A stretch of DNA of 64,000 bases from Holophagaceae bacterium (GTDB lineage: Bacteria > Acidobacteriota > Holophagae > Holophagales > Holophagaceae): positions 1-64,000 of the forward strand of contig WRHW01000002.1 of the NCBI GenBank assembly GCA_009783055.1, in the 5' to 3' direction. The notes beneath the pieces were generated by a model that was not told where the DNA came from, made no database searches, and saw only the letters and a list, made by a program, of their open reading frames with translations. The number at the start of each line of letters is the position of its first letter. The first letter of the stretch is position 1. A program made the translations under genes and the position numbers. This document shows, one piece after another, positions 1 to 64,000 of the stretch.

Positions 1-1
1 C

Positions 2-142
2 GGGGCATTTTGGGGCATGGTCTTCAAGTTCGTGTTGGGCTATAGGGGGCAACAGAGCGTTTCTGTGTCCATGAATGAGTATTTTATGGTCAGGACAGCC
101 ACCGTCTTTACCGACCCAGTAAACGTAGTGGTAATTGAGTGA
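2..142 (+). CDS. C-terminal fragment of an unidentified gene (partial)
   Basis: The frame is open from the window edge to a TGA at 140-142, giving the last 46 residues of a protein that begins outside the window. The tail is hydrophobic then polar (AFWGMVFKFVLGY at its start, TDPVNVVVIE at its end). I do not recognise it. The stop codon abuts the ribosome binding site of the next gene, only 13 nt before that gene's ATG, as expected for an operon partner. With so few residues, a chance open frame cannot be excluded. Confidence 0.45.
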   Translation, partial: GAFWGMVFKFVLGYRGQQSVSVSMNEYFMVRTATVFTDPVNVVVIE

Positions 143-155
143 AAGGAGAAATACC

Positions 156-2039
156 ATGAAATCTTCAAAACCAAAGACAGCCAAGGAATACATTGACAGG
201 GATTACGAGACCGCCGCTCAAACAGGCGACTTCGACAGTGCCATGGCCGATTCCAGCGAAGCCAAGGAATTCGCCGCCACCAATAATAGGAACAAAGTCA
301 AACAGCAAAGTAGCAGTAAAGAACCAGAACCACAAAACGATGATGTAGAGCCTGTTTTCGCAATTGAGGCTTCTAAGTTTAATCTGACGGTAGAGCGGAC
401 AGGGGCAAGTAGCGCAATCAGATACCGCCTACATTTAGAGAAACATGTCGCCGATAAGACATTGGGGTCCCCAGAAATTACAGTTAGTGAATATACGGAG
501 TGGGCGACCAACCTCGAACAGGTAGTTACCCGCGAATTATCAGTTAAATGGTTCTCGGATGTATTAGAAGACGATCCAAGCCCCGTATTGCTACGGCTGT
601 TGATGCCATACATCATGGTTGAACTATGGGGGTTAGACCCCGATGATCCATCTTCCGATGCCATATTCCTTTCTAAGATGAAAGAGTGGTTTGAGTGGTT
701 TGACATGGGTGCATCGGGGGGAGAGAAAGCGAGGAAATTGGAGGGCCAAGGGCGGTCGAGGAAAAGGTCGACAAGGGGCGACAGAAATAAGGTAGAAGAG
801 GCGAAATTAGTGGAAAAGGTACTCGACCGCCTCAAAAGCGGCATGGCTCTGGCACAAAAAAATGAGCATAGCCTTGCCATTGCAGAATATAGTGAAGCCA
901 TCAGACTGGATTCAAAATATCCTCTAACATTTTTCTGCCGAGGAGGATCATACAACAAATTAGGCGACCATATTAGCGCGATCGCAGATTTCAGCGAGGC
1001 CATCAGGCTAGACCCCAGCCATCCTGTTTCCTACATGGGCAGGGGGGAAGCATACAAGGCGATTGGGGAAACGGCGAAAGCCAAAGCCGATTTCGCAATG
1101 GTAGATAAACTCCAGGCCGAGGGGAAAGCATATACTGGGCGTAAAAAGCTACACACTGCTGAAGAATATATCGAGCGTGCCAATAATTACCGCGATGAAG
1201 ACGATTTCAAGAATGCCCTCAAGGACTACAGCAAAGCAATCAAACTCGACCCGAGCCATAGGGCGGCATTCAACAATCGGGGTGCCATTTACCTTATGCT
1301 GGGAAAGCATAGCAACGCTATAGCGGATTTTACAGAAGTCATACGGCTCGACCCCTATTATTTGCCCGCCTATTACAACCGAATTACAGCATATGAAGCA
1401 AAGGGGGACAAGGCAAAAGCCACTGCCGACTTTGCAAGGATTGAAGTATTAGAGCAAGTTAGCCAGCACTACAACCAGGGTGCATCACTATTGAAAGCGC
1501 GCAATTACAAAGGTGCCATTGCAGAGTTTACAAAGGCAATAGATGGAGACTCCAGCCACTACGGGGCGTACGTCAACCGAGGCGTTTCATTTATCAGGTT
1601 GAAAGATTTTGACAATGCCATATGCGACTACAGCGAAGCCATTCGCCTCAAACCAAACGAATACCAAGCATATCACAATAGAGGTTTGGCATTTGAAAAG
1701 AGAGGCGACCTTGAAAACGCAATTGCAGACTATAGCGAAATCATCAAGTTATATCCCAACGAAGACTTAGGCTATTTCTGCAGGGGCGAGGTATACATGG
1801 CAAAGGGTGACTTCGATAGTGCTATTAGCGATTTCAGCGAGGCGATAAGGACACTGCCAAATTCGCCCATAGGCTACACAAAGCGTGCCGAGGCATACCA
1901 TGCTAAAGGCGACAAAGCAAAGTCCGATTCCGACTTTGCCAAAGCTAGAAAATTGGATAGCGCAGACCAACTCAAAAAAAATCCTGCGCTAAGGCAAAAA
2001 AAAGCAAAGCCGGCAAAAACTAACAATTCTGAGCAATAA
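156..2039 (+). CDS. TPR-repeat protein, function unknown
   Basis: A 627-residue protein. The first ~230 residues are polar and include a small region (about 70-190) with no repeat. From about 235 to the end there are repeated 34-residue tetratricopeptide units, recognisable by recurring signatures such as AIADFSEAIRLDP and AYHNRGLAFEKRGD. TPRs form a superhelical protein-binding scaffold. No signal peptide is seen, so it should be cytoplasmic. The ATG at 156 is chosen over the upstream TTG at 135 because AAAGGAG (142-148) lies 7 nt before it. It ends 3 nt before rtcB and so probably shares its transcript. It may scaffold the RNA-repair proteins encoded downstream, but that is inference from position only. 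Confidence 0.8.
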   Translation: MKSSKPKTAKEYIDRDYETAAQTGDFDSAMADSSEAKEFAATNNRNKVKQQSSSKEPEPQNDDVEPVFAIEASKFNLTVERTGASSAIRYRLHLEKHVADKTLGSPEITVSEYTEWATNLEQVVTRELSVKWFSDVLEDDPSPVLLRLLMPYIMVELWGLDPDDPSSDAIFLSKMKEWFEWFDMGASGGEKARKLEGQGRSRKRSTRGDRNKVEEAKLVEKVLDRLKSGMALAQKNEHSLAIAEYSEAIRLDSKYPLTFFCRGGSYNKLGDHISAIADFSEAIRLDPSHPVSYMGRGEAYKAIGETAKAKADFAMVDKLQAEGKAYTGRKKLHTAEEYIERANNYRDEDDFKNALKDYSKAIKLDPSHRAAFNNRGAIYLMLGKHSNAIADFTEVIRLDPYYLPAYYNRITAYEAKGDKAKATADFARIEVLEQVSQHYNQGASLLKARNYKGAIAEFTKAIDGDSSHYGAYVNRGVSFIRLKDFDNAICDYSEAIRLKPNEYQAYHNRGLAFEKRGDLENAIADYSEIIKLYPNEDLGYFCRGEVYMAKGDFDSAISDFSEAIRTLPNSPIGYTKRAEAYHAKGDKAKSDSDFAKARKLDSADQLKKNPALRQKKAKPAKTNNSEQ

Positions 2040-2042
2040 TCC

Positions 2043-3149
2043 ATGATCGAGATTCAAGGAAAGTACAACACAGCCAAGCTATTCACTACCACAGCCGAAC
2101 AATCGGCTATCACGCAGGTAGAGCACTTGCTAAATCAAGACTTTATCGCCGGTAGCCAGATCCGCATTATGCCGGATGCACATGCCGGCATGGGTTGCAC
2201 CATCGGCACTACTATGACCCTCAAAGACAAGGTAGTCCCAAACCTTGTGGGAGTTGACATCGGCTGTGGCATGGAGACGGCTCTGCTCAAAGACAGGCGA
2301 GTAGAGCTTAGCCAATTGGACAAGGCTATCCATGAACATATCCCATCCGGCTTCTCCACACGGGCAACGCCCCATCACTTCAATGGCGAAATTGACCTCG
2401 CCAAACTCAAGTGTGCCAAGCATGTTGACCTAAAAAGGGCAGAGCTATCAATCGGCACTCTTGGTGGTGGCAACCACTTTATCGAACTGGACAAAGACGA
2501 AGACGGCAATCTCTACATCGTTATCCACTCCGGTAGTCGCAACTTGGGCAAGCAGGTATGTGAACACTACCAAAACGCCGCCGCAGACGCATTAAATCGC
2601 AAGGGCAAGGGAGCCGACAGGGTACTGGCATATCTGGAGGGGGGGCTACTTGACGACTATCTGCACGACATGGCAATAGTCCAGCTATATGCAGACCTCA
2701 ACCGCAGGGCTATGATGAAAGAGCTCCAAAAACGGGTTAAGTTCAAAATAACTGAACAATTCACCACTGTACACAATTATATTGACCTAGATTCGATGAT
2801 TCTCAGAAAGGGTGCTATATCAGCAAAAGAGGGCGAGAGGGTGCTGATCCCCATGAATATGAGGGATGGGAGCCTTATCTGCATTGGCAAGGGAAACCCA
2901 GACTGGAATTATTCTGCTCCTCATGGTGCAGGGCGCATCATGTCCCGAACCGCCGCAAAACAGAGCATCACGCTTTCCCAGTACGAAAAGGCCATGGAGG
3001 GCATATATTCCTCCACTGTAAACAAAAGCACTATAGACGAAGCCCCTTTTGCCTATAAGCCAATGGAAGAAATAGTTGCCAACATCCATAATACAGCCGA
3101 CATTATCAAGACCATCAGGCCGTTGTTTAACTTCAAGGCGGCAGAATGA
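2043..3149 (+). CDS. rtcB: RtcB-family RNA-splicing ligase (RtcB2-like, paired with PrfH)
   Basis: A 368-residue RtcB ligase, which joins RNA 2',3'-cyclic phosphate or 3'-phosphate ends to 5'-OH ends using GTP and Mn2+. Visible motifs are VGVDIGCGM (D72 and C75, metal ligands), GGGNHF (H145), IHSGSRN (H162), VHNY (H244) and SAPHGAGR, whose H294 is the expected guanylylated histidine. It is shorter than E. coli RtcB (about 408 aa), as in the group that travels with PrfH. The stop overlaps the next gene's start by 4 nt (ATGA), so translation is probably coupled. RtcB2-PrfH pairs have been reported to repair 16S rRNA nicked in the decoding centre by colicin E3-type nucleases. That role is inferred here from the pairing. 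Confidence 0.95.
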   Translation: MIEIQGKYNTAKLFTTTAEQSAITQVEHLLNQDFIAGSQIRIMPDAHAGMGCTIGTTMTLKDKVVPNLVGVDIGCGMETALLKDRRVELSQLDKAIHEHIPSGFSTRATPHHFNGEIDLAKLKCAKHVDLKRAELSIGTLGGGNHFIELDKDEDGNLYIVIHSGSRNLGKQVCEHYQNAAADALNRKGKGADRVLAYLEGGLLDDYLHDMAIVQLYADLNRRAMMKELQKRVKFKITEQFTTVHNYIDLDSMILRKGAISAKEGERVLIPMNMRDGSLICIGKGNPDWNYSAPHGAGRIMSRTAAKQSITLSQYEKAMEGIYSSTVNKSTIDEAPFAYKPMEEIVANIHNTADIIKTIRPLFNFKAAE

Positions 3150-3748
3150 TGATGGAACTACAAATCAGCTCTGGGCAAGGGCCTGTGGAATGTGAATTGG
3201 CAGTGGGAAAACTGGCTAATGCACTCTGCAAAGAATTTGACGGCACGAAGATAAAACAGGCAATGCCTGGCAGTAGAGAGGGGTGCTACAGGAGTATTGT
3301 CATTGAGAGCAACAGCGATCTGAGCTTTTTGGAGGGAACAATCAAGTGGATTTGCCCCAGCCCATTCAGACTCAACCACAGACGGAAGAACTGGTTCATT
3401 GATGTAAGCACCCTAGCTGAATTTGACAGCATAGCCATCGACAGTAGCTTGATTCGCTTTGACACATTTCGTAGCAATGGCAAAGGCGGCCAAAATGTCA
3501 ATAAGGTAGAGACTGGAGTGCGAGCAACGTATGTGCCATTAGGGATAAGCGCAATCTCCACTGACGAGCGTAGCCAGAGCCAAAATAGGAAATTGGCAAT
3601 GGAACGCCTTTACAGATTGATTACCGAGCAGAACGAAGGTGGCAGACGCGAAACCGACCGAACCAACTGGTTGGAACATAGCCGTCTGGTGCGGGGCAAC
3701 GCTAAAAGGGTTTATGAAGGTCAAGATTTTATACTGATCAATAAGTAG
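3146..3748 (+). CDS. prfH: Peptide chain release factor homologue PrfH
   Basis: A 200-residue class I release factor homologue that keeps the peptidyl-tRNA hydrolysis domain with a GGQ motif (residues 114-116, in SNGKGGQNVNK) but is far too short for the codon-recognition domain of RF1/RF2 (about 360 aa). This is the architecture of PrfH, the partner of RtcB2. It is thought to release nascent chains from damaged ribosomes so that the rRNA break can be sealed. Three in-frame ATGs follow each other at 3146, 3149 and 3152. The first gives the 4-nt overlap with rtcB. The next gene starts 9 nt downstream, after a GGGAG ribosome binding site. Confidence 0.93.
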   Translation: MMMELQISSGQGPVECELAVGKLANALCKEFDGTKIKQAMPGSREGCYRSIVIESNSDLSFLEGTIKWICPSPFRLNHRRKNWFIDVSTLAEFDSIAIDSSLIRFDTFRSNGKGGQNVNKVETGVRATYVPLGISAISTDERSQSQNRKLAMERLYRLITEQNEGGRRETDRTNWLEHSRLVRGNAKRVYEGQDFILINK

Positions 3749-3757
3749 GGAGCGAAC

Positions 3758-4819
3758 ATGACCAAAAAGACATACCTTGAAGAAACACTCAAATTTATTG
3801 AATCAGAGGAAATGCGGAACTATCTGCGTACCCGCCCAGACGAAATGGACGGCAAGCTATGTGCCAAAGTGGTGTCTTACGCCCCCGTACCATTGGCACA
3901 GAAGATTGAAGTGCTGGAATTGATCGCGAAACAAACCGAACATGGCTCCGAGTGGTCAGAACACCAAAATCCTGCAGTGCTGGCGAGGTGTTCTCGCGCC
4001 GCCCTTGATGAAAGGTACAACAACATCCCTCCTGGATCAGTGTTTTTATTAAAGCTCCGGTGTTGCCATCACCGATTGCCGTGGCTTCCGGGGGATACGG
4101 ACAATCTTTTGGCTACAGACTTTGACGTGGCAATTCGCATGATAAAAGAACATGCAGTTGACGGCAAGTGCGCATGGTGTTCGATAGAAAAGTATGTCCC
4201 TGGCGATGATGGTGTGCTAAAGCAACGTTGCGTCTGGGTTTTGAATGCCCAAGAGCAGATATGGTATTTCGATTATCTGCACGAGTTCCAACCAGAAGGT
4301 TGGGTTGAGTTGACTGATTTTTCTGGGGCTATATACAGCCCTGCACTGCCTACACCGTTTACCATCGGTGACATCGTGCTTGCTGACTGTCGCCCATTCG
4401 CTATGGAAAGGCGTGTTCTGATAATTCGGAATTATTCCGACGAACTTCTGTGCCTATTTATGCTTCCAAGCGGAAAAATCTCATACGGCGAATTCAGCTA
4501 TAACAGTTTCCTGCGACATCCTGAAACATCTTTTGTTTCTGGATTCTACAGAGCAATGCATTGGACTGGTGAATTACCAAAACACGAGAAGCCACTCGCA
4601 ATAATCAGCAAAGCACTGCTGAGCGACCCACCGTTAGGTGAGGCGTTACTCGATTTCATCAGAGACAATGGCGAACCAGAATTTTCTTCCTGTTACCTAA
4701 AGGATCCTTTACAAATTGGTGACAGAATTCCTGCTCTTGAAAAATGTGACTCAATAGACATCCACTATGCATGGTCTGGCCCGAAATGGCGGGTACTAAA
4801 AAATGAATTTGGGTTATAA
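3758..4819 (+). CDS. Hypothetical protein in the rtcB-prfH block
   Basis: A 353-residue soluble protein I do not recognise. The N-terminal ~100 residues look helical. Around 105-115 is a CCHHRLPWLPG stretch, and about 140-150 has CAWCSIEKY, so a Cys/His metal site is possible. The C-terminal half is aromatic-rich and probably beta-rich (WYFDYLHEF, GKISYGEFSY). No signal peptide or membrane segment is evident. The start is supported by GGGAG (3749-3753) 4 nt upstream of the ATG. It lies directly behind prfH in the same orientation and is likely co-transcribed. No function is proposed beyond membership of the island. Confidence 0.75.
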   Translation: MTKKTYLEETLKFIESEEMRNYLRTRPDEMDGKLCAKVVSYAPVPLAQKIEVLELIAKQTEHGSEWSEHQNPAVLARCSRAALDERYNNIPPGSVFLLKLRCCHHRLPWLPGDTDNLLATDFDVAIRMIKEHAVDGKCAWCSIEKYVPGDDGVLKQRCVWVLNAQEQIWYFDYLHEFQPEGWVELTDFSGAIYSPALPTPFTIGDIVLADCRPFAMERRVLIIRNYSDELLCLFMLPSGKISYGEFSYNSFLRHPETSFVSGFYRAMHWTGELPKHEKPLAIISKALLSDPPLGEALLDFIRDNGEPEFSSCYLKDPLQIGDRIPALEKCDSIDIHYAWSGPKWRVLKNEFGL

Positions 4820-4854
4820 ACATGTTGAAAATTGCTGACAAATAAGGAGGCCTC

Positions 4855-6048
4855 ATGCTCGGAGCAATAATCGGCGACATCGTAGGCTCAATCTACGAGT
4901 ACAACAACATCAAGACCAAAGACTTCAAAATACTCACCGATGAAAGTTTTTTCACGGATGACACCATAATGACCATCGCCGTGGCAGAGGCACTGCTGAA
5001 GGGTGGAACCGCAGACGATTTCATCGATTCAATGAAAAAATTCGGCAGGCTCTACCCAAAGGCCGACTACGGTAGCAACTTTGGTAGCTGGCTGATGTCA
5101 GACGACCGAAAGCCCTACAACAGTTGGGGCAATGGGTCTGCTATGCGGGTGTCCCCCTGCGCCTGGTTTGCGGATTCATTGGATGAAGCCGAGAGGCTTG
5201 CAGAGCTGTCGGCCTCCGTCACCCACAGCCACCCCGAAGGGATCAAGGGCGCAAAGGCAACGGCGGCGGCGATATACTTAGCCCGGACAGGTCACGGCAA
5301 GCACGATAAAAGAAAGTGGGAAATAAAGGAATACATCGAAAGCAAGTATGGTTATAACCTCAGCCGCACCCTTGACGAAATCCGCCCGACATACAAATTC
5401 GATGAGAGTTGCCAAGGGACGGTGCCAGAGGCGATCATCGCCTTCCTTGAGAGCAAACACCCTATCTTTCCCGGCATTTGCCGAGTAGATTTTGAAGCCA
5501 GCGAGTTTACGGATGCCCTCCGCAATGCAGTTTCCCTAGGTGGCGACTGCGATACGCTCACTGCCATAACGGGTAGCATTGCTGAGGCCATGCACAAAAT
5601 TCCGCATGAATTTTTCAGCGACACTTTTGACATTATTGACGACCCACTTGCACAGGTCATCAACGAATGGCTAGACGCTGGTAAGCCCCTAAGCTCAGTC
5701 GTTACTTCGGATTACTTACATAGCGATGAAGAGCTTAGATTTTCCAAGCCACAATCAGCCAAAACCAGAATAAACCTGTCGCAAAAACAGTTTGCCTGTA
5801 TGCGTCATGGCAGAGCCTGTCGTAGTCAGGACGATAAATGGATCACCTTTTATCAAAACGGCAAACTATACAACTTCCGCGTCGGCCTAGGTCACATGCT
5901 ATATGAAGCCAAAATCACCAAGCGCAAGTCCAAGCCCGGCTATTACATTTCAGAAATCACTTTTGAGAGCGATCCAGAAATCTGGCAACCAAAGAAAGAT
6001 CCCGCCAAGATATATAAAGGCTTTATTCCGTACAGAAAGCGTGATTAG
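4855..6048 (+). CDS. ADP-ribosylglycohydrolase (DraG/ARH type) with extra C-terminal domain
   Basis: Residues 1 to about 272 form a complete ADP-ribosylglycohydrolase, which removes ADP-ribose from proteins, nucleic acids or small acceptors with Mg2+ or Mn2+. The metal-binding motifs are FTDDT (D35, D36) near the N-terminus and GGDCDT (D231, D233). Free-standing members usually end near 260-290 residues. Here an extra ~120 residues follow, basic and aromatic (segments near RHGRACRS, WITFYQNGKLYNFRVG and KRKSKPGYY). The extension may bind a substrate such as RNA, which is inference. The ATG is preceded by AAGGAGG. It is 35 nt behind the hypothetical gene and on the same strand. Confidence 0.9.
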   Translation: MLGAIIGDIVGSIYEYNNIKTKDFKILTDESFFTDDTIMTIAVAEALLKGGTADDFIDSMKKFGRLYPKADYGSNFGSWLMSDDRKPYNSWGNGSAMRVSPCAWFADSLDEAERLAELSASVTHSHPEGIKGAKATAAAIYLARTGHGKHDKRKWEIKEYIESKYGYNLSRTLDEIRPTYKFDESCQGTVPEAIIAFLESKHPIFPGICRVDFEASEFTDALRNAVSLGGDCDTLTAITGSIAEAMHKIPHEFFSDTFDIIDDPLAQVINEWLDAGKPLSSVVTSDYLHSDEELRFSKPQSAKTRINLSQKQFACMRHGRACRSQDDKWITFYQNGKLYNFRVGLGHMLYEAKITKRKSKPGYYISEITFESDPEIWQPKKDPAKIYKGFIPYRKRD

Positions 6049-6105
6049 GTGGACTGGCAACAACACATTGTGTAAACGCCTAAAGCATTGAAAGGAAATC
6101 CTGAC

Positions 6106-7332
6106 ATGAAGATAAACATACGCCGCGGGGCAAACCAGATTGGCGGATCGGCTGTTGAACTGACTGCCAGCAATGGCAACAGAATCATACTCGACTTAGG
6201 CTTGCCTCTTGATGCAGAGGAAAATACTCCCACATTGTTACCGGACATTGTTGGGCTTACAGAGCGAACTCCCGACTTGCTTGGACTCTTTATCACCCAT
6301 GCTCACCAAGACCACTTTGCCCTGGGCAAGCACATCGACCCAAGCATCCCCGTCTACATGGGCAAGGCGACAAACAGTCTAATGAAAGCCAGTGTAGATT
6401 ATGGTCTGCCAGGTGCATTTGCTTTCGATAATGTCGTTGAAATCAAGGGCTTTGAGTCAGTCGTTGTCGGGTCATTCAAAATTACTCCCTATCCTGTTGA
6501 CCATGCGGCTTATGAGTCATTTGCGTTTCTGATAGAGGCTGATGGCACACGCGTATTCTATACAGGCGACTTCCGCGCTCATGGCAGGACAAGCAAACGC
6601 ACAGAACACCTAATCGCGAAACCACCAAAAGATATTGACGTTCTGCTAATGGAGGGTTCGAGCATCCAACGCCTAGACCCTGACGAAAAATTTGAGACAG
6701 AGCCAGAACTTGAAAACCGATTTCTTGAAACATTCAAGAACACGGCAGGACTCGCCATGGTACATCCATCTTCGCAAAACATTGATCGGATAGTATCAAT
6801 TTATCGTGCCTCGAAAAAGTCCGGCCGGACAACAGTATTTAGCGGATATACCGGATTCATTGTGATGAGCCTTGAAAACCAAAACATCCCCAACTTCAAG
6901 ACATTCAGCGATGTAAAAAAACTGACCGAAAGACCAAAAGGTAAATCGCACGAAATCACAGCAGACCAAATAGCCAGTGCCCCAAATAAATATACCTATG
7001 TAATCAGTGGTCGAGGCTTAGAATCACTTGAAAAGGCAGGGTTGATCAACCCAAACGCTTCATATGCGTATTCCATGTGGTCGGGCTACAAAGATTCTTC
7101 CGCAGGGCGCGTGATTGCAAAGATGAAGGATGCCGGTGTTCAGATGACAGACATTCACACCAGTGGCCATGCGGATGTGCCGACTCTTCGCCGGTTTGTG
7201 GAGGCATTAAAACCAAAGGTGTTAGTCCCAATCCATACCTTCCATCCCGAGCAGTTCCATGCACTTTTCGGAGAGCTGACAAAGGTCGAGCAACACTGTG
7301 ACAACGAGGAATTTTATGTTACAATTTCATAG
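6106..7332 (+). CDS. RNase J-like metallo-beta-lactamase/beta-CASP hydrolase
   Basis: A 408-residue metallo-beta-lactamase-fold enzyme. The zinc motif THAHQDH (H65, H67, D69, H70) is followed by YPVDHAAYE, YTGDFRAHG and, late in the protein, TSGHAD and VPIHTFHPE. The last two match the beta-CASP motifs of RNase J/CPSF-type nucleases (SGHA, then PxH). RNase J enzymes degrade or trim RNA from 5' ends or cut internally. At 408 aa it lacks the extra C-terminal domain of housekeeping RNase J (about 550 aa). ATG 6106 is preferred over TTG 6088 because AAAGGAA lies just upstream. It sits 57 nt behind the ADP-ribosylglycohydrolase. The substrate is unknown. Confidence 0.82.
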   Translation: MKINIRRGANQIGGSAVELTASNGNRIILDLGLPLDAEENTPTLLPDIVGLTERTPDLLGLFITHAHQDHFALGKHIDPSIPVYMGKATNSLMKASVDYGLPGAFAFDNVVEIKGFESVVVGSFKITPYPVDHAAYESFAFLIEADGTRVFYTGDFRAHGRTSKRTEHLIAKPPKDIDVLLMEGSSIQRLDPDEKFETEPELENRFLETFKNTAGLAMVHPSSQNIDRIVSIYRASKKSGRTTVFSGYTGFIVMSLENQNIPNFKTFSDVKKLTERPKGKSHEITADQIASAPNKYTYVISGRGLESLEKAGLINPNASYAYSMWSGYKDSSAGRVIAKMKDAGVQMTDIHTSGHADVPTLRRFVEALKPKVLVPIHTFHPEQFHALFGELTKVEQHCDNEEFYVTIS

Positions 7333-7342
7333 TGGAGGAAAA

Positions 7343-8266
7343 ATGACAGAAAACCCATTTGTTCGCAAATTCTCTGAGGATGCCGTTTCAGCCTTGAAAA
7401 AAACACCATTGTTCCAAGGCCATCTTCGTTCGGACATTGTCGGAGGAGAATGCAAGGGAAAGCATTTTGTCTTCCCTGCGGTGCGTAACGAGGAGATTCA
7501 TTTCTATTGGGGCGGGGGTCGTCTCTTTTCTTATAAAATGTCTTCAGGGTATAGCACAAATCAAAAATTTGCTTCCGTATTGATCGGCAAGGATGGCGAC
7601 ATTTCTGAGGATATACTAAATTCCCCTGCAGTGCGTCTGATTGAAGATTTTTGTGAAGGCTATGACAGAATTAAAGAAAACTGTAAGAATTACAGTGGCC
7701 TCGAAGCCCTGGGAGTTTCATCGCTCTACGAACGTTTTTCCTGTGCCAGAAAAGGGGCGGCTGGTGTTGTGATTCTTGATATAGAGGCATCCTTCGCAAA
7801 GGATGGAAACGTGGAAACAACTGATGAAGGTCAAAGAAAAAAGAAAAGTGACCGAATTGATATTGTTTCCATGGATACACAAAATGGGATGCTTCGCTTC
7901 ATTGAAGCTAAGCACTACAGTAATGGAGAGTTGAGGTCTTCTTCGGGAGAGCCTGCCGTAGTTGGTCAGATGAAGAGGTACGAGAAGCAAATCAAAAATC
8001 GACATCCCCAAATTCTTGAGGCATATAAAAATCAGGCCAAAGTGATTAACAAGATATTTTCTGGAAGCATTCCTGAGCCGTCAAGCGTAGACCTGCACCC
8101 TATACTATTAATTTTCGGGTTCGACAACGACCAAAAAAAGGGGTATCTAACGAGCAATATAATTCCATCGTTAGAAGCTCATGATCTGCGCGTGTATAGC
8201 GTGGGCGATGTAAAAAAACAGGAGTTGGAAATTGTTTTCAGGGGCGGGAAACAGAATTGGGACTGA
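7343..8266 (+). CDS. Putative PD-(D/E)XK-fold nuclease-like protein
   Basis: A 307-residue protein whose middle carries a plausible PD-(D/E)XK core: a glutamate in VVILDIEASFA (about E148), then SDRIDIVSMD (D170, D173), then FIEAKHYS (E188, K190), then a helix with VVGQMKRYEKQI. That order and spacing (D-x14-E-x-K) match restriction-like nucleases. The N-terminal ~110 residues are of unknown type. ATG 7343 follows GGAGG (7334-7338), which rules out the longer ORF from 7298 that would overlap the upstream gene. It ends the plus-strand island and is convergent with lacZ. The nuclease assignment is motif-based and unproven. Confidence 0.65.
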   Translation: MTENPFVRKFSEDAVSALKKTPLFQGHLRSDIVGGECKGKHFVFPAVRNEEIHFYWGGGRLFSYKMSSGYSTNQKFASVLIGKDGDISEDILNSPAVRLIEDFCEGYDRIKENCKNYSGLEALGVSSLYERFSCARKGAAGVVILDIEASFAKDGNVETTDEGQRKKKSDRIDIVSMDTQNGMLRFIEAKHYSNGELRSSSGEPAVVGQMKRYEKQIKNRHPQILEAYKNQAKVINKIFSGSIPEPSSVDLHPILLIFGFDNDQKKGYLTSNIIPSLEAHDLRVYSVGDVKKQELEIVFRGGKQNWD

Positions 8267-8282
8267 TGCTAAGTTGCGTTTC

Positions 8283-8304
8283 GCGTTTAATCCCAATTAA
8301 ACGC
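8283..8304. terminator. Hairpin between convergent genes
   Basis: A perfect 9-bp inverted repeat, GCGTTTAAT and ATTAAACGC, with a 4-nt loop lies between the convergent 3' ends of the nuclease-like gene and lacZ. A second TTGCGTTT just upstream (8274-8281) could pair alternatively with AAACGCAA. There is no long T tract on either strand, so terminator function is uncertain. Confidence 0.4.
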
Positions 8305-8381
8305 AATCTAGTATTAAGTGAACAACAAAAACGTAAATAGCTATAATGGTGCTCCCCCGGCGATGAAATCTACTCTAGCAA

Positions 8382-11300
8382 CTAATCTCTATACTTCTTC
8401 ATCATCATTTCGCTTGTCTTTGCACCGGTAATGGGGACTATCTTATATGAATACGAATATAAGCCGGTGGCGGGGTATAGAGTATCGACTGGGGGTCTCT
8501 CGGCACTAAACGTGCCCCAACAGCCCAAGGGGGCCTGTATTGCATCTATATTAACCACCGTGCCCAGCCTTGGGCGCACCTGGTGGATATGTCGGGCGGG
8601 CTTTCCATTCACCTCAAAATCTGCATCGTCATAATGGGATGCACTAGCATTGATAGTGGCAGGATCATCAGACTCGCCAGGCCCTCCAGCAATAATCATC
8701 AAGCCGTCGCCGTGGGCATCTGTGAGAGCCATCCATCGTAAGTCGGTTCTATTACCAAAGTGTTGGGGACGTGCGTATGGTACATACATATCATTGGCCG
8801 TAGCGTTGTAAACTCCGACCTTACTTGCCGCCGAGCGATCTGAGTAATTTTCACCGGGACCTCTGCCGTACCATGTGACATTTTCAAAGCCCATGGGCAG
8901 TTGCATCTTCATACCGACCCGCAGTAGGTAGTTTTCCAGCTTTGAGTCCAGCGAATTAAAAACCTCAATCTCGCCATAACTATGGAACGTGTAGACAGTC
9001 AAATTTGAACTTCCATTTTGCAGAGTAGACTTAACATTAATCGTGATAACTCGGTTATCAGGGGCTATCCCTACACCCACGCCGTCAATCTTGCTATTTT
9101 TCCAGGTGTCCTTAAATGTAGAGTTATAGCTCTCTGCCCCGCGATTCACGTCATTGTCTCCAGGGTGTCGCCAGTGGTTGATCTGGGGCCCTTTGGCAAT
9201 AAACTCTTTACCACCCTTTTTGATACTGACGATTTCGGCGAGCTTTTTATCAAAAACAAACGAAAAATCTCCCTGACATGCAACCAGTTTGTCTGCCCCA
9301 TCAACCAAACTATCGAAAGGCTGTGATGGCCTGGTATCAGCACCAGAGCGAACTTGTCCAGTACTCACAGGTAGCTTAAACTGTTCAGAAGCAACCAAGT
9401 GCCCCGCATCCGCCCACTGGGTGGCATTTTTGGTGACAACGGATAGCTCCACAAAATATTCCGCACCCCGCTCTGGCACGATGGCTGAAATTCCGGGAAT
9501 GGCGATGTCAGTCGTTTGCATTGGGGCAACATTGAGTGGTAGCGTACCGCTACTAATCCTCACTCCATCCTTAACAATGTGCCAACTAAAGTCAAACTCA
9601 TTTAGGTTAGAGCCTAAATATTCGTTACTAACGCGGACGCGGCCAGCCCTGAGATAATCCTCAGTGGCGGTAAACCAAAAAGGTTGGTAGCAATAGCGGA
9701 TTTCATTCATAAACGGCTTGGGTGTGCGGTCGGCAAACATAATGCCATTGCAGGCAAAAGAGGCATCGTTATTGGTATCACCCCAATCGCCACCATAGCC
9801 GTAGAAAATTCTGGGCATAGCAGAAGGATTGCTGTTCCATACAGTGCCGCTCTGGCCGGGATTAACCGCATTATCAGGCAACATAGCGATAATGGACTGG
9901 TCAATATAGTCCCAAAGAAAACCGCCCTGGGCCTGGGGAACTTCTCTAAACAGCTTCCAATATTCACTCAAGCCACCGCCGGCATTGCCCATGCTGTGAG
10001 AATATTCGCAGATCACATAGGGCATTCTCAAATCAGACTTAGAAACATAACTACCGCTGGGTACTTCAGTCAAGAGAGCATGTGTCCTTGCACCAAGATA
10101 GCCAGGGTACATATTGCTACGTAGATCGGCGATGTCCTTGCGGTTATCCCGGTCATAGTAAACTAAGCGACTGGCATCTCGCTTTCTGATGTACTGGCTA
10201 CTCTGAAAAAAGGCATAGTTCTTATAAGGCGGAGGTGGCCAGTCTCGATACGTCGACTCATTGCCCAGCGACCAAATAATAATCGAAGGATGGTTTTTAT
10301 CCCTCTCCACCATATTGACAGTACGATCCAGCACAGGTTTAACCCACATTGGATTAGTCCCCGGAATACGGTCAGCCGGATTATTTTGCAGAGCCGCCGC
10401 ATGGGTCTCGCAATTAGTTTCATCAATGATGTAAAGTCCCAACTCATCGGCAAAGTCATACGTGATGGGGTTATTGGGATAGTGCGAAGTCCTTATAGCA
10501 TTGATATTATTGCGCTTCATGTTGATGAGGTCTTGGATAATTTCATCCCTCGAAATAGCGCGCCCATTGACGAGGCTGGTTTCGTGGCGATTAATGCCCT
10601 TAAAGATAATGCGCTTGCCATTATAGAGGAGTACTTGGTGGTTGGGGTCGCCAGGCACATCAACGATGTCCATCCTACGGAAACCGCTACGTACAACTGC
10701 ATTTTCAATAACCTTTCCCCTGGCATCCTTCAGTTGTAAAAGTACTTTGTATAGCTCCGGAGTATCGGCAAACCACAGCCTTGGACGAGATACTGCCTTG
10801 CTTGCACTTATCTTGTAAACGGAGGGAGTTGACGACCTCGACGTGCCAGCCCTGACCTTTACAGGAATGACCAGTGGCCCATCCCCCCAAACATTGGTAT
10901 CATCCATATTTTTTAGAGTAGCTGTCAGAGTATATTGGCCAGCCGTCCCTCCAAAATCACGGACTTGAGCCTCAATCTTAAGCGAGCCATTTATCAAGTC
11001 ATCCTGAAGAGTTGGCACTACAAAAAAATCTCGTAGCTCTAACTCTGCCTTAGAAAACAGAAACACATCCCTAAAAATCCCCGACAGCCTGATGAAATCC
11101 TGGTTTTCCAGATAGCTACCCGTAGACCAGCGATAGACCTGCACCGCTACGACATTTTCGCCCCTTTGGAGATACTTAGTCACATCAAATTCCGAAGCTG
11201 TATACGAATCCTCCGCATAGCCCACCCTTTGGCCATTCACCCACAGATAAAAAGCCGACTCCACACCTTGGAAAGAGACAAAAACCCTACGCCCGTCCCA

Positions 11301-11870
11301 GCTCTCAGGTAAAGTAAAAGAGCGACGGTAGTGGCCAACCGGATTAAAAACAGTTGGGGCCACAACAGGATTGGTCATGCTTACAGCCTCGCCACCAAAA
11401 TTATCCCAAGGGTATAAGCTATTTCGATAAATGGGGCTATCGTACTTAAAAGAGCCATCGTCATTGCGGATGGTCTGCCAATTAGAGGGGACAATAATAT
11501 CATCCCACTTACTCACGTCAAAGCCACCTGGATCCCAAAAATTATTGACCCTGTCGGCAGGTTTACTTACTACCTTAAACTTCCAAGTACCATTGAGAGA
11601 GAGATAGTAGTCAGACTTTGAAAAATCGCGCGTAAATGCCGATGCCTCATTAGCCAGTGCGACCTCGGCAGACTGGTAGGGCACAAAGAAATTGCGAGGG
11701 TCTTCCCTATTAATCTTGACCACATCTATCTTGTCGTACCACTCCTCGCCCCTAAACTGGTGGCCAACGGCCTGGGGAGCAGAAACGACCTGGCATTGAG
11801 CCACAGTCAAAGTGCTTGCAACAACTGCGACAACAGCAACAATAGTAGCATTGAGCATCCACCTGGCCAT
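8382..11870 (-). CDS. lacZ: Secreted GH2 beta-galactosidase
   Basis: A 1162-residue family GH2 enzyme hydrolysing terminal beta-galactosides. The N-terminus has a signal peptide (MARWMLN, then a hydrophobic stretch ending near AQC), so it is exported, unlike cytoplasmic E. coli LacZ. The sugar-binding jelly-roll and immunoglobulin-like domains come first. The TIM barrel follows, with GINRHET, RTSHYPNNP, acid/base Glu538 in WSLGNES and nucleophile Glu622 in ICEYSHSMGN. The C-terminal Bgal small-chain domain is present (WYGRGPGENYSDR). The ATG at 11870 is chosen over the track ATG 18 nt upstream because GGAGG lies 5 nt before it. The gene appears to be monocistronic. Confidence 0.93.
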   Translation of the reverse strand: MARWMLNATIVAVVAVVASTLTVAQCQVVSAPQAVGHQFRGEEWYDKIDVVKINREDPRNFFVPYQSAEVALANEASAFTRDFSKSDYYLSLNGTWKFKVVSKPADRVNNFWDPGGFDVSKWDDIIVPSNWQTIRNDDGSFKYDSPIYRNSLYPWDNFGGEAVSMTNPVVAPTVFNPVGHYRRSFTLPESWDGRRVFVSFQGVESAFYLWVNGQRVGYAEDSYTASEFDVTKYLQRGENVVAVQVYRWSTGSYLENQDFIRLSGIFRDVFLFSKAELELRDFFVVPTLQDDLINGSLKIEAQVRDFGGTAGQYTLTATLKNMDDTNVWGDGPLVIPVKVRAGTSRSSTPSVYKISASKAVSRPRLWFADTPELYKVLLQLKDARGKVIENAVVRSGFRRMDIVDVPGDPNHQVLLYNGKRIIFKGINRHETSLVNGRAISRDEIIQDLINMKRNNINAIRTSHYPNNPITYDFADELGLYIIDETNCETHAAALQNNPADRIPGTNPMWVKPVLDRTVNMVERDKNHPSIIIWSLGNESTYRDWPPPPYKNYAFFQSSQYIRKRDASRLVYYDRDNRKDIADLRSNMYPGYLGARTHALLTEVPSGSYVSKSDLRMPYVICEYSHSMGNAGGGLSEYWKLFREVPQAQGGFLWDYIDQSIIAMLPDNAVNPGQSGTVWNSNPSAMPRIFYGYGGDWGDTNNDASFACNGIMFADRTPKPFMNEIRYCYQPFWFTATEDYLRAGRVRVSNEYLGSNLNEFDFSWHIVKDGVRISSGTLPLNVAPMQTTDIAIPGISAIVPERGAEYFVELSVVTKNATQWADAGHLVASEQFKLPVSTGQVRSGADTRPSQPFDSLVDGADKLVACQGDFSFVFDKKLAEIVSIKKGGKEFIAKGPQINHWRHPGDNDVNRGAESYNSTFKDTWKNSKIDGVGVGIAPDNRVITINVKSTLQNGSSNLTVYTFHSYGEIEVFNSLDSKLENYLLRVGMKMQLPMGFENVTWYGRGPGENYSDRSAASKVGVYNATANDMYVPYARPQHFGNRTDLRWMALTDAHGDGLMIIAGGPGESDDPATINASASHYDDADFEVNGKPARHIHQVRPRLGTVVNIDAIQAPLGCWGTFSAERPPVDTLYPATGLYSYSYKIVPITGAKTSEMMMKKYRD

Positions 11871-11916
11871 AAAGCCCTCCATCATCATTAGTCAGATAGG
11901 AATAGTATAGCGGTTT

Positions 11917-11952
11917 ATACCAAGTTGCACCCATACGGGAGCAACTTGGTAT
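11917..11952. repeat. Palindromic repeat family A, copy 1
   Basis: A 16-nt arm (ATACCAAGTTGCACCC), a 4-nt loop and a 16-nt arm (GGGAGCAACTTGGTAT) with one mismatch. The same element recurs near 21587, 32921 and 40927. It lies about 50 nt downstream of tlyA and upstream of lacZ. No T tract follows, so it resembles a REP-type element more than a simple terminator. Confidence 0.85.
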
Positions 11953-11999
11953 GACAGGCTCTAATGTGGCTTCTGTAGAAGACACATTTACAAAAATTG

Positions 12000-12752
12000 T
12001 TACAGAGCCAAAGATTCGCCGCCCAGTTCCAAATAAATAAAAAACTCCTTATTCCCTTCGCCTCCCAATATGTGGCTTGGGGCTAGTTGTTGGGGCTTGA
12101 GTGGTGTTTGTGAAAAGAAATCCCATATATCTCTACATACAATTTCATGGAGGCTAGGGTCTTTTACTAAACCACCTTTTTCTACCTGCTCTCTCCCCGC
12201 TTCAAATTGGGGTTTGATCAGCAATATGGCTTTTGCATTTGGCCGGAGGCTACTGAGTGTAGGGGGTATTGCAAGTTTGAGGCTAATGAAGCTCAGGTCT
12301 GCTACCAAGAGATCGCATTTTTCTGGTATGTTATCGGCATCCCAATTTCGTAGGTTACATTGCTCTATTGAAACTACCCGCGGGTCTGATCGCAATTTCC
12401 AGTGCAATTGATTTGTCCCTACATCTACTGCATATACTTTTGTTGCCCCATGTTGCAAAAGACAGTCTGTAAAGCCTCCTGTACTGGCTCCGGCATCAAA
12501 ACATGTCATGCCTTCAGGGTTGATTTCAAAGTCTTTTAGTGCCCCTTCCATCTTGAGACCACCGCGTCCTACATAGGGCATTACTTTGCCTTTTAGACGT
12601 ACTTGGGAGCTTTCGTCTACTTGGGTGCCTGCTTTAGTAATAGGTCTGTCGCCGACCAATACCTGGCCTGCCAATATCATTGCCTGTACCTTTGCACGCG
12701 ATTCGCACAGCCCACGTTGCAGAAGAAGGGCATCCAGGCGTATTTTTGTCAT
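12000..12752 (-). CDS. tlyA: TlyA-family rRNA 2'-O-methyltransferase
   Basis: A 250-residue protein with an N-terminal S4 RNA-binding domain (about 3-60, starting IRLDALLLQRGLCESRAKVQ) followed by an FtsJ/RrmJ-type Rossmann methyltransferase. The SAM site is DAGASTGGFTDCLL, then DVGTNQLHWKL and VADLSFISL, and the catalytic Lys is in LLIKPQFE. TlyA methylates ribose in 16S and/or 23S rRNA, which affects capreomycin susceptibility in mycobacteria. It lies downstream of hydABC on the same strand with a 101-nt gap. Confidence 0.92.
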   Translation of the reverse strand: MTKIRLDALLLQRGLCESRAKVQAMILAGQVLVGDRPITKAGTQVDESSQVRLKGKVMPYVGRGGLKMEGALKDFEINPEGMTCFDAGASTGGFTDCLLQHGATKVYAVDVGTNQLHWKLRSDPRVVSIEQCNLRNWDADNIPEKCDLLVADLSFISLKLAIPPTLSSLRPNAKAILLIKPQFEAGREQVEKGGLVKDPSLHEIVCRDIWDFFSQTPLKPQQLAPSHILGGEGNKEFFIYLELGGESLAL

Positions 12753-12853
12753 AGGTTGAAGTTGGTATTACTAGTCGAAAGTTGATAGTTACTGGAGCAA
12801 CTATGGCTGAGGTGCACTGAGGGGCATCATCGCCCTACACTAACTGCTAGTGT

Positions 12854-13408
12854 TCAAGAGCCTTTTCCTCCGCTTATTGTGGCCTGCTTGATATACTTAT
12901 CTAGGATCAGGCTAACATCGTTGGGGGTCACTGGGCCATAAACTTGCTCGTCAATCATAATCACTGGAGCCAAGCCGCAGGTGCCAACGCATCGCGCCGC
13001 CTCCAGTGAGAACAGTCCGTCTTTAGTAGTTTCTCCGAAGTGGATGCCCAACTCGTCAATTAGTTTTTGGCATACTTTTTCGGAGCCTTTTACGTAACAG
13101 GCTGTGCCCATGCAGACGTTGATGATATGCTTTCCACGAGGGGTGAGCCTGAAATAGTGATAAAAAGTGGCTACTCCGGTGACTTTGGCTAGTGGAATCT
13201 GGGCGATTTGGGAAACTGCGGTTAGTTGCTCTTTGCTGAGATAACCAAAGTGCCCCTGAACTTTGTGGAGGATAGAAATCAGTTGGCTCTCTGATTGATC
13301 CAGACCTTTTATTTCTTCGATATATTCAATTATGTGCTCTGGCAAGTGCTTGGCGCACTCGGCTCTAACTGTTTCCCAGTTATCTGTATTTGTAACTGAG
13401 TGGCTCAT
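12854..13408 (-). CDS. hydC: Bifurcating hydrogenase small subunit, NuoE-like [2Fe-2S] protein
   Basis: A 184-residue thioredoxin-fold ferredoxin of the NuoE/HydC/HndA family. Four cysteines of a [2Fe-2S] cluster are visible as CMGTAC and CVGTCG, preceded by the typical helical region with VATFYHYF. It transfers electrons between the NADH/FMN subunit and other clusters in the trimeric cytoplasmic hydrogenase. Its ATG overlaps the hydA stop by 4 nt, which implies translational coupling. It is the last gene of the hydB-hydA-hydC operon. Confidence 0.93.
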   Translation of the reverse strand: MSHSVTNTDNWETVRAECAKHLPEHIIEYIEEIKGLDQSESQLISILHKVQGHFGYLSKEQLTAVSQIAQIPLAKVTGVATFYHYFRLTPRGKHIINVCMGTACYVKGSEKVCQKLIDELGIHFGETTKDGLFSLEAARCVGTCGLAPVIMIDEQVYGPVTPNDVSLILDKYIKQATISGGKGS

Positions 13409-15168
13409 TTGATCCCCCTCGGTGTGCGTGCTTTGTAATGTGTGTGCAGGAGCTTGTGTGCTTTTTCTCCATTTGGCTCGCCAATATATTCGGCATAGAG
13501 TTTTGCTATGTCTGGATTTTCATGCGAGCGTCTGAGTGGTTTTTTGTCATCAATTGCATATAGGGCTTTTGCGCGCTCTGCCGCCAGTGCTGGGTCGAGG
13601 GTGTTTTGGTCTAATGGTGGATAAGGCTGGCCGCCTCCCATGATACATCCCCCTGGACATGCCATGATTTCTACGATGTGGTATTTTTTTTCTCCAGACT
13701 TAATGGAGTCAAGCAATATCTTGGCGTTTTGGAGGCCATTTGAAACTGCGATGCTGACATCTAGGTCGTTGATGCGAATGGTTGCCTCTTTGATGCCCGT
13801 AACACCCCTGACTTCTTCAAACACTAGGGGGCCTGCTTCTACCCCTGTGAGTTTGACAGCGGCAGTTCGTAGCGCGGCTTCCATGACTCCACCTGTTGCG
13901 CCAAAGATGTCGGCGGCTCCTGAACTCTGACCCAAGGGTTGATCAAATTCACCAATGGGAAGGTTTTCAAAATCAATTCCATAGGACTTTATCATCCAGG
14001 CTAATTCCCTAGTTGTCAAAACTGCGTCTGTCGTTGGTGTGCCGTCTTTAAGTGAATGCTCGAGCCTTCCCGCCTCATATTTTTTGGCAACGCATGGCAT
14101 GATTGCTACCACAAAGACATCCTTTGGATTTATCCCTTTCTTTTCTGCGTAATAAGTCTTTAGAAGGGTACTCATCATTTGCATTGGCGACTTGCAGGTT
14201 GAAGTGTTGGGTATCATTTCCGGGTAAAACTTTTCTAGGAAATTAATCCAGCCGGGGCTACAGGAAGTCAATAGGGGCAGATTTTTGCCCGAGGTGACGC
14301 GTCCCAGAAATTCCGTAGCTTCTTCCAAAATGGTGAGGTCAGCAGTAAAATTGGTGTCGAACACACTTGCAAACCCCAAACGCCTTAAAGCAGTAACTAA
14401 TTGGCCGGTGACAGGTGTGCCCACAGGCATTCCAAAACATTCCCCAATGGTGGCTCTGATAGCTGGGGCGGTGTGGACAACGACGTGCTTTTTGTCTTTT
14501 TCTGAGAGGGCCTTCCAAACCATTTCTGTGTGGTCTTGCTCGAGGAATGCCGCCGTTGGGCATACGGCTGTACATTGGCCACATTGGATACACGCACTTT
14601 TATCCATGGGATCGAGGAAGGCTGGACCAATAGCGGTGTTGAATCCTCTGCCCTGCTGGCTTAGGTTATGAACACCCTGGATTTCGCTACATACCCTGAT
14701 ACAGCGATTACAGAGTATGCACTTTTGGCCGTTTCGTACTACAGAGAGGCTCGAATTATCAATAGGGATTTGCTTTACTTTGCCTTCAAAGAGTCGCTCG
14801 CGCACTCCCAGCCTGAATGCCTGCTTTTGCAATTCACAGATACCGTCCCTTTCGCAGACTTGGCAGTCCTTGGGGTGGTTGTCCAGCAATAATTCCACGA
14901 TGTCTCTGCGCGCTTGTCGGATGGCGGGGGTGTAGGTTTCAACTTCCATACCTTCCCAAACTTCGGTAGAACAGGCAGTGTGGAAGTGGCTAAATCCCTT
15001 GACCTGTACTACGCACACTCTGCATGAACCTTCCAGGCTAAGGCGCGGGTGATAGCAGAGCCTTGGGATGTGGATGCCCAGCTTTTGCGCGGCATCGAGA
15101 ATGATTGTCTTTTCTGGAACCTGAATTGGTTCGCCGTCAATAGTGATGTTTATCATTTTTTCGTTCAT
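13405..15168 (-). CDS. hydA: [FeFe] hydrogenase catalytic subunit
   Basis: A 587-residue catalytic subunit producing or consuming H2. In order it has an N-terminal [2Fe-2S] ferredoxin-like domain (Cys around 38-66), a His-Cys3 [4Fe-4S] segment (DNHPKDCQVCERDGIC), a two-cluster ferredoxin domain (CILCNRCIRVC and CIQCGQCTAVC), then the H-cluster domain. H-cluster motifs are TSCSPGW (L1), MPCVAKKYE (L2) and MACPGGCIMGGGQP (L3). A small-subunit-like tail follows. L1 has Ser where many monomeric enzymes have a second Cys. The start has AGGA 8 nt upstream. Together with HydB and HydC it matches electron-bifurcating NAD- and ferredoxin-dependent hydrogenases. Bifurcation is inferred from composition. 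Confidence 0.95.
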   Translation of the reverse strand: MNEKMINITIDGEPIQVPEKTIILDAAQKLGIHIPRLCYHPRLSLEGSCRVCVVQVKGFSHFHTACSTEVWEGMEVETYTPAIRQARRDIVELLLDNHPKDCQVCERDGICELQKQAFRLGVRERLFEGKVKQIPIDNSSLSVVRNGQKCILCNRCIRVCSEIQGVHNLSQQGRGFNTAIGPAFLDPMDKSACIQCGQCTAVCPTAAFLEQDHTEMVWKALSEKDKKHVVVHTAPAIRATIGECFGMPVGTPVTGQLVTALRRLGFASVFDTNFTADLTILEEATEFLGRVTSGKNLPLLTSCSPGWINFLEKFYPEMIPNTSTCKSPMQMMSTLLKTYYAEKKGINPKDVFVVAIMPCVAKKYEAGRLEHSLKDGTPTTDAVLTTRELAWMIKSYGIDFENLPIGEFDQPLGQSSGAADIFGATGGVMEAALRTAAVKLTGVEAGPLVFEEVRGVTGIKEATIRINDLDVSIAVSNGLQNAKILLDSIKSGEKKYHIVEIMACPGGCIMGGGQPYPPLDQNTLDPALAAERAKALYAIDDKKPLRRSHENPDIAKLYAEYIGEPNGEKAHKLLHTHYKARTPRGIK

Positions 15169-15210
15169 CGGATTGATCCTGTTGATCCTAGTTTAGATGA
15201 AGATAATAGT

Positions 15211-17124
15211 TCAATTTTTGTCTACGGCATCGAAGCGGCATACATCAAAACACTGGCCACATTTTACACAACGAGTCTGATCAATAACTTGGACTTCTTT
15301 TCTGGCACCCGAGATGCAGTCGGCTGGGCAATGGCGTGAACATACCATACAGCCGATGCACTTTTGTTTGTTTACTTCAAAGGTTATCAATGCAGAACAC
15401 TTTTTTGCACGACATTTTTTGTGGTTAATATGCTCTGAGTACTCAATGATAAAATGCTTAATACTACTCAAGACGGGGTTAGGTGCGGCTCGCCCCAAGG
15501 CGCAGAGACTGGCTTGCTGGCATAGGCGGGCAAGTCGCTCTAGGTTGTCAATGTCTGACATCTCTCCCTTGCCTTCGGTGATTTTGTTTAGGATTTCTAA
15601 CATCCTAATGGTACCTTCACGGCAGGGGGTACACTTTCCACAGGATTCGTCTGCGGTAAATGACAGATAGAATTTTGCTAGATCAACCATGCAGTCCTCA
15701 TCGCTAAGGACAATCATTCCGCCTGAACCCATGATAGAACCGGCCTTTGCAAGCGGGTCGAAGTCAATCTCCATGTCAGTCTGAGAAGAGGGGATAAAAC
15801 CTCCTGCAGGGCCACCAGTTTGCACGGCCTTGAGTTTGCGGTCGCCTAATACTCCGCCACCAATATCGAAAACCACTTTTTTAATGGGCGTGCCTAAGGG
15901 AACTTCTACCAGCCCTGTATGCTTTACCTTACCTGCTAAGGCAAACACCTTTGTTCCGCCGGTTGTCTCTGTTCCGACACCTGCAAACCAGTCCCCTCCA
16001 AAATTGATGATGGCGGTTATATTTGCAAAAGTTTCAACGTTATTGATTATGGTTGGCTTACCCCACAGACCCTTAACGGCAGGGTAGGGGGGGCGCAGTT
16101 TTGGTTGCCCGCGCTTGCCTTCGATGGAACGAATCAAAGCGGTTTCTTCACCGCATACAAAGGCACCAGCACCAAGGCGAATTTCCAGGTCGAATGACCA
16201 TCCTGAATCCATGATGTTTTCGCCTAGCAAGCCATTGGCACGACAAATGTCCAAGGCGTTTTGAATACGCTTGATGGCCAGAGGATATTCGGCTCGAATG
16301 TAGTAAAAGCCCTTTTGTGCTCCGATAGCATAAGCACTAATAATCATGCCTTCGACGATATTAAATGGGTCGGATTCTAACATGCCGCGATCCATAAATG
16401 CCCCTGGATCGCCTTCATCTCCGTTGCAAATTATGTAGCGAGTTTTTTCTGGCTGGGCGGCGGCCATTTGCCATTTTTTGCCTGTCGGAAAACCTGCTCC
16501 CCCTCGACCTCTCAACTTTGCCTTTAGTAATTCTTCGATAATCCAGTTTGGTTCTTCCTTGCTAAGGCAGGTGGCGAGTGCCTTAAAGCCTCCAGCTCTG
16601 ACGTATTCCTCTAGGGATTCGGGGTTAATAATCCCGCTATTGCGCATGGCGATACGTTTTTGCAATTTGAAAAATGGAACATCGCCATACAGTTCTGCAA
16701 AGTTTTTTGATACTTCGTCGGTTTCTACCAGCTTGTTTTTAATGGCTTCTTCATCCAACGAATTGTCTAGCGCGTGGTCAGGTAGGGGAACATTATTTTG
16801 GATATGAGATGTAAAGATATTGTGTACGAGGTCTTTATTTACCAGTTCATACTTTACCGTGGCCTCCCCTGGCACCATAATGCTAACAATTGGTTCCTTG
16901 CTACAGCGGCCTGTACAACCAGTGGTGCGAATGGCAATATCGTTGCGCCCGGAGGAGGCAATATGCTTTTGAAATTCCTCCAAGACATCCATGGAACCGG
17001 CCGCATTCTCGCAGGTTGCCGAGCCAATTTGAATGAAAATCATTTGGTCGTCAACCGAGGTAGCTAGGGTGCGCTTTGTTTTTTCCTGCAATGCAGTCAG
17101 GAAGTCAGACACTTTGTGGGACAT
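15211..17124 (-). CDS. hydB: Bifurcating hydrogenase NADH/FMN subunit, NuoF-like
   Basis: A 637-residue flavoprotein. Residues to about 110 form a thioredoxin-like [2Fe-2S] domain (Cys in SATCENA and GCTGRCS). The 51-kDa NuoF-type domain follows, with the NADH/FMN signatures RGRGGAGFPTGKKW, GDEGDPGAFMDRGMLES and FVCGEETALI. Next is an N3-type [4Fe-4S] site (CGKCTPCREG with a distal Cys). A C-terminal two-cluster ferredoxin has CIGCMVCSRHC and CVKCGQCFDVC. This is the HydB/HndC architecture. It binds NAD(H) and couples it to ferredoxin and H2. GGAG lies 5 nt before the ATG. It is the first gene of the operon and divergent from fabG. Confidence 0.95.
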   Translation of the reverse strand: MSHKVSDFLTALQEKTKRTLATSVDDQMIFIQIGSATCENAAGSMDVLEEFQKHIASSGRNDIAIRTTGCTGRCSKEPIVSIMVPGEATVKYELVNKDLVHNIFTSHIQNNVPLPDHALDNSLDEEAIKNKLVETDEVSKNFAELYGDVPFFKLQKRIAMRNSGIINPESLEEYVRAGGFKALATCLSKEEPNWIIEELLKAKLRGRGGAGFPTGKKWQMAAAQPEKTRYIICNGDEGDPGAFMDRGMLESDPFNIVEGMIISAYAIGAQKGFYYIRAEYPLAIKRIQNALDICRANGLLGENIMDSGWSFDLEIRLGAGAFVCGEETALIRSIEGKRGQPKLRPPYPAVKGLWGKPTIINNVETFANITAIINFGGDWFAGVGTETTGGTKVFALAGKVKHTGLVEVPLGTPIKKVVFDIGGGVLGDRKLKAVQTGGPAGGFIPSSQTDMEIDFDPLAKAGSIMGSGGMIVLSDEDCMVDLAKFYLSFTADESCGKCTPCREGTIRMLEILNKITEGKGEMSDIDNLERLARLCQQASLCALGRAAPNPVLSSIKHFIIEYSEHINHKKCRAKKCSALITFEVNKQKCIGCMVCSRHCPADCISGARKEVQVIDQTRCVKCGQCFDVCRFDAVDKN

Positions 17125-17254
17125 GTGGACTCCGATTTCGTTTCAACTCAGTAGCAAACAAATAAAGGATACATTATTTTTTGATTTGCTGATAAGAGAA
17201 AATTAAGCAAAACTCCAACTGATGAAAAAAATAGCTGATGTAAACCAGAATACG

Positions 17255-17283
17255 TTAGTTTTCTGTAGAGAAACTACTATATC
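17255..17283 (+). promoter_or_regulatory. Possible fabG promoter with overlapping inverted repeat
   Basis: TTAGTT (17255-17260), a 17-nt spacer and TATATC (17278-17283) resemble a sigma-70 promoter about 18 nt before fabG. An inverted repeat TAGTTT...AAACTA (17256-17276) fills the spacer and could be an operator. The region is divergent with hydB. Confidence 0.35.
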
Positions 17284-17301
17284 CTTGTAGGTGGAGGAAC
17301 C

Positions 17302-18054
17302 ATGTTTGAATTAATAGGTAAAGTTGCACTGGTGACAGGGGCAAGCCAGGGGATTGGCGAAGTCATTGCCCGCAAGCTGGCCGGAATGGGGGCGATGGTT
17401 GTTTGTGGCTCATTACCTTCCACAGAGGGCGATTTGCAAAAGGTGGTAGCAGACATTAAAGCTGGGGGGGGTAGTGCGGATTATGTGCTCATCAACATGC
17501 TGGAGGCAGAAAGTGTAAAGTCTGCTGTAAATACAACAGTTGAGAGGCATGGCGCATTGCACATCCTTATCAATAATGCTGGTGTCACCAAGGATAAGTT
17601 GATGATTCAGATGAAGGAAGATGAATATGATTTAGTTTTAGATGTCAATTTGAAGGGAGCTTGGCTGGCAACCCAAGCGGTCGCCAAGCCGATGATGAAA
17701 CAAAGGTGGGGACGCATAGTAAATATCGCTAGTGTCGTTGGTCAGATGGGAAATGCTGGTCAGAGCAATTACGCCACGTCTAAGGCTGGCCTGATTGGAT
17801 TGACTAAAACTGTGGCGAGGGAATTAGCCAGCCGGAATATCACATGTAACGCAGTTGCCCCCGGCTATATTGCTACACCAATGACAGATGTTCTTTCAGA
17901 TGAAGTTAAGGAAGCCTTTACTAAACAAATACCCCTTGGGCGGATGGGTACGCCTGAAGACATTGCCAATGCAGTTACATTTTTGTGTAGTGAGGAAGCT
18001 GGATATATTAGCGGTGCGACACTTCCTGTCAACGGCGGCATGTTAATGCCATGA
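17302..18054 (+). CDS. fabG: 3-oxoacyl-ACP reductase (short-chain dehydrogenase)
   Basis: A 250-residue classical SDR. The cofactor motif is GASQGIGE (about 14-21), followed by NNAGV, the catalytic Ser in NIASVVGQMG and YATSK with catalytic Tyr and Lys. NAPGYIATPM and the C-terminal VNGGMLMP are typical of FabG, the NADPH-dependent reductase of 3-oxoacyl-ACP in fatty acid synthesis. A strong GGAGG precedes the ATG. No other fab genes are adjacent, so a different SDR substrate is possible, although FabG is the closest match in motif pattern. Confidence 0.88.
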   Translation: MFELIGKVALVTGASQGIGEVIARKLAGMGAMVVCGSLPSTEGDLQKVVADIKAGGGSADYVLINMLEAESVKSAVNTTVERHGALHILINNAGVTKDKLMIQMKEDEYDLVLDVNLKGAWLATQAVAKPMMKQRWGRIVNIASVVGQMGNAGQSNYATSKAGLIGLTKTVARELASRNITCNAVAPGYIATPMTDVLSDEVKEAFTKQIPLGRMGTPEDIANAVTFLCSEEAGYISGATLPVNGGMLMP

Positions 18055-18117
18055 GTCCTGTCGCTAGTAGCTGTAGCCTTTGGCAAATTTTTTTCAATCA
18101 CACACTACGCTTACCCA

Positions 18118-18855
18118 ATGCAGATTTTTAGCAGGACAGAGTTATTGCTTGGTTCTGCCGCGATGGAGCGGTTGAATACTGCCAGGGTAATTGTTTTTGG
18201 CGTTGGAGGGGTTGGTGGATATGCCTCCGAGGCATTAGTCCGTGCTGGAGTAGGCCATATTACCCTTGTTGACCATGACACTGTAAGTGCTACCAACATC
18301 AATCGACAAGTCCATGCCCTTCACAGCACCTTGGGACAGCTAAAGGTGAAGGCCATGGCCTCCCGATTGCTAGACATAAATCCTACGGCTACTGTAACGG
18401 CAGATAGCAGGTTCTATTCCCCTGGCATGGCTTCTGATTTTTTTTCTATGCCGATTGACTATATCCTTGATTGCATAGACACTGTGGCCTGCAAGATAGA
18501 TTTGGCAATTGAGGCTACTGCCAGAAAAATTTCAATGATCAGTTGTATGGGGACAGGAAACAAGATTGCCTCTTCAAGGTTTCAGGTTTCTGATATTTCA
18601 AAAACCAGAGATTGCCCACTTGCCCGCAACATGCGAAAAGAACTTAGAAAGAGGGGAATAAACCACCTGAAGGTTGTATATAGTCAGGAAGCCCCCCTTC
18701 CGCCCGCAGATGAAGAGTTGCATAAGGAAATGATGGTCGAACTTATGACAGAGGATTCCTCTAGAAGGGCAATCCCTGGGAGTATTTCCTTTGTTCCATC
18801 TGTGGCTGGCCTGTTGATGGCTGGGGAAGTTATTAGGGATATAGTAGGTTGGTAG
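18118..18855 (+). CDS. tcdA: tRNA threonylcarbamoyladenosine dehydratase (TcdA/CsdL type)
   Basis: A 245-residue ThiF/E1-like protein with the ATP-binding Rossmann motif GVGGVGGYASEALVRAG (about 28-44), DHDTVSATNINRQ and DCIDTVACKIDL. It lacks the catalytic rhodanese or ubiquitin-like extensions, and its length fits TcdA, which cyclises t6A37 to ct6A37 in ANN-decoding tRNAs using ATP. No Shine-Dalgarno sequence is evident before the ATG, 63 nt after fabG. Confidence 0.88.
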   Translation: MQIFSRTELLLGSAAMERLNTARVIVFGVGGVGGYASEALVRAGVGHITLVDHDTVSATNINRQVHALHSTLGQLKVKAMASRLLDINPTATVTADSRFYSPGMASDFFSMPIDYILDCIDTVACKIDLAIEATARKISMISCMGTGNKIASSRFQVSDISKTRDCPLARNMRKELRKRGINHLKVVYSQEAPLPPADEELHKEMMVELMTEDSSRRAIPGSISFVPSVAGLLMAGEVIRDIVGW

Positions 18856-18963
18856 GGGTATAAAATGTTTGATGTTAGCTTTTAGAGAACTTTGGGGCAA
18901 TAGTTTTTCCTTTCGCTGGCATAGGCATAGGAATGTGAATTTGCAATCAATCAACATTGCTAC

Positions 18964-18992
18964 TTGGAGTTTTTGATAAGTTGCGATAGTCT
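18964..18992 (+). promoter_or_regulatory. Candidate promoter of tRNA-Leu
   Basis: TTGGAG (18964-18969), 17 nt, TAGTCT (18987-18992), ending 13 nt before the mature tRNA 5' end. Position and spacing fit, but the boxes are weak. Confidence 0.35.
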
Positions 18993-19005
18993 AATTGGGT
19001 TAGTT

Positions 19006-19090
19006 GCCGGTGTGGCGGAATGGCAGACGCAGTCGACTCAAAATCGACCGCCCGAAAGGCGTGGGGGTTCAAGTCCCTCCACCGGCACCA
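19006..19090 (+). tRNA. tRNA-Leu(CAA)
   Basis: Acceptor arms GCCGGTG and CACCGGC pair fully. A discriminator A and encoded CCA end at 19090. The anticodon stem GTCGA/TCGAC encloses the loop CTCAAAA with anticodon CAA, reading UUG. A long variable arm (around CGCCCGAAAGGCG) and TTCAAGT in the T loop confirm a class II leucine tRNA. Confidence 0.96.
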
Positions 19091-19122
19091 TTTGATTTGT
19101 AATATGTTTGGGAGTATTTGAA

Positions 19123-19491
19123 ATGGCAGATCTTTCAATCCAGGTTAGAGAATTGGATGGGGTTTCGATAATCGAGCCATCGGGATTCATAAATGCACAT
19201 ACTGTGAGGCAGTTTGAAACCGCCTTAGAGGGCTTGGTAAAGGAAGAACATTATAATATTTTGTTGCAGTGCATAAACCTAAACTACATAAGTAGTGCTG
19301 GGCTTGGAGCTATCATGGGTCAAATAGAGGTTGTAAGGGAAAATGGCGGGGATATAGTGCTTTCAAATCTTCAGGAAAATGTTTTTGCAATTTTTGATAC
19401 TCTGGGTTTTACACAGCTATACAAGGTTTTTGATATCGAAGCAGATGCTATTCTGTCTTTCAATAAACCAGATGGGCAAGAAGTTGGCTAG
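19123..19491 (+). CDS. STAS-domain anti-sigma factor antagonist (RsbV/SpoIIAA-like)
   Basis: A 122-residue single STAS domain. The segment INLNYISSAGLGAIMG contains the conserved serine that a partner kinase phosphorylates. In partner-switching systems the dephosphorylated form captures the anti-sigma kinase and frees the target. The ATG at 19123 has GGGAG 9 nt upstream, so the TTG at 19108 is rejected. Its 3' end overlaps the start of the RsbW-like gene by 20 nt. The phosphatase gene follows next, completing the module. Confidence 0.92.
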   Translation: MADLSIQVRELDGVSIIEPSGFINAHTVRQFETALEGLVKEEHYNILLQCINLNYISSAGLGAIMGQIEVVRENGGDIVLSNLQENVFAIFDTLGFTQLYKVFDIEADAILSFNKPDGQEVG

Positions 19492-19915
19492 GATATTTGA
19501 CAGCGGTAATTTTAGGCTTGTTATTCCAAGCCAGACCCGCTATCTGAATTTGGTTACAAACCTTGCAAAGCGTGCTTCGGTTGCGGCTGGTCTTAGTGAC
19601 TCTGATGCGGCTAAGGTTTCAATTGCTGTTGACGAGGCTGTCACCAATATCATTCTTCATGCTTATCAAAATGATCCGGAAAAAAGTGTTGAGGTAGAAC
19701 TACGTTTTTCGCCTAGTTCTATGGAAATACACTTATTACATACCGGACAGGGGTTGCGTGATGATCAGGTGAGGCTACCTGATCCAAACGAATATGTTAA
19801 GCATCCTCGCAAGGGTGGCTTAGGACTGTTGTTGATGAGTAGATTTATGGACGAAGTTCGCTTTATGGAATATGGCGGGCGCAGTGAATGCTGCATGATA
19901 AAGCATTTGGGCTAG
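19472..19915 (+). CDS. RsbW-like anti-sigma factor/serine kinase with altered ATP motif
   Basis: A 147-residue HATPase_c_2 (GHKL) protein. The N-box DEAVTNIILHAY is intact, and a GGLGLLLM G2-type motif is present. The G1 box normally reads DxGxG, but here it is HTGQG, so the adenine-contacting Asp is replaced by His (codon CAT). It may therefore bind ATP poorly or not at all, or compensate in some way. The ATG at 19472, inside the end of the STAS gene, gives a normal RsbW length. The longer ORF from 19379 would add unrelated residues. Partner to the adjacent STAS protein and RsbU-like phosphatase. Confidence 0.88.
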   Translation: MGKKLARIFDSGNFRLVIPSQTRYLNLVTNLAKRASVAAGLSDSDAAKVSIAVDEAVTNIILHAYQNDPEKSVEVELRFSPSSMEIHLLHTGQGLRDDQVRLPDPNEYVKHPRKGGLGLLLMSRFMDEVRFMEYGGRSECCMIKHLG

Positions 19916-19921
19916 GTTTTT

Positions 19922-21505
19922 ATGACGGTGGAGTTTAGCCCGTTTGAAAGACTACGCGATATTTGCCTTTCTACACCACAGGGTGCAAGAGAGCTATTGC
20001 CTCTAATAGATTTTTTGGAGGCATTTCCAGAGCAACTAACAGAGGAAGAACTCGCCCATTTAGTAGGAGTCACAGCTCTTGGAATAGCAAAGACTTCTCA
20101 TGGGGGGCTGTGGGATAAAAACAAATGGTTGTTTCAGCGTGGTACTACTCCAGATGATCCATCAAACCCCGGCGATGGGTGGAGCCTTTTGCCATGGGGC
20201 TATTTGGATGAATTATTTGGCTATTTGGTAGTAAAGGGTTCTGAACAATTTCCAACGCTGGAATTGCTCTTGTCAATTTCCGCACCTCTTTATGCAGGAA
20301 GGCGACTGGAAACAAAGAGGGTAGAACAGAATCGAAAGCTTGCCCTGCAAATTAATCGTCTAAATACTCTGTTTGATATGACCAAGCACCTTGGTATGGG
20401 AGAACCAGAGGGTAAGCGGGATGTACTTCACCACTTTGCAAATACTCTGGCTGGCGAGTTTATGATTCAGAGGGTGCTGGTGCTGGACGAAAACGGTACT
20501 GTTTTATTGGGAAGGGGGTTGGGGATAATTCCTGACATGATTCTTGGTGAGGTTTTGCAGGATTTAATAAACGCCAAAAAACTTTCCCACACAGCCGAAT
20601 TAAAGGATCAGGATAACAGGCATGGCTATGTTTATGTTGCCAATCCGCCCAAAGGTAATCTAAATGAGGAAGACCATTTATTTCTCCAAACTCTACTAAA
20701 TATCACAGCCAGCCATTTATCAGCCCTTGATATGCGTGAGTCACGTATTCAGACAATGAAGCTGGAAAAAGATATGGAGTTGGCGCGCAACATTCAGCGC
20801 AAGCTATTGCCTCAGATTCTTCCGGAGCCACCTGGCTGGCAGTGCACAGCGGCAAACTTGCCCTTTGAGGCTGTCGGAGGTGATCTGTACGACTTATGGG
20901 TGGCCGAGGACGGCGAAAAAGGGGACAGGCTACACTTGCTGGTTGGAGATATAAGCGGAAAGGGGTTGCCAGCGGCCTTGATGATGACCCAGCTTTCTGC
21001 CTATCTTAGGGCAATGGCAGATAGGAGGGTAAATGACTGGGGGTATCTAGCCAGCCGTTTGAATGCCAGAATGAATGAGGTTAGGGAAAGAAACCGATAT
21101 ACCACCTTATTTGCCGCCAGCTTTAACCCCAGCAATGGAGACCTTCGCTACCTGAATGGGGGGCATAATCCCCCGATATTAATACCAGGGGATGGCGGGC
21201 CAGTGCGTCGCCTAAATGCCACAGGCCCCGTTATTGGTTTAATAAAGGATGTGGAATTTAATGAAGGGCACGAGGTAATGGCTCCGGGAGACGTGCTTTT
21301 GGCATTCACTGATGGATTAGTTGAAGCTGAAGATGTTCAGGGCATTGAACTAGGAGATGACAGGGTTGTCTATGCCGCCAAAAAAAAACCAGATGCCTCA
21401 GCCGATGAAATTTTTGAGCAGATACTCGTTACAGCATTTGGACATATTAGGGATAGCGGATTCCGGGATGATGCCACCCTGCTTGTCATCAGGCGATGCA
21501 GATAG
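19922..21505 (+). CDS. RsbU/SpoIIE-type PP2C serine phosphatase
   Basis: A 527-residue protein. The N-terminal ~130 residues are uncharacterised. Residues ~150-275 resemble a GAF-type sensor, then a short coiled linker (MKLEKDMELARNIQRKLLPQ) leads into a SpoIIE/PPM phosphatase domain (about 290-525). Metal-binding Asp motifs VGGDLYDLW, VGDISGKGLPAAL, FTDGLVEAED and FRDDATLLV are all visible. It should dephosphorylate the STAS antagonist in response to a signal at the GAF-like domain. It starts 6 nt after the RsbW-like gene, in the same operon. Confidence 0.92.
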   Translation: MTVEFSPFERLRDICLSTPQGARELLPLIDFLEAFPEQLTEEELAHLVGVTALGIAKTSHGGLWDKNKWLFQRGTTPDDPSNPGDGWSLLPWGYLDELFGYLVVKGSEQFPTLELLLSISAPLYAGRRLETKRVEQNRKLALQINRLNTLFDMTKHLGMGEPEGKRDVLHHFANTLAGEFMIQRVLVLDENGTVLLGRGLGIIPDMILGEVLQDLINAKKLSHTAELKDQDNRHGYVYVANPPKGNLNEEDHLFLQTLLNITASHLSALDMRESRIQTMKLEKDMELARNIQRKLLPQILPEPPGWQCTAANLPFEAVGGDLYDLWVAEDGEKGDRLHLLVGDISGKGLPAALMMTQLSAYLRAMADRRVNDWGYLASRLNARMNEVRERNRYTTLFAASFNPSNGDLRYLNGGHNPPILIPGDGGPVRRLNATGPVIGLIKDVEFNEGHEVMAPGDVLLAFTDGLVEAEDVQGIELGDDRVVYAAKKKPDASADEIFEQILVTAFGHIRDSGFRDDATLLVIRRCR

Positions 21506-21586
21506 GATTTGGCTTCGTGGGGTTGAGAAAATAGCAGTTGTACTTTTTGTAGTCCATAACTACCAAGGCTTTTTGTGTTTGCCGTT

Positions 21587-21622
21587 ATACCAACTTGCTC
21601 ACGTTTGGGTGCAACTTGGTAT
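21587..21622. repeat. Palindromic repeat family A, copy 2
   Basis: Left arm starting ATACCAACTTGC (imperfect), right arm GGGTGCAACTTGGTAT, as in the copies near 11917, 32921 and 40927. It lies 81 nt after the RsbU-like gene and 36 nt before htpX. It makes the frame upstream of htpX look open, giving spurious N-terminal residues. Confidence 0.85.
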
Positions 21623-21658
21623 AAAATATCTAAAGACGATGAATTTACTTTGGAGGCC

Positions 21659-22504
21659 ATGTTGAATAGTTTGAAAACTTTTATTTTGATAGCCTTGATG
21701 ACCGGACTGCTGGTTTTGATAGGCGACCTGCTCTATGGTCAAGTAGGTATTATCATGGCTCTGGTTGCTGGCATCCTGCTAAATGGGTTTGCATATTTTT
21801 TTTCTGACAGCATAGTTTTAGCTCGCTACAAGGCTCAAATTGTCACGAGAGAGTCTAATCCTGATCTTTATGCAATTGTAGAAAATCTAGCACAAAGGGC
21901 TGGCCTACCCATGCCACGGGTTGCTGTGGTGCCGGAGGATACTCCCAATGCTTTTGCTACTGGTAGAAATCCTAATCATGCCGTGGTGGCGGTGACACAG
22001 GGGATAATGAAGGTGCTTTCTAGGCCCGAGTTGGAAGGTGTTTTGGCTCATGAGCTTGCCCATGTCAAAAATAGAGATATATTAATTGGTAGCTTTTCTG
22101 CAGTGCTTTCGCAGGCCATCATGTTTTTATCCAGAATGGCTGTCTATGGTGGTGGGAGAGGCAAGCAACAGAGGTCGGCGCATCCATTTATAATAATTGC
22201 CGCCACAATTCTGGCTCCAATAGCGGCCATCTTGCTCCAAATGGCTATTAGTCGCAGTAGGGAGTACTTAGCAGATGAATATGCGGCCAATATTACAGGG
22301 CGACCGGACAATTTAGCCTCTGCGTTGTTAAAAATATCTGGTCATAACAGGCAGGTGCCCATGCGGGATGCTGAGCCTGCGTCTGCCCACTTGATGATCG
22401 TAAGCCCTTTGGCTGGCTCTGCATTTGCCTCTCTATTTAGCACTCATCCACCAATTGAAAAGAGAGTTCAAAGATTGGATAAAATCAGGCTACAGATGTA
22501 CTGA
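21659..22504 (+). CDS. htpX: Membrane metalloprotease HtpX
   Basis: A 281-residue M48 family protease for membrane protein quality control. There are two N-terminal membrane segments (about 5-50). The zinc motif HELAHVKNRD sits near residue 132 and the third ligand Glu is in SREYLADEYAA. Another pair of hydrophobic segments lies between (AVLSQAIMFLSRM and IIIAATILAPIAAILL). The start is the ATG at 21659. GGAGG is only 2 nt upstream, so the adjacent TTG at 21662 is an alternative. The longer ORF upstream runs through a palindromic repeat and is rejected. Confidence 0.93.
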   Translation: MLNSLKTFILIALMTGLLVLIGDLLYGQVGIIMALVAGILLNGFAYFFSDSIVLARYKAQIVTRESNPDLYAIVENLAQRAGLPMPRVAVVPEDTPNAFATGRNPNHAVVAVTQGIMKVLSRPELEGVLAHELAHVKNRDILIGSFSAVLSQAIMFLSRMAVYGGGRGKQQRSAHPFIIIAATILAPIAAILLQMAISRSREYLADEYAANITGRPDNLASALLKISGHNRQVPMRDAEPASAHLMIVSPLAGSAFASLFSTHPPIEKRVQRLDKIRLQMY

Positions 22505-22805
22505 TCTCTGCATTGACCAAAACACTTTGCATGATGTGGAAAAAAAATCCATAGCCGCAGTGGGCAAAATTTGCTCTATTATGAATTGGGGGGTTAGCCA
22601 CCATATAAAATGCCCTTGTCAATTTTGTTTTGGTTTTGACGGCTACTTCAGTGTTTTACGTAGTCGATCTTTGGTGAGGGGGGGGCTGTGATAAAGAAAT
22701 ATTTAAGTTGGCATAAATAGTGATCGATAAAACTGTACTAAAGTATAGAGTATTATTTTATACTCGTATTTGAATTGTCTTGCTTTTGGCATTCTTGGAT
22801 TCAGA
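22505..22805 (+). other. Intergenic region between htpX and the J-domain gene
   Basis: 301 nt with no convincing gene. It contains an 8-G run near 22680, a weak hairpin GTCAA...TTGAC near 22620-22643 and AT-rich promoter-like sequence (TTGGCATAAATAG..., TATTATTTTATACT) at about 22710-22765. I see no tRNA or recognisable riboswitch. The minus-strand ORF nearby looks like a shadow. Confidence 0.4.
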
Positions 22806-23429
22806 ATGAACCCTTTCGAAATCCTACAAATCAGACCAGGTGCTTCTCCAGACGAAGTAAAGGCCGCATACCACCAGCTTGCAAAACAATGGCATCCTGA
22901 TAAATTTTTGGGAGCTGAAAAATTAGCCGCGGAGGACAAATTCAGATCAATTTCTGAAGCCTATGCGGCAATAAAGAGTGGAGTGGCGTTGCTCCCACCC
23001 CCTCAACCTGCGAGCCAAGTGAGTCCTCAAAAGGAAAAAACGCCGAATGATTGGCTTGCTACTGCAAAACAAACTTATTCAAGTAAACAGTACGACAAGG
23101 CTATTTCGCTGTGTCAATATTGTTTTAATTATCCTGCTGTTGCCGAAGATGCACACTTGATATTTGCAAAAATTCTTGTAGAGACGGGTAAAGATTCAAA
23201 AGCTCAAGCCAGAGCCTTTGAGGATGTTATTCGCATTAATCCGAATAATCGAGAGGCTGTTGCCAAACTTGCAGAGTTATATCTTGTCCTTAATATGCCA
23301 ACAAGAGCCGCCAGCATGAGTGCTAAGGCCAAGGCTTTGGGGGCTACATCAGGCAATAAATCGCAAACTGTGGCAGGGGGCGGGTCGGAAGGCATTTTTA
23401 ACAAAGTAGCTGGTATTTTTAAGCATTGA
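22806..23429 (+). CDS. J-domain protein with TPR-like C-terminus
   Basis: A 207-residue protein. Residues 1-60 are a DnaJ domain with the HPD triad at 30-32 (KQWHPDKF), which stimulates Hsp70 ATPase activity. A Pro/Gln-rich linker follows, then helical TPR-like repeats (about 80-175: AKQTYSSKQYDKAISLCQ, AFEDVIRINPNNREAVAKLAELY). The zinc finger and substrate domains of DnaJ are absent, so it is a specialised co-chaperone. The track ORF starts 36 nt earlier, but the J-domain begins at MNPFEIL. A PP2C gene follows 13 nt later and is probably co-transcribed. Confidence 0.88.
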   Translation: MNPFEILQIRPGASPDEVKAAYHQLAKQWHPDKFLGAEKLAAEDKFRSISEAYAAIKSGVALLPPPQPASQVSPQKEKTPNDWLATAKQTYSSKQYDKAISLCQYCFNYPAVAEDAHLIFAKILVETGKDSKAQARAFEDVIRINPNNREAVAKLAELYLVLNMPTRAASMSAKAKALGATSGNKSQTVAGGGSEGIFNKVAGIFKH

Positions 23430-23442
23430 CGATTCGGGGATA

Positions 23443-24210
23443 ATGATGGCAATTTTTTCAGCGGGACTGACAGACGTTGGGTTGGTAAGAAGGCATAACG
23501 AAGATAATTATTTCTTGGATGACGGTTTAGGGCTGTTTGTCGTTGCAGATGGACTTGGGGGACATGCGGCAGGAGAAGTTGCCAGCAAAATTGTCGTTGA
23601 TGAGATATCGAGATACATCAGGCAATCAACTACCACTACAGAAACAACTACTCTTGTCGATTATGACGAAAAGTTAAGTGTCAATGGAAATTTATTAAAG
23701 ACTGCAATAGTTTTGTCTGATAAGGCGATTACAGCGGATATTGCTACCCATTCCGAAAGAGAAACGATGGGGTCGACAGTAGTAGCCTGCTTAATAAATG
23801 GCAAAAGTGTGACAATGGCTCATGTTGGGGATAGCAGAGCCTACAAGTTGAGTAAAGATGAAATTAAACAAGTAACGAATGATCACTCTTGGGTCGCCCA
23901 GCAGGTGTCAAACGGTTTTTTGACAATTGAAGAGGCCAGAGTTCATCCATTTAGGAATGTTATTACCCAAGCTCTTGGAAATAGTGTTGACCTAGAAATT
24001 GAAATTGGTGAATTTGAAATAGCTGATTTTGAAGCAATTTTGTTATGTTCAGATGGTCTGACTGGCATGGTGGATGACGAAGAAATTTTGAAAATTTATA
24101 GTCAGGCATCTAATTTGCATGATGCTGTCCGTAGCCTTGTCTCTAAGGCTCTTGAAAACGGGGGGGAGGATAATGTTTCAGTCGTTTTGGCGAAGCATAA
24201 TCTTCCTTGA
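23443..24210 (+). CDS. PP2C-type Ser/Thr protein phosphatase (PrpC/Stp-like)
   Basis: A 255-residue soluble PPM phosphatase. Mn2+-binding residues are in RRHNEDNYFLDD, VVADGLGGHAAGEVAS, SDGLTGMVDD and GGEDNVSVVL, and MAHVGDSRAYKL is the usual core motif. It removes phosphate from Ser/Thr residues, usually opposing a Hanks-type kinase. No such kinase is in the window. Its position behind a J-domain gene and ahead of pilM gives no specific target. Confidence 0.92.
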   Translation: MMAIFSAGLTDVGLVRRHNEDNYFLDDGLGLFVVADGLGGHAAGEVASKIVVDEISRYIRQSTTTTETTTLVDYDEKLSVNGNLLKTAIVLSDKAITADIATHSERETMGSTVVACLINGKSVTMAHVGDSRAYKLSKDEIKQVTNDHSWVAQQVSNGFLTIEEARVHPFRNVITQALGNSVDLEIEIGEFEIADFEAILLCSDGLTGMVDDEEILKIYSQASNLHDAVRSLVSKALENGGEDNVSVVLAKHNLP

Positions 24211-24239
24211 CATTTCAGGTAAACACTCTTAACATTTAA

Positions 24240-24261
24240 CCCCTACACTTTTGGGTAGGGG
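24240..24261 (+). terminator. Hairpin between PP2C gene and pilM
   Basis: Perfect 7-bp arms CCCCTAC and GTAGGGG with an 8-nt loop, followed about 12 nt later by a GTTTTTT run. It is well placed to end transcription of the J-domain/PP2C pair before the pil operon. The T run is rather distant for a classical terminator. Confidence 0.45.
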
Positions 24262-24290
24262 AAACTTTCAAGTTTTTTGCGAGGCTCTCC

Positions 24291-25367
24291 GTGGGACTCA
24301 TGTCAGGGAAAAACAAACTGGTGGTCGGCTTAGACATTGGCTCTAGCTCAGTAAAGGTTTGCGAATTACAAAACCTTGGCAAAAAAGGCGGGCCACGCTA
24401 CCAGCTTCAAAAAATTGGAATTGCACCAATTCCACCCGATTCGATAGTAGACGGCGACATCATGGATACAAACGCAGTAGTTAGTGCTATCCGTCAGGTT
24501 ATCGCCGACCAAAAGATAAAAACCAAAGAAGTTGCCATCTCTGTTTCGGGGCAACAGGTAATAGTCAAAAAAGTGACCATGCAAATTATGAGTCACTCTG
24601 AGCTGGAAGAATCAATTAGGTGGGAGGCAGAAAGTTTTTTCCCAACTGGGCAGAGCCTGGATAGCTATGCGCTCGACTATGTGATCATGGAAGAACGCAA
24701 AGCAGAAGGTAATATGGATGTCCTCTTAGTTGCTTGCAGAAAAGATAAGCTGGATACTTATCGCAGTTGTGCCATCCAAGCAGGGCTTAAGCCAGTAGTG
24801 GCAGACTTGGATGTTTTTGCGTTGCAAAATGTTTTTGAGGCCAACTTGAATCCAGGTGGATATGAAGAAGTAGTTGCCTTGGTTAATATCGGTGCCAATT
24901 TTACAAATCTCTGCATGATGATAGGTAAGAAGTCTGTGTTTTGGAGAGACTTGCTGTTTGGTGGCAATAAGTATACAAACAAGTTGATGGATGATTGGAG
25001 CGTTACCCATGAGGGTGCCGAAGAACTCAAGCAGGGGCATTCGGCAGAAAACCGCGATCCGGCAGAAGTTGAATCATCCATGTCGGCTGTCTCAGAGGCA
25101 TTTGCCGACGAGCTATCAAGAAATACAGAATTTTTCCGTGCCAATTTTAAAATTGATCGAATAGATAAGATTGTCCTAGCAGGTGGAGGTTCCAAGGTCG
25201 CCAATCTGGTTGGTGTACTTAAAGACCACTTTAGGATAAATGTTGAGCGGTTAAATCCTTTCAATCTAATAGAAGATGTAAGCAAGGGTGCTTCCGGGGC
25301 TGAGGCGATAGGCTGTGCCGCATGTGTGGCTGTGGGCTTGGCTCTGCGAGAGGAAGGCGACAGATGA
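24291..25367 (+). CDS. pilM: Type IV pilus assembly ATPase-like protein PilM
   Basis: A 358-residue actin/FtsA-like cytoplasmic protein of the pilus alignment complex. The nucleotide-binding signatures are VGLDIGSSSVKVCEL near the N-terminus and the later IVLAGGGSKVANLVG. It binds the PilN N-terminus under the inner membrane. Start is GTG 24291 with GAGG 6 nt upstream. ATG 24300 is an equally possible start. Its stop overlaps the pilN start (ATGA), beginning a tight pilMNOPQ operon. Confidence 0.95.
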   Translation: MGLMSGKNKLVVGLDIGSSSVKVCELQNLGKKGGPRYQLQKIGIAPIPPDSIVDGDIMDTNAVVSAIRQVIADQKIKTKEVAISVSGQQVIVKKVTMQIMSHSELEESIRWEAESFFPTGQSLDSYALDYVIMEERKAEGNMDVLLVACRKDKLDTYRSCAIQAGLKPVVADLDVFALQNVFEANLNPGGYEEVVALVNIGANFTNLCMMIGKKSVFWRDLLFGGNKYTNKLMDDWSVTHEGAEELKQGHSAENRDPAEVESSMSAVSEAFADELSRNTEFFRANFKIDRIDKIVLAGGGSKVANLVGVLKDHFRINVERLNPFNLIEDVSKGASGAEAIGCAACVAVGLALREEGDR

Positions 25368-25975
25368 TAAGAATTAATCTGCTCAGAGACCCATCATCGC
25401 AACCTGCGGCCAAAGTGCCTGTTGTCCGCGATGAGCCAGTAGAAGTAATCAAAAAAGAGGTAAAGACTATGAGTGAATCTACAGGCAAGTCTACGCCCAT
25501 TGTTGGCATCTTGATGTTTTTTATTGTCACCTGTTTAGGTGGGGGCGGCTACTATTTTTGGCTCAAGGGACAGGTGGAAACGGAAGAGGAACGCAACCAA
25601 ATCTTGGATGCCGAAAAGAAGGAGTTGGACCCATTTATTAAGTTGGAAGAACGATTCAGGGCGCAGAAGGAATCATTGGAGAAAAAAGAAGAAGCTCTAA
25701 CGAAGCTAAAGAAACGACAACAGGCTCCGGTCAAATATTGGGAAGAACTATACAATTGCCTCCCAGATAATATTGGGTTTGTAAAGCTGACCGAGAAGGG
25801 GCAAAAGTTTGAAATAACAGGCGAGTCGCCAACTGTAGATGGGTATTACTCGCTAGAGGCAAATATAAAAAGGTCTCAGTTGTTTAGCAACGTCACATTT
25901 GTCAAGGCGCAACAGAGAGCTGGCAATGTGGCTATCTATGATTTTACGATTACCTTCGATTTGACGAATCCATAG
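25364..25975 (+). CDS. pilN: Type IV pilus inner-membrane protein PilN
   Basis: A 203-residue bitopic protein. The N-terminus MIRINLLRDP is the conserved PilN motif that docks on PilM. A polar stretch precedes a transmembrane helix (about 45-65, PIVGILMFFIVTCLGGGGYY), then a coiled coil (ERFRAQKESLEKKEEALTKL) and a ferredoxin-like periplasmic domain. The N-terminal cytoplasmic segment is longer than in the usual PilN. The start overlapping pilM is used. The track ORF begins earlier, inside pilM. Confidence 0.92.
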   Translation: MIRINLLRDPSSQPAAKVPVVRDEPVEVIKKEVKTMSESTGKSTPIVGILMFFIVTCLGGGGYYFWLKGQVETEEERNQILDAEKKELDPFIKLEERFRAQKESLEKKEEALTKLKKRQQAPVKYWEELYNCLPDNIGFVKLTEKGQKFEITGESPTVDGYYSLEANIKRSQLFSNVTFVKAQQRAGNVAIYDFTITFDLTNP

Positions 25976-25984
25976 GGTGCAGAT

Positions 25985-26569
25985 ATGAGTTCAGACATTG
26001 GAAAACAATTAGGCATCGGCATCTTTGTTGGTTTACTTGCCGCTGGTGGAACTTATTTTTTACTGGGTGGCATGCGTGAGGACCTAGCTGATTTCATTAC
26101 GCAAAACGAAAAACTCGAAACTGAAGTAACAAAGGGCCGGCAACTTAAGGCCAGCTATGAAGTTCTCAAAAGGGAAGTTGAAGAGCAGGAGCTCAGGATT
26201 GCCGAACTTGTTAAGCTCTTCCCCCAAGATGGTGACCGCTCAAGGGTGACTCAACAGGTGCAGAGGCTAGCAATGAACGCTGGGCTAGGAAAAATGCAGG
26301 AGCAAAAAAGCAACGACAAGCCTATTAAAGCCGAGTATTACTCGGAATGGGAAACCAGCTACAAATACATTGGTGGTTACCACGAGTATGGTGAATTTCT
26401 ATCCTTAGTGTCTGGATATGAAAAAATTGTAAATGTCTCCGAGATCACATTTGCAAGAAATACTAACGTTTCAACCAAAAATACATATCCAGCGGCAATA
26501 GATTTTCGTCTGTCGGTTTTTGTTTATGATCCAAAATCCGATGAAAAAATCAAGGCCGCAACTAAGTGA
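25985..26569 (+). CDS. pilO: Type IV pilus inner-membrane protein PilO
   Basis: A 194-residue protein with an N-terminal membrane helix (IGIFVGLLAAGGTYFLLGG), a coiled coil (about 35-80) and a periplasmic domain (SEWETSYKYIGGYHEYGEFLSLVSG...). It forms heterodimers with PilN and contacts PilP. It starts 9 nt behind pilN and its end precedes pilP by 11 nt. Confidence 0.92.
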   Translation: MSSDIGKQLGIGIFVGLLAAGGTYFLLGGMREDLADFITQNEKLETEVTKGRQLKASYEVLKREVEEQELRIAELVKLFPQDGDRSRVTQQVQRLAMNAGLGKMQEQKSNDKPIKAEYYSEWETSYKYIGGYHEYGEFLSLVSGYEKIVNVSEITFARNTNVSTKNTYPAAIDFRLSVFVYDPKSDEKIKAATK

Positions 26570-26580
26570 GGGGGCAAAAA

Positions 26581-27009
26581 ATGAAAAATCAAGTCCCAAT
26601 CCTGCTAATCGCCACGCTACTTCCTGCCTACGGACAGGAAAGGACTGGTGCAATAGACCCGAATGATGTCAGGAATTTCCTGATTCAGTCCCAGCTTATT
26701 GAATACAGACCGCAATCTCGTCGCGACCCTTTTGTGGTGGCCTCTACAAAGAGCGGTACTGCCCCGGGCGATATGTTGATAGATGAAATTACAATCGTTG
26801 GCAGACTTATTGCAAAAAACAAAGTATTCCTACTAGTTATGGATAACTTACAAAACACAAAGCAACTTCCAGTGGGGTACAGGTTCCAAGATGGCGAGAT
26901 TACATCAATTACAGAGACATCTGTTGTATTTAATCAATGGGACCCAGCACTGGGGAGTCAGTCTGGGAGCCGCTCCATAACAAAGGTTTTCAAAAATGAC
27001 AACCAGTAA
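26581..27009 (+). CDS. pilP: Type IV pilus protein PilP
   Basis: A 142-residue exported protein. The N-terminus MKNQVPILLIATLLPAYGQ is a signal peptide with no clear lipobox cysteine, whereas classical PilP is a lipoprotein. The SRRDPFVV motif and the beta-rich domain (IDEITIVGRLIAKNKVFLLV) are typical of PilP, which bridges PilNO to the secretin PilQ. ATG 26581 with GAGGGGG upstream is preferred over the GTG at 26566. Its 3' end is 34 nt before pilQ. Confidence 0.88.
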   Translation: MKNQVPILLIATLLPAYGQERTGAIDPNDVRNFLIQSQLIEYRPQSRRDPFVVASTKSGTAPGDMLIDEITIVGRLIAKNKVFLLVMDNLQNTKQLPVGYRFQDGEITSITETSVVFNQWDPALGSQSGSRSITKVFKNDNQ

Positions 27010-27043
27010 CAAGATTTTTTTCAATAAGCGAGGAGGGGTACAA

Positions 27044-29107
27044 ATGAATGCTCGCCTAATTTCATGGTTAGTTGCCGGGAGTGTAGTATTTGCTGGCGGA
27101 CAAATTGGTTTTATTAGTGGTTCCGTCCCAGTTCCCGAATCTGCAAGCAATGGGATACCATCTGTTGTGGCCGCAAATTTGGAATCCTACTCGGATTCTG
27201 CTCTGGTCAGTATTCATATTCCAGGGTTCGCTGGCAAACCGGTCGTAGAGGTAATCGAAACCCCAGGTAGACCAGGTCGCTTAGTGGTTGACCTGCATGG
27301 CGTAAACCGGGGCACGGTTCCAAGGGCAGACATCACTCGCTTGGCTAGGTCCCCACTCATTTCTGACGCGAGGCTTGCTCAAAACCAGCCAGAGCCAATG
27401 TCTGTCACTAGGTTGGTGCTCGAAGTGGTTCCCGGCGTAAAGGCGGTTGTATCATCCGAACCGCATGGCATAGACATCACGCTGTCAAGGGGTACTGGAA
27501 AAATTCAGGCATCCCTAAAAGAAAGCTCTCTGCCATCCATTCCAAAGGCATTTGACAGCCCTGTTTTATTGGCCTCAAATAATAACAGCACATCATTGCC
27601 TCCACTGAAAACTGTTTCCGCAGACCACACAGATGGTTGGGAAAAATTGCCTATCGAAACATTTGAAAGGCTACCCCAGATTGGTGCTCCATATATTGGT
27701 TTGCCAATGCTAGGTTCGATGCCGGTAGTATCAGTTGCCACAGCCAACGTTACTAATCTTGAATCCAGCGTGGCTCCAAAGTATATCAACCAACAGAATG
27801 CCCAGTCTTATAGTGAGACAGGAGCCAAAAAATATGTTGGCACTCCCATGACTGTCTCGGTTAACAATGCTGAATTGAGATTTATTGTTTCTATGCTTGT
27901 CCAAAATAGTAACTTAAGTCTTGTCTTTGATCCAGATGCCAATTCAGGTGGCTGGACATATGATTTCGACCAAGTCCCTTGGGATCAAATCCTCGAAAAT
28001 GTAGTTGTCAATGCTGGTCTAGCCATGGATATTAACGACAACGTCCTACGCATAGCCAAGGTAGAAAAGCTAAAAAAGGAAGCTGACGACCGCAAGGCCA
28101 TGGAAGATGCCAAAATGTTGGCTGGCGACTTGGTTACCGAAACTCGGCCACTGTCCTATGCCAAGGCTGATGAAGTTATGAAGATACTTACCAACGTAAA
28201 ATCTAGTAGGGGAACAATATACATCGATCCTCGCACTAACTTAATTTTTATGAACGACCTCCCTCGGTATGTTGAAACAATGCAAAAGCTGATGGATAAA
28301 CTTGACATCAAGGTGCCTCAAGTTCAGATAGAGGCACGAATTGTTGAAGCCAACAAGGGGTGGGAAAAGGCTTTTGGCACGTCTTGGCCACAATCAAATG
28401 GTGGTAATTCCAACTTAACTGTCGGTGGGCAAGCCGCGGCCTGGGGTGCCCAAAATAGTCCTTCTTGGAATAGCATCAACAACAGGTCAGATGGCGGAAA
28501 TGTTGCGACGGCGGCCTTTTCACCAGGCAAGCCTGGGGCGACTGATATTGTTGGGGCGGCTGGTGAGTTGTGGGTTTCATTCCTGACAAATCGCATAAGC
28601 TTTAATGCCATTATCCAAGCTCTGGAAAGTTCCAACCAAATCAAGGTCGTTTCCGAACCCAAGCTGACTGCTCCGAATAACGAAACAGCCCATATCGCAG
28701 ACGGCTCAAGGATTCCGTACCAGAGCAACCAAGGTGGAGCAATCGGTGGGGCAATCACAGTTTCATTTGTGGAAGCCGAACTAAGACTTCAGGTCAAGCC
28801 ACAGATCACCAATGATGGTAATATCCTGCTAGAAGTAGAGTTGGAAAAGGGACAGCCCGACTTTGGTAATCATGTAAATGGCACGCCGACAATCCTACGC
28901 AAGCAACTTAAGACAACAATCTTTGTCCACGATGGTGGTACGGCAGTTTTAGGTGGTGTTTTCACCAACTCGCTGGAGACTGGTTCCACAGGCGTTCCAT
29001 TCTTTTCCAAGTTACCTGGCCTCGGTTGGTTGTTTAGAAATAAAACTAGCCACGACAAAACAACTGAAATGTTGGTCTTGATCAGCCCAAAAATATTGGA
29101 CTATTAA
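27044..29107 (+). CDS. pilQ: Type IV pilus secretin PilQ
   Basis: A 687-residue outer-membrane secretin through which the pilus exits. A signal peptide (MNARLISWLVAGSVVFAGGQ) is followed by one AMIN-type peptidoglycan-binding domain (about 40-150), a Ser/Pro-rich linker, then STN/N0 and N1 domains (KYVGTPMTVSVNNAELRFIV onward). The secretin barrel starts near VPQVQIEARIVEA and ends with the typical motifs TAVLGGVFTN, KLPGLGWLFRN and EMLVLISPKIL. ATG 27044 has GAGGAGG upstream. The ORF start 48 nt earlier lies inside pilP. Last gene of the pil operon. Confidence 0.95.
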   Translation: MNARLISWLVAGSVVFAGGQIGFISGSVPVPESASNGIPSVVAANLESYSDSALVSIHIPGFAGKPVVEVIETPGRPGRLVVDLHGVNRGTVPRADITRLARSPLISDARLAQNQPEPMSVTRLVLEVVPGVKAVVSSEPHGIDITLSRGTGKIQASLKESSLPSIPKAFDSPVLLASNNNSTSLPPLKTVSADHTDGWEKLPIETFERLPQIGAPYIGLPMLGSMPVVSVATANVTNLESSVAPKYINQQNAQSYSETGAKKYVGTPMTVSVNNAELRFIVSMLVQNSNLSLVFDPDANSGGWTYDFDQVPWDQILENVVVNAGLAMDINDNVLRIAKVEKLKKEADDRKAMEDAKMLAGDLVTETRPLSYAKADEVMKILTNVKSSRGTIYIDPRTNLIFMNDLPRYVETMQKLMDKLDIKVPQVQIEARIVEANKGWEKAFGTSWPQSNGGNSNLTVGGQAAAWGAQNSPSWNSINNRSDGGNVATAAFSPGKPGATDIVGAAGELWVSFLTNRISFNAIIQALESSNQIKVVSEPKLTAPNNETAHIADGSRIPYQSNQGGAIGGAITVSFVEAELRLQVKPQITNDGNILLEVELEKGQPDFGNHVNGTPTILRKQLKTTIFVHDGGTAVLGGVFTNSLETGSTGVPFFSKLPGLGWLFRNKTSHDKTTEMLVLISPKILDY

Positions 29108-29111
29108 GTAA

Positions 29112-29157
29112 TATAGTCGTTTAACTTGTGACAAGCAACGCTTTCTGCAAGTTAAAC
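29112..29157. repeat. Palindromic repeat family B, copy 1
   Basis: TATAGTCGTTTAACTTG is shared exactly with the copy near 61988. A perfect 10-bp arm pair GTTTAACTTG (29119-29128) and CAAGTTAAAC (29148-29157) encloses TGTGACAAGCAACGC..., which is also nearly shared. It starts 5 nt after the pilQ stop. Confidence 0.8.
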
Positions 29158-29225
29158 CAACGGAGTCCACAACTCCATAACTCTGTAATGCTCTTTGAGT
29201 TAATCCACTATAAATACATCCAACT

Positions 29226-29261
29226 CAAAGCGGGGGGGGGCAGAATCGACCCCCCGCTTTG
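29226..29261 (+). terminator. Strong hairpin after pilQ
   Basis: A perfect 12-bp stem, CAAAGCGGGGGG with CCCCCCGCTTTG, and a 12-nt loop. The downstream TCTGTACACTTTTG is only moderately T-rich, but the GC-rich stem should be very stable and would end the pilMNOPQ transcript. Confidence 0.7.
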
Positions 29262-29263
29262 TC

Positions 29264-29293
29264 TGTACACTTTTGTAAAAAATCAGATATAAC
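29264..29293 (+). promoter_or_regulatory. Candidate xseA promoter, leaderless geometry
   Basis: TGTACA (29264-29269), 18 nt, TATAAC (29288-29293). The -10 box ends 6 nt before the ATG at 29300, so transcription would start at or next to the start codon. No Shine-Dalgarno sequence is present. Confidence 0.4.
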
Positions 29294-29299
29294 TGAGTA

Positions 29300-30619
29300 A
29301 TGGACAACCCTATTTCCGTTAAGCGGTTTCTAGAACAAGTTAAGGCATACATTGAGCCTCGCCATGCAAATGTATGTTTGGTGGGCGAGGTTTCTAACTT
29401 TAGGTCATCAGGAAAGCATTGGTATTTCACCCTAAAGGAAGATGGTGCGGTTCTTTCGTGTGCGGTATGGATGAGTCAGCAAAAACAACTATTGCACATG
29501 CCAAGTGACGGCGAGCGCGTTGTAGTTAAAGGCAACCTAAACGTATATGTGCAGGGTGGAAGTTTTACTCTAGCTGTCACTCAGTGCGAACTATTGGGCG
29601 CAGGCGATTTGCATCAAAAACTGAGAGAGATTGAGGCAAAGCTACGCTCTGAGGGAATCTTTGACAGGTCTAAGCGGGAACTGCCCATCTACCCAAAAAA
29701 AATTGGTGTGATAGCCGCCCTTGGGGGGGCCGCGCTGAGGGATGTATTAGAAGTGACCAGCAAACGTGCACCCGGTATTGATATATTGATTTTTCCGGCG
29801 GCGGCACAGGGGGATTTATGTACAATAGAAAACTTGATGGCACTGCAGGAAGCCCAAGATGAATATTGGGGATGTGAACTAATTTTGATGGTTCGGGGTG
29901 GTGGTAGCATTGAGGATTTGTGGAGCTATAACGATCCTGATTTGGTGCGCGCTGTAGCAGTATGTCGTTTACCAGTCATTACGGGTGTGGGACATGAAAT
30001 AGATACGACTCTGGTAGATTTGGCATCTGACAGACGAGCCGCCACTCCGAGCCAGGCCGCAGAACTTGCTACCCCAGACCGTCGTTCTCTGTTGTCACAA
30101 ATTTATAACTCGACTCAAAAGCTAAACAGATGGATTGAATGGAGGATTCAGGGATTTGAAACAACTCTGAACATGTTGGTGGATCAGCGACTTGATAGGC
30201 TAAATCCAATAGAGCCTCTCGGAGATGCTTATGGGGAGCTGGCTCTCCGTCTAGAGCGAGCTACGCCACTGCCTAAACTGGAAATGGCCATTTCGCAATT
30301 GTCATTACTGCGCCAAAGGCTACAAAATGCTGGTGAGGTTATAGCCAGTGAGGCTGTCAAAAATAAAATAGCGGTATATAGACAACATATTTACCAAGCC
30401 ATGAGGAGTTTTTGGGGGGAATGCGACCATAGACTAAAAATAGCCACCGCTAAGCTAAATGGCCTCCACCCGGAACGCTATTTAGATAGAGGGTTTGTTT
30501 TGGTGAGCAACTTGGAGAACCACCAGATAAAATCTTCTGCAGATGTAAAACAAAACGAAAAATTACAACTGCGATGGAAAGACGGCACTAAGATGGCGAT
30601 AGTTGATAGTGGTGAGTGA
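29300..30619 (+). CDS. xseA: Exodeoxyribonuclease VII large subunit
   Basis: A 439-residue XseA, the catalytic subunit of the single-strand DNA exonuclease VII. The N-terminal OB fold (about 8-110) shows the typical VKAYIEPRHANVCLVGEVSNFR, KHWYFTLKE and GERVVVKGNLNVY. The catalytic domain has RGGGSIEDLWSYND and TGVGHEIDTTLVDLASDRRAATPSQAAEL. A coiled-coil C-terminal region ends with DRGFVLVSN. The small subunit gene xseB is not seen in this window. Confidence 0.95.
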   Translation: MDNPISVKRFLEQVKAYIEPRHANVCLVGEVSNFRSSGKHWYFTLKEDGAVLSCAVWMSQQKQLLHMPSDGERVVVKGNLNVYVQGGSFTLAVTQCELLGAGDLHQKLREIEAKLRSEGIFDRSKRELPIYPKKIGVIAALGGAALRDVLEVTSKRAPGIDILIFPAAAQGDLCTIENLMALQEAQDEYWGCELILMVRGGGSIEDLWSYNDPDLVRAVAVCRLPVITGVGHEIDTTLVDLASDRRAATPSQAAELATPDRRSLLSQIYNSTQKLNRWIEWRIQGFETTLNMLVDQRLDRLNPIEPLGDAYGELALRLERATPLPKLEMAISQLSLLRQRLQNAGEVIASEAVKNKIAVYRQHIYQAMRSFWGECDHRLKIATAKLNGLHPERYLDRGFVLVSNLENHQIKSSADVKQNEKLQLRWKDGTKMAIVDSGE

Positions 30620-30660
30620 TCAGCACCGGATACTGTTATAATTACCAAGAGGAAACTAAA

Positions 30661-32907
30661 ATGAAAAAACTTACCCTTCTCCGCTATTTAATTCTCGGTG
30701 TTGCAGTAGTATTATGTGCCTGTTCAAAGCGTTCGGTCGACCCATTTATTGGCACAGGTGCTCATGGGCATACATTCCCAGGTGCAACCCTTCCCTTTGG
30801 TATGGTGCAACTAAGCCCTGATAATGGGCGACCGGTTGAAGGCATGTCAGGATGGGACTGGTGTAGTGGCTATCACTACACTTCCAATATTATTACCGGC
30901 TTTAGCCATACCCACCTCAGCGGAACTGGCATAGGCGATCTTTGCGACCTACTGCTCGCCCCTAGAACAGGCCGACTTGCAGACGATGCTTTCCTAGGGA
31001 AAAAAATCCAAGATTCTGCCCTTGTTTTTAGCCATGATGATGAAGTTGCCACCCCAGGATATTACAGGGTAAACTTCCGAGAAGATGGCATAAACGCAGA
31101 ACTGACTACCATGCTACGGGTAGGAATGCACAGGTATAAGTTTCCTGTAGACAAGCCCGCGTCTCTGGTGCTTGATTTGGGCTATGCCGTTAATTGGGAC
31201 AGGGCAGTTGATACTGGTGTTAAGCAGGTTGAACAAACACTATTTACTGGTCACAGGCATTCCAAGGGCTGGGCTCCTGATCAAAAACTATTCTTTGCAA
31301 TGTATCTAGATCGAAATCCAGATGAGGTTAGATATGTCAAGGATGGCCAGCTTGTTCAAGACGTGCTGGAAGATGGCATCCAGGGTACGGACATCAGGCT
31401 ATTGCTAACTTTTCAAAATGGTGGACAGGTTCAAGTAAAGGTCGGCCTCTCATCGGTAGATGAGCAGGGGGCTATTAACAATGTCCAAAAAGAAATTAAC
31501 CACTGGCAATTTGACAGGGTGCGAAGGCTGGCATCCAGTGCATGGGATCAAGTATTGGGACGCATTCAGGCGACCCACCTTAGTGAGTCAGATGCCAAAA
31601 TATTTGATACAGCACTATATCATGCGTCCATTGCTCCGAATACTTTTAGCGACGCAGACGGACGCTACAGAGGGGTAAACGGAAATATCCACACCGCCGA
31701 AGACTATGTCTATTGCAGTACCTTTAGCCTTTGGGACACCTTTAGGGCATCACATTCCCTCTTCACTCTTTATGCGGCTGAGGCCGTTGATGGATTTGTA
31801 AAGGCCATGCTTGCATTTAATCAACAAAAAGGACAACTGCCAAACTGGGCACTCTGGAATAACGAATCCCACTGCATGATCGGGTACCATGCCGTTCCAG
31901 TCATGGTTGACGCATATTTTAAGGGTTTAACTACTGCCAGTGGAGAGGAGATACTTGCGGCCTGCGTTGCGATGGCTGACCGTGACGTTGAAGGGCTAAA
32001 AAGCTATAAAGCATTGGGCTATGTGGATGCGGCGACTGAAAATGAATCCTGTGCGAAGACGCTGGAATACGCTTATGACGACAGTTGCATTGCTCGCCTC
32101 GCCGAAAAACTCGGCGATGTAGAGATAGCTGAAAGATTTAGAAACAGAGCTATGAGTTTCCGAAATGTCTTTGACCCCCAAACTCAATTTATGAGGGGAA
32201 GAGATGCAAAGGGAGCATGGGTAGAACCATTTGACCCAATTGCCTCCGACCACCGCTCCAGTCCATATTGTGAGGGCAACGCATGGCAGTGGGCGTGGTT
32301 TGTTCCTCATGCTCCCAGTGCTCTTGTGGATATGTTTGGAGGGTCAGAAAATTTTGTATCCAAGTTAGATACCCTCTTTACGATGCCATCAGACCTCAGC
32401 GGAGATAACGTTAGCCCTGACATTAGCGGAATGATAGGCCAATATGCCCAAGGGAATGAACCCAGCCACCATACCGCCTACATGTATGTCTGGAGCGACC
32501 AACCTTGGAAAACTCAAGAGAGGGTAAGACAGATAATGGAAGAACTTTACCTAGCTGGCCCGGAGGGATTGTGCGGAAATGATGACTGTGGACAAATGTC
32601 ATCTTGGTATGTGTTCAGTGCCCTGGGGTTTTATCCCGTTGATCCGGCCAGTGGCATCTATGTATTTGGTAGCCCACGAGTGAAATCAGCTAAATTGAGT
32701 CTTCAAGGTGGGAAAAGCCTCGAAATTATCGCGAAAAACCAAAGTAATGAAAACAAATATATTCAGTCAGTGACATGGAATGGCAAGCCACTGAACCGGC
32801 ACTATATCAAACATGAAGAAATAGCCCAAGGTGGCAAATTAGTATTTACTATGGGCCCAGCAATAAATGAAAACTCAGTAAATTGGGAAGTGCCGCCCGG
32901 ATTTTAA
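30661..32907 (+). CDS. GH92 alpha-mannosidase, predicted lipoprotein
   Basis: A 748-residue Ca2+-dependent exo-acting glycoside hydrolase of family GH92 (typically alpha-1,2-mannosidase). The N-terminus has a lipoprotein signal peptide (LILGVAVVLCAC, Cys followed by SKRS). GH92 signatures include DPFIGTGAHGHTFPGA, GFSHTHLSGTG, GNEPSHHTAYMY and GNDDCGQMSSWYVFSALGFYP near the C-terminus, where the catalytic Glu/Asp residues of the family lie. The ATG at 30661 follows AGAGGAAA. The GTG at 30616 overlaps xseA and would bury the signal peptide. It would trim mannose from glycans at the cell surface. Confidence 0.93.
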   Translation: MKKLTLLRYLILGVAVVLCACSKRSVDPFIGTGAHGHTFPGATLPFGMVQLSPDNGRPVEGMSGWDWCSGYHYTSNIITGFSHTHLSGTGIGDLCDLLLAPRTGRLADDAFLGKKIQDSALVFSHDDEVATPGYYRVNFREDGINAELTTMLRVGMHRYKFPVDKPASLVLDLGYAVNWDRAVDTGVKQVEQTLFTGHRHSKGWAPDQKLFFAMYLDRNPDEVRYVKDGQLVQDVLEDGIQGTDIRLLLTFQNGGQVQVKVGLSSVDEQGAINNVQKEINHWQFDRVRRLASSAWDQVLGRIQATHLSESDAKIFDTALYHASIAPNTFSDADGRYRGVNGNIHTAEDYVYCSTFSLWDTFRASHSLFTLYAAEAVDGFVKAMLAFNQQKGQLPNWALWNNESHCMIGYHAVPVMVDAYFKGLTTASGEEILAACVAMADRDVEGLKSYKALGYVDAATENESCAKTLEYAYDDSCIARLAEKLGDVEIAERFRNRAMSFRNVFDPQTQFMRGRDAKGAWVEPFDPIASDHRSSPYCEGNAWQWAWFVPHAPSALVDMFGGSENFVSKLDTLFTMPSDLSGDNVSPDISGMIGQYAQGNEPSHHTAYMYVWSDQPWKTQERVRQIMEELYLAGPEGLCGNDDCGQMSSWYVFSALGFYPVDPASGIYVFGSPRVKSAKLSLQGGKSLEIIAKNQSNENKYIQSVTWNGKPLNRHYIKHEEIAQGGKLVFTMGPAINENSVNWEVPPGF

Positions 32908-32920
32908 TGACCAGCACCCT

Positions 32921-32957
32921 AAACCAAGCTGATCCCGTTTGGGGAGCAACTTGGCAT
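32921..32957. repeat. Palindromic repeat family A, copy 3
   Basis: A more diverged copy: AAACCAAGCTGATCCC, short loop, GGGAGCAACTTGGCAT. It begins 14 nt after the GH92 stop, between that gene and the convergent fba. Confidence 0.75.
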
Positions 32958-32983
32958 GAGATATTCCCTTACTCCAATCTATC

Positions 32984-34015
32984 CTACAGTGTTTGCCCAG
33001 CACTCTTTCCGGCAGACTTCAGGTCATTGCAAGCTTGGATGACTCTGTTTGCCATGCTCTGTTCTGCCTTTTTCATGTATGGGCGGGGGTCGTAGGTCTT
33101 TTTGTCGCCAACTTCCCCATCTATCTTTAGGACTCCGTCATAGTTCTTGAACATGTGGTCAGATATTGCGCGGGTGAAGGCATATTGTGTGTCAGTGTCT
33201 ACATTCATCTTGACTACGCCATATTCTAAGGTTTCATGGATTTCATCCAAGCTTGAGCCAGAACCGCCGTGGAATACCAGCAGACTGCTCTCGCCCTTGC
33301 ATGCGGCAGAGATAGCGGCCTGCCCGTCTTTTAGAATGGTGGGCTTTAGTTTGACGTTTCCTGGTTTATAGACCCCATGAACATTGCCAAAGGTGGCGGC
33401 CAACAGATAGCGACCAATGGGAGATAAAGCCTTGTGGGTGGCCACCATGTCTTCTGGAGTAGTATACAACTTGTCCTTCGATACTCCAGACGTATCATGT
33501 CCATCCTCTTCGCCCCCAACCACGCCTATTTCAACTTCAAGGATAATTTCAGCGGCGGCGCAACGCTTCAGCAATTCGGCGGACTTGGCAATATTTTCGG
33601 ATAGCCCCAACTCGCTACCGTCGAACATGTGGGCGTTGAACAGATTTGGTTGGCCTGCGGCGCGCCTACGCTCGGTTTCTTCAATCAAGGGCAAGACAAA
33701 TTTTTCTAAGTATTTTGGATGGCAGTGGTCTGTGTGAAGAGCCACATTTACATCGTAATACCGAGCCATGTAGTGAACATAATTTGCCAGGGCAATTGCT
33801 CCCTTGGCCATGTCTTTTATGCCAAGGCCGGACATAAACTCGGCACCGCCGGTAGATACCTGAACTATGCCATCAGCTCCGGCAGTCTTTAGTCCTAGTA
33901 AGACAGCGTTGGCTGTTTCTGTGGAAGTCACGTTAAACGCGGGGTAGGCAAACTTGCCTTCCTTGGCGCGGTCTAACATGCGAGAATACTGGGCAGGTGT
34001 AACGACAGGCATCAC
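32984..34015 (-). CDS. fba: Class II fructose-bisphosphate aldolase
   Basis: A 343-residue zinc-dependent aldolase that splits fructose 1,6-bisphosphate into glyceraldehyde 3-phosphate and dihydroxyacetone phosphate in glycolysis or the reverse. Visible motifs are VALHTDHCHPKYL (catalytic Asp and first zinc His), EVEIGVVGGEEDG, LVFHGGSGSS and KMNVDTDTQYA. Length and insertions fit the E. coli FbaA-like class IIA. It appears to be monocistronic, divergent from gcvPA. Confidence 0.95.
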   Translation of the reverse strand: MMPVVTPAQYSRMLDRAKEGKFAYPAFNVTSTETANAVLLGLKTAGADGIVQVSTGGAEFMSGLGIKDMAKGAIALANYVHYMARYYDVNVALHTDHCHPKYLEKFVLPLIEETERRRAAGQPNLFNAHMFDGSELGLSENIAKSAELLKRCAAAEIILEVEIGVVGGEEDGHDTSGVSKDKLYTTPEDMVATHKALSPIGRYLLAATFGNVHGVYKPGNVKLKPTILKDGQAAISAACKGESSLLVFHGGSGSSLDEIHETLEYGVVKMNVDTDTQYAFTRAISDHMFKNYDGVLKIDGEVGDKKTYDPRPYMKKAEQSMANRVIQACNDLKSAGKSAGQTL

Positions 34016-34210
34016 TGGCCTCCAAAAGAAAGAATATGACTACTAGACAATATACACCGGATATTTGTTTGATGTGTCAGTTATTGTTGTGATGTTTCTG
34101 TGCCCTTGTTATTTCAGCTATAGCAGTTTTCGCTTTTATTGCTACACCTAAAGTTTTACAACGTGGTACTATATACCAGAGCGACAAGCTCCCAGATAAA
34201 GGATGTGTCC

Positions 34211-35557
34211 ATGCGATACCTACCTTCTGCACAGATCGAGGATCAGGCCCTTCTTACTGCTATTGGAGTAGAACATTCCGATGAATTGCTCTGCGGGATT
34301 CCAGACTCTCTGCGCTACAAAAAAGACCTTAACCTACCAACAGAGGCATCCGAACTGGATGTCTTGCGTCAATTTGAAGAATTGGCCGGACAAAATACAA
34401 GGTTTCATTCATGCTTTTTGGGTGCTGGGGCATATTCTCACTTCATCCCCAGTGCTATTGACGCTCTCACCAGCCGACAGGAGTGGTTCACTGCCTATAC
34501 ACCCTACCAGCCCGAAATAAGCCAAGGTACCCTGCAACATATATTTGAATATCAAACTTTGGTCTGCGACCTGACTGGCATGGAAGTGTCAAATGCCTCC
34601 ATGTACGACGGCGGAACGGCATGTGTTGAGGCGGCCTTACTGGCAGTTCGGCTTCAGAAAAAGAAAAATATTATTTTAGTTAGTAAGGGGATACATCCCC
34701 ACTACGCAGAAGTGTTACGCACTAATATTGCACCCCATGATGGCATCAAAATAGAGCAAGTAAGTCTAAAGGATGGAGTCACCGATTTAGAAGACTTGCG
34801 AAGCAAACTGACACCTGAAGTTGCTTGCGTTTTAGTTGGCTATCCTAATTTCCTGGGTTGCATTGAAGATTTGGTATCCATTTCAGAAATAACTACACCT
34901 GCAGGTGCATTGTTGGTATCTGTCACCCAAGAATCTATGGCCTTCGGCTGGCTAGAGGCTCCCGGCAAATTAGGGGTAGCCATCGCCTGTGGAGAGGCAA
35001 TGAGCTTTGGCAACCCTGTTAGCTTTGGTGGCCCCTTTTTGGGATTCCTCGCTGTCAATGACGTTCATAAGAGGGAAATGCCCGGCAGGATAGTTGGCCA
35101 AACGCAGGACACAAATGGAAAGCGTGGATTTGTGCTAACTTTGGCGAGCAGAGAACAGCACATTCGCAGGGATAAGGCAACGTCAAATATATGTTCTAAC
35201 CAAGGTCTGGTAGCACTTCGGGCAAATATTTATCTACAATTAGCAGGCCCGACAGGATTGAAGGGTATTGCAGAGCAAAATGTTGCTAAAGCCCAGTACT
35301 TGCACGCCAAGCTGGTAGAAACTGGAAAATTTGAAGCAGTTTATGCTACTCCATACTTCAATGAATTTACGTTGAAGTATAAGGGAGACATAACCTCTTT
35401 CCAAGACGCATGTCTGGATAGGGGCATTATGCCAGGACTGCCATTAGGCCAGTATTTCGACTCAATGAAAAACTGCATGTTGTGGTGTGCTACAGAATTA
35501 AATACAAAAGAACAAATTGATGACCTAGCTACCTTCGTAGCCGGACTGAAAGTATGA
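34211..35557 (+). CDS. gcvPA: Glycine dehydrogenase (decarboxylating) subunit 1
   Basis: A 448-residue N-terminal half of the split P-protein of the glycine cleavage system. MRYLPSAQIEDQALLTAIG, CFLGAGAYSHFIPSAI, FTAYTPYQPEISQGTLQ and SNASMYDGGTA are hallmark stretches. ATG 34211 with AAGGA 8 nt upstream is used. The longer ORF from 34139 adds residues not seen in the family. The other half, gcvPB, starts 7 nt later. No gcvT or gcvH and no glycine riboswitch are visible here. Confidence 0.95.
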   Translation: MRYLPSAQIEDQALLTAIGVEHSDELLCGIPDSLRYKKDLNLPTEASELDVLRQFEELAGQNTRFHSCFLGAGAYSHFIPSAIDALTSRQEWFTAYTPYQPEISQGTLQHIFEYQTLVCDLTGMEVSNASMYDGGTACVEAALLAVRLQKKKNIILVSKGIHPHYAEVLRTNIAPHDGIKIEQVSLKDGVTDLEDLRSKLTPEVACVLVGYPNFLGCIEDLVSISEITTPAGALLVSVTQESMAFGWLEAPGKLGVAIACGEAMSFGNPVSFGGPFLGFLAVNDVHKREMPGRIVGQTQDTNGKRGFVLTLASREQHIRRDKATSNICSNQGLVALRANIYLQLAGPTGLKGIAEQNVAKAQYLHAKLVETGKFEAVYATPYFNEFTLKYKGDITSFQDACLDRGIMPGLPLGQYFDSMKNCMLWCATELNTKEQIDDLATFVAGLKV

Positions 35558-35564
35558 GGCAGAT

Positions 35565-37076
35565 ATGGCTCTGATACCCAAAGAATCAATCATTTTTGAG
35601 CGTTCTGTTCCAGGCAAGGTAGGGATGGATATGCCTGCCTTGGACGTACCTATCGCCAGCGACACTCGCCCTTCACACCTAAAAAGGCTGTCTTTTTCTG
35701 CCATGCCGGAAGTCAGCGAAGTTGACGTCATCAGGCATTTCACTCGTTTATCTAGGTGGAATTTCGGCGTAGACGATGGCCTATATCCCCTTGGAAGTTG
35801 CACGATGAAGCACAATCCAAGGATTAACGAAAAAGTTGCGTCTCTGCCTGGGTTTGCCCAGAGTCACCCGCTGGCACCTGCAAAACATGTCCAAGGCAAC
35901 ATGGTGCTGATGTGGACGCTCCAAGAATGGCTTAAAGAAATAACAGGGCTGGCCGCGGTAACATTGCATCCCGCCGCCGGAGCACATGGAGAATTGACAG
36001 GGGTGATGCTTATTCGCGCCTACCATATTTCTAAAGGTTCAAAGCGTAGCATCATGTTGATTCCTGACAGCGCGCACGGCACCAACCCAGCTACAGCGGC
36101 GATGGCCGGTTATACCTGTGTTGAGGTTCCCAGCCAGGCGGATGGCACGATCTCCTTCGATGATGTGACAGATGCCTCTTCCGGAAAAACCAAGAAAGGC
36201 CTCCTGAGCCTACTTAAGGAACATGGCTCAGAGGTTGCAGGAATAATGATAACCAACCCAAACACCGTTGGAATATTTGAATATCGGATTGGGGAAATAG
36301 CTAAGTTACTACATGATATAGATGCACTTCTCTACATGGATGGTGCAAACATGAACGCCCTTATGGGTGTAGCCCGACCGGGTGACTTCGGTATAGATGT
36401 AATGCACTTAAATCTCCATAAAACCTTCGGCACGCCTCATGGCGGTGGTGGCCCAGGCAGTGGCCCAGTGGCCTGTTCGATTGCACTAGAGCCATTTCTA
36501 CCGCGTCCGGTAGTTGTTAAAACATCTGGCGGTTATGAATTGGAATGGAATCGTCCCCAGAGCATTGGTAAGATGCACAGCTATTTTGGCAATTTTGCTA
36601 TGGAAGTGAGGGCATTGGCTTTTTGTCTAAGTCATGGGTCTGATGGATTGCGAAAAGCTACGATGAGAGCCATCATAAACGCCAACTACATACGTAAACA
36701 GCTCGAAGGCACATATCACCTGCAATACAGCACGCCCACTTTGCACGAAGTCGTATTTGATGACACACATCAATCCAAGCATGGAGTGAATACGCTTGAC
36801 ATTGCAAAGGGATTGATAGACAGAGGATTCCACCCCCCAACTATCTATTTTCCGCTAGTGATTCACGGTGCTCTGATGATCGAGCCAACAGAAAGCGAAA
36901 GCAAAGCTGAATTGGATGCCTTTATTGAAGCCATGCTAGACATTGCCAAAGGTGCAGAGAATAACCCAGATTCCATCAAGCAATGTCCTGTTAAAGCACC
37001 CGTTTGTCGCCTAGACGAAACCACCGCCGCAAGAAAACCGGTATTGCGGTGGAAAGCCCCCTCCGCCAACTCCTAG
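35565..37076 (+). CDS. gcvPB: Glycine dehydrogenase (decarboxylating) subunit 2
   Basis: A 503-residue C-terminal half of the P-protein. It carries the PLP lysine (K286 in HLNLHKTFGTPHGGGGPG), and DSAHGTNPATAAMAGY is also conserved. With GcvPA it decarboxylates glycine and passes the aminomethyl group to the lipoyl H-protein. The end is followed after 17 nt by the MmeI-like gene, so the restriction enzyme gene abuts a housekeeping operon. Confidence 0.95.
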   Translation: MALIPKESIIFERSVPGKVGMDMPALDVPIASDTRPSHLKRLSFSAMPEVSEVDVIRHFTRLSRWNFGVDDGLYPLGSCTMKHNPRINEKVASLPGFAQSHPLAPAKHVQGNMVLMWTLQEWLKEITGLAAVTLHPAAGAHGELTGVMLIRAYHISKGSKRSIMLIPDSAHGTNPATAAMAGYTCVEVPSQADGTISFDDVTDASSGKTKKGLLSLLKEHGSEVAGIMITNPNTVGIFEYRIGEIAKLLHDIDALLYMDGANMNALMGVARPGDFGIDVMHLNLHKTFGTPHGGGGPGSGPVACSIALEPFLPRPVVVKTSGGYELEWNRPQSIGKMHSYFGNFAMEVRALAFCLSHGSDGLRKATMRAIINANYIRKQLEGTYHLQYSTPTLHEVVFDDTHQSKHGVNTLDIAKGLIDRGFHPPTIYFPLVIHGALMIEPTESESKAELDAFIEAMLDIAKGAENNPDSIKQCPVKAPVCRLDETTAARKPVLRWKAPSANS

Positions 37077-37093
37077 CCACGTTTCATACATTC

Positions 37094-39829
37094 ATGTCAA
37101 ACCACAAACAAGCCGTAGACTGGGACATAATAGCACTCCGTGCCATCACGTTTGTCAACCGCTGGGTGAAAAGTGGAAAGACCAACGAAAAATCCCACGG
37201 CCAAGGCTTCGTCATAGAGTTCCTCAAAGCCTTCGGCATAGACTGGCTCGCCGCCCCCAACAGCGGAATGGAGACAAAAGTCTTCGACGGCTACTCCGAC
37301 TACATCTGGTTCGGCAGGATAATCATCGAAATGAAATCAAAAGGAGCCGATCCCGGCTTCCAACAAGCCGAAAGTCAGATAAAGAGATACGTGCAGGATT
37401 TGACAGAAGATCAAAAACCAATCCTCTGGATGGCCTGCGACTTTGAGAATATTCGCCTATGGAATACACAGACAGACCAAGTATGGGATTTTAAGACAGC
37501 CAAACTAAAGAAATATAGAAAACACTTTGCCCCCATGCTGGAAGGCACCACAGACGCAGGCATCCATCGTGACAAAGAAGGGGTAAACAGGCTCGCCGCA
37601 GAAAAAATGGCCAAGCTCCATGACGAACTCAAACAGAACTACAGCGGGCAGGACTTGGAAATCTACCTCGCAAGGTTACTATTTTGCCTATTTGCCAACG
37701 ACACAGACATATTCCATCAGGACAGCTTGCAACATTACATCGAAGCTACAGCAGAAAACGGAAGTGACCTGAATGCATATCTAACCAGGTTGTTCCATGA
37801 CCTCAACAAAGCGGAGGACAACCGTAGGCCGCCAAATCCCTACTTGGAGTCTAACCCCCGCTTGAGTGCCAAAATTGACGGCTCTCACTTCAGATACATT
37901 AATGGTAGCTTATTTGAAAGGAACCTTGACCCAGCCACCTTTAATCGCAGAATGCGAGATGAATTGCTCGATTGCCTTAACTTCGACTGGGGACAAATTA
38001 GTCCGGCCATATTTGGTTCAATGTTCCAAGGGGTAATGGACAAAGACCAGAGGCGGGAAATTGGGGCGCACTACACATCAGAAGAAAACATACTAAAGCT
38101 AATAAACCCACTATTCATGGATGACTTAAGAAAAGAGTTTGACCGAGCAAAGAAAAAAAGGGGCACAAAGGCACTAGCGGACTTCCATGACAAACTAGCA
38201 AGCCTCAAATTCCTTGATCCCGCCTGTGGTTGTGGCAACTTTCTTATCATTGCCTATAGGGAACTGCGAGAGCTAGAGCTTGAAGTCGTCAAGGCAATAG
38301 CAGGCTACAGACATCAACTCATACCGGCAAACATAGAGCATCACCTCAAAGTCAACGTAGACCAGTTTTATGGAATAGAGATAGAGGAGTGGCCATGTCA
38401 GATAGCTAGAACAGGCATGTGGCTGATGGATCACCTGATGAACCTGGAGGCAACTGAAATATTTGAACGCTATGAGTACCGCCTGCCCCTCAAACAGGGT
38501 GCCACCATAGTCCACGCCAATGCCCATCGAATTGATTGGGAGGAGATAGTCCCTAAGAATGAACTGAGTTATATACTTGGCAATCCGCCGTTTGGGGGGG
38601 CACGGACAGGAGCGGACCCCAAAGAAACTGAGCGGAAGAAAGAAGATATGCAAATAGTCTTCGGAGGCACAAAAGGTGTCGGTGAATTAGACTACGTTAC
38701 CGCTTGGTACAAAAAAGCAACTGAGATGATGAGTGGCACAGCGATTAAGACAGCCTTCGTCTCCACAAACTCCATAACCCAAGGTGAACAAGTGGCAATA
38801 CTTTGGAAACCATTGATGGACAAAGGTACATTCATCAACTTTGGCATACCCACCTTCAAATGGAGTAATGAAGCAAAAGGCAAAGCCGCAGTTCATTGTG
38901 TGATTATTGGGTTTAGCTATAGCCAAACCCAACCGAATATAAACCCGTACCTAATGGAAGCATCAACAGTCTTTATAGAAAGCCGTAAGGTTCCCCTGTG
39001 TAGTGTACCGGAAATGGTATTTGGTAGTATGCCAAACGACGGGGGAAATCTCATTATTGAAGCTGATGAATACAAAGAGTTTCTGAAAGCCGAGCCGAAG
39101 GCAAAAAAATTCATAAGGAAGTTTGTAGGGGCAGATGAATTTATAAACAGCCTCCCACGCTACTGCCTATGGCTTATTGAGGCAACACCTTCAGAATTGC
39201 GGTCTATGCCGACAGTCATGGATCGGGTCGAAAGATGCCGACAGCATAGACTGGCAAGCAAGCGAGAGGCAACCCGTAGACTGGCCGAAACACCAACGCT
39301 TTTTGGGGAGAATAGGCAACCAAGCAGTCATTATGTGCTAATTCCAAGCACCTCCTCAGAAAAGCGGCAGTATATCCCCGTTGGCTTCATGTCGCCTGAC
39401 GTTATTGCGAGCAACGCCGCGCACATGGTGCCCAATGCCCCTCTCTATCACTTTGGCATACTCACATCCAGTGTCCACATGGCATGGATGCGAGCAGTAG
39501 GGGGACGGTTGAAAAGCGATTACCGCTACTCAAAAGATATTGTCTACAACAACTTCCCTTGGCCAGAAGCAAAGGAAAAGCAACAGGAAGACATCGAAAA
39601 GCTATCACAAGCAGTTCTTGATGCACGGGGTATGTTTCCCGGAAGCTCCCTCGCAGATCTCTACGACCCCCTAACCATGCCACTTGAACTCCGAAAAGCT
39701 CACAATGCTCTAGACAAAGCTGTGATGAAGCTCTATGGCTTCGCCAAAGACATGTCTGAACCTGAGATTGTGGCGGAGTTGATGGAAATGTATCAAGGGT
39801 TGGTTAGCAGGGATAACCAACACATCTAA
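37094..39829 (+). CDS. MmeI-like type IIL/IIG restriction-modification enzyme
   Basis: A 911-residue single-chain restriction-methylation enzyme, the same size as MmeI (919 aa). The N-terminal nuclease shows D69-x9-E79-M-K81, matching the D-X9-EXK site of MmeI almost residue for residue. A helical spacer leads to an N6-adenine methyltransferase with the SAM motif FLDPACGCGNFL (about 373-383) and catalytic NPPFGG (497-502). A target recognition region (about 600-800) and a C-terminal helical part follow. One protein should both methylate one strand and cut about 20 nt from its site. ATG 37094 lies 17 nt after gcvPB. The longer ORF from 37004 overlaps gcvPB and is rejected. The recognition sequence cannot be read. 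Confidence 0.93.
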   Translation: MSNHKQAVDWDIIALRAITFVNRWVKSGKTNEKSHGQGFVIEFLKAFGIDWLAAPNSGMETKVFDGYSDYIWFGRIIIEMKSKGADPGFQQAESQIKRYVQDLTEDQKPILWMACDFENIRLWNTQTDQVWDFKTAKLKKYRKHFAPMLEGTTDAGIHRDKEGVNRLAAEKMAKLHDELKQNYSGQDLEIYLARLLFCLFANDTDIFHQDSLQHYIEATAENGSDLNAYLTRLFHDLNKAEDNRRPPNPYLESNPRLSAKIDGSHFRYINGSLFERNLDPATFNRRMRDELLDCLNFDWGQISPAIFGSMFQGVMDKDQRREIGAHYTSEENILKLINPLFMDDLRKEFDRAKKKRGTKALADFHDKLASLKFLDPACGCGNFLIIAYRELRELELEVVKAIAGYRHQLIPANIEHHLKVNVDQFYGIEIEEWPCQIARTGMWLMDHLMNLEATEIFERYEYRLPLKQGATIVHANAHRIDWEEIVPKNELSYILGNPPFGGARTGADPKETERKKEDMQIVFGGTKGVGELDYVTAWYKKATEMMSGTAIKTAFVSTNSITQGEQVAILWKPLMDKGTFINFGIPTFKWSNEAKGKAAVHCVIIGFSYSQTQPNINPYLMEASTVFIESRKVPLCSVPEMVFGSMPNDGGNLIIEADEYKEFLKAEPKAKKFIRKFVGADEFINSLPRYCLWLIEATPSELRSMPTVMDRVERCRQHRLASKREATRRLAETPTLFGENRQPSSHYVLIPSTSSEKRQYIPVGFMSPDVIASNAAHMVPNAPLYHFGILTSSVHMAWMRAVGGRLKSDYRYSKDIVYNNFPWPEAKEKQQEDIEKLSQAVLDARGMFPGSSLADLYDPLTMPLELRKAHNALDKAVMKLYGFAKDMSEPEIVAELMEMYQGLVSRDNQHI

Positions 39830-39907
39830 GGAAGTAGGGAAGCCCCTCATTGGATGGCGTGTATTCGAAGATGGACGCATCGAGCCAAAGAATCCGAGGA
39901 GTAAAAA

Positions 39908-40162
39908 ATGACAAATGACTTGAGCAATGACTGGCGGCTATGCAATCAGATGGAATATCTGAAGGGAGAGACTATTAAGCATTCCAAATGGATAACCCTA
40001 GAAGAGAGCTGGGATCACGACCACTGTGCATTTTGTTCCGACAAACTGGATGCCTCCACAATCGAAAAAGCATATTGCACAACGGATTACTACCATTGGA
40101 TATGCCCAGAGTGCTACAACGACTTCAAAGAAATGTTTGAGTGGACGCTTGAAGAATTATAA
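39908..40162 (+). CDS. Small CxxC-pair protein, function unknown
   Basis: An 84-residue acidic protein with two Cys pairs, HDHCAFC and CPEC, spaced like a zinc ribbon, and Trp-rich surroundings (WITLEESWDHDH, YYHWICPECYNDFKEMFEW). The pattern resembles a small conserved protein family found scattered in bacteria, whose function I do not know. The ATG has GAGGAG 7 nt upstream, which supports expression. It follows the MmeI-like gene by 78 nt on the same strand. A stop codon in another frame overlaps its ATG. Confidence 0.75.
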   Translation: MTNDLSNDWRLCNQMEYLKGETIKHSKWITLEESWDHDHCAFCSDKLDASTIEKAYCTTDYYHWICPECYNDFKEMFEWTLEEL

Positions 40163-40308
40163 TCACTTGATCGTTTCGCTTTGCACTCTGTGGCCACATT
40201 TTATAGCCGATAGCCACTAGCCGCTCGCAAATTAGGAATCCACATCATAACCCCAATAGAAAAGGCTACTGTGGACAATAAAAGATAAAGTTGCTATATA
40301 CTTACAGC

Positions 40309-40878
40309 ATGTATTTTAATTTGTTTCTTGCGACCCTCATTCAGATTTCCAGCCCTGTGGATATTAAGATAGCTGTCCAGAATGAGGTGGCATCGCGCCC
40401 TGTGGCCAATGCCAATGATTTATACAAACTATTGCACCAATCTGTTTTTGGAGTTGGACACATTATTTCTAGCAAAGAATCAGCTAGGGAGTATTTGCAA
40501 AGCGAAATGGCCTCGCTGGGGCCAGCCTTGCCAAATGAACTGTTGTATGACGATCTGGGGGGAGGTATTGCCAGAGTAAATCTGCGCCCATTCAGGGATG
40601 GAAATGGTTCTATAGAAGACCTGTTGGTAGCAATGGTTGAAACGGCCAAGGCCAATAAGGGAACCCAAAAGATGATGACAGAAAGAGTCAATGAGGCATG
40701 TCGAATCCTTGCAAAACAAAAAAAGAAGGTGTTGGCAAAGAGCCTAAAGTCATTGGCTAAAAAACAAGCCTCCAGTGGCTATCCGGCTCTGCATCACTCG
40801 GAAGCCTACCGCAATGCCTACCTTCCCGCATACCGCATCGTTGATAGGAAATTCCTTCCCCCAATGGAAGAACTTTGA
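40309..40878 (+). CDS. Hypothetical protein, probably exported
   Basis: A 189-residue protein not recognised. The N-terminus MYFNLFLATLIQISSPVD is a short hydrophobic stretch that may be a signal peptide. The rest is helical and Lys-rich in the middle (ILAKQKKKVLAKSLKSLAKKQ), with conserved-looking LLHQSVFGVGH and HHSEAYRNAYLPAYRIV motifs. The ATG at 40309 is preferred over the TTG at 40291, but no clear ribosome binding site marks either. It is convergent with the DUF4388-like gene and separated from it by palindromic repeat A. Confidence 0.65.
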   Translation: MYFNLFLATLIQISSPVDIKIAVQNEVASRPVANANDLYKLLHQSVFGVGHIISSKESAREYLQSEMASLGPALPNELLYDDLGGGIARVNLRPFRDGNGSIEDLLVAMVETAKANKGTQKMMTERVNEACRILAKQKKKVLAKSLKSLAKKQASSGYPALHHSEAYRNAYLPAYRIVDRKFLPPMEEL

Positions 40879-40926
40879 GCAGGTGTAGTCATTAACTTCT
40901 GCGAGCGAGAGTGACCTGTCACCTTT

Positions 40927-40962
40927 GTACCACGTTGCTACCTACCGGGTGCAACTTGGTAT
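40927..40962. repeat. Palindromic repeat family A, copy 4
   Basis: GTACCACGTTGCTACC, a 4-nt loop, and GGGTGCAACTTGGTAT. The right arm and following AAA are identical to copy 2 and to the complement of copy 1. It lies between two convergent genes. Confidence 0.85.
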
Positions 40963-41019
40963 AAACCCCCTTCTTTCCACCTTCGGTGTCTTGCACAACC
41001 GGTAGTCTTGCAAACGGCT

Positions 41020-42810
41020 CTATTGAACTTCAGTAATATCACTAATTTGAATAGCTTTTGGTCGCATGCTCTGGTCCTTGATTATGTTTAATAAACTTCT
41101 AACTTCAGCATCGACAACATTTTTATTTTTGTAATTACCTGCAAATAGCCGATAGCAGTCCCCTCCATTTCGTATGCGATAGGGGGTCAAAAAGAAATCC
41201 GGCCTTGATGAGCCAAGTATTTGCGCATAGTTTTGTAATGTCTCTTGCTGACATGCAACAACCAACACAATGGTCCAATTTGTCTTGGGAAGGTTTGCCC
41301 GAAATGCTTTTCCCTGCTTTAATGCAAGGGCTACATCTCCATCTGCGATAGCCCTGTAGCGAGCATCTTTTGATATGTTTACAGTGCTTTGTTCTGGGAT
41401 TGGCTGAGTGGTATCAGGTGTTTGCGGAGAGGTAGGAGGAGCAATTGGTTTGGGTGGTTGTGATGAAGGATCATTGCCTAGAGTAGGTTGGCCTTGTTGG
41501 AGTGTATCTGTTGCCCTTCCGTCCGTATTGGTTTCTTGTATTTCGAGAGGAAATTTACCCCCCCCCCAACTTTGGTTTGGGTCTCGAGGGCTTGTTTTGA
41601 GAAGCCACAACTGATAAAGAGCCCAAGCAATTGTGGCACCAACTACAACCAAAACCAAGGTGCGGATAATAATAACAAAAGACCACTTGCCACTTTCTGT
41701 ATCTGCTACTTCATCTGTGACTGGCGGTCCACTATCTTCATAATCATCTTCATAAGAATCTTCTTGACCAATCTTAATCGAAGGCTCAAGTTCAAGTGGC
41801 TCTTCTATAGTGGAACTTGAAAACGGAATTACCTTGCCTACAGATTTTTTTATCTCCTCTTTTGGCAGTGGCTCTTCGATTTTTTCTGGAATAGGTTCGG
41901 GTACGTCCTCTTCTTGAGGAGTTTCTGGTTCTTCTTCCTCTCCGATATTTCCAATATTGTCTATTAATGCCGCTAGGTCTTTGTCAAATTTTATTGTGTC
42001 AAGTCTTACTGTTGGTTTGCCTGCATCATCTATGTCCTCCATCAGCTTTTTCTTCTGAGGCGATTGGATGTTGGATGGGGGCTTGGTTGGATCAGGAGTA
42101 TCTAGGGCTTTTGTGATGGCTTTTTTGTCGATGGGTGGTAACTCAAAGAGTTTTCCCCAACCAATCTCGCGTAAAAATAATGCGAAGGCACTTGTTCGTC
42201 TTGGCTCTATACCAGTCTCGCTACTTAGCTCTAATATCGTGTGTGTGCCATCCATCAATCGAGCCATTTTTAACAAGTCGGCGGGCAGATCCAAGTCGTC
42301 GTATATGCGCTTGCCCTGCAAGAGCACTACCTGATTAAGGGGACCTAGTAGCTCTAGCAGACCCTCATGGTCTGTTACTCCCATTACACCTGCAAATAAC
42401 AGAGAAGGAGTATTGAGTGGTAGCCGAACTATGGATTCATCTAGCTCGTCTTTATTGTCAAATACAGGCGACTCAGTTGCAACCAGTGCTGACCGCACTA
42501 TTTGCTCAACTTGTAGTCGAGCAACTTCTATTAGATCCCTTTGGGTGATATACCCCATTTCAATCAAGTTTTTTCCGATGGACATGCCTGACCTTAGGTT
42601 AGCCAAGGCATATTCCATTTGCTCCTTTGTCAATTTTCCGTGCTCAACCATGATCGTGGAGAGTTTGTCAGTAGGGAAATTGCTTGAGGCAAAGACAATA
42701 TCCCCAGAGTCGATATGCACTGTGCGCGTAAATTCATCTCCTACGCGCCAATGGCCCGTTTCCCGCCCGCGGCAACGACGGAAGAGATCGGGGATTGTCT
42801 TTATTGTCAT
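41020..42810 (-). CDS. DUF4388-like/membrane/SPOR-like protein
   Basis: A 596-residue protein. Residues 1 to about 225 resemble DUF4388/PATAN-type regulatory domains (HIDSGDIVFASSNFPTDKL, GKLTKEQMEYAL, KNLIEMGYITQRDL). A long acidic Pro/Glu linker (230-375) leads to one transmembrane helix (about 377-404), then a Pro/Gln-rich segment and a C-terminal ~90-residue domain (NWTIVLVVACQQETLQNYAQ...GDCYRLFAGNYKNKN) that looks like a SPOR fold. This would place a cytoplasmic sensor on one side and a septal-glycan binder in the periplasm. Its start overlaps the tyrS stop by 4 nt. The domain calls rest on pattern recognition only. Confidence 0.7.
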   Translation of the reverse strand: MTIKTIPDLFRRCRGRETGHWRVGDEFTRTVHIDSGDIVFASSNFPTDKLSTIMVEHGKLTKEQMEYALANLRSGMSIGKNLIEMGYITQRDLIEVARLQVEQIVRSALVATESPVFDNKDELDESIVRLPLNTPSLLFAGVMGVTDHEGLLELLGPLNQVVLLQGKRIYDDLDLPADLLKMARLMDGTHTILELSSETGIEPRRTSAFALFLREIGWGKLFELPPIDKKAITKALDTPDPTKPPSNIQSPQKKKLMEDIDDAGKPTVRLDTIKFDKDLAALIDNIGNIGEEEEPETPQEEDVPEPIPEKIEEPLPKEEIKKSVGKVIPFSSSTIEEPLELEPSIKIGQEDSYEDDYEDSGPPVTDEVADTESGKWSFVIIIRTLVLVVVGATIAWALYQLWLLKTSPRDPNQSWGGGKFPLEIQETNTDGRATDTLQQGQPTLGNDPSSQPPKPIAPPTSPQTPDTTQPIPEQSTVNISKDARYRAIADGDVALALKQGKAFRANLPKTNWTIVLVVACQQETLQNYAQILGSSRPDFFLTPYRIRNGGDCYRLFAGNYKNKNVVDAEVRSLLNIIKDQSMRPKAIQISDITEVQ

Positions 42811-44000
42811 TTAACCACCCAACGCTGTAGCTTAAGTTTACCTACTCTTACTAGCAAATCATCCCCTGACCTCAACCAAATTTTTGCTTGACCATCGGAA
42901 ATTTTTTGTCCATCCACGCTGATAGCCCCTTGGGATATAAGTCTTTCTGCTTCTTTGCGGGATACAGCCATCCCTCTTTCTGTTAGCAGTCTGGATAGGG
43001 GGACTTCATCACTTGTGGGGCATACTTCTACGGTGGGGGCATCTTCAACCTTACGCTCGCTAAATCTGCGTATCCATTTTTCTTCTGCCTCACGGGCTAC
43101 AGAGGCACCATGAAATTGAGCTGTAATATCTCTGGCCAGTGCCTTTTTTGCTGACATTGGATGGCCTTTTTTTAGTTCATCAATTTGAGATGGCAGAATA
43201 TCAGTCAGAAGGAGATACCATGACCACATTGTTTCGTCACTGATACTCATCGTCTTTGCAAATTGGGAATCTGCATCTTCAGTAAACCCTATGTAGTTGC
43301 CCAAGGATTTTGACATTTTTTCTGTGCCGTCAGTCCCTACTAAGAGTGGCACAGTCAGGACAATTTGGGGGGCCTGCCCAAAGCTGATTTGCAAGTCGCG
43401 CCCCCTCATTAAGTTGAAGAGTTGGTCGTTTCCACCCATTTCTACGTCGCATTTAAGGCATACGGAGTCATAGGCTTGCGCGAGTGGGTATAGTAACTCG
43501 TGTAGTGCAATAGGCTCGCTTGCGGCCATTCGTTTGCTAAAATCATTTCGCTCCAATAGCTGGGCAACTGTAATCTTAGCCGCCAAGCGTATCCAACCCT
43601 CACCACCCAGCGGAGCAAGCCATTCGCTATTGAAGCGAATTTCTGTCAGATCAGGGTCTAAAATATTGAATACTTGGGTTTTATATGTTTCTGCATTTTC
43701 TTCTATCTCTTCTCTGCTCAATGGCGGCCTAGTTGTTTTCTTACCGGTGGGATCACCTATCATCCCAGTAAAATCACCTATCAGAAAAATTACTGTGTGG
43801 CCAAGTTTTTGAAATTGAGCCATTTTTCGTAGCAAAACTCCGTGGCCGAGATGTAGATCGGGGGCGGTAGGGTCAAACCCAGCCTTAACTCGCAATGGGC
43901 GACCTGAAAGAATGCGCAGTTCCAAGTCTTCTGCCGTGTGACAGGTGACGGTGCCTTTTAGTAGGAGGTCGAGGGCTCCCTGGACAGAAACAATGCTCAT
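42807..44000 (-). CDS. tyrS: Tyrosyl-tRNA synthetase
   Basis: A 397-residue class I synthetase. FDPTAPDLHLGHGVLLRKM carries the HIGH-type site, KMSKSLGNYI the KMSKS loop, and the C-terminal S4 domain (PLSRLLTERGMAVSRKEAERLI) binds tRNA. The length and the HLGHG form match the TyrRS type of TyrZ. ATG 44000 is preferred to the TTG at 44018. Neither has a convincing Shine-Dalgarno sequence. Its end overlaps the start of the downstream DUF4388-like gene (ATGA). Confidence 0.95.
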   Translation of the reverse strand: MSIVSVQGALDLLLKGTVTCHTAEDLELRILSGRPLRVKAGFDPTAPDLHLGHGVLLRKMAQFQKLGHTVIFLIGDFTGMIGDPTGKKTTRPPLSREEIEENAETYKTQVFNILDPDLTEIRFNSEWLAPLGGEGWIRLAAKITVAQLLERNDFSKRMAASEPIALHELLYPLAQAYDSVCLKCDVEMGGNDQLFNLMRGRDLQISFGQAPQIVLTVPLLVGTDGTEKMSKSLGNYIGFTEDADSQFAKTMSISDETMWSWYLLLTDILPSQIDELKKGHPMSAKKALARDITAQFHGASVAREAEEKWIRRFSERKVEDAPTVEVCPTSDEVPLSRLLTERGMAVSRKEAERLISQGAISVDGQKISDGQAKIWLRSGDDLLVRVGKLKLQRWVVK

Positions 44001-44100
44001 TGGAAAATTTTGGCTCAAAAATGTAAATACATACAGATACTTTGTAGATTTTTCATAAATTTGTTGTTCCGCCTTGCGTGGTCAAACTCAAAAACTAGTA

Positions 44101-44628
44101 TCATCGGATGTCGATCTCGACAAGTTTTTCACCCTCCCAACGTAGCCAAATAGTCGTTCTATCTGGCATTTTGTATCTTATCTCATATGTATTTTTACCA
44201 TTTGTTGGCCTATGGTAATTTAACTGCAAAATATCTTTTTGTAGCTCCTCAAGAGTGGGGGGTGAAGAAGGCAGGTCTTTTACTTTTGTCCGCCAAATCG
44301 CTGAATTTTTTACAAATTCTGCCTCTGTAGGATAAATAGCCAAAAGCTCTGGGTTGTCTTTATACAATTTTGATGCCCCTTCGTCAGTTTTTATGGCCTC
44401 CACGACTGAAAGAAATTGGTTCCAAGGTTTTTCTAGTTTGGATAAAACAAGGCCATTAGCCCACCCTAAAACAACATCTTTGCCAGAATGGGATGCCCAA
44501 TATGCAAAACTGACACAACCAGCGATTGATAAGAGCATAACAATGCCACACCCCATGAGTATCTTGCCCCAGAGGGGGAATTTTTCCCTTGGTTGTACGC
44601 TAGATGTATCCCCATCAGAGTTATTCAT
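44101..44628 (-). CDS. Small single-pass membrane protein, unknown function
   Basis: A 175-residue protein with a cytoplasmic N-terminus, one transmembrane helix (about 23-45, ILMGCGIVMLLSIAGCVSFAYWA) and an extracytoplasmic domain ending in a beta-rich stretch (YEIRYKMPDRTTIWLRWEGEKLVEID). I do not recognise the family. It begins 13 nt after phoH on the same strand and so is probably co-transcribed with it. Confidence 0.72.
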   Translation of the reverse strand: MNNSDGDTSSVQPREKFPLWGKILMGCGIVMLLSIAGCVSFAYWASHSGKDVVLGWANGLVLSKLEKPWNQFLSVVEAIKTDEGASKLYKDNPELLAIYPTEAEFVKNSAIWRTKVKDLPSSPPTLEELQKDILQLNYHRPTNGKNTYEIRYKMPDRTTIWLRWEGEKLVEIDIR

Positions 44629-44641
44629 GGCCTATTCCAAG

Positions 44642-45970
44642 TCATAGTAACGTACTGGCCAATTCAGCCAACTTGCTACGCTCACCCTTTGTTAATATTA
44701 CATTCCCAAACAAGTTTTGTCCCTTGAAATGCTCAGCTAAAAAAGTGAGGCCGTTTGTACTACCATCTACGTAGGGGTTGTCAATTTGATATGGATCGCC
44801 AGTCAGCACTATTTTAGTGCCATCTCCAGCCCTTGTGAGAATTGTCTTGACTTCATGGGGAGTAAGATTTTGTGCCTCGTCTACAATGATGTATTGGTTT
44901 GGAATACTACGCCCCCGAATATACGTCAACGGCTCAACGCTTAAATATCCTCCTTCTTCTAGTTGGGTCACGGTCATGGCTGATCTGTGCCTCATTTCTG
45001 TATTTGCGGCGACAATAAAATCCAGATTGTCATAAATTGGTTGCATATAGGGTCGGAGCTTATCTTCTACGTCCCCTGGAAGAAATCCTAGGTCATTTCC
45101 CAAAGGCATAACCGGACGGCTAACAAGCAGTTTGTTGTATTTTTCATCGTCAACTATTTGTTGTAGCCCTGCGGCTATTGCTAATAGTGTTTTACCGGTT
45201 CCTGCGCGGCCAAGCAGAGTCACAACCCGAATGGAATTGTCCAACAGTAACTCTAGGGCAAACTGTTGTTCTCTGTTTTTTGGCCTTACCCCCCATGGCG
45301 ATGCATCTCGAAAGCGCAGAGGATGTATTCTTTGGTCGGATGCGTTGAAGCACCCCAAGGCTGTGTGGGATTGGTTCGCCTTGTCAATCAATGTAATACA
45401 TTGGTTGGGGAAAAAGCGTTCTGTTTCAAGTACGGGCAATCCCTCCTGATACAATAGAATAAAATCATCTTCTGATGTGTATAACTCAGCCGTTCCTGAA
45501 TATAGCTCCTCGATCTCTATGCGGCCAGAGTTGTAATCTTCAGCAATAATACCAAGCGCATCCGCTTTTATCCTCAGGTTGGTATCTTTGGATACCAAAA
45601 CAACGTTTTCGCGCCTTTCATCCAATAGATGCTTTGCACAGGCAAGAATAATATTATCTGCTGGCCACTTATTAATACTGGCAAATCTGGCATTGATTGG
45701 ATAATCAGCAATATCTACCGTAAGTAAGCCCCCTCCGTCTAAGCGGATTCCTTTGCTTAGACTACCTTTCTCTCTCAAAGCGTCTAGATTTCTGGAAACA
45801 TTCCTTGCATTTCGCCCTATTTCTGTTTGGTCTTTCTTAAAGGTATCTATTTCTTCAATAACAACTATAGGGATAACCAGATCATGTTCCTGAAACCTAA
45901 AAATAGCCTGGGGGTCATGTAGCATGACGTTTGTATCCAAGACAAAAATTTTTTTGCTGGATGCTGACAT
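44642..45970 (-). CDS. phoH2: PhoH2-type PIN-domain/ATPase fusion protein
   Basis: A 442-residue fusion. The N-terminal PIN domain (about 7-140: FVLDTNVMLHDP, VVIEEIDTFKK, LVSKDTNLRIKADALG) carries the acidic residues of a Mg2+-dependent ribonuclease. The C-terminal PhoH ATPase has Walker A GRAGTGKTLLA and Walker B YIIVDEAQNLTPHEVKTI. PhoH2 proteins unwind and cut RNA in vitro. AGGAG precedes the ATG. The gene leads the minus-strand group phoH2, membrane protein, tyrS, DUF4388-like, divergent from the M23 peptidase. Confidence 0.93.
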   Translation of the reverse strand: MSASSKKIFVLDTNVMLHDPQAIFRFQEHDLVIPIVVIEEIDTFKKDQTEIGRNARNVSRNLDALREKGSLSKGIRLDGGGLLTVDIADYPINARFASINKWPADNIILACAKHLLDERRENVVLVSKDTNLRIKADALGIIAEDYNSGRIEIEELYSGTAELYTSEDDFILLYQEGLPVLETERFFPNQCITLIDKANQSHTALGCFNASDQRIHPLRFRDASPWGVRPKNREQQFALELLLDNSIRVVTLLGRAGTGKTLLAIAAGLQQIVDDEKYNKLLVSRPVMPLGNDLGFLPGDVEDKLRPYMQPIYDNLDFIVAANTEMRHRSAMTVTQLEEGGYLSVEPLTYIRGRSIPNQYIIVDEAQNLTPHEVKTILTRAGDGTKIVLTGDPYQIDNPYVDGSTNGLTFLAEHFKGQNLFGNVILTKGERSKLAELASTLL

Positions 45971-46186
45971 AATTGGCTCCTATGCCACCCAAAGTTTGCT
46001 TGAAAACCAAAGGTAATTAGCGAAAGCACAAAAGCAGAAAATCTACAATGGCAAGCTGAAAAACAACAAAACTTTATGGTTGATTGCCATTTTTTGTTTG
46101 TTGTTGTTGCGACAGTTTCAAAAACCATCAAACTACTAGAATATACTGCATTAAGTGAAATGATGCAATTGTATAAAAATATTTCA

Positions 46187-46216
46187 TTTACACAGCAAGG
46201 AAAAAAATGATAGAAT
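46187..46216 (+). promoter_or_regulatory. Candidate promoter of the M23 peptidase gene, leaderless geometry
   Basis: TTTACA (46187-46192), 18 nt, TAGAAT (46211-46216). The -10 box ends 6 nt before the ATG at 46223, which places the transcript start at the start codon. Confidence 0.45.
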
Positions 46217-46222
46217 CGTAAT

Positions 46223-47173
46223 ATGTCTAGAAAGTCACAATTAAGGGTGGCCGATCGCCTGAGTCATCCGCATCCGGACAGGTTTCTCTCCTTCGTGGTG
46301 GTGCTAACTCGGCGTACCTTCACGTTTACGGTGCGAAAAAAGTTTGTTTATTGGACTATTGGACTATCTGCTGGTATTTGTCTTGTTGCCTTCACAGGTA
46401 GCTGGTATGGCCTTTGGGCAACAAAAAAAATAATGAGCTATAGCGAGCTTGAGCAAGAGACAAGGGAGCAACAGCAACAGCTACAAGAGAGCTTGGAGCA
46501 GGCCGGCCTGTTGCAACAAGATATAGACAACCTATCCGTACTGGTTCACAAACTGGTTAGCGAAATAAATCCCAAGTCCACTTCTTCTGAGCCTTCCAAG
46601 AATGTTGAAAAAAGCAATGACATTGATACAGAGTCTGCACAAAAGGTAAGCGCGTTACAAGATGAACTTAACTCTGCGGATGGTAGGCTAAAAGCAATCC
46701 AAACCCGCACAGCACCCATCTTACACGCATGGTTCCATACTCCAGCGGTGTGGCCAACAGTAGGCACCATTACTTCAGTTTATGGTCAGCGCATTCATCC
46801 TGCGCAAAGAATCATGGGGGGCGGTGGTGACGATCTTTCCCACCATGCCGGAATCGACATTAGCAATGCGCTAGGTACGCCCATTCAGGCCACGGCTAAT
46901 GGAACTGTGATTTTTGCTGGACAATCAGGAAACTATGGAAATACAGTAATAATTCGCCACTCTCAAGAGTTTGAAACGCTGTATGCCCACCTGCACAGAA
47001 TTAATGTTAGCGTAGGTCAGGAAGTTGGGCGAGGCAGTGTTCTGGGTACCATGGGTAGTACAGGCCGATCGACTGGAACTCATCTGCACTACGAAGTCAG
47101 AAAAAAGGGGCAGGCCGTTAACCCAAGACCTTATTTAAAGCTTCAGCTCCAGTGGTTGAAGGGCATTAAATAA
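46223..47173 (+). CDS. M23-family cell-wall endopeptidase, membrane-anchored
   Basis: A 316-residue protein. After a short basic cytoplasmic N-terminus there is one membrane helix (about 41-66), a coiled coil (about 70-120) and a C-terminal LytM/M23 domain (from about 190). Zinc ligands are in HHAGIDIS and HLHYEV, with YAHLHRINV between, so the site is intact. It should cut peptidoglycan cross-links or activate amidases at the inner-membrane face of the wall. A bactofilin gene follows 24 nt later, a known pairing in cell-shape control. No ribosome binding site is seen. Confidence 0.93.
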   Translation: MSRKSQLRVADRLSHPHPDRFLSFVVVLTRRTFTFTVRKKFVYWTIGLSAGICLVAFTGSWYGLWATKKIMSYSELEQETREQQQQLQESLEQAGLLQQDIDNLSVLVHKLVSEINPKSTSSEPSKNVEKSNDIDTESAQKVSALQDELNSADGRLKAIQTRTAPILHAWFHTPAVWPTVGTITSVYGQRIHPAQRIMGGGGDDLSHHAGIDISNALGTPIQATANGTVIFAGQSGNYGNTVIIRHSQEFETLYAHLHRINVSVGQEVGRGSVLGTMGSTGRSTGTHLHYEVRKKGQAVNPRPYLKLQLQWLKGIK

Positions 47174-47197
47174 CGATGTCTCCGGCTGGAGTAGAGG

Positions 47198-47599
47198 ATG
47201 TTAAATAAAAAGCAATCAGGCAATGGAGCTTCTGTTAATTCGATTCTTGGGCGCGCCAGCCTTTGGAAGGGTGAAATTCATGCAGGGGTTGAAAGCCTTA
47301 GGATTGAAGGTAGTGTAGAGGGTACCATCTTCTCTGAGGGTGAAGTAACTATTGCCCCAACGGGGACGGTAAAAGGTACCATCCACGCCAAGCACCTTAT
47401 CGTTACAGGTTATATCGAAGGTAATTTTTTTGTTTCAGAATGCCTCGAAATTCATGGGACAGGTTGTGTTGAGGGTGAAACTGAAGTAGGCTCGCTCGTT
47501 GTCGATGAAGGTGGCACGCTACAAGGGGCATGCGTTAGGCGTGGTTATACAAAACCCCAGTCCGCACAACATATGCAAAATAGCCAGGCAAATAACTAA
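47198..47599 (+). CDS. Bactofilin
   Basis: A 133-residue bactofilin (polymer-forming cytoskeletal protein). The central beta-helix shows the periodic pattern SLRIEGSVEGTIFSEGEVTIAPTG, KGTIHAKHLIVTGYIEGN and GTLQGACVRRGYT, flanked by short polar tails. Bactofilins polymerise without nucleotides at the membrane and recruit wall enzymes. Adjacency to an M23 peptidase supports a shape or morphogenesis role. Confidence 0.93.
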   Translation: MLNKKQSGNGASVNSILGRASLWKGEIHAGVESLRIEGSVEGTIFSEGEVTIAPTGTVKGTIHAKHLIVTGYIEGNFFVSECLEIHGTGCVEGETEVGSLVVDEGGTLQGACVRRGYTKPQSAQHMQNSQANN

Positions 47600-47602
47600 T
47601 GG

Positions 47603-47635
47603 TAGACAATTGGCTGTAATCAGCTAAAATAGAAT
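47603..47635 (+). promoter_or_regulatory. Candidate promoter of tRNA-Arg
   Basis: TAGACA (47603-47608) and overlapping -10 candidates TAAAAT (47625-47630, spacer 16) and TAGAAT (47630-47635), ending 10-15 nt before the tRNA. Confidence 0.4.
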
Positions 47636-47645
47636 CTTGCCTTAG

Positions 47646-47722
47646 GGTCCCGTAGCTCAGCTGGATAGAGCATCAGACTACGAATCTGACGGTCGGGCGT
47701 TCGAATCGCTCCGGGATCACCA
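47646..47722 (+). tRNA. tRNA-Arg(ACG)
   Basis: Acceptor GGTCCCG pairs with CGGGATC (one G-U pair), followed by discriminator A and encoded CCA. The anticodon stem TCAGA/TCTGA encloses CTACGAA, anticodon ACG (read as ICG after deamination, decoding CGN codons). TTCGAAT forms the T loop. Confidence 0.96.
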
Positions 47723-47788
47723 ATAATTACAATTCATACCGTGTCGTGTCCAGATTCATTTGAACGCAGGATGGTATTAAGGAGAGCT

Positions 47789-49333
47789 ATGCAGAAAAAA
47801 CTGGGGCTACCTGAAAGCCAAATAGCTAAAGCCCGCGACCTTGCAGTGCAAATAACAAAGCCCGTCATTAACTTCATTGATGCGCACACCACGACTGCTG
47901 TTGAACGAGCCGCGTTGCGTTTGGTGGGGGTTGATGGGGCAGACTCAAACGGAGTACCTGTTTCTAACATCATCATCGACCAGCTTAGGGGCAAACTGGA
48001 AGGTGGAGCACTGCGTTGGTATGTAAACGCTCTGCTACGAACAGGACAGTCCCCCGAGGCCATGAATGTCCAAATTGCTAATGGGCATAAACTAACAGAG
48101 CATCCCCTAGCCGACCAGATGGCTATTGAAGCTAAGGGGACGGAGCTTGCAAATCAATATCTGGCGCGCATCTGCTCAAACAGACAACATAGGGAAGAAA
48201 AGTTAGAGCAATTTATAGGTAATAACCATGACCCTCTGTTGTATGCCATAGTTGCTACTGGCAATATCCACGAGGACGTAAAACAAGCCCAGGCGGCGGC
48301 TTGGCAAGGTGCAGATGTAATTGCAGTAATCCGAACTACGGCTCAGAGTCTACTGGACTATGTCCCTTATGGGGCAACTACAGAGGGCTTTGGTGGCACC
48401 TATGCCACCCAAGAAAATTTTCGTATTATGCGAGAAGCCTTAGATAAGTCTTCTGAACAATTGGAGAGATATATCTATCTCACCAATTACGCATCAGGGC
48501 TATGTATGCCTGAGATTGCCGCTATGGGAGCCTTGGAGCGACTGGACATGATGCTAAATGACTCTATGTATGGCATTCTATTCCGCGACATTAATATGTA
48601 TCGAACATTTGTTGATCAAAAGTTCAGCCGGATGATAAACGCCTATGCCGGAATAATAATTAATACTGGAGAAGACAACTATCTCACCACTTCTGATGCA
48701 GTCGAGAAGGCTCATACTGTGCTTGCCAGTCAATTCATTAATGAGCGATTTGCGCTAGAGGCAGGTCTTTTACCCAAGCAGATGGGTTTAGGCCATGCTT
48801 TTGAAATAGACCCAGATATAAAGAATGGATTTTTGTTTGAAGTAGCACAGGCACAAATGGCGAGGGAAATATTCCCAGAAGCTCCATTGAAATACATGCC
48901 TCCTACCAAGTTTATGACCGGAGATATTTTTAAGGGGGTGGTGCAAAATGCAATGTTTAATTTTGCATCGAAACTTACCAATCAAGGCATCCACTTGTTG
49001 GGGATGCTCACTGAAGCGATACATACGCCCCACATGCAGGATCGTGGGCTTGCCTTGGACAATGCAAAATATGTGATGAACAACATGGCAGACTTGGGGT
49101 CGGAGATTACTTTCAGGCGGGATGGTGTTATTGTAAAACGTGCTCACCGAGTATTAACTGAAACTATTGAGTTTATGGAATCGGTTGCCAGTATTGGGCT
49201 GATGGAAAGTATGGAACAGGGAGCCTTTGCAGACATAAAACGCCCAAGAGATATGGGCAAGGGTCTGGATGGGCTGATAAAAAAGGGAAGTGATTATTGG
49301 AATCCTATCGAAAAAGCCATTGCAGTCAAGTAG
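47789..49333 (+). CDS. kamD: Lysine 5,6-aminomutase alpha subunit
   Basis: A 514-residue KamD, the adenosylcobalamin/PLP-dependent alpha subunit that with KamE moves the terminal amino group of beta-lysine (or D-lysine) to the neighbouring carbon. The N-terminus LGLPESQIAKARDLAVQI, the catalytic barrel stretch VIRTTAQSLLDYVPYGATTE and TYATQENFRIMREALD are family hallmarks. ATG 47789 has AAGGAGAG 2-9 nt upstream. The GTG at 47741 is just after the tRNA and is rejected. kamE follows 15 nt later. The product, 3,5-diaminohexanoate, is the substrate of Kdd near 63.4 kb. Confidence 0.95.
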   Translation: MQKKLGLPESQIAKARDLAVQITKPVINFIDAHTTTAVERAALRLVGVDGADSNGVPVSNIIIDQLRGKLEGGALRWYVNALLRTGQSPEAMNVQIANGHKLTEHPLADQMAIEAKGTELANQYLARICSNRQHREEKLEQFIGNNHDPLLYAIVATGNIHEDVKQAQAAAWQGADVIAVIRTTAQSLLDYVPYGATTEGFGGTYATQENFRIMREALDKSSEQLERYIYLTNYASGLCMPEIAAMGALERLDMMLNDSMYGILFRDINMYRTFVDQKFSRMINAYAGIIINTGEDNYLTTSDAVEKAHTVLASQFINERFALEAGLLPKQMGLGHAFEIDPDIKNGFLFEVAQAQMAREIFPEAPLKYMPPTKFMTGDIFKGVVQNAMFNFASKLTNQGIHLLGMLTEAIHTPHMQDRGLALDNAKYVMNNMADLGSEITFRRDGVIVKRAHRVLTETIEFMESVASIGLMESMEQGAFADIKRPRDMGKGLDGLIKKGSDYWNPIEKAIAVK

Positions 49334-49348
49334 CTGGTTGGAGGAAAA

Positions 49349-50077
49349 ATGTTCATAAGATCTTATGGGGATACAATAGACGACGGAGCGGTGCAACTTT
49401 CCTTTACGCTACCAGTGCCATGCAATGCAAAAGGGTGCGAAGCCGCACGCCAGTATGCCGAAAAACTGGGCTTTTCCCATGCTGATGTAGTGCACAGCCA
49501 TCCACTGTCTGATGGATATTCTTTCTATGTAGTCTATGGAAAAACGAAAGTAAGTGTTGACTATGACCAAATACAGGTTGAAGAAGCCACCGGCGATAAG
49601 CTGTACTCAATGGAGACTGCCTGCGAGATAATTCGGCAACGTATTGGCAGAAAGGTTGTGATAGTGGGTGCTTGCACGGGATTCGATGCGCATACGGTTG
49701 GCATTGATGCAATTATGAACATGAAGGGATACAACCACCACTATGGGCTGGAGAGATATTCTGAGGTAAACGCTCACAATCTGGGAGCACAAGTCCCAAA
49801 CGAAAAATTGATCGATTACGCAGAAAAAATAAATGCAGATGCTATTTTGGTTAGCCAAATCGTAACCCAAAAGGACATACATATTCAGAATCTCACTGAG
49901 TTTATTGAATTGATTCAGTCCAAGGGATTGCGGGAAAAATTTATCCTGTGCATAGGGGGGTCTCGAATAGGCAATAAATTGGCAGTGGAGTTAGGCTTTG
50001 ACGCTGGTTTTGGGCAGGGTACCTATGCCGAACATGTGGCAACTTTTGTGGTTGACCGCCTTCTGGCTAGAGTATAG
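49349..50077 (+). CDS. kamE: Lysine 5,6-aminomutase beta subunit
   Basis: A 242-residue KamE with a cobalamin-binding domain. The B12 signature DAHTVG (DxHxxG) is at about 113-118, followed by a Rossmann-like region (ADAILVSQIVTQKDIH, CIGGSRIGNKLAVELGFDAGFG). K126 in MNMKGYNHHYGLE is the likely PLP-binding lysine equivalent to the one described for the clostridial enzyme. GGAGG precedes the ATG. Convergent with the DUF218 gene, with a gap of only 30 nt. Confidence 0.95.
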   Translation: MFIRSYGDTIDDGAVQLSFTLPVPCNAKGCEAARQYAEKLGFSHADVVHSHPLSDGYSFYVVYGKTKVSVDYDQIQVEEATGDKLYSMETACEIIRQRIGRKVVIVGACTGFDAHTVGIDAIMNMKGYNHHYGLERYSEVNAHNLGAQVPNEKLIDYAEKINADAILVSQIVTQKDIHIQNLTEFIELIQSKGLREKFILCIGGSRIGNKLAVELGFDAGFGQGTYAEHVATFVVDRLLARV

Positions 50078-50107
50078 ATTTTCGGACCTTTTTTCACTGG
50101 AACCAGC

Positions 50108-50782
50108 TCAGTTTTCTGATCTACTCCCCGTGGTATCTTCCCTGAACTCAACAATTGGGCTTGGTGGGAACCAGATGTCCCATACAGCCTTATGGCGTGC
50201 AAGGTACTCCCTAAACCAAAAATTCATGCTGGCCAAAGTTTTAATGCTCTTTTGGCCACTTGGGATTCCGTAGGCATCAATGCCAAATCTCTTTGCGAGA
50301 TAGATTGCTCTTGGGAGGTGAAATTCTGATGTTACGATCACTATTTTTTCCTGAGCATAAACCATCTTTGCGCGGATAATGCTGTCGTAGGTGCGTCTAC
50401 CCTCAAAGTCTAAAATAATTTTCTCCTCTGGCACGCCATTTTTTATGAGCCATCGACTCATAGCCAAGGGTTCGTTGTAGTGCTGAGTTCTGTTGTCCCC
50501 AGATACGAGAATCCATGCAACCTTTTTTTCCCTATATAGTTCCAAAGCCACTTGGAGCCTTCCTTCTAATACTTGGGATGGTTCTCCACTTGATTTGACA
50601 CTCGCTCCAAGGACAAGTGCTGGCAATCCTACGGGGAGTAGTTTTGGCTCAAATTGCTTATGCTCTAATGGGAACTTAACACAAAACCAAAGCACGTCAA
50701 ATATGACAACCAGAAGTATAGCTGATGCCGGAATCCAGCAAATTGGTTTTTTGAGAAAACTGGACAAATAATTTTTACCCAT
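50108..50782 (-). CDS. DUF218/SanA-YdcF-family membrane protein
   Basis: A 224-residue protein with an N-terminal membrane helix (PASAILLVVIFDVLWFCV) and a DUF218 domain: VLGASVKSSGEPSQVLEGRL, WILVSGDNRTQHYNEPLAM, LDFEGRRTYDSIIRAKMV and IVTSEFHLPRAIYLAKRFGI. It resembles SanA, linked to envelope barrier function in E. coli, but the biochemical activity is uncertain. The ATG at 50782 is used because the longer ORF begins with TTG. It is divergent from the large lipoprotein gene. Confidence 0.85.
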   Translation of the reverse strand: MGKNYLSSFLKKPICWIPASAILLVVIFDVLWFCVKFPLEHKQFEPKLLPVGLPALVLGASVKSSGEPSQVLEGRLQVALELYREKKVAWILVSGDNRTQHYNEPLAMSRWLIKNGVPEEKIILDFEGRRTYDSIIRAKMVYAQEKIVIVTSEFHLPRAIYLAKRFGIDAYGIPSGQKSIKTLASMNFWFREYLARHKAVWDIWFPPSPIVEFREDTTGSRSEN

Positions 50783-50845
50783 ATTAGGATAGGATAGAGT
50801 CTTATTGCTCTGTTTTTGCAAATAATCTTTTTGAGAGATGAACTA

Positions 50846-53800
50846 ATGTCAAAGTCACACCACAATTCGAAATTTTTCACATCTAGAAACATTCTGTTTT
50901 TCTTGACTATTGCCCCTATCCTAGCCGTTCTTGCTTCGGTCGGATGTTATCGCGCAACTGGTTACGACCGAGCCGCCTTGATAGCACAAGAGATACCGGC
51001 TACAGGGGGCGACCGCGTTCCAGGGCTTAAATCAATGGCCGGAGCGGGGGATTATTTCATTGGCAACGATTTTGTGGCACTGGCGGTTGATGGCACCCCA
51101 ATATCGGCAAAAACTGGCATCGCAGGTGCGGCGGGCGGGGGTAGCATCGTTGATGTGGGCTATATTTCTCTAGATACAAGTTTTCGCAGAGTTTCGATGC
51201 CATGCGACATCCTGGATCGAATGACCACAGTTGTAAACCAAGACCCAGATATTTCACTTGTTTTTGCTGAGTTTTTGACTAATAACGAAATCGGGCTATC
51301 CCACTTGGAAATGCGTGGACAGATACATGACCCAAAACACAAACTTGAGGGAGCGTCTTGGGATAACAATGGTTTTGTCCAAGATGTATTTGCTACAACC
51401 ACTATCAGTCTTGGCTCTCTAGATAGAAGGTTTACAATAGAGACGACAATTACTAACCATCGCTCTAACTCTATTGGAATCCGCAATATTGGCGACTTTG
51501 TGTATCAGCGAGGAGGCGGTTTTCGCATTCTGGCTCCTGCTTACGCAGATAAAAATGGCAATCCTCTTTCAACATGGGGGGTGAACATTCCGGGCACCGA
51601 TTTTTCTAACCCTCTTTCCAACAGCGCACTTTGTGGAGTAGTCGTATTTATGGGTACTGAGCCGGGATCAGATACAGTTGACTGCCATGTGAGCTTAGGA
51701 CTATTGACATCTGATGGCGAACCATTTTTGGTTGCTTCAGATCCCCAAGATAGTCTCAATGAAACAAGGCCGAAATTTCCTGAGCGGTTTGTTGCAGGAT
51801 GCCTCGACACAGGCGTTCCATTGGCTCCAAACGAAAGTCTTTCCCACAAACGCCTGTTAATTGTTAAGGGTGGCACAAGCGGGGAACCAGAGTATGCTCC
51901 GAGTGTAGTCACTGTAAATACCCCCAATCAGGCCACGGGACTTCTGAATGAAATGTTCGCCCAACGAGCCGATATTAAAGAAACGAAGGTGGGTTTGTTG
52001 CGCTTTGTCCTAGAAGGAACGGCTACCCGATCTGGCCCTATCCCGTCTGAATTGCGCTTTGAACGCTACATCGGAGACGGAAACCCTGCCACAGATGCTA
52101 CTCAAACAAACTGGCAGTTGGAAAGGTTGGAATGGATGGAGCCTGTGGAAACATCAGAGTTTCTTTCGGATTATTATTTCACGCCGACAACTACTTTTGG
52201 AATTTATCTGCCAGAGGCCACTTACCGCATTGTTTCCAAAAACATCTATCAATCAACCACCTTGCAAGTAGGAACAAATTATTACATCGAAGACAGGCCA
52301 TCGCTGGAAACTCCAATTGACATTGACTGGGAGATGCCTTTTTTCCTGTCAGAGACTCTTAGTCCCGAAAGGTCAGATGTGTTGTCCCCGTTTGGCTCCA
52401 GGATTTCTGTTGCTCAGACAGGTTATTTTATTTCCACTCGAGGGAATGATTCACCTCTTGGCTTTATTCAACCAATAAGGTTCACAATCTCTGGCATTGA
52501 TGGTTCAGCAGACCCACATATGAGGAGATTCAGAGGTCTAACATCTGCTTTCGACCCAACTGCAAAGTTGCCAAGGCCAGCAATTGAAATGCCCGGCAAT
52601 TTCCATTTCATAGGAGGCAATTCTGCATTTGGTGTTCAACTGGCAAACTCTATTATTCTTTGGACCATTCCCGGCAGATACCAAGCGTTTGGGGCAAGGG
52701 GGCCACTTTCTACTCTGGAGTCATTTGTAATAGATTCAAGACCAGGGTCTGGTAATTCAACAACCACTCTCACTGTATTCCCAACTCCCCTGCCAGAAGG
52801 TTGGATAGCTTTTGATACCCCAGGTCCATCAATGGCAACTATTGGTGGGATGTTGCCAGCTGAACAACTATCTTCAGCCTTGGCTGAAGGTATTAATGTA
52901 ATAGCCCGTACCGAAATAGATCACCAGACCAATGGTGAAGAACTGTACAAATTCTTTAGGTATGAGATTGATTACTCAGAAGACTATGTGACCGCAGTAG
53001 ACAACAATCCCCTGATTGTTAATGCTAGGTCTTCAAGCCTAGATAGTTATGGAACTGTGACTGCCTATTTTACACCAGTAGACCCAGAAGGGCGAAATGG
53101 AGGGGCTAGGCCATCAAAGGGCTGGACGCTAGCAGATTTTTTAGCGCAGGCAGATGGCAAGTATAATGTGATACATAGGCCTCGAGGTCCTCACGGGCTT
53201 TTCACCCAATTGGGCTTTGACCCCAACCTTCCATTGGCAAGCGGTGCTCCTTGGTGGCACGATTCCGGATTGCTTTCCTTTGGCGTCACAAATGGACAGT
53301 TTGATGCCATCGAAATCCTCAGTGCGGGAGCAATTGCAGATTCAGACATCAATATTTGGTGGTCAGAATACAAGGAACTCAGAAACGATTGGTTTTCCAT
53401 TCTCAATCAACAAACCCCAGATTTTTATACAAAAGCCCTTGGTTTTTCATCCGGTAAGTTCAGCCAAGATACACCTGTGGGGCTGGCTCGGACATACCTC
53501 AATGTTAATAACTCGGAAATAAGCCAGACCGAACAAGAGCCAATCCTCCAAGCTCTTAAAACTGGGTCTGCCGTAGCATCCACTGGCCCACTCTTGGATG
53601 TTACGATTGACGGCAAAGGGCCAGGTAGTCTAGTAACTCTTAGCGGTTCGCCAGCTTCAGTATCCCTAAACATCACTTTGGTAGCCACAGACTGGATGCC
53701 TGTGGATGAACTCAGAGTTATTGTCAACGGGCAATTGGTCGCAACGATTCCAGACCCCAAGACTGTCCTTGCGCCTTCCGATGAAGACTATAGGTTTTTT

Positions 53801-54007
53801 ACCGGCACAATTGCAGTTCCAGTTCCGGTAGGCAAGGATGCTTGGCTAGTAGTTGAAGCAGGGGTGGCATTGGGAACCACCGGTGCTTATAGACCTGGAA
53901 CTCCCTGGAATATACAAATGAAGGGTATTTACCCTATTGCAATTACAAACCCCATTTTTCTTTCCTTGACTCATGGCCAGTATTCCCAGCCTGGGCTTGA
54001 AAAATAA
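50846..54007 (+). CDS. Large predicted lipoprotein with degenerate PHP/CehA-like domain
   Basis: A 1053-residue exported protein. The N-terminus has a membrane-like signal and a lipobox-like LASVGC (Cys about 34, with Ser at -3, which is unusual). Beta-rich segments follow to about residue 640. Residues ~650-900 align by pattern with CehA/McbA-type PHP metallohydrolase domains, but the metal-binding positions are lost. The usual HxH region reads AFDTPGPS, the TDHN site TEIDHQ, and the later DSH site GFSSGKFS, while VIHRPRGPHG and FDAIEILS remain. ARTYLNV and STGPLLDVTIDGKGPG at the end are also typical. It may be a carbohydrate- or protein-binding pseudoenzyme. Function unknown. Confidence 0.8.
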   Translation: MSKSHHNSKFFTSRNILFFLTIAPILAVLASVGCYRATGYDRAALIAQEIPATGGDRVPGLKSMAGAGDYFIGNDFVALAVDGTPISAKTGIAGAAGGGSIVDVGYISLDTSFRRVSMPCDILDRMTTVVNQDPDISLVFAEFLTNNEIGLSHLEMRGQIHDPKHKLEGASWDNNGFVQDVFATTTISLGSLDRRFTIETTITNHRSNSIGIRNIGDFVYQRGGGFRILAPAYADKNGNPLSTWGVNIPGTDFSNPLSNSALCGVVVFMGTEPGSDTVDCHVSLGLLTSDGEPFLVASDPQDSLNETRPKFPERFVAGCLDTGVPLAPNESLSHKRLLIVKGGTSGEPEYAPSVVTVNTPNQATGLLNEMFAQRADIKETKVGLLRFVLEGTATRSGPIPSELRFERYIGDGNPATDATQTNWQLERLEWMEPVETSEFLSDYYFTPTTTFGIYLPEATYRIVSKNIYQSTTLQVGTNYYIEDRPSLETPIDIDWEMPFFLSETLSPERSDVLSPFGSRISVAQTGYFISTRGNDSPLGFIQPIRFTISGIDGSADPHMRRFRGLTSAFDPTAKLPRPAIEMPGNFHFIGGNSAFGVQLANSIILWTIPGRYQAFGARGPLSTLESFVIDSRPGSGNSTTTLTVFPTPLPEGWIAFDTPGPSMATIGGMLPAEQLSSALAEGINVIARTEIDHQTNGEELYKFFRYEIDYSEDYVTAVDNNPLIVNARSSSLDSYGTVTAYFTPVDPEGRNGGARPSKGWTLADFLAQADGKYNVIHRPRGPHGLFTQLGFDPNLPLASGAPWWHDSGLLSFGVTNGQFDAIEILSAGAIADSDINIWWSEYKELRNDWFSILNQQTPDFYTKALGFSSGKFSQDTPVGLARTYLNVNNSEISQTEQEPILQALKTGSAVASTGPLLDVTIDGKGPGSLVTLSGSPASVSLNITLVATDWMPVDELRVIVNGQLVATIPDPKTVLAPSDEDYRFFTGTIAVPVPVGKDAWLVVEAGVALGTTGAYRPGTPWNIQMKGIYPIAITNPIFLSLTHGQYSQPGLEK

Positions 54008-54023
54008 GGGCTTGATACTACAT

Positions 54024-54052
54024 TTTCCATTCAACACTTATCATTTTATACT
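54024..54052 (+). promoter_or_regulatory. Candidate dnaB promoter, leaderless geometry
   Basis: TTTCCA (54024-54029), 17 nt, TATACT (54047-54052). The -10 box ends 5 nt before the ATG at 54058 and no Shine-Dalgarno sequence is present. Confidence 0.5.
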
Positions 54053-54057
54053 AGCCC

Positions 54058-55470
54058 ATGTCCGAAGACTGGATTCCAGAACACATGCCCGAAGACCTTG
54101 ATGCTGAAAGGTCTCTCATAGCAACTTGTTGCGCTCCGGGCATGGAGGAGGAAGCGGCTGAAGTAATTACCAATCTTAACGAGGACGACTTCGTTCATCC
54201 AGCCCACAAGGCTATTTTTCGTGCTATGGGAAGGCTCATTGATGCAAGTCTACCTATTAATGCCCTTACGCTCAAGGATTCACTCGGAACCGCAAAGGAT
54301 CTATCACGCGTAGGGGATTTTGCTGGCATTGTTGAGGTTCTCGTTTCTGAGGAGGTTAGGGATCCACAAGTACTGGCAGATATCCTGACCAGAAAGCGCA
54401 AACATAGGGATTTAATTCGCCTAGGAGCACAGCTAACAAGAAAAGCGGTTCACGAGGAAGACGCGCCTGAAGTATTGGTTGAACAAGCCAGCCATGAGCT
54501 CTTCCGAATTGCCCAAGGAAAAGACACAAGGGGATTAGAACCAATCTCCCAAGTAATGGCTGAAGCCTATAGACGCATCCTTGACCGCTTGATAAGTGGT
54601 GGATCGTCGGGCGTTAAGGTGGGTTTTTCTCGTCTGGATACCCTGACTCAAGGGTTTCAGCCTGGAAACCTAGTTGTGTTGGGAGCAAGACCAAGTGTCG
54701 GTAAAACAGCATTGGCTCTCAATTGGCTTTTGCACGCATCTGTCCGGCACCATAAACACGTTGCCTTCTTTAGTCTGGAGATGAGTAAGGAAGAAGTCAG
54801 CAATCGACTAATTTCCTCACACTCCAAAGTTGACTTAAAAAAAGTTACCCACGGACAAATACAAGGGGAGGAACAACAAATAATTTGTAACGCTCAGGAA
54901 GTATTAAGCCAATACAACATTTACATCTGCGACCGAGCGGCCATAACTATACGAGAAATCGCCGCGATGGTTGACAAACTTTGCTCTCAGTCAGGCAAAA
55001 AACTAGATTTGATTATTATTGACTACCTCCAGCTAATATCGAGTCCACAAGACAGCCGCGGAGCAAGGCAAAACGAGGCAGTCCGAATCGGAGAAATTAG
55101 CCGCGCCCTAAAAATACTGGCCAGAGAACGAAACGTCCCTGTAGTTGTATTATCTCAGCTAAACCGTGAAGTAGAACATGGGCAAGGCAGAAGACCCCAA
55201 TTGTCTGATCTCAGAGATTCAGGGGCAATAGAGCAGGATGCCGACATAGTAATGTTTATTCACAGCTCAAAAATCAAGCCTGGCTCTTCTGAGGATATTC
55301 CCGCTTCGACCGATATTAATTCCGGCTTGGATGATTACGAACATAACAAAAGAGAACTAATAATAGCAAAGCACAGAAACGGCCCAACATCAGTGATTCC
55401 ACTCTATTTTGAGTCACAATATACTCTCTATCATGAATTGGAACCAGACAATTATAGTGAAAGGGTGTAA
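54058..55470 (+). CDS. dnaB: Replicative DNA helicase DnaB
   Basis: A 470-residue hexameric replication fork helicase. The N-terminal domain (MPEDLDAERSLIATC to about 150) is followed by the RecA-like motor with Walker A ARPSVGKTALALNW, HVAFFSLEMSKEEVSNRL, Walker B LIIIDYLQLI and VVLSQLNREVE. No intein is seen. It is preceded by a candidate leaderless promoter. recG follows in the same direction with a 51-nt gap. Confidence 0.95.
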   Translation: MSEDWIPEHMPEDLDAERSLIATCCAPGMEEEAAEVITNLNEDDFVHPAHKAIFRAMGRLIDASLPINALTLKDSLGTAKDLSRVGDFAGIVEVLVSEEVRDPQVLADILTRKRKHRDLIRLGAQLTRKAVHEEDAPEVLVEQASHELFRIAQGKDTRGLEPISQVMAEAYRRILDRLISGGSSGVKVGFSRLDTLTQGFQPGNLVVLGARPSVGKTALALNWLLHASVRHHKHVAFFSLEMSKEEVSNRLISSHSKVDLKKVTHGQIQGEEQQIICNAQEVLSQYNIYICDRAAITIREIAAMVDKLCSQSGKKLDLIIIDYLQLISSPQDSRGARQNEAVRIGEISRALKILARERNVPVVVLSQLNREVEHGQGRRPQLSDLRDSGAIEQDADIVMFIHSSKIKPGSSEDIPASTDINSGLDDYEHNKRELIIAKHRNGPTSVIPLYFESQYTLYHELEPDNYSERV

Positions 55471-55521
55471 TTAAGCAAATTCAGCAACATTCTGCAAACA
55501 CTACCTCCGTTAGATAAAATA

Positions 55522-57630
55522 ATGCAAATACCTTTCTCATCCAAGCTCGTAGCCCTCAGTGGAGTTGGAAAGAAAACTTGCGAAGTACTTGCCTCAGCGG
55601 GATTCAATACTATTGGAGACTTACTCTGGGGCCTACCATACCGCTATATCGACCGTGGCAGTATCCAAACAATTGCGACTGTAAATAATCAGTTCCTACA
55701 AAGTATAGACGAATCGATTGTTGTCACACTCCAAGGACAAATAACAGATTTTCGCCAAAGCACTTCTCGAATACAGAGGATGCCACTAACCGAAGTGCTA
55801 CTACAAGATGATACTGACCAGATCCGCCTCATTTGGTTCAACCAGTCATACTTATCCAAATCAATGAAAAAAGGTGACACGCTTTTGGTATGGGGAACTC
55901 TTTGCATAGGACGCGGTGGTATTGAAATGAGATCACCCTCATGGGAACGAATCACTAGCAAAGAAGAAACTGAAAGTAGCTCAATTGAAACCACATCTAT
56001 GGCTAGGTTTTTACCAATTTATCGTCGCATCGCCACGCTGTCAGGCAAAACTCGCCAAAAGCTGATCGATATGGCACTAAGGCAAATCCAAAGCCCACCG
56101 GCCATTCTGCCCCTTGAACTATCAAAGTACCTACCAGATGCTACAACGGCACTGCGTCTACTCCATCGCCCACCAGATGACAGCGATCCCAGAGACCTAG
56201 ATGCCCGCCAAACTCCTGCACACCAGAGGCTTGCTACCGAAGAACTATTTGCATTTGCCCTTGGGATTGAGCTGAGGCGCAAAGGGATACAAAATCAACA
56301 ATGTCAAAAAATCCTCACATCAGTAGAACTCAGAAATAAACTGAAATCTTTTCTTCCTTTCAGCCTCACTACTGCCCAACGTACTGCCTTCAGAGAAATT
56401 GTTCAGGATCTTACATCTGGGAGCACAATGCACCGCATGCTACAGGGAGATGTCGGCTCAGGAAAAACCTTGGTGGCATTCCTATCGATGGCAATGGTTG
56501 CTGAGACCGGTGGTCAAGCGGCCCTGCTAGTACCAACCGAAGTACTAGCAAAGCAACATTTCGCCAGTTTTACTAAACTTCTAGGGGGCGATAGCCACCG
56601 AATGCAACTCCTTGTTGGGGCAATGAAAACCGCAGAAAAAAGACAGGCAATAGAACGTATCGCAAATGGTCAGGCCAACTACATCATTGGCACTCATAGC
56701 CTATTTCAAGAATCCGTTTCTTTTTTTGATTTGCGACTAGTAGTAGTGGACGAGCAACATAGATTCGGTGTCAAGCAGAGAGAGGCGATTAAAGATAAGG
56801 GCAATGCACCTCATTGGTTGGTAATGAGTGCCACTCCAATACCTCGTAGTTTAGCGCTGGCACTCTTTGGCGACCTCGACCAATCAATCCTCAACGAGCT
56901 ACCCCCAGGGCGCAAACCCGTTCGTACTTGCCTATACCATACCGACAGTGCTGAGAGCGGTTGGAACATTGTTGAACAGGAACTTAATAAAGGGCACCAA
57001 GTCTTCGTGGTTAGCCCAGCAATTGATTCTTCAGAGAGTTTAGATCATAAAAGAATATCTCTGCGGGATATAAATAACATGGAAGCATACTTGCGTGCCC
57101 GATTCCCAGATGTTCCATTGGCAATTGTGCATGGGCGACTAAAAACTGACGAACTCAGCATCCGCATGACAGAGTTTCTCGAAGGACGCGCTCGTATATT
57201 GCTTGCAACCACGGTTATTGAAGTTGGCGTGGACGTACCAAACGCATCGGCAATGGTTGTAGACCACGCAGAGCGGTTTGGCTTAAGCCAGCTCCACCAA
57301 CTTAGGGGAAGAATTGGCAGGGGAAAAGCCGGAGGCACTTTCATTATGATTTCTGATAGAGAGACGGAGCGCCTCCAAGCTCTTACACAAACTTCCGATG
57401 GTTTTCGCATTGCTCAAAGAGACCTAGAAATACGTGGTCCCGGGGAATTTTTTGGGGCAAGACAATCAGGATTGCCCAGATTCCAAGTTGCCGACTTGTT
57501 TAGGGATCGGCAATTATTAGTAAAGTGCCGGCAGGTTGCCGCCCACGAAATAAATAAGGGGCTGACTCCAGATCAGGAGGCTTGGCTAAAACAAGAACAA
57601 ACTAGGCTACGACTGGCAGAAATCAGCTAG
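55522..57630 (+). CDS. recG: ATP-dependent DNA helicase RecG
   Basis: A 702-residue RecG, which remodels stalled replication forks and branch-migrates Holliday junctions. An N-terminal wedge/OB domain (GDLLWGLPYRYIDRG, VTLQGQITDF) precedes superfamily 2 helicase motifs: GDVGSGKTLVAFLSMA, DEQHRFGVKQR, SATPIPRSLAL, ATTVIEVGVDVPNA and QLRGRIGRG. A TAGATA box 5 nt before the ATG suggests another leaderless start. The 3' end overlaps the convergent histidine kinase gene by 8 nt. Confidence 0.95.
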   Translation: MQIPFSSKLVALSGVGKKTCEVLASAGFNTIGDLLWGLPYRYIDRGSIQTIATVNNQFLQSIDESIVVTLQGQITDFRQSTSRIQRMPLTEVLLQDDTDQIRLIWFNQSYLSKSMKKGDTLLVWGTLCIGRGGIEMRSPSWERITSKEETESSSIETTSMARFLPIYRRIATLSGKTRQKLIDMALRQIQSPPAILPLELSKYLPDATTALRLLHRPPDDSDPRDLDARQTPAHQRLATEELFAFALGIELRRKGIQNQQCQKILTSVELRNKLKSFLPFSLTTAQRTAFREIVQDLTSGSTMHRMLQGDVGSGKTLVAFLSMAMVAETGGQAALLVPTEVLAKQHFASFTKLLGGDSHRMQLLVGAMKTAEKRQAIERIANGQANYIIGTHSLFQESVSFFDLRLVVVDEQHRFGVKQREAIKDKGNAPHWLVMSATPIPRSLALALFGDLDQSILNELPPGRKPVRTCLYHTDSAESGWNIVEQELNKGHQVFVVSPAIDSSESLDHKRISLRDINNMEAYLRARFPDVPLAIVHGRLKTDELSIRMTEFLEGRARILLATTVIEVGVDVPNASAMVVDHAERFGLSQLHQLRGRIGRGKAGGTFIMISDRETERLQALTQTSDGFRIAQRDLEIRGPGEFFGARQSGLPRFQVADLFRDRQLLVKCRQVAAHEINKGLTPDQEAWLKQEQTRLRLAEIS

Positions 57631-60600
57631 GGTTGTTCTCTTCTGCGAGCATAGCGTCTATCGCTTCACTCGCCTCGTCATATTCTCCTATGAGAATACA
57701 GTGCAATAAGTGTTCAATAGATTCGCTAATTTTCTCGACATCCTCAAAAGGCTGGAGTTCCTTTGTCGCCTTTTTGATCCCAGTTGGGTCTAATTCGTCT
57801 ACAGCCTTCTTTAGCTCTAGGAGCTTGCCGTTAAGCGTTGATAAATCAATGTCTTTCCCCTGCGAACCCGCTTTGGATGCGTGGATGGCATTACTAATGT
57901 TGTTAAGAATTTGCTGTAAATGTTGTAGCAATTGATCGTTATTTGCATGGATGTATTCCATATTTTCTTCTCTACCGGCAGTTTCCAGTGCCATAGCCAT
58001 CTCAGATAACTGCCTAGCTCCAATATTGCCAGCCGCACTCTTTAGGCCATGAACAATATTTATGTATGACGGGAGGTTGTTTGAAGTCAGGAACAAATTA
58101 AAATCATCAAATTTTTTCATTCCTTCCTTATAAAAGATGGATAGCGTCTGCAGATATTTTTCTGTACTCCTGCCTGTCCTCTCCAGACCAATTTTAACAT
58201 CAATACCCTCGATAGCTATATGATTTCCCGCGTTTGAATCGAGTGGTGCAACCTTTCTGGTAGGTTTTTTCTGTTTTTCTTTTGGAATCCATCTTTTTAA
58301 CATGGCATCAAACTTAATCATATCAACGGGTTTGGATATATAATCGTTAAAGCCACTTTCTAAGAACATTTCCTCAGTTCCGGAAACCGCATTAGCTGTT
58401 AGGGCAACTATTGGGAGGTCTTTATAGTACGAAAGGGTATTGCCCATAGCTCTGATACGAGCAGTAGCCTCAATGCCATTCATTTCAGGCATCATGTGAT
58501 CCATCAATACCAGATCGAAATTTTTGGATGAAACGGCAACAATGGCATCGACACCATTAGTGCAAAGATGCGCATCTATTTCATAAAGTAGCAAAAGTCC
58601 CTGTGCCACATTTAGATTTGTTGCCACATCGTCTACAACCAAAACCGAAGCGCTAGGAGAGGCAAAGCTAACAATAGAGTCTGTAGTTTCGTTAATAGCC
58701 GAAATACCTGAGTGGCCATTAAGTACGTTGGCAACAGAAATAGCATGGGCAGGCGTAGACAGTATGACGACATTAGGATCAGATGTAATTTCACCAAATC
58801 CGGATAACAAAACCAACTTTTGTTTTAATTTCAAATTTTTTAGAGCTTCCGAAACCCCTGCATACTGATTCGAAGCAATGAAAGCATGGGAATATGTTTT
58901 ATCCTGAAGCTCTTCTTGGAGTTCAGAATCACTATAGACAAGCGTATGGGCAATTCTCAGATTTCTCAATGTGAGGGCAAGTGATTCTGCACATCGCTCT
59001 CTAGCCTCATATACGAGTACGCGGTATTTTTCAGGATTTTCTACTTCGGCCAATTTTTCATTGCTCACGATTCCCTGCTGTAGATTAATAGTAAAAGTAC
59101 TTCCTAAACCGTATGTCGACTGCACAGATATTTCGCCACCCATTTGCCTGACAAGGCTTTTTGTTATAGAAAGCCCCAAACCAGTACCTTCAATGCCTCT
59201 ATTACCCTCTATATCCACTTGAATAAAACCATCAAATATTTTTTCAATATCCCTTGATTTTATCCCTCTCCCGCTGTCAGCAACCTGAAATTTCAAGGAA
59301 ACAGTGTCCCTAGTGAGTTTGTTGGCACTGATAGAAAGTGATATAAATCCACATTTTGTATATTTGACCGCATTTCCCATTAGATTGAGCAGAACCTGAC
59401 GAATTCGTATCACATCTCCAAAAAGCGAATTTGGCAAATTGGGATCTATATTTGGCAAAAACTCTAAGTTTGCCTCGTATGCCTTTACTCGAATGATGCT
59501 AATCACATCATTAATAAGAGAGGACAAATGGTAATTGTTTTGGAGAATATCAAATTCGCCTCTCTCAATTTTTGTAAAGTCAAGAATATCATTAATAATT
59601 GTCAGCAGATCTGCGCTGGCGTGTTTGATAGTAAAGATATGCTCCCGTCGAACAGTGTCGGATAGGTTCGGTTGGAGAGATAGCTCTGCCATGCCCATGA
59701 TTGCATTCATAGGGGTTCTTATCTCATGGCTCATTTTTGCCAAAAAATTGCTCTTGGCATTTGAAGCAACTTGCAGTGAGTCCATAGTGGCATTTAACTT
59801 AGTGTTATACCTTGCAACAAACGTATTGAAAACAGCCACCATAATAACAATAACTATCATCATTAGAAAGAAGAGCCACGTCATAGAGTGTTTGAAATAG
59901 TCTCCAATACTAATTTGTTTTATTGCAACCGAGTGCCAATTCAAGGTGGGGACATTTCCAATAGCAACTAGCCTGCCTCCAGAAACAAACGTATAAACCT
60001 CGCCATTCTGAACCCTCTTCGCCTTCTCGATAATTCCTATTCCAATTGCGCCAAGCTCTGTCTCAATACTCCTCTTATTACTGTGCAATTCTAGCAAACT
60101 ATTCTCTTCAGATATGTTCGCACCAGTTATTATTCCCATATTATCAAAGAAATATAGCTGTGTACCATCTTTAATAGCATCATATACAGGATCAAAAAAA
60201 TCAGACAAGGCAATTCCAGTACCCACTATCCCAATTGATTTATGGTGTTCATTAAAAACCGGCACATTTACCCAAAGCTTTATTGCATCTAAATCGGGAT
60301 TATAATTAATGTTAAAATTATAGGTTTCTGTTCCTAATAGTGTCAGATTGTACCAATAATTCTCCGGCAAATTTGGGTCTACAATATATGAATTATCAAC
60401 TCCGTAGAATTTTTTATCTGAATCGCTCGCCCAAAAAAGTTCGGAATGCCCAATCGAATCCCGGTACGATTCCAGTTCTTCAAAAGCCAGTTTTTTCATG
60501 TATTGGTCACGAACATCAGAAAAGTGCCGCTTAATCAGTGAAGATTTAGCCAGTCTCTGAGCAATATTTATATCACTTTTTACAGAGGTATCCATCTGGA

Positions 60601-60808
60601 TTGAATATATGTCAAGTAATTTAGATAGTTCTGCTGACTTGTTATCCTTAATAATCACCCGCATAATAGTAAAAAAAGCTACACAGCAAATAACAAATAT
60701 GAACACAAAAATTGCGATAGAGATACGAAAGAACATCGACAGCAAGTAATTTTTTTTGCCTTGTAAAGTTTGCTCAAATTTACTAGATTTCTTTGATTGT
60801 CCATTCAT
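57623..60808 (-). CDS. Hybrid sensor histidine kinase with pseudo-receiver, receiver and Hpt domains
   Basis: A 1061-residue membrane kinase. TM1 (about 21-49), a large periplasmic Cache-like sensor (about 50-305) and TM2 (about 309-330) are followed by HisKA with His361 in KMSHEIRTPMN and a HATPase domain (RQVLLNLMGNAVKYT, ADSGRGI, GTGLGLSI). Next comes a receiver-like domain at ~594-696 that lacks the phospho-acceptor Asp, then a normal receiver (VLVVDD, Asp770 in LMDHMMPEMNG, Lys in ISKPVD) and a C-terminal Hpt with His920 (NIVHGLKSAAGN). ATG 60808 has GGAG 8 nt upstream, so the longer ORF is rejected. An HD-GYP regulator gene lies directly upstream. Confidence 0.93.
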   Translation of the reverse strand: MNGQSKKSSKFEQTLQGKKNYLLSMFFRISIAIFVFIFVICCVAFFTIMRVIIKDNKSAELSKLLDIYSIQMDTSVKSDINIAQRLAKSSLIKRHFSDVRDQYMKKLAFEELESYRDSIGHSELFWASDSDKKFYGVDNSYIVDPNLPENYWYNLTLLGTETYNFNINYNPDLDAIKLWVNVPVFNEHHKSIGIVGTGIALSDFFDPVYDAIKDGTQLYFFDNMGIITGANISEENSLLELHSNKRSIETELGAIGIGIIEKAKRVQNGEVYTFVSGGRLVAIGNVPTLNWHSVAIKQISIGDYFKHSMTWLFFLMMIVIVIMVAVFNTFVARYNTKLNATMDSLQVASNAKSNFLAKMSHEIRTPMNAIMGMAELSLQPNLSDTVRREHIFTIKHASADLLTIINDILDFTKIERGEFDILQNNYHLSSLINDVISIIRVKAYEANLEFLPNIDPNLPNSLFGDVIRIRQVLLNLMGNAVKYTKCGFISLSISANKLTRDTVSLKFQVADSGRGIKSRDIEKIFDGFIQVDIEGNRGIEGTGLGLSITKSLVRQMGGEISVQSTYGLGSTFTINLQQGIVSNEKLAEVENPEKYRVLVYEARERCAESLALTLRNLRIAHTLVYSDSELQEELQDKTYSHAFIASNQYAGVSEALKNLKLKQKLVLLSGFGEITSDPNVVILSTPAHAISVANVLNGHSGISAINETTDSIVSFASPSASVLVVDDVATNLNVAQGLLLLYEIDAHLCTNGVDAIVAVSSKNFDLVLMDHMMPEMNGIEATARIRAMGNTLSYYKDLPIVALTANAVSGTEEMFLESGFNDYISKPVDMIKFDAMLKRWIPKEKQKKPTRKVAPLDSNAGNHIAIEGIDVKIGLERTGRSTEKYLQTLSIFYKEGMKKFDDFNLFLTSNNLPSYINIVHGLKSAAGNIGARQLSEMAMALETAGREENMEYIHANNDQLLQHLQQILNNISNAIHASKAGSQGKDIDLSTLNGKLLELKKAVDELDPTGIKKATKELQPFEDVEKISESIEHLLHCILIGEYDEASEAIDAMLAEENNPS

Positions 60809-60892
60809 AGTTATAGCTCCAGACGCCATGTGAAGACACTTGAGCCATTGGCATGGAAGCAGAACCACTGCTTCCGGAAAATATTTACTATC

Positions 60893-61942
60893 CTAAAACT
60901 CATCTGAAACTTCCAAAAAAAGATCAACTATTCGCGGATCAAAGTGGGTACCCCTGCCTTGTTTGATAATATTGATGGATTCCTCCTTGCTAAACGGCTT
61001 CTTATATGGCCTGTCAGAGATTAGTGCATCATATACATCAATAATAGCCATGATTCGTCCTTGGAGTGGAATCTCATCGCCTTTAAGACCCTTTGGGTAG
61101 CCGGTTCCATCCCATTTTTCATGGTGGGCTACGGCAAAAATGCCTGCGTACTCCAGAAAGGTATTTTCTGGTGTCCGTTCCATTGTTTTGTTGATGATTG
61201 ATTCGCCAATCACTGTGTGCTCTTTCATCTGATCGTATTCTTCATCTGTTAGCTTACCAGGTTTCATCAGAATGCTATCCCTTATTGCGACTTTGCCAAT
61301 ATCGTGCAACAGGGCCGATTGTATGACCATTTCTGTATCCCATGAAGCAATTTCGTTTTTATACACCCCCCTTTGATTCATAGCGGCTAAGAGTTTGCCC
61401 AAAAACCGCTGAGTTCTATCTAAGTGGCCACCTATATTGTCATCACGGTATTCCACTATGTCTGCCATGGTTTTTATTATGGCATTCTGCATTTCGACTA
61501 CTGTTTTTGTCTTTGCATCCACCATGTTCTGTAAGTTCTCATTAAAATTAATCAGCTCACGAGTTTGTGACTCGACCAGCAGGTGAACTTCTATGCGCTT
61601 TAGAAGAAGTGGTGGCGAAAAGGGCTTGGCGATATAGTCAACAGCTCCAAGTGATAAACCCTCTAATTCGCTATCACTGTCACTTCTGGCTGTAAGAAAA
61701 ATGACAGGGATGTTTGCAGTAGTAGGATTGGACTTGAGAATTTTGATTACATCATAGCCATTCATTTCCGGCATCTCGATGTCCAGCAAAATTAAGTCTG
61801 GCACTTTTTTTTCGAGCATCTTTATCAGTCGTTGGCCGGAACTGAAAGTGAATAGGTGGAAACTATTTTCTAGCACATTAGTTGCTGTAACAAGATTGGT
61901 TGGTTCGTCATCAACCAGAAATAGTGTCTTTAGGTCATCCAT
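60893..61942 (-). CDS. Response regulator with HD-GYP c-di-GMP phosphodiesterase domain
   Basis: A 349-residue RpfG-like protein. The receiver (about 6-120) has FLVDDEP, phospho-acceptor Asp54 in LLDIEMPEMNG and the conserved Lys in IAKPFSP. A helical linker leads to the HD-GYP domain (about 150-345) with HD at 213-214 (LLHDIGKVAI) and HHEKWDGTGYPKGL (273-286). Complete motifs predict an active cyclic-di-GMP phosphodiesterase. It is 84 nt upstream of the hybrid kinase start on the same strand, so the two are probably co-transcribed and functionally linked. Confidence 0.94.
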   Translation of the reverse strand: MDDLKTLFLVDDEPTNLVTATNVLENSFHLFTFSSGQRLIKMLEKKVPDLILLDIEMPEMNGYDVIKILKSNPTTANIPVIFLTARSDSDSELEGLSLGAVDYIAKPFSPPLLLKRIEVHLLVESQTRELINFNENLQNMVDAKTKTVVEMQNAIIKTMADIVEYRDDNIGGHLDRTQRFLGKLLAAMNQRGVYKNEIASWDTEMVIQSALLHDIGKVAIRDSILMKPGKLTDEEYDQMKEHTVIGESIINKTMERTPENTFLEYAGIFAVAHHEKWDGTGYPKGLKGDEIPLQGRIMAIIDVYDALISDRPYKKPFSKEESINIIKQGRGTHFDPRIVDLFLEVSDEF

Positions 61943-61987
61943 AAAATTTTGAAATTACCTCATAGTACACTTGCCACTTACAAGCAG

Positions 61988-62040
61988 TATAGTCGTTTAA
62001 CTTGTGGCAAGCAACGCTTGGAGCAAGTGAGACGACTATA
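61988..62040. repeat. Palindromic repeat family B, copy 2
   Basis: TATAGTCGTTTAACTTG (61988-62004) pairs with CAAGTGAGACGACTATA (62024-62040) with two mismatches over 17 nt. The left arm and the TGTGGCAAGCAACGCTT interior match the copy after pilQ. It begins 13 nt downstream of the aminotransferase stop. Confidence 0.85.
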
Positions 62041-62052
62041 CCGAGAGGAAGA

Positions 62053-63309
62053 TTACTTTATTGGGTATTCCTGCATTACAACCTGTAGTGCCTCTCGGAT
62101 GGCTACTAATGCTTTTTCCAAATCTGCCTCAGTGTGCCTGGCACTGATGTACCAATGGTGGAAAGGCTGGATAAATAACCCCCTCCTAATGGTCTCTGTA
62201 TAAAAGCGTTCACGCCTCTCTTTGTAATAATCGTCAACTTTGTTAAAGGTCAGATAGGGCATCGGAGGAATGCCACTGACCTGTGCAGGCGCGTTGGCGG
62301 CATTTGTTATATCCTCCAACTCTTTGAGGAAGATTTTTCCCTTTTCCCAAACCATGTCAATAATCTTGTCTCTTTGAAGAATCTCTATACATTTCAAGGC
62401 CGCGGCCATTTCTAAGCTGTTTGGAAAAAATGTAGAGCTAATAAATACTTTTTTCTCGCAGACATCCATGAACTTTGACTTACCGACAACGGCACTAATT
62501 GGGTATCCGTTTGCCATGGCCTTGCCAAAGGTGCTTAGGTCAGGAGTGATTCCATACTGAGCCTGTGCCCCGCCAATCGAAACCCGGAATCCAGTTCGGA
62601 TTTCATCAAATATTAGTACGGCTCCATAGTTATCTGCAAGGTTACGCACAGATTGCAAATAACCAGCAGGAGGTGTCATTACAGGCTTTGCCAGCGGGTG
62701 ACCAACAGGAGTGATGATGATGCCTGCCAAATCATCTTTGTGTTCTTTCAATTTTGTTTCTAGGTCGTGGAGGTCTCCATACTCAAATTCAACTGTCAGG
62801 TCTTGCACACACTTTGGAACTCCGCCATGCACTTCCACCGCCCAGTCGTGCCAGCCGTGGTAGCCACAGCGGAGGATTGTATTCTTTTCGGTGTAGCCCC
62901 TAGCGATGCGAACCGCAACACTTGTAGCATCTGATCCGGTCTTTACAAGAATTACCTTTTCGGCGCAGGGGATGATGTCAATTAGTTTCTGTTCTAATTC
63001 GTTTTGTATTGGCTGAACCAATGAAAAGCAAAAGCCCTTTTCCATCTGAGCTTTAACCGCGTCATTAATTTCGTTCTCGTCATAACCCATGATTATTGGA
63101 CCGTAGGCGCACAGCATGTCGATGTAGTCATTGCCATCAACGTCAACAATGTGACCACCATACCCACGCTCCAAAAAGATGGGATACTCACCAGGAATAA
63201 AGTTGTACGGTCGCCTTATCCCCATCATTCCACCTGGAGAAAGTTTTTGGGACTCCTCGTACATCTGCATAGACTTTGCAAGATTCAGCTTCGGAGCGGA
63301 CAGTGCCAT
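62053..63309 (-). CDS. kat: Class III aminotransferase, probable 3-aminobutyryl-CoA aminotransferase
   Basis: A 418-residue fold-type I PLP enzyme of the HemL/class III group. D235 in IFDEIRTGFR and the PLP lysine K263 in TFGKAMANGYPISAVVGK are present. GSA-mutase-like signatures such as GGHIVDVDGNDYID and VKTGSDATSVAVRIAR are also seen. It sits directly downstream of kdd (71-nt gap), the arrangement expected for Kat, the acyl-CoA beta-transaminase described from Candidatus Cloacimonas, which replaces the ammonia lyase Kal in lysine fermentation. Substrate assignment rests on context. GAGGGGG precedes the ATG. A glutamate-1-semialdehyde role is less likely here. Confidence 0.8.
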   Translation of the reverse strand: MALSAPKLNLAKSMQMYEESQKLSPGGMMGIRRPYNFIPGEYPIFLERGYGGHIVDVDGNDYIDMLCAYGPIIMGYDENEINDAVKAQMEKGFCFSLVQPIQNELEQKLIDIIPCAEKVILVKTGSDATSVAVRIARGYTEKNTILRCGYHGWHDWAVEVHGGVPKCVQDLTVEFEYGDLHDLETKLKEHKDDLAGIIITPVGHPLAKPVMTPPAGYLQSVRNLADNYGAVLIFDEIRTGFRVSIGGAQAQYGITPDLSTFGKAMANGYPISAVVGKSKFMDVCEKKVFISSTFFPNSLEMAAALKCIEILQRDKIIDMVWEKGKIFLKELEDITNAANAPAQVSGIPPMPYLTFNKVDDYYKERRERFYTETIRRGLFIQPFHHWYISARHTEADLEKALVAIREALQVVMQEYPIK

Positions 63310-63380
63310 GATAGACCCCCTCTTTGATGTGATTAAAGAAAAAATATTTACCCGCCAAAAATTTAGGAGGGGATCATGTA

Positions 63381-64000
63381 TCAGACAAATTTTTCTTCAA
63401 AGAGCTTTCGAAGCCCTTTGTGTTCCCGCAGTTCCCAAAGGGTGATTTCTGCATGGTCTTTAGAATAACCATTACCTACAATCATCGTAATATCTTTGCC
63501 AACACCTTCGGCACCAAGAGCCGCTTTCCCAAAATGGGTAGCCATGCTAAAGAAGTAAACTGTGCCGCCTTGGCGACAGGGCAGGATGGTGGTCATCTCT
63601 GTGTCTGGAATATTTACGCAATTAAATACAACGTCATACTCTGCACCACCATTTGCCTCCAAAGCCTTATGCAGATGGGCAACCGGTGCTGTAGCATTTT
63701 CTACAATCACTTGGTGGCAAAGATTAAGCGACATTAATGTATCAGTGTAACCAGCGTTGCGAACACTACATACAACTCGGCCTGTTGGGCCAACTCTCTT
63801 CATAGCCTCATATGCAACCAGCATCCCTGATTTGCCACCTGCCCCAATAATTAGGACGCTCTGTCCAGACCCAATGAGTCTGGCCGCCTGGGCTGGGGCT
63901 CCTGCAACGTCCAGTGCCGCCAGTGCCAAACCTTCATCCATATCATCAGGCAATTTGGCATAAACCCCTGATTCAAAGATGATCGCTTGGCCTTTGATTT
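63381..64000 (-). CDS. kdd: L-erythro-3,5-diaminohexanoate dehydrogenase (partial, 5' end outside window)
   Basis: The frame is open to the window edge, so at least 206 C-terminal residues are present. The NAD(P)-binding motif VLIIGAGGKSGMLVAYEA, ARLIGSGQ, VVFNCVNIPDTEM, GGTVYFFSMATHF and GNGYSKDHAEITL fit Kdd, which oxidises 3,5-diaminohexanoate to 5-amino-3-oxohexanoate. The TTG that could start a shorter ORF at 63953 is internal, because upstream codons continue the protein (AIIFESGVYAKLPDD). The gene precedes kat on the same strand and complements kamDE at 48-50 kb. Confidence 0.9.
   Translation of the reverse strand, partial: IKGQAIIFESGVYAKLPDDMDEGLALAALDVAGAPAQAARLIGSGQSVLIIGAGGKSGMLVAYEAMKRVGPTGRVVCSVRNAGYTDTLMSLNLCHQVIVENATAPVAHLHKALEANGGAEYDVVFNCVNIPDTEMTTILPCRQGGTVYFFSMATHFGKAALGAEGVGKDITMIVGNGYSKDHAEITLWELREHKGLRKLFEEKFV

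Follow-up and report, generated by a model that had tools for sequence, protein, structure and literature searches.

A predicted CehA-type lipoprotein of the Holophagae whose PHP domain lacks its metal ligands

The closest described relatives of the protein reported here are the carbaryl hydrolases CehA and McbA (NCBIfam profile NF038032, CehA_McbA_metalo), in which a PHP-type domain is followed by an Ig-like domain. PHP metal ligands are carried by the motifs HxH, TDH, HxN, NHP and SDxH together with a Glu. This list agrees with an excerpt on CehA (PMC8292978), which reports an important part for His313, His315, His453 and His495 in carbofuran hydrolysis. Among solved structures, the best match to the PHP part of our protein is BVU_3505 of Bacteroides (3e38), a two-domain predicted PHP phosphoesterase of about 343 residues whose title describes it as metal-dependent. 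Replicative polymerases are known to contain degenerate PHP domains. In E. coli DNA polymerase III alpha, according to an excerpt of one study, the PHP domain has lost several metal ligands and plays a structural role (PMC3666897). The open-access literature yielded no paper joining a PHP domain with a pseudoenzyme or with galactose mutarotase and, judged by title, nothing on a Holophagae pseudo-CehA lipoprotein.

The DNA analysed (the window) is a stretch of 64,000 nucleotides from contig WRHW01000002.1 of a Holophagaceae bacterium (assembly GCA_009783055.1). It encodes a protein (P0001, hereafter pseudo-CehA) that shares with CehA and McbA a homologous C-terminal region formed by a PHP-type and then an Ig-like domain but, unlike them, carries none of eight metal ligands. 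The features of the locus are collected in Table 1. The list of open reading frames also offers a longer version of P0001 beginning at an upstream TTG. Its N-terminus is hydrophobic and ends in ...ASVGC34, with a Gly at position -1, and Cys34 is invariant in all 48 rows of the Holophagaceae orthologue alignment. This succession of an N-terminal hydrophobic segment and a conserved Cys suggests that P0001 is probably a lipoprotein with a predicted place in the envelope; the surface location given in the earlier note goes further than this lipidation-type Cys.

Table 1. Features of the pseudo-CehA locus (window positions)
Feature	Position	Strand	Evidence
sanA-like DUF218 gene, divergent	50108..50821	-	PF02698, E 7.2e-27; order conserved
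GAGAG, likely ribosome-binding site	50833..50837	+	Inferred from the sequence, 8 bases before ATG 50846
Pseudo-CehA CDS (P0001), predicted lipoprotein	50846..54007	+	ATG 50846 to stop 54007, 1053 aa
Predicted signal segment (residues 1-33) and lipobox-type Cys34	50846..50947	+	Hydrophobic stretch, then Cys34
Predicted galactose-mutarotase-like beta domain, residues 44-344	50975..51877	+	AlphaFold2 model; 4bze_B match
Mostly beta region, residues 345-650, less conserved	51878..52795	+	AlphaFold2 secondary structure; alignment conservation
Predicted PHP fold without metal ligands, residues 651-914	52796..53587	+	AlphaFold2; structural matches; ligand count 0/8
Former DxHxH, now D657-T-P659-G-P661	52814..52828	+	Alignments
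Former TDHN, now T689-E-I691-D692	52910..52921	+	Alignments
Former NHPR, now H777-R778-P779-R780	53174..53185	+	Alignments
Former SDSH, now S868-S869-G870-K871	53447..53458	+	Alignments
Predicted C-terminal Ig-like beta sandwich, residues 915-1043	53588..53974	+	Within CehA_McbA model match; SoxZ-/FnIII-like matches, Z 7.6-8.3
dnaB helicase gene, co-directional	54058..55470	+	PF03796, E 2.7e-87; order conserved

Pfam returned no family for P0001 even at an E-value of 10, and weak CarboxypepD_reg matches appeared in 6 of 28 aligned family members (best E 0.00045). NF038032 matches residues 874-1039 (E 1.1e-16) with 61.2 bits, below its curated cut-off of 80. The match spans model positions 186-314 of 315 only, so that the sequence search misses most of the metal-site half. 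A search of PDB sequences with P0001 gave nothing meaningful (two matches, E 0.26 and 0.46) and one with the orthologue profile gave no match, while the profile of the ligand-keeping sisters described below recovered 9etk and 3e38. Structure was predicted with AlphaFold2 from the 48-row alignment, the models being built from orthologues only; mean pLDDT is 85.6 for the whole of P0001 and 87.3 for residues 540-1053 modelled alone. The six best solved matches of the C-terminal model (VIA-align) are 3e38 (Z 13.6), 2anu (11.9), 7rty (11.6), 7k30 (10.8), 9etk (10.1) and 7ug9 (10.0). The full-length model matches 3e38 with Z 14.9, and identity to this structure is 16%. Four of the six (3e38, 2anu, 7ug9 and 9etk, an RNase AM) carry a PHP label in structure listings; the other two, 7rty (PsfC) and 7k30 (EndoQ), are PHP proteins as well. 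In the rows that follow, at Z about 8, the match is to the Ig-like part at the C-terminus, and PolC (3f2b), a PHP-bearing polymerase, is found at Z 8.1. Folds that do not appear among the VIA-align matches are not thereby counted against. With Foldseek, four chains reach an E-value of 0.001, of which two belong to 3e38 and one each to 2anu and a sulfite oxidase. The latter, like other rows of the C-terminal structure search, matches the Ig-like part. The models thus predict a PHP fold for the C-terminal third of P0001, and not the unrelated fold that the earlier note had considered as a possible outcome of such a prediction. At the other end of the protein, residues 44-344 match galactose mutarotase (GalM, 4bze_B) with Z 16.3 and rmsd 3.9 over 235 aligned residues, at only 11% identity, indicating a predicted galactose-mutarotase fold.

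A contig search with the single P0001 sequence found no relative, while an alignment query did. The records found in this way are labelled mostly Holophagaceae, Geothrix, Holophaga, Holophagales and Acidobacteria, with single ones labelled Bacillota and Deltaproteobacteria. A search of the phylum matched 91 of 297 genomes, 58 of them outside the Holophagae (counted by hand). Twenty of these 58, from the 21 best scoring (G228 was passed over), provided sister proteins from other Acidobacteriota families (L164-L183), of which 17 were aligned; the ligand counts leave aside L175, L177 and L173, the last of which is truncated at a contig end. All 17 match NF038032 (E up to 0.001), and comparison of the orthologue profile with their alignment gives an hhalign probability of 100 and an E-value of 5.4e-41. 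These values, together with the predicted PHP fold, support the view put forward in the earlier note that the C-terminal third keeps the CehA/McbA framework, and indicate that P0001 shares descent with ligand-bearing members of the family. The sisters have homologous PHP and Ig-like parts, and L178, L180 and, weakly, L182 share the N-terminal domain of P0001 as well. Their open frames are mostly 810-880 aa long (range 520-1062, some of them cut) against 1053 aa for P0001. Moreover, the 17 aligned sisters differ from it in keeping the ligands: 16 retain all eight and one, L169 (1033-4218, minus strand), retains seven, with one ligand His replaced by Asp. Among the uncounted proteins, L175 and L177 show HxH, TDHN, NHP and SDSH, and L173 shows TDHN, NHP and TDSH, its HxH part lying beyond the contig end.

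The list of PHP ligands given above fits invariant or near-invariant columns of the ligand-keeping sisters. At these eight columns the sisters carry H, H, H, E, H, H, D and H, whereas P0001 carries P659, P661, I691, N721, T737, R778, S869 and K871, that is, none of the NF038032 metal ligands. The earlier note had described three replaced sites. The replacements are real, but its reading of HxH as DTP was out of register, since D657 aligns with the Asp preceding HxH (40/40 rows of the joint alignment of Holophagae proteins and sisters) and the two His have given way to P659 and P661 (P659-G-P661). Its reading of TDHN as TEID fits the alignment. So does that of DSH as SSGK in the joint alignment (SDSH), although hhalign moves the last residue by one. 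Three further losses had escaped it: the Glu (now N721), the His of HxN (now T737, in the hairpin where the alignment is least certain) and the His of NHP (now R778). No ligand set was found at shifted positions in the alignments, an eventuality that it had also raised. In the Holophagaceae alignment 45 of the 48 rows keep 0/8 ligands and three keep 1/8 (a Glu at 721 in L046, a His at 778 in L052 and a His at 871 in L081), which argues against chance as the source of the loss. All 10 rows from two other Holophagae families are at 0/8. Position 721, Asn in P0001 and Glu in the sisters, is Asp in 38/48 orthologues, so that most of them may retain an acidic side chain there. The invariant R728 was considered as a substitute for the ligand Glu and dropped, as the joint alignment places N721 there. 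D657, E690, D692, H777 and D875 may form a new metal site. From the loss of its ligands P0001 would have given up metal binding and catalysis, and a large pseudoenzyme of about 1050 residues, as first proposed, appears to be the best reading of this 1053-aa sequence.

In the joint alignment (40 rows) the 23 Holophagae proteins keep 0-1 of the eight ligands and the 17 sisters 7-8. A tree of these 40 rows, built after removal of the motif columns and unrooted, contains one branch (support 100/99) with the 23 ligand-less proteins on one side and the 17 that keep ligands on the other, and requires a single change of state. Together these results suggest that the ligands were probably lost once, before the class Holophagae diversified. 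Loss is preferred to gain on this unrooted tree because ligand-bearing members are widespread in the family.

The genome of origin contains a single match to the pseudo-CehA protein. Paralogues that keep the ligands, which the earlier note had suggested looking for, are present there as two distant PHP proteins, L026 (1237-2403, minus strand, 388 aa) and L028 (1498-2361, plus strand, 287 aa), both with HxH, TDH and SDxH; nearer ligand-keeping counterparts occur in other families of the phylum. In a sample of 61 Holophagae genomes, the whole NF038032 model is spanned by matches in L105, L106, L107, L109, L112, L113 and L114, and none of these seven is a ligand-bearing protein with the architecture of P0001. 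L107, L109, L112, L113 and L114, found in some Holophagae, are large PHP proteins, some 1000 aa long, that carry FGNLHSQTNHSDG- or FGNVHAHSSYSDG-type motifs together with SEHNH/SDHNH; they show, by eye, repeated Ig-like or lamin-tail-like parts. In L105 (211-2898, minus strand, 239 bits) and L106 (1327-3759, minus strand, 186.5 bits) an apparent TolB-type beta-propeller precedes the CehA match, HxH is present and TDHN seems to be absent. A class-wide search with the sister profile matched 87 of 93 genomes; among the matches listed, most are places of pseudo-CehA and the others are weak or partial.

Within the PHP part, the conservation score is 0.673 in the former ligand loops and 0.590 elsewhere in the domain, and 3 of 272 circular shifts reach 0.673 (the loop limits were picked by the analyst). 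This unusual conservation makes the former PHP site look reused rather than decayed. D657, P659, D692, R728, P779, D875, T876 and R882 are invariant in the 48 Holophagaceae rows and P661 is found in 47 of them, while position 871 is R or K in 34/48. Position 778 is R in 38/48 and Q in 8/48, and R in 5 of the 10 rows of the two other families. At 659 and 661 these families depart from the Holophagaceae residues, which identifies the Pro/Asp/Arg set as a Holophagaceae feature. With 778 variable and P659/P661 unshared, the new site differs from one part of the class to another.

The PHP domain could instead be a mere structural remnant that holds the chain together, with the work done by the mutarotase-like domain, through binding of a sugar or through catalysis. 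E. coli DNA polymerase III alpha provides a precedent in the excerpt cited above (PMC3666897): there too the PHP fold outlasts ligand loss in a structural role, although it lies within a cytoplasmic replicase and not in an envelope protein, and several rather than all ligands are lost. Residues 44-344 form a good mutarotase fold, residues 51-150 rank with the better conserved stretches, and the non-ligand framework residues D657, P779, W849, G879 and R882 are retained in 40/40 rows of the joint alignment. However, conservation is higher in the former loops than elsewhere in the PHP domain, and they carry new family-specific invariants (P659 and D692), beyond what stability alone would lead one to expect. 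We therefore consider this explanation unlikely, though it deserves serious consideration. Another proposal is that the site has been rebuilt as a different enzyme, either metal-free or with a new metal site, by means of the invariant Asp/Arg set, since D657, D692, R728, D875, T876 and R882 stand in or near the former site in 48/48 rows. D657 and R882 are, however, invariant in the ligand-keeping sisters too and need not signal new chemistry. Moreover, no known catalytic set was recognised, and we hold a rebuilt enzyme to be improbable.

Of 77 Holophagaceae genomes, 74 contain a match to pseudo-CehA, in a few cases a fragment at the end of a contig. All 48 good genomes, with completeness of 90% or more and contamination of 5% or less, are among them. 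The protein was first described as unusual, which holds in comparison with known CehA proteins but not within its own group. The three genomes giving no match are G066 (0.9 Mb, 84% complete), G004 (89%) and G014 (71%), the last two being both genomes of one Holophagaceae genus, and from these pseudo-CehA may be dispensable. All 16 sampled genomes of two other Holophagae families match. Of 59 named loci, 52 have the order sanA-pseudo-CehA-dnaB, with sanA divergent and dnaB co-directional. Among the seven exceptions, six end at a contig edge, and in L082 overlapping open frames hid sanA from the rule used. Two Holophagaceae genomes of 1.2 Mb (96-97% complete; loci L018 and L019 in G018 and G010) retain pseudo-CehA beside sanA and dnaB. 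Five loci of the two other families gave no sanA-like or dnaB match within about 5 kb on each side, showing that this gene context does not reach beyond the Holophagaceae; the short flanks fetched for the sisters gave no DnaB or SanA match either. Further upstream, the window contains a pair of genes encoding the two subunits of a lysine 5,6-aminomutase-type enzyme (47741-50077; PF09043, and PF16554 with a B12-binding domain), which suggest amino-acid fermentation. These are preceded by an M23 peptidase gene and then a bactofilin gene (46223-47599), a pairing known from cell-shape loci. Pseudo-CehA is under strong purifying selection, with dN/dS of 0.064-0.169 in 19 close pairs (0.054-0.159 over the last 450 residues), pairs that share species and are thus non-independent. 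Ordinary decay of a gene drifting toward loss, to which the missing ligands and the three genomes without a match might point, is already contradicted by these ratios, which speak strongly against it, by the 48/48 good genomes and by the two 1.2-Mb genomes, and can be given very little credence.

We favour, with some reserve, the explanation that pseudo-CehA has been handed down vertically in the Holophagae as a single-copy pseudoenzyme, that it lost its ligands before the class diversified and that it is kept for a non-catalytic job in the cell envelope. Its ancestor would have been a ligand-bearing CehA-type protein with mutarotase-like, beta, PHP and Ig-like domains, whose PHP metal ligands disappeared before the radiation of the class. 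Near-universal inheritance in spite of the lost ligands suggests a non-enzymatic task of this kind. Cys34 would hold the lipoprotein on the envelope, while binding of a ligand or partner protein may fall to the mutarotase-like domain together with the remodelled PHP site. The PHP fold perhaps serves as a structural element as well. Given a carbohydrate-type fold in the model and a remodelled PHP domain, binding of a ligand or partner in a non-catalytic envelope role is the most likely function. SanA-type proteins are envelope proteins, and the divergent DUF218 neighbour weakly fits such a role.

The fold and the loss of PHP ligands are already known; what is to our knowledge new is a class-wide, ligand-less CehA-type lipoprotein that is near-universal in its family. 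Ligand loss is fixed across the sampled members of the class in a large, probably extracytoplasmic lipoprotein, and the ligand-keeping sisters in the same phylum allow a direct comparison, a natural experiment in the passage from an enzyme to a binding or structural protein. The finding also points to a near-universal envelope component of the Holophagaceae. As a more tentative proposal, possible but still doubtful, the class may have given up the PHP metal centre and the Holophagaceae may have substituted a conserved Pro/Asp/Arg set. What had been a secreted hydrolase would thereby have become a non-catalytic receptor or scaffold of the envelope, a core and perhaps essential component that is kept even in 1.2-Mb genomes.
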